Below are positions 1 through 5,043 of a stretch of DNA of 5,043 nt, piece after piece. Source of the stretch: Solirubrobacteraceae bacterium (GTDB lineage Bacteria > Actinomycetota > Thermoleophilia > Solirubrobacterales > Solirubrobacteraceae); assembly GCA_025935735.1 (NCBI GenBank), contig JAICUS010000457.1, positions 1 to 5,043 of the forward strand, given 5' to 3'. Below the pieces are notes generated by a model. That model ran no database searches and was not told the DNA's origin. It saw only the letters and a program-made list of their open reading frames with translations. The translations under genes and the position numbers were made by a program. Each line of letters opens with the position of its first letter. Positions within the stretch are counted from its first letter, which is position 1.

Positions 1-553
1 CGACCGCGGCGAGTTCCGGCTGGAGGCGCGGGCGACGATGAACGTGCTCGGCGACATCGACGGGCTGCCGCTCACGGCGTTCAACGACTCGGCGCTCTCG
101 CGCCACCCCGGCCACGGCCCGGCCGCGCTCGCCGTCGAGGTGGAGGACGAGGTGTTCGCCCGCTACACCGCGGACGCGCTGGTCATCGCCACGCCAACCG
201 GCTCGACCGCCTACTCGTTCGCCGCGGGCGGGCCGATCGTCTCCGCCCGCCACCGCGGCCTGCTGGTCACGCCCGTGGCGCCGCACGCCGCGTTCGACCG
301 GGCGGTGTTCCTGCACCCGGACGAGTCGCTGCGCGTGCACGTGCTCGACCGCTCGGCGCCGGTGCTGCTGGAGGCCGACGGCCAGCGCGCGTGCGAGCTG
401 CGCCAGGGCGACTGCCTGCAGTTCCGGGTGGCCGACGAGCCCGCGCACGTCGTGCGGCTGCACCAGCACGGCTTCTATGAGCGGGCGCGGGTGAAGCTGC
501 AGCTCACCGACTCCTCGGAGCTGGCGCCGGACGCCCACGCCGAGGTGAGGTGA
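1..553 (+). CDS. nadK: NAD kinase, C-terminal part (5' end outside window)
   Basis: NAD kinase phosphorylates NAD to NADP in the cytosol using ATP or polyphosphate. The reading frame is open from base 2, so the gene begins before the window; 183 residues are visible. The family signature ATPTGSTAYSFAAGG lies at visible residues 63-77 (bases 188-232) and is followed by GPIV and LLVTPVAPHA, the usual end of the nucleotide-binding region. The FNDSALSR segment at visible residues 27-34 corresponds to the conserved N-E/D nucleotide-contact motif, here N-D. The end KLQLTDSSEL resembles the tails of actinobacterial NAD kinases. The N-terminal domain with the GGDGT motif is not visible and cannot be checked. 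The ATG at 38 lies inside the conserved domain and is not the start. The stop TGA at 551-553 overlaps the next gene's GTG. Family assignment is firm; whether the enzyme is ATP- or polyphosphate-dependent cannot be seen. Confidence 0.93.
   Translation, partial: DRGEFRLEARATMNVLGDIDGLPLTAFNDSALSRHPGHGPAALAVEVEDEVFARYTADALVIATPTGSTAYSFAAGGPIVSARHRGLLVTPVAPHAAFDRAVFLHPDESLRVHVLDRSAPVLLEADGQRACELRQGDCLQFRVADEPAHVVRLHQHGFYERARVKLQLTDSSELAPDAHAEVR
542..547 (+). promoter_or_regulatory. Shine-Dalgarno site for the spermidine-synthase-like gene
   Basis: GAGGTG lies inside the last codons of the NAD kinase gene, two bases before the GTG at 550. The spacing is short, but together with the GTGA stop/start overlap it supports 550 as the start and suggests translational coupling to the kinase. 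The next in-frame alternative is a GTG at 604. Confidence 0.5.
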
Positions 554-1329
554 ACCGGCGCGGCCGCGAGCGGCGCTCGCGGCCGGCCCCGGCGCCCGTC
601 GAGGTGCGCACGCCCTACGCGCTGGCCGAGGTGATCGCCGACCCGCGGCGGCCCTCCTCGCGGCTGCTGCTGCTCGACGGCCGCGAGGCCGGCGAGGTGG
701 ACCTGGCCGACCCGCGCCGGCTGGGCTTCGCCTACATGCGCCGGATCGCCGACCTCGTGGACGCGTTCCGGCCGCCGGGCACGGCGATCGACGCGGTCCA
801 CGTGGGCGGCGGCGCGTTCGCGCTGGCCCGGTACATCGCCGCCACCCGGCCGCGCTCGCGCCAGGACGTGCTCGAGCTCGACCCGGGCGTGGTGGCGGTG
901 GCACGCGAGCACCTCGGGCTGCGGACCTCGCCCCGCCTGCGCGTGCGGGTGGGCGACGCGGCCGAGTCGCTGCGGGCGCGCCCGGACCGCTCGGCCGACC
1001 TGGTGATCGGCGACGCGTTCGACGGGCCGCACGTGCCGGAGCACCTCGCGGGCGCGGCGTTCGCCGCCGAGGTGGCGCGGGTGCTGCGCCCCGCGGGCGT
1101 GTACGCGCTCAACGAGATTGACGTGCCGCCCAACGACAACCTGCTGGCCCACGACGCGGTGCTGCGCGACGCGTTCGCCCACGTCGCCTGGGTCGGCCCG
1201 CCGGGCGTGCTGCGCGCCCGCGCGCCGGGCAACGTCGTCTTGCTGGCCGGCGCGGCGCCGCTGCCGCTGGCCGCGCTGCGGCGGGTCGCCGCGGCCGCGG
1301 TCCCCCGGGAGCAGGTGGCCGAGCGATAG
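550..1329 (+). CDS. Spermidine-synthase-fold protein (methyltransferase-like)
   Basis: A 259-residue protein with the Rossmann core of the spermine/spermidine synthase family. Visible motifs are a glycine-rich loop VHVGGGAFALARYI (residues 83-96), the acidic strand end VLELDPGVVAVA (107-118), GDA (135-137) and LVIGDAFDGPHVPEHL (151-166), whose Asp sits where the catalytic/binding Asp of true synthases lies. The protein differs from bona fide spermidine synthases: the loop reads GGGAF, not GGGDG, and there is no clear Y-x-EMLTH-type substrate gate, only FAYMRRIADLV (60-70). It resembles the short actinobacterial 'spermidine synthase-like' proteins, often annotated next to or fused with MFS proteins, whose reaction is unknown. 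The first 18 residues are basic and Pro/Ala-rich. The start is the GTG that overlaps the NAD kinase stop. An MFS gene follows after one base, so product export by that transporter is a possible link, but this is inference. Polyamine synthesis itself is doubtful. Confidence 0.8.
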   Translation: MNRRGRERRSRPAPAPVEVRTPYALAEVIADPRRPSSRLLLLDGREAGEVDLADPRRLGFAYMRRIADLVDAFRPPGTAIDAVHVGGGAFALARYIAATRPRSRQDVLELDPGVVAVAREHLGLRTSPRLRVRVGDAAESLRARPDRSADLVIGDAFDGPHVPEHLAGAAFAAEVARVLRPAGVYALNEIDVPPNDNLLAHDAVLRDAFAHVAWVGPPGVLRARAPGNVVLLAGAAPLPLAALRRVAAAAVPREQVAER

Positions 1330-1330
1330 C

Positions 1331-2902
1331 GTGGTCGGCACGCCGGAGCCACGCACCCACCGCAAGCAGCTCGCCCTGGCGGCCGCGATCATGGGCTCGT
1401 TCGTCGCGGGCCTGGACGCGACGGTGGTCAACGTCGCGCTGCCGGCGATCGGGCGCGACCTGGGCGGCGGGCTGGCCGGCCAGCAGTGGGTGTCCAACGC
1501 CTACCTGCTGACGCTCGGGTCGCTGATCCTGGTGGCGGGCTCGCTGGGCGACCTGTACGGCGAGCGGCGGGTGTTCTCGGTGGGCGTCGCGGGCTTCGGT
1601 GTGGTGTCTGTGCTGTGCGCGGTCGCGCCGAGCATCGGCGTGCTGATCGCCGGCCGGGCGCTGCAGGGCGTGTTCGGCGCGCTGCTGACCCCGAGCGCGC
1701 TCGCGGTGATCGTGTCGGCGTTCCCGCCGGACGAGCGCGGCGCGGCGATCGGCTCGTGGACCGCCTGGTCGGGGATCGCGTTCGTGGTCGGGCCGCTGGC
1801 CGGCGGCTGGCTGATCGACGTCGCCTCCTGGCGCTGGATCTTCGCGATCAACGTCCCGTTCGTGCTGGTCACGCTCGGGCTGGTCGCGATGGCGGTGCCG
1901 AAGAGCGCGGGGCGGCCGGGCGTGCACCTGGACTGGCTGGGGGCGCTGCTCAGCCTGCTCGGGCTCGCGGGACCGGTGCTGGCGCTCATCCGCCAGCCTG
2001 CGGCCGGCTGGGGGAGCCCCGAGGTGTGGGCGGTCGGGCTCGGCGGGCTGGCGCTGTTCGGCATCTTCCTGCTCCGCGAGGCGCGCACGCCGCACCCGAT
2101 GCTGCCGCTCGAGCTGTTCCGGAGACGCAACTTCGCCATCGGCAACCTCGAGACGTTCGTGATGTACGGCGGCATGGGCGCGCTGTTCTTCTTCATGACG
2201 CTGTTCCTGCAGCAGGTGGCGGGCTACGACGCGCTGCAGGCCGGGGTGGCCACGATGCCCACGACGATCGTGATGTTCGCGTTCTCCCGGCGCGCCGGCC
2301 GGCTGGCCGACCGCTACGGGCCGCGGGCGTTCATGGGCGGTGGGCCCCTGGTGGCCGCCGTCGGCCTGGGGCTGCTGCAGCGCGTGAGCGCCGACCTGAA
2401 CTACTGGACCGACCTGCTGCCCGGGCTGCTCGTGTTCTCCGTGGGGCTGACGTGCACCGTGACGCCGCTCACCGCGACGGTGCTGGCCGACGCCGACGAG
2501 CACAACGCGGGCATCGCCTCGGCGGTCAACAACGCGATCGCCCGCGTGGCGAGCCTGATGTGCGTGGCCGCGCTGGGCGCCGTGGTGGCGGCGCAGTTCA
2601 ACGCCGGCCTGGACGCGCGCCTACCGGGCGGCGACACGCCCGCGGTGCGGGAGGCGCGCACGCTGACGCTGGCCCGCGTCCCCGGCGTGCCCGCCGTCGA
2701 GCAGGCGTCGGTGGAGGCCTTCCACCTCGGCATCGGCATCGCCGCCGTGATGGTCGGCGCGGGCGGCGTCCTCGGGCTGATCGGCATCCGCAACCCGCGG
2801 CGCGAGGTCAAATGCGCCGACTGCGCCGAGGGCGCCCCGGGCGTGCAGGCGCCGCCGCTCGGGCGCCACGAGGTGACTAGCCCGCGGCCTGCGCGGCCGT
2901 GA
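1331..2902 (+). CDS. DHA2-family MFS transporter (14-helix drug/metabolite exporter)
   Basis: A 523-residue integral inner-membrane protein of the length usual for DHA2 drug:H+ antiporters with 14 helices. Motif D1 is seen as LDATVVNVALP (28-38), motif A in the helix 2-3 loop as GSLGDLYGERR (70-80), the helix 4 motif B region as AGRALQGVFGALLTPSA (107-123), motif C as GIAFVVGPLAGGW (148-160), and a second motif-A-like loop as RAGRLADRYG (321-330). These indicate proton-driven export of small hydrophobic or cationic compounds; the substrate cannot be read from sequence. The GTG at 1331 was chosen because it follows the upstream TAG by one base and leaves a short polar N-terminus before helix 1. 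The ATG at 1391 lies within helix 1. No good Shine-Dalgarno site sits at normal distance, so translation is probably coupled. The cytosolic tail carries a CADC pair (495-498) and then a Pro/Gly-rich end. The last 26 bases overlap the convergent gene on the other strand. Confidence 0.9.
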   Translation: MVGTPEPRTHRKQLALAAAIMGSFVAGLDATVVNVALPAIGRDLGGGLAGQQWVSNAYLLTLGSLILVAGSLGDLYGERRVFSVGVAGFGVVSVLCAVAPSIGVLIAGRALQGVFGALLTPSALAVIVSAFPPDERGAAIGSWTAWSGIAFVVGPLAGGWLIDVASWRWIFAINVPFVLVTLGLVAMAVPKSAGRPGVHLDWLGALLSLLGLAGPVLALIRQPAAGWGSPEVWAVGLGGLALFGIFLLREARTPHPMLPLELFRRRNFAIGNLETFVMYGGMGALFFFMTLFLQQVAGYDALQAGVATMPTTIVMFAFSRRAGRLADRYGPRAFMGGGPLVAAVGLGLLQRVSADLNYWTDLLPGLLVFSVGLTCTVTPLTATVLADADEHNAGIASAVNNAIARVASLMCVAALGAVVAAQFNAGLDARLPGGDTPAVREARTLTLARVPGVPAVEQASVEAFHLGIGIAAVMVGAGGVLGLIGIRNPRREVKCADCAEGAPGVQAPPLGRHEVTSPRPARP

Positions 2903-2910
2903 CCAGCCCG
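2873..2910. repeat. Imperfect 12-bp direct repeat over the two converging stop codons
   Basis: GTGACTAGCCCG at 2873-2884 and GTGACCAGCCCG at 2899-2910 match in 11 of 12 bases with a 26-base period. The first copy contains the stop of the minus-strand gene (CTA at 2877-2879) and the second contains the MFS stop (TGA at 2900-2902). The repeat is short and could be chance in such GC-rich sequence, or a small local duplication that created the gene overlap. Confidence 0.35.
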
Positions 2911-3239
2911 GAGAGCGTCATCACCAGCGCCAGGCTCGGCTCGGCGGCCGGGTTGCCCTCGGCCCAGCCGTCGACATAGGCGTGCACGCCGCCGTCGAGG
3001 TCGCTCCACAGCTCGCACGTGTCGCCGCCGGTGATGTTCGCCGGCGCGGGCGTGCGCTCGGGCAGGGCGAGGATCCCGGACGCGCGCACCGCCTCGGCCA
3101 GGCGCTCGACGCCGTCCGCGTCCAGCGCGGTCAGCGGCTCCCAGGCGTCGCCCTCGCCGAGCTCCACGCGCCCGTCGTCGTGCACGCGCATCCCGCTCGG
3201 CGGGTGGCCGCGGCCGTGGGTGCGGTAGCCGAGGACCAT
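2877..3239 (-). CDS. Small protein of unknown function, coupled to the metzincin-like gene
   Basis: A 120-residue soluble protein that I do not recognise. It has no signal peptide, no membrane segment and one cysteine (C75). Visible features are an N-terminal segment GYRTHGRGHPPSGMRVHDDG (residues 4-23) that looks like two strands joined by a glycine-rich turn, an amphipathic helix ADGVERLAEAVRASG (41-55), an acidic Trp-containing stretch ELWSDLDGG (76-84) before a strand, and a C-terminal helix. The strand-helix-strand layout recalls small protease inhibitors of the emfourin type, but this is a layout resemblance only, and emfourin acts on M4 peptidases, a different group from the neighbour. 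The start ATG (3237-3239) shares one base with the neighbour's stop (TGATG on the minus strand). There is no Shine-Dalgarno site before it, so it is probably made by termination-reinitiation in proportion to the large protein. The frame stays open further upstream, but that part is a shadow of the neighbour. The product is likely a functional partner of the large protein. Confidence 0.8.
   Translation of the reverse strand: MVLGYRTHGRGHPPSGMRVHDDGRVELGEGDAWEPLTALDADGVERLAEAVRASGILALPERTPAPANITGGDTCELWSDLDGGVHAYVDGWAEGNPAAEPSLALVMTLSGLVTAAQAAG
2883..2901. terminator. Possible bidirectional hairpin between convergent genes
   Basis: CGGCC (2885-2889) and GGCCG (2895-2899) form a 5-bp GC stem with a 5-base loop, extendable by one G-T wobble and one C-G pair to 7 bp. 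It lies exactly where the two transcription units meet and inside the coding ends of both. No T-run follows on either strand, so it is not a canonical intrinsic terminator. Such stems also arise by chance at this base composition. Confidence 0.25.
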
Positions 3240-4753
3240 CAGACGGCCACGGTGTCGGGCTGGGCGACGTCCGGGCCGATCAGGTCCGGGATGCCGGCCT
3301 TCGGCGCGAGGCCCGCGCCGCCGTAGTGCCAGGCCTGCGGGGCGGTGACGTTGGTCAGCGCCTCGTGGAAGGTGGCGTAGTGCTGCGGGCGGACGACGTT
3401 GCCCACGGACATGATGTTGTCGTTGTTCTCGGACACCGCGGGCGGGACGCCGTTGCCCATCGCCGCGGCGAGGCCGGAGTGGGCCACCGGGGCGCCGATG
3501 TTGCCCGGCGTGCCCGCGCCCGGCGCGAAGCCGCCGGTGGGCGAGGCGTACTCGTCGTCGAGGCCGAACATGTGCCCGGTCTCGTGCATCATCGTCACCT
3601 GGGCGCGGCCGTCGCCCACCATGATGTCCACGCGCCGCCACTCGGCGTCCGCGGTCGCGCCGTCGTCGCCCGCGGACTCCACGGCGATCCGGTAGTTGGC
3701 GATCTCCTGGCCCTGGGTGCGCAGGTAGTTGGCCACGTTCTGCGCGCGCTCGAGGGCGATCCGCCGGTTGTCCTCGTGGCTGCCCGTCGCGCTGGCGTGG
3801 CCGGTGATCGTCACCGGCGCGCCGCCGGTCGGCGTGCCGCGCTGGAAGTCGACGATGAACTTGTTCAGGAACGTCGGCCCGGGGTCGCCGTTGCCCTGCT
3901 GGCCCGAGCCCGTGCCCTGGGCGACGGTCGTGCCGCCCTCGGGGTAGACGAGCCGGTAGTTGAGGAAGTCGGTCGTCCCCTCCAGGCCGGAGGACGTGAA
4001 CGTGCCCGTGTTGCCGGTCGGGCTGCCGGTGGAGTTGACCACGGCGCCCGGGCCGGCGCTCGAGTGCTCGGGCACCTTGAAGATCGTCGCCGTGCAGTGG
4101 TCGTTGGCCAGCCCGCCCAGGTGGACCTGGAGGTCGACTTCCACGTCGGAGTACACGTCGTCCCAGGTGTTGTTGACGAAGTAGTGGCGGCTGCCCCAGG
4201 CCTGCTCGGCCATCTGCGCGTAGCGCGCGCGGAAGCCCTCGGCGTCCGTCCAGTGCCAGTTGTCGTTGACCTCCCGGACGCGGTCGGGGACGTTGGCGAT
4301 CGCCATCACGCGCGCCGCGGCGGTGGCGAAGCTGGCGTTGGCCGGCGTGACGATGCCGGTCGTCGGGTCGATGGTGAGCCCGTCGACGGCGTTGATCCCC
4401 ACCCGCAGCGTGATCTTCAGCGTCTGCCGCGACGGCTCGTACATCGCGTTGAAGCCGCCGATGCCCGTCGCGGAGGTCATGTCGAGCCCGGCCGCGGCGG
4501 GCAGCGGGCCCTGGCTGAGGAACGCCTCGCGCGCCGGGTCGCCCTGGCGCATCACCTGCGCGACCTGCCGCGCCACCCAGGCGTTGCCCTGCGAGCGCTG
4601 GAGCCCGAGCACCGCCTGCCGGCGCAGCCCCGCCGCCGACGAGTGCCGCGGAAGGCCCTCGACCGCCGTCTGCGCGCCCTCCGGCGTCGCCCCGGCCGGC
4701 TCGGCCACGGCGGGAGAGGGCTGCGGCTCGGGCTCGGTCTGTGGGACGCGCAT
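3239..4753 (-). CDS. Multidomain OmpA-like / metzincin-like zinc peptidase with eCIS-type N-terminal motif
   Basis: A 504-residue protein without a signal peptide. Residues 1-45 are Pro/Glu/Ala-rich and probably disordered. LQRSQGNAWVAR (51-62) matches the LQR-x-x-GN-x-x-V-x-R motif common near the N-terminus of proteins associated with extracellular contractile injection systems (DUF4157/eCIS-core type). Residues 101-230 form a strand/helix domain (YEPSRQTLKITLRV, then W169, an AWG near 185 and YSDVEVDLQVHL) of a kind I associate with the same proteins. Gly/Ser/Thr-rich linkers occupy 231-290. Residues 295-380 resemble the OmpA C-terminal fold: VTITGHASATGS, then N329, R336-A337, V340, YL343-344 and RRVDIMV. 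The usual Asp of GHxD is Ser321. HETGHMFGLDD (390-400) fits the metzincin zinc site HExxHxxGxxD, with H390, H394 and D400 as ligands and E391 as base, and NIMS (446-449) is a fitting Met-turn. The likely role is a cytosolic cargo or effector peptidase, which is inference; substrate unknown. Start: ATG at 4751-4753, with a promoter-like element just upstream. Confidence 0.85.
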   Translation of the reverse strand: MRVPQTEPEPQPSPAVAEPAGATPEGAQTAVEGLPRHSSAAGLRRQAVLGLQRSQGNAWVARQVAQVMRQGDPAREAFLSQGPLPAAAGLDMTSATGIGGFNAMYEPSRQTLKITLRVGINAVDGLTIDPTTGIVTPANASFATAAARVMAIANVPDRVREVNDNWHWTDAEGFRARYAQMAEQAWGSRHYFVNNTWDDVYSDVEVDLQVHLGGLANDHCTATIFKVPEHSSAGPGAVVNSTGSPTGNTGTFTSSGLEGTTDFLNYRLVYPEGGTTVAQGTGSGQQGNGDPGPTFLNKFIVDFQRGTPTGGAPVTITGHASATGSHEDNRRIALERAQNVANYLRTQGQEIANYRIAVESAGDDGATADAEWRRVDIMVGDGRAQVTMMHETGHMFGLDDEYASPTGGFAPGAGTPGNIGAPVAHSGLAAAMGNGVPPAVSENNDNIMSVGNVVRPQHYATFHEALTNVTAPQAWHYGGAGLAPKAGIPDLIGPDVAQPDTVAV

Positions 4754-4759
4754 GAGCGC

Positions 4760-4788
4760 AGCATCGCCGCCCGCCCGCCCGCCGTCAA
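4760..4788 (-). promoter_or_regulatory. Candidate promoter giving a leaderless transcript of the 504-residue gene
   Basis: On the minus strand TTGACG (4788-4783) is followed after 17 bases by GATGCT (4765-4760), then six bases (GCGCTC) and the ATG at 4753. The -35 matches five of six consensus bases. The -10 is weak but keeps the A at position 2 and T at position 6. A start of transcription at the normal distance would fall on the A of ATG, giving a leaderless mRNA, which is common in actinobacteria. This would explain why no Shine-Dalgarno site stands directly before the ATG. Confidence 0.35.
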
Positions 4789-4812
4789 CGGGCGAACGGG
4801 CAGCAATGCGTG

Positions 4813-4820
4813 CTCCTCCC
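4813..4820 (-). promoter_or_regulatory. Strong Shine-Dalgarno sequence without a standard start codon
   Basis: GGGAGGAG on the minus strand begins nine bases after the stop of the HtrA-like gene. The annotated ATG of the next gene is about 60 bases further, too far for this site. Five bases after it comes ATT (4807-4805), in frame with the 504-residue protein and without an intervening stop; use of this rare start would add 18 residues. One base later TTG (4806-4804) opens a different frame of 84 arginine-rich codons that I consider a shadow. So either the large gene has a rare ATT start on a long transcript as well as the ATG, or the site is fortuitous. Confidence 0.35.
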
Positions 4821-4822
4821 AG

Positions 4823-4841
4823 CTTCGGCTAGCCGCCGAAG
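4823..4841. other. 7-bp inverted repeat around the stop codon of the HtrA-like gene
   Basis: CTTCGGC (4823-4829) and GCCGAAG (4835-4841) are perfect inverted copies around a 5-base loop. On the minus strand the stem covers the last codons and part of the stop of the HtrA-like gene. The sequence after it is GGGAGG and not a T-run, so it is a weak terminator at best. It could act as an mRNA stability hairpin or partial attenuator between the protease gene and the downstream gene. Confidence 0.3.
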
Positions 4842-5043
4842 GGGCTTTGCTGGGTCTGCGTCGTCGCCGGACGCTCGCCGAGCCTCACCTGCAGGGTCTT
4901 CTGCTGCCCGTCGCGGGTGACCGTCAGCGCGACGGTGTCGCCGGGCTTGTGCTCATCCACCAGCGAGGAGAGCGCGGAGGAGCTCGAGACGGCCTCGCCG
5001 CCCAGGGACGTGATCACGTCGCCGGGCTGGAGGCCGGCGGACG
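4829..5043 (-). CDS. HtrA/DegP-like serine protease, C-terminal PDZ domain (5' end outside window)
   Basis: Seventy residues are visible up to the TAG at 4831-4829; the frame runs off the window end, so the protease domain is not seen. AGLQPGDVITSLGGEAV, at visible residues 2-18, is the classical second half of a PDZ domain of HtrA/DegP-type S1C proteases. It is followed by HKPGDTVALTVTRDGQ and LQVRLGERP, the last PDZ strands. The tail is Gln/Thr-rich and ends SPFGG. Such proteins are usually membrane-anchored or exported quality-control proteases in which the PDZ domain binds substrate C-termini. A PDZ domain of another type, for example a site-2 protease, is possible but less like this tail. 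The GTG at 5015-5017 codes for the Val of the conserved GDVI motif and is not a start. The gene is on the same strand as the metzincin-like gene, 75 bases away, so read-through is possible. Confidence 0.82.
   Translation of the reverse strand, partial: SAGLQPGDVITSLGGEAVSSSSALSSLVDEHKPGDTVALTVTRDGQQKTLQVRLGERPATTQTQQSPFGG

Follow-up and report, generated by a model that had tools for sequence, protein, structure and literature searches.

For toxins associated with extracellular contractile injection systems (eCIS), or EATs, an architecture with DUF4157 at the N-terminus and the toxin at the C-terminus has been described (PMC8213781, in excerpt), and 46 predicted EATs are annotated as proteases or peptidases; the cargo predictor used there counts proximity to the eCIS operon among its features (PMC11297309, in excerpt). 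According to excerpts of PMC8213781, immunity genes were not identifiable beside most of the verified antibacterial EATs. The VgrG2b–PA0261 (Tpe–Tpi) system of the T6SS combines an HExxH effector and a contractile machine with an adjacent partner, which is periplasmic, a lipoprotein or membrane-anchored depending on the species (PMC6899460, in excerpt), and protealysin and emfourin are an intracellular metalloprotease and a small inhibitor encoded in one operon (PMC9505478, in excerpt).

The window, i.e., the whole stretch of 5,043 nt analyzed here, contains a bicistron (Table 1) that probably encodes a metzincin-type effector for eCIS delivery together with its cognate inhibitor or immunity protein. 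Like EATs, which share with the window protein a flexible N-terminus and the lack of a Sec signal (PMC8213781, PMC11297309, in excerpt), the peptidase has relatives whose genes are part of eCIS clusters, lie close to them or are joined to eCIS_core, and the relatives in genomes G436 and G727 lie within the approximately ten genes of an eCIS operon by which EATs are recognized. Unlike EATs, the window protein lacks DUF4157 (no match to eCIS_core/DUF4157, PF13699, at E ≤ 1), carries an inserted OmpA-like domain and has a strictly adjacent partner gene. The Tpe–Tpi peptidase is of the DUF4157 type (PMC6899460, in excerpt), whereas the window peptidase belongs to another family, and the window partner is a different protein by Pfam, with no export-like start in the window copy or in its clade. 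Protealysin is a thermolysin-type (M4) enzyme, unlike the window peptidase (PMC9505478, in excerpt), and the emfourin profile (PF20242) matched none of 12 members of the partner family at E ≤ 10.

Table 1. Features of the peptidase–partner bicistron, in coordinates of the window
Feature	Position	Strand	Basis
Peptidase gene, metzincin-type with OmpA-like insert, 504 aa	3239..4753	(-)	ORF translation, alignment, Pfam match, AF2 model
N-terminal tail, residues 1-72, weak helices, candidate eCIS loading tag	4538..4753	(-)	Low-confidence AF2 model; motif conserved in variable tail
LQRSQGNAWVAR motif, residues 51-62	4568..4603	(-)	Also in two eCIS_core proteins and one DUF922 protein of eCIS loci
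N-terminal portion of discontinuous peptidase domain, residues 80-256	3986..4516	(-)	AF2 pLDDT mostly >90; aligns to OmpA-less paralogues
OmpA-like domain within peptidase, residues 262-381; HTD Asp replaced by Ser	3611..3970	(-)	Pfam match, E 3.4e-9
Zinc site HETGHMFGLDDEY, residues 390-402 (H390, E391, H394, D400)	3548..3586	(-)	Columns invariant in alignment A1
Met-turn IMSVG, residues 447-451	3401..3415	(-)	M448, S449, G451 invariant in alignment A1
TGATG, peptidase stop and partner start, one-base overlap	3237..3241	(-)	Sequence
Gene of the 120-aa partner, a putative inhibitor or immunity protein; fold predicted to resemble Mago nashi	2877..3239	(-)	ORF, family profile, structure model

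The peptidase ORF, with an ATG start, is real; its cluster at 90% identity (P0002) comprised 30 sequences, and 75 proteins matched it at E ≤ 0.001. The family set comprised 76 proteins (P0001, the window protein, to P0076). According to record titles, the peptidase occurs in nine phylum-level groups, and Solirubrobacter phytolaccae and S. soli are among the named carriers. The first-pass annotation had placed HETGHMFGLDD at 3554–3586 (residues 390–400) and the Met of a NIMS Met-turn at 3410–3412 (residue 448), and both positions proved exact. A pattern scan of the 76 proteins found the metzincin zinc motif HExGHxxGLxDxY in 75 and the metzincin Met-turn [IL]MSxG in 74, with a spacing of mostly 55–57 residues. 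From its sequence, the folded part is predicted to be a zincin with H390 and H394 as ligands, and D400 is probably the third zinc ligand. A non-peptidase assignment of residues 383–465 found no support, as the profile matches over the zinc site were to peptidases: among 30 members searched at E ≤ 0.1, M7 was matched in 22, M6 in 9 and M12 in 9. For the window protein itself, no peptidase profile over the zinc site exceeded the Pfam cut-off (Peptidase M7, PF02031: 13.4 bits against a cut-off of 25). The best-matching solved peptidase was snapalysin (M7; PDB 1c7k, 4hx3), with E 6.5e-5 over 31 positions; its zinc site is of the same HExxHxxGxxD type as in the window protein, whereas its 132-aa chain has neither an OmpA domain nor a tail. 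The AF2 model of the whole peptidase had a pLDDT of 87, and the matches listed in the structure search with this full-length model were OmpA-type structures, which are not informative on the peptidase domain.

The OmpA-like domain, overlooked in the first-pass annotation, matched PF00691 above the curated cut-off and has a predicted OmpA fold. Alignment with natural OmpA-less paralogues (e.g., L067) shows that it is an insertion just before the active-site helix. The DAP-binding pair of OmpA domains consists of Asp and Arg (PMC5974059, in excerpt); in the window protein, the Asp is replaced by Ser, while the Arg of the RA motif is retained, and HTD was never found in the 60 of the 76 family proteins in which the pattern read the site (16 were not read). 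The loss of the peptidoglycan-binding Asp weakens the idea of envelope anchoring. A function in tethering the particle to the cell wall or in remodelling, with peptidoglycan bound by the OmpA-like domain and only an accessory role for the peptidase part, is very improbable; the invariance of the active-site residues in A1 and the lack of a visible signal peptide also speak against this role. The latter had been claimed from the outset and was borne out by inspection of the sequence by eye, which revealed no hydrophobic N-terminal stretch.

The link to eCIS, which had originally been drawn from motif resemblance, gained genomic backing in the homologue-bearing genomes. Far from lacking eCIS genes, all 27 such genomes searched contained eCIS_core and 26 contained Pvc16_N, the marker of the eCIS cap protein, and both were absent from the 14 control genomes; the sheath C-terminal domain was found by profile search in 25 of the same 27 genomes, with a profile that also matched 3 of the 14 controls. 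Since in the genomes with fusions the eCIS_core match is partly the peptidase protein itself, Pvc16_N serves as the independent marker. One carrier MAG, G001, had neither a Pvc16_N nor a sheath match. Peptidase and eCIS_core shared one open frame in 11 genomes and lay at most 10 kb apart in 18, both counted over the 27 genomes covered by the eCIS_core search. Distances to the sheath and unlinked copies were counted over 29 genomes: in 10, the peptidase was located within 30 kb of a sheath gene on the same contig, and in 11, it lay away from eCIS genes (G149 and G184 being judged by Pvc16_N and sheath only).

Background frequencies were evaluated in two classes. In Thermoleophilia, Pvc16_N was detected in 26 of 399 genomes, and these 26 included all three carriers of a full-length peptidase; 34 of the 399 matched A1 at E ≤ 0.001, and the genomes left out of the carrier count had short matches, mainly to the OmpA or HExxH region. 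In Anaerolineae, where carriers were defined at E ≤ 1e-20, Pvc16_N was found in 127 of 396 genomes, and five of the six carriers were among them. G010 and G003, the centres of the first and second draws, respectively, had been picked for carrying the gene. With these two left out, Pvc16_N was present in 25 of 398 Thermoleophilia genomes, including two of two carriers, and in 126 of 395 Anaerolineae genomes, including four of five carriers.

In two Chloroflexota genomes, G436 and G727, the peptidase gene has eCIS genes for sheath, tube and cap as neighbours. The order on contig C9 of G436 was peptidase (LQQAHGNAFV), partner, eCIS_core (LQQERGNAYV; identity as eCIS_core confirmed), Pvc16_N, sheath, tube, eCIS_core, CIS_tube, spike/hub and gp25, whereas contig C6 of G727 contained tube, sheath, Pvc16_N, eCIS_core (LQQRVGNRAV), DUF922 (LQQQLGNRAV), a 2688-aa eCIS_core protein and two peptidase–partner pairs. 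The window contains no eCIS gene, as had been stated initially for structural and ATPase genes, and its own copy of the pair may lack linkage to eCIS. Several relatives in Solirubrobacter and Chloroflexota have the pair outside the eCIS cluster, and a pair encoded in trans, away from the cluster, is likely in the window's host as well. A common metallopeptidase of the cytosol, with a tail that is similar to eCIS proteins by coincidence, would also fit a window without eCIS genes and the unlinked copies in 11 of 29 genomes. Given the genomic co-occurrence, the fusions and the clusters, this coincidence is scarcely credible, and for the family it is contradicted by G436 and G727.

The tail preceding the folded part was modelled with low confidence (block means of pLDDT of 40–70 over residues 1–70). 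The motif reported in it is present, but the start coordinate first given, 4562, overshoots by two codons (correct span in Table 1). Among the 68 family proteins with a sufficient N-terminus, 36 had the strict form LQ[RQ]..GN..V ahead of the folded part, 21 of the remaining 32 had a relaxed GNxx[VLIFM], and 11 had no motif. LQ[RQ]..GN..[VLIF] occurred in 8 of 2657 ORFs from 93 loci, all of them selected for a match to the window peptidase, eCIS_core or another searched family, compared with 0.12 in shuffles; seven of these eight ORFs were peptidases of the window family. The motif was absent from all 39 DUF4157-like ORFs of the first loci (picked by the HExxH pattern), from all 13 listed eCIS_core-linked or fused homologues and from both G727 peptidases, a distribution that rules out a general eCIS tag; the sequence evidence counts against a simple tag reading. 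A literature search, which left most subscription papers and all preprints outside its range, returned no paper on the LQxxxGN motif or on eCIS, a metallopeptidase and OmpA together.

The partner gene had also escaped the first-pass annotation. A stop–start overlap like that in the window recurs in G436 (TGATG) and in the first pair of G727 (TAATG) and is missing in the second pair of G727. Of 32 carrier genomes, 18 had partner matches in a genome-wide profile search, 23 in total and up to four per genome (G021); 22 of the 23 followed a family peptidase at a distance of at most 1.2 kb. The profile was built from 14 sequences, namely, that of the window and 13 chosen from genes that follow peptidases (11 came from the 27 contig-scan loci), so matches at such loci arise partly by construction; the independent content of the search is the near-absence of matches elsewhere in the genomes. 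In the 14 genomes without a partner match, the peptidase was mostly either fused to eCIS_core (Betaproteobacteria) or a distant version (Bacteroidota, Chlorobiaceae). The pair was found in Chloroflexota, Actinomycetota, Myxococcota, Deinococcales, Cyanobacteria and Oligoflexia. Partners in the window and in most of the inspected Chloroflexota loci look cytosolic, and export-like starts were seen by eye in all five diderm loci inspected (L007–L009, L015, L021); some relatives with lipobox-like or hydrophobic starts seem to be exported or lipid-anchored.

The partner model (pLDDT 96) had Mago nashi as its nearest fold, at 16% identity, consistent with a predicted Mago fold; Mago nashi is a eukaryotic protein of the exon junction complex that works via protein–protein binding, and its profile was not among the matches of the 12 partner members. 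DUF6438 (PF20033) was matched by three of the 12 members (best E 0.0012), the window partner not being among them; hhalign of the partner family gave 85% against DUF6438 (five sequences) and a weak 46% against emfourin (four sequences). This remote profile similarity points towards metalloprotease inhibitors. A dedicated loading chaperone or adaptor of the peptidase would share the strict adjacency and stop–start overlap, which are equally typical of effector chaperones, and protein–protein binding as in Mago nashi would suit it. Such a role for the partner is unlikely, as export of a cytosolic chaperone is not expected, yet several partners start with lipobox-like or hydrophobic segments, and the DUF6438 and emfourin similarity suggests inhibitors.

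The same partners bear on the function of the peptidase, for which the initial proposal had named a toxin or a processing enzyme. A processing enzyme would act in the producer by maturing eCIS cargo, e.g., DUF4157 proteins, or by aiding particle release, and the partner would serve as a timing inhibitor and not as immunity against kin; the position of the G436 pair immediately ahead of eCIS_core and the structural genes, the cytosolic-looking partners and the precedent of protealysin and emfourin (PMC9505478, in excerpt) agree with control within the producer. We nevertheless regard it as an improbable reading, since exported or lipoprotein-like partners do not fit a cytosolic role, the four partner matches in G021 suggest diversifying cargo, and the eCIS_core fusions resemble the cargo architecture described in excerpts of PMC8213781. 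Because of the dedicated partner gene, a toxin is favoured.

In this reading, the tail with LQxxxGN would most likely be the address for cytosolic packing into the eCIS particle, taking the role of the eCIS_core domain fused to the peptidase in other bacteria. As its start lies on the peptidase stop codon, the partner would be made as the enzyme emerges; its most likely role is to cover the active site before packing and to shield kin after delivery. After contraction, the peptidase would be freed into the target cell and cleave a protein there, and the diderm relatives, with partners that look exported or lipoprotein-like, suggest that it acts in the cell envelope of bacterial competitors. 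eCIS loading, toxicity, target and inhibition by the partner are all inferred. It is possible, though doubtful, that the family founds a class of trans-encoded eCIS cargo, addressed by a short N-terminal LQxxxGN tag that some eCIS_core proteins have as well and represented by an OmpA-inserted metzincin with an inhibitor of the Mago nashi fold.

If this were true, a core mRNP protein of eukaryotes would have an old bacterial protease-inhibitor fold, and a widespread immunity gene would be available for eCIS effectors, which in many cases are reported to lack one (PMC8213781, in excerpt). The family offers a portable two-gene effector–partner module; fusions, clusters and co-occurrence link it to eCIS, and in 11 of 29 genomes it is located apart from the machine. 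Two questions thereby become testable: which short tag directs the loading of eCIS cargo in actinobacteria and Chloroflexota, and by what means producers withstand the peptidase effectors that they make.

The 504-codon open reading frame that the first-pass annotation had assigned to a metzincin-like peptidase was present as described, as were its zinc-site motif HETGHMFGLDD (residues 390–400) and the Met of its Met-turn (Met448). The N-terminal tail motif LQRSQGNAWVAR was likewise found, at residues 51–62, while its left end, placed at base 4562, had to be corrected (see the table). The window peptidase (P0001) had 75 protein matches at E ≤ 0.001, among them P0010 (77% identity) and P0035 from a Chloroflexi bacterium (55% identity). 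In pattern scans of P0001–P0076, HExGHxxGLxDxY was detected in 75 of the 76 proteins and the Met-turn [IL]MSxG in 74, and the invariant columns of the 30-row alignment included H390, E391, H394, G397, D400, Y402, M448, S449, and Y459. No peptidase family was assigned to the window protein at its Pfam cut-off; when members were scanned singly (E ≤ 0.1), M7 was matched by 22/30 and M6, M12B, and M12 by 9/30 each. The best solved peptidase for the family profile was snapalysin (E-value = 6.5 × 10−5). Judged by sequence, the zinc site is of the metzincin type, because Asp occupies the third-ligand position. The tail varied in length and sequence across homologues, with a recurrent motif core: among 68 family proteins whose N-terminus was long enough, the strict form (LQ[RQ]..GN..V) was found in 36, the relaxed form (GNxx[VLIFM]) in 21, and neither in 11. 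A possible alternative start is an in-frame ATT preceded, at a distance of five bases, by GGGAGGAG; its use would lengthen the tail by 18 residues. Natural paralogues of the peptidase lacking the OmpA-like domain were present at three loci (L066:2259–3464, L067:2653–3735, and L068:287–1711); the one at L067, in a Solirubrobacter soli genome, carried a LQRSAGNAAVAR tail, and the next gene encoded a second LQRSAGNAAVAR protein without a Pfam match.

Features of the window discussed in the text
Feature	Position	Strand	Remark
Methyltransferase gene	550–1329	+	neighbour gene
Partner gene	2877–3239	−	120 aa; ATG overlapped by peptidase TGA
Overlap of MFS transporter ORF (+) and partner gene (−)	2877–2902		tail to tail, 26 bases
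Peptidase gene	3239–4753	−	504 codons
Met of Met-turn	3410–3412		
Zinc-site motif	3554–3586		
Tail motif	4568–4603		
Possible alternative peptidase start	4807		ATT

Two contigs carried the peptidase within gene clusters of extracellular contractile injection systems (eCIS). In G436:C9 (89,286 bases), the top-scoring Anaerolineae peptidase match, the order was peptidase (LQQAHGNAFV), partner, eCIS_core (LQQERGNAYV), Pvc16_N, sheath, tube, second eCIS_core, CIS_tube, Phage_base_V/GPD, and gp25, where the stretch read ends. In G727:C6, tube, sheath, and Pvc16_N were followed by eCIS_core (LQQRVGNRAV), a DUF922 protein (LQQQLGNRAV), a 2688-aa eCIS_core protein, and two peptidase–partner pairs, both peptidases being without the LQxxxGN-type motif. 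Occurring in peptidase, eCIS_core, and DUF922 proteins of these loci, the motif is thus shared among several kinds of eCIS-locus protein, but not by all of them: it was found in 0/39 DUF4157-like ORFs of the earlier loci. The DUF922 protein (L099:4923–5753) is possibly a second tagged cargo family. The 2688-aa ORF (L099:5953–14019), with the eCIS genes to one side of it and the peptidase pairs to the other, contained two eCIS_core stretches and a weak match to Peptidase_M91 (effector protein).

The genome set for eCIS counts came from a contig scan of 27 homologue loci, assigned by record titles to Chloroflexi/Anaerolineae, Solirubrobacter, Myxococcota, Deinococcales, cyanobacteria, proteobacteria, Oligoflexia, Chlorobiaceae, and Bacteroidetes. 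The eCIS_core domain was present in 27/27 homologue-bearing genomes and Pvc16_N in 26/27, versus 0/14 controls for each, and the sheath C-terminal domain in 25/27 (27/29 with genomes G149 and G184 added) versus 3/14. In Thermoleophilia, Pvc16_N was found in 26/399 genomes, and all three genomes with a full-length peptidase were among them (chance 2.5 × 10−4, rising to 0.004 when the centre genome is left out). Of the Anaerolineae genomes, 127/396 had Pvc16_N, including five of the six peptidase carriers (E ≤ 1 × 10−20); the sixth, G001, had eCIS_core and neither Pvc16_N nor sheath. Peptidase and eCIS_core shared one open frame in 11/27 genomes (G008, G013–G021, and G023), an eCIS_core match lay within 10 kb of the peptidase in 18/27 (match coordinates), and a sheath gene within 30 kb on the same contig in 10/29. 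The peptidase was unlinked to eCIS genes in 11/29 genomes (G001–G006, G010–G012, G149, and G184), several of these contigs being short and G149 and G184 being judged from Pvc16_N and sheath only. Because the strict or relaxed motif was found in 10/11 unlinked peptidases (exception G002) and in none of the 13 linked peptidases inspected, tail motif and eCIS_core look like alternatives. The eCIS association, at first a matter of motif resemblance, has thus become one of genomic linkage for the peptidase family, the window's own genome not included. Profile matches of the window neighbours revealed no eCIS genes; they comprised the methyltransferase, whose five organism-named relatives among 120 listed were Solirubrobacter (70–77% identity; homologue P0116, 77%), the C-terminal part of a NAD kinase, an MFS transporter, and the terminal portion of a PDZ-domain protein. 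The host is most likely a Solirubrobacter-like actinobacterium.

The stop–start overlap of peptidase and partner genes recurred in G436 (TGATG) and in one G727 pair (TAATG), the other G727 pair being without overlap. Partner relatives were found at the peptidase in 15/27 contig-scan loci, 11 of which were already in the partner profile (the window gene and 13 such neighbours); at three others (L013, L014, and L016), the contig runs no further than the peptidase gene. Genome-wide, this profile gave 23 matches in 18/32 carrier genomes. Of these matches, 22 lay on the same strand as a family peptidase and followed it within 1.2 kb. The remaining one (G021:C668:3487–3822) was without a listed peptidase, in a genome that also had partner matches at three peptidase-bearing contigs. 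No match was obtained with this profile in 14/32 genomes, two of which (G022 and G801) gave adjacent matches with local profiles. Across the 32 carrier genomes, the partner is almost exclusive to the peptidase family. By eye, hydrophobic or lipobox-like partner starts were noted at five diderm loci (L007, L008, L009, L015, and L021) and a lipobox-like start in one of the two G727 partners. Among 50 partner homologues, six had the lipobox pattern and about nine more had a hydrophobic start ending in Cys that the pattern missed; by pattern scan and eye, the window's 120-aa clade had neither. At L008:11366–12241 (Deinococcales MAG), the partner appears to have a second domain copy after a signal-like N-terminus. 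In P0076, a 663-aa metagenomic ORF, a family peptidase runs into a lipoprotein-like segment, partner-like by eye, either a natural fusion or sequencing read-through. One G015 protein (C1:5271094–5271366; L077, L086) matched both Emfourin (4 × 10−21) and DUF6438 (4.5 × 10−4), which suggests that these Pfam families are related.

Family, motifs, insertion, adjacency, stop–start overlap, and eCIS co-occurrence and clustering are established here, and loading of the peptidase via its tail, its inhibition by the partner, its delivery, and its target are inferred. Among experimental systems, the nearest parallel found comes from PMC6899460: VgrG2b, a metallopeptidase effector of the T6SS, is toxic in the periplasm and is neutralised by the immunity protein PA0261, and immunity proteins of this type are periplasmic, lipoprotein, or membrane-anchored, depending on species. 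The likeness is one of working and not of membership, and the window peptidase, unlike VgrG2b, is not DUF4157-type. The missing export-like start of the window partner is a weak point for an envelope target; it may mean that the partner of this lineage guards the cytosol during packing. Beyond the first-pass annotation, the OmpA-like insertion, the dedicated partner, and its predicted Mago-like fold have been added, and the pair may well be of the effector–immunity kind for eCIS.
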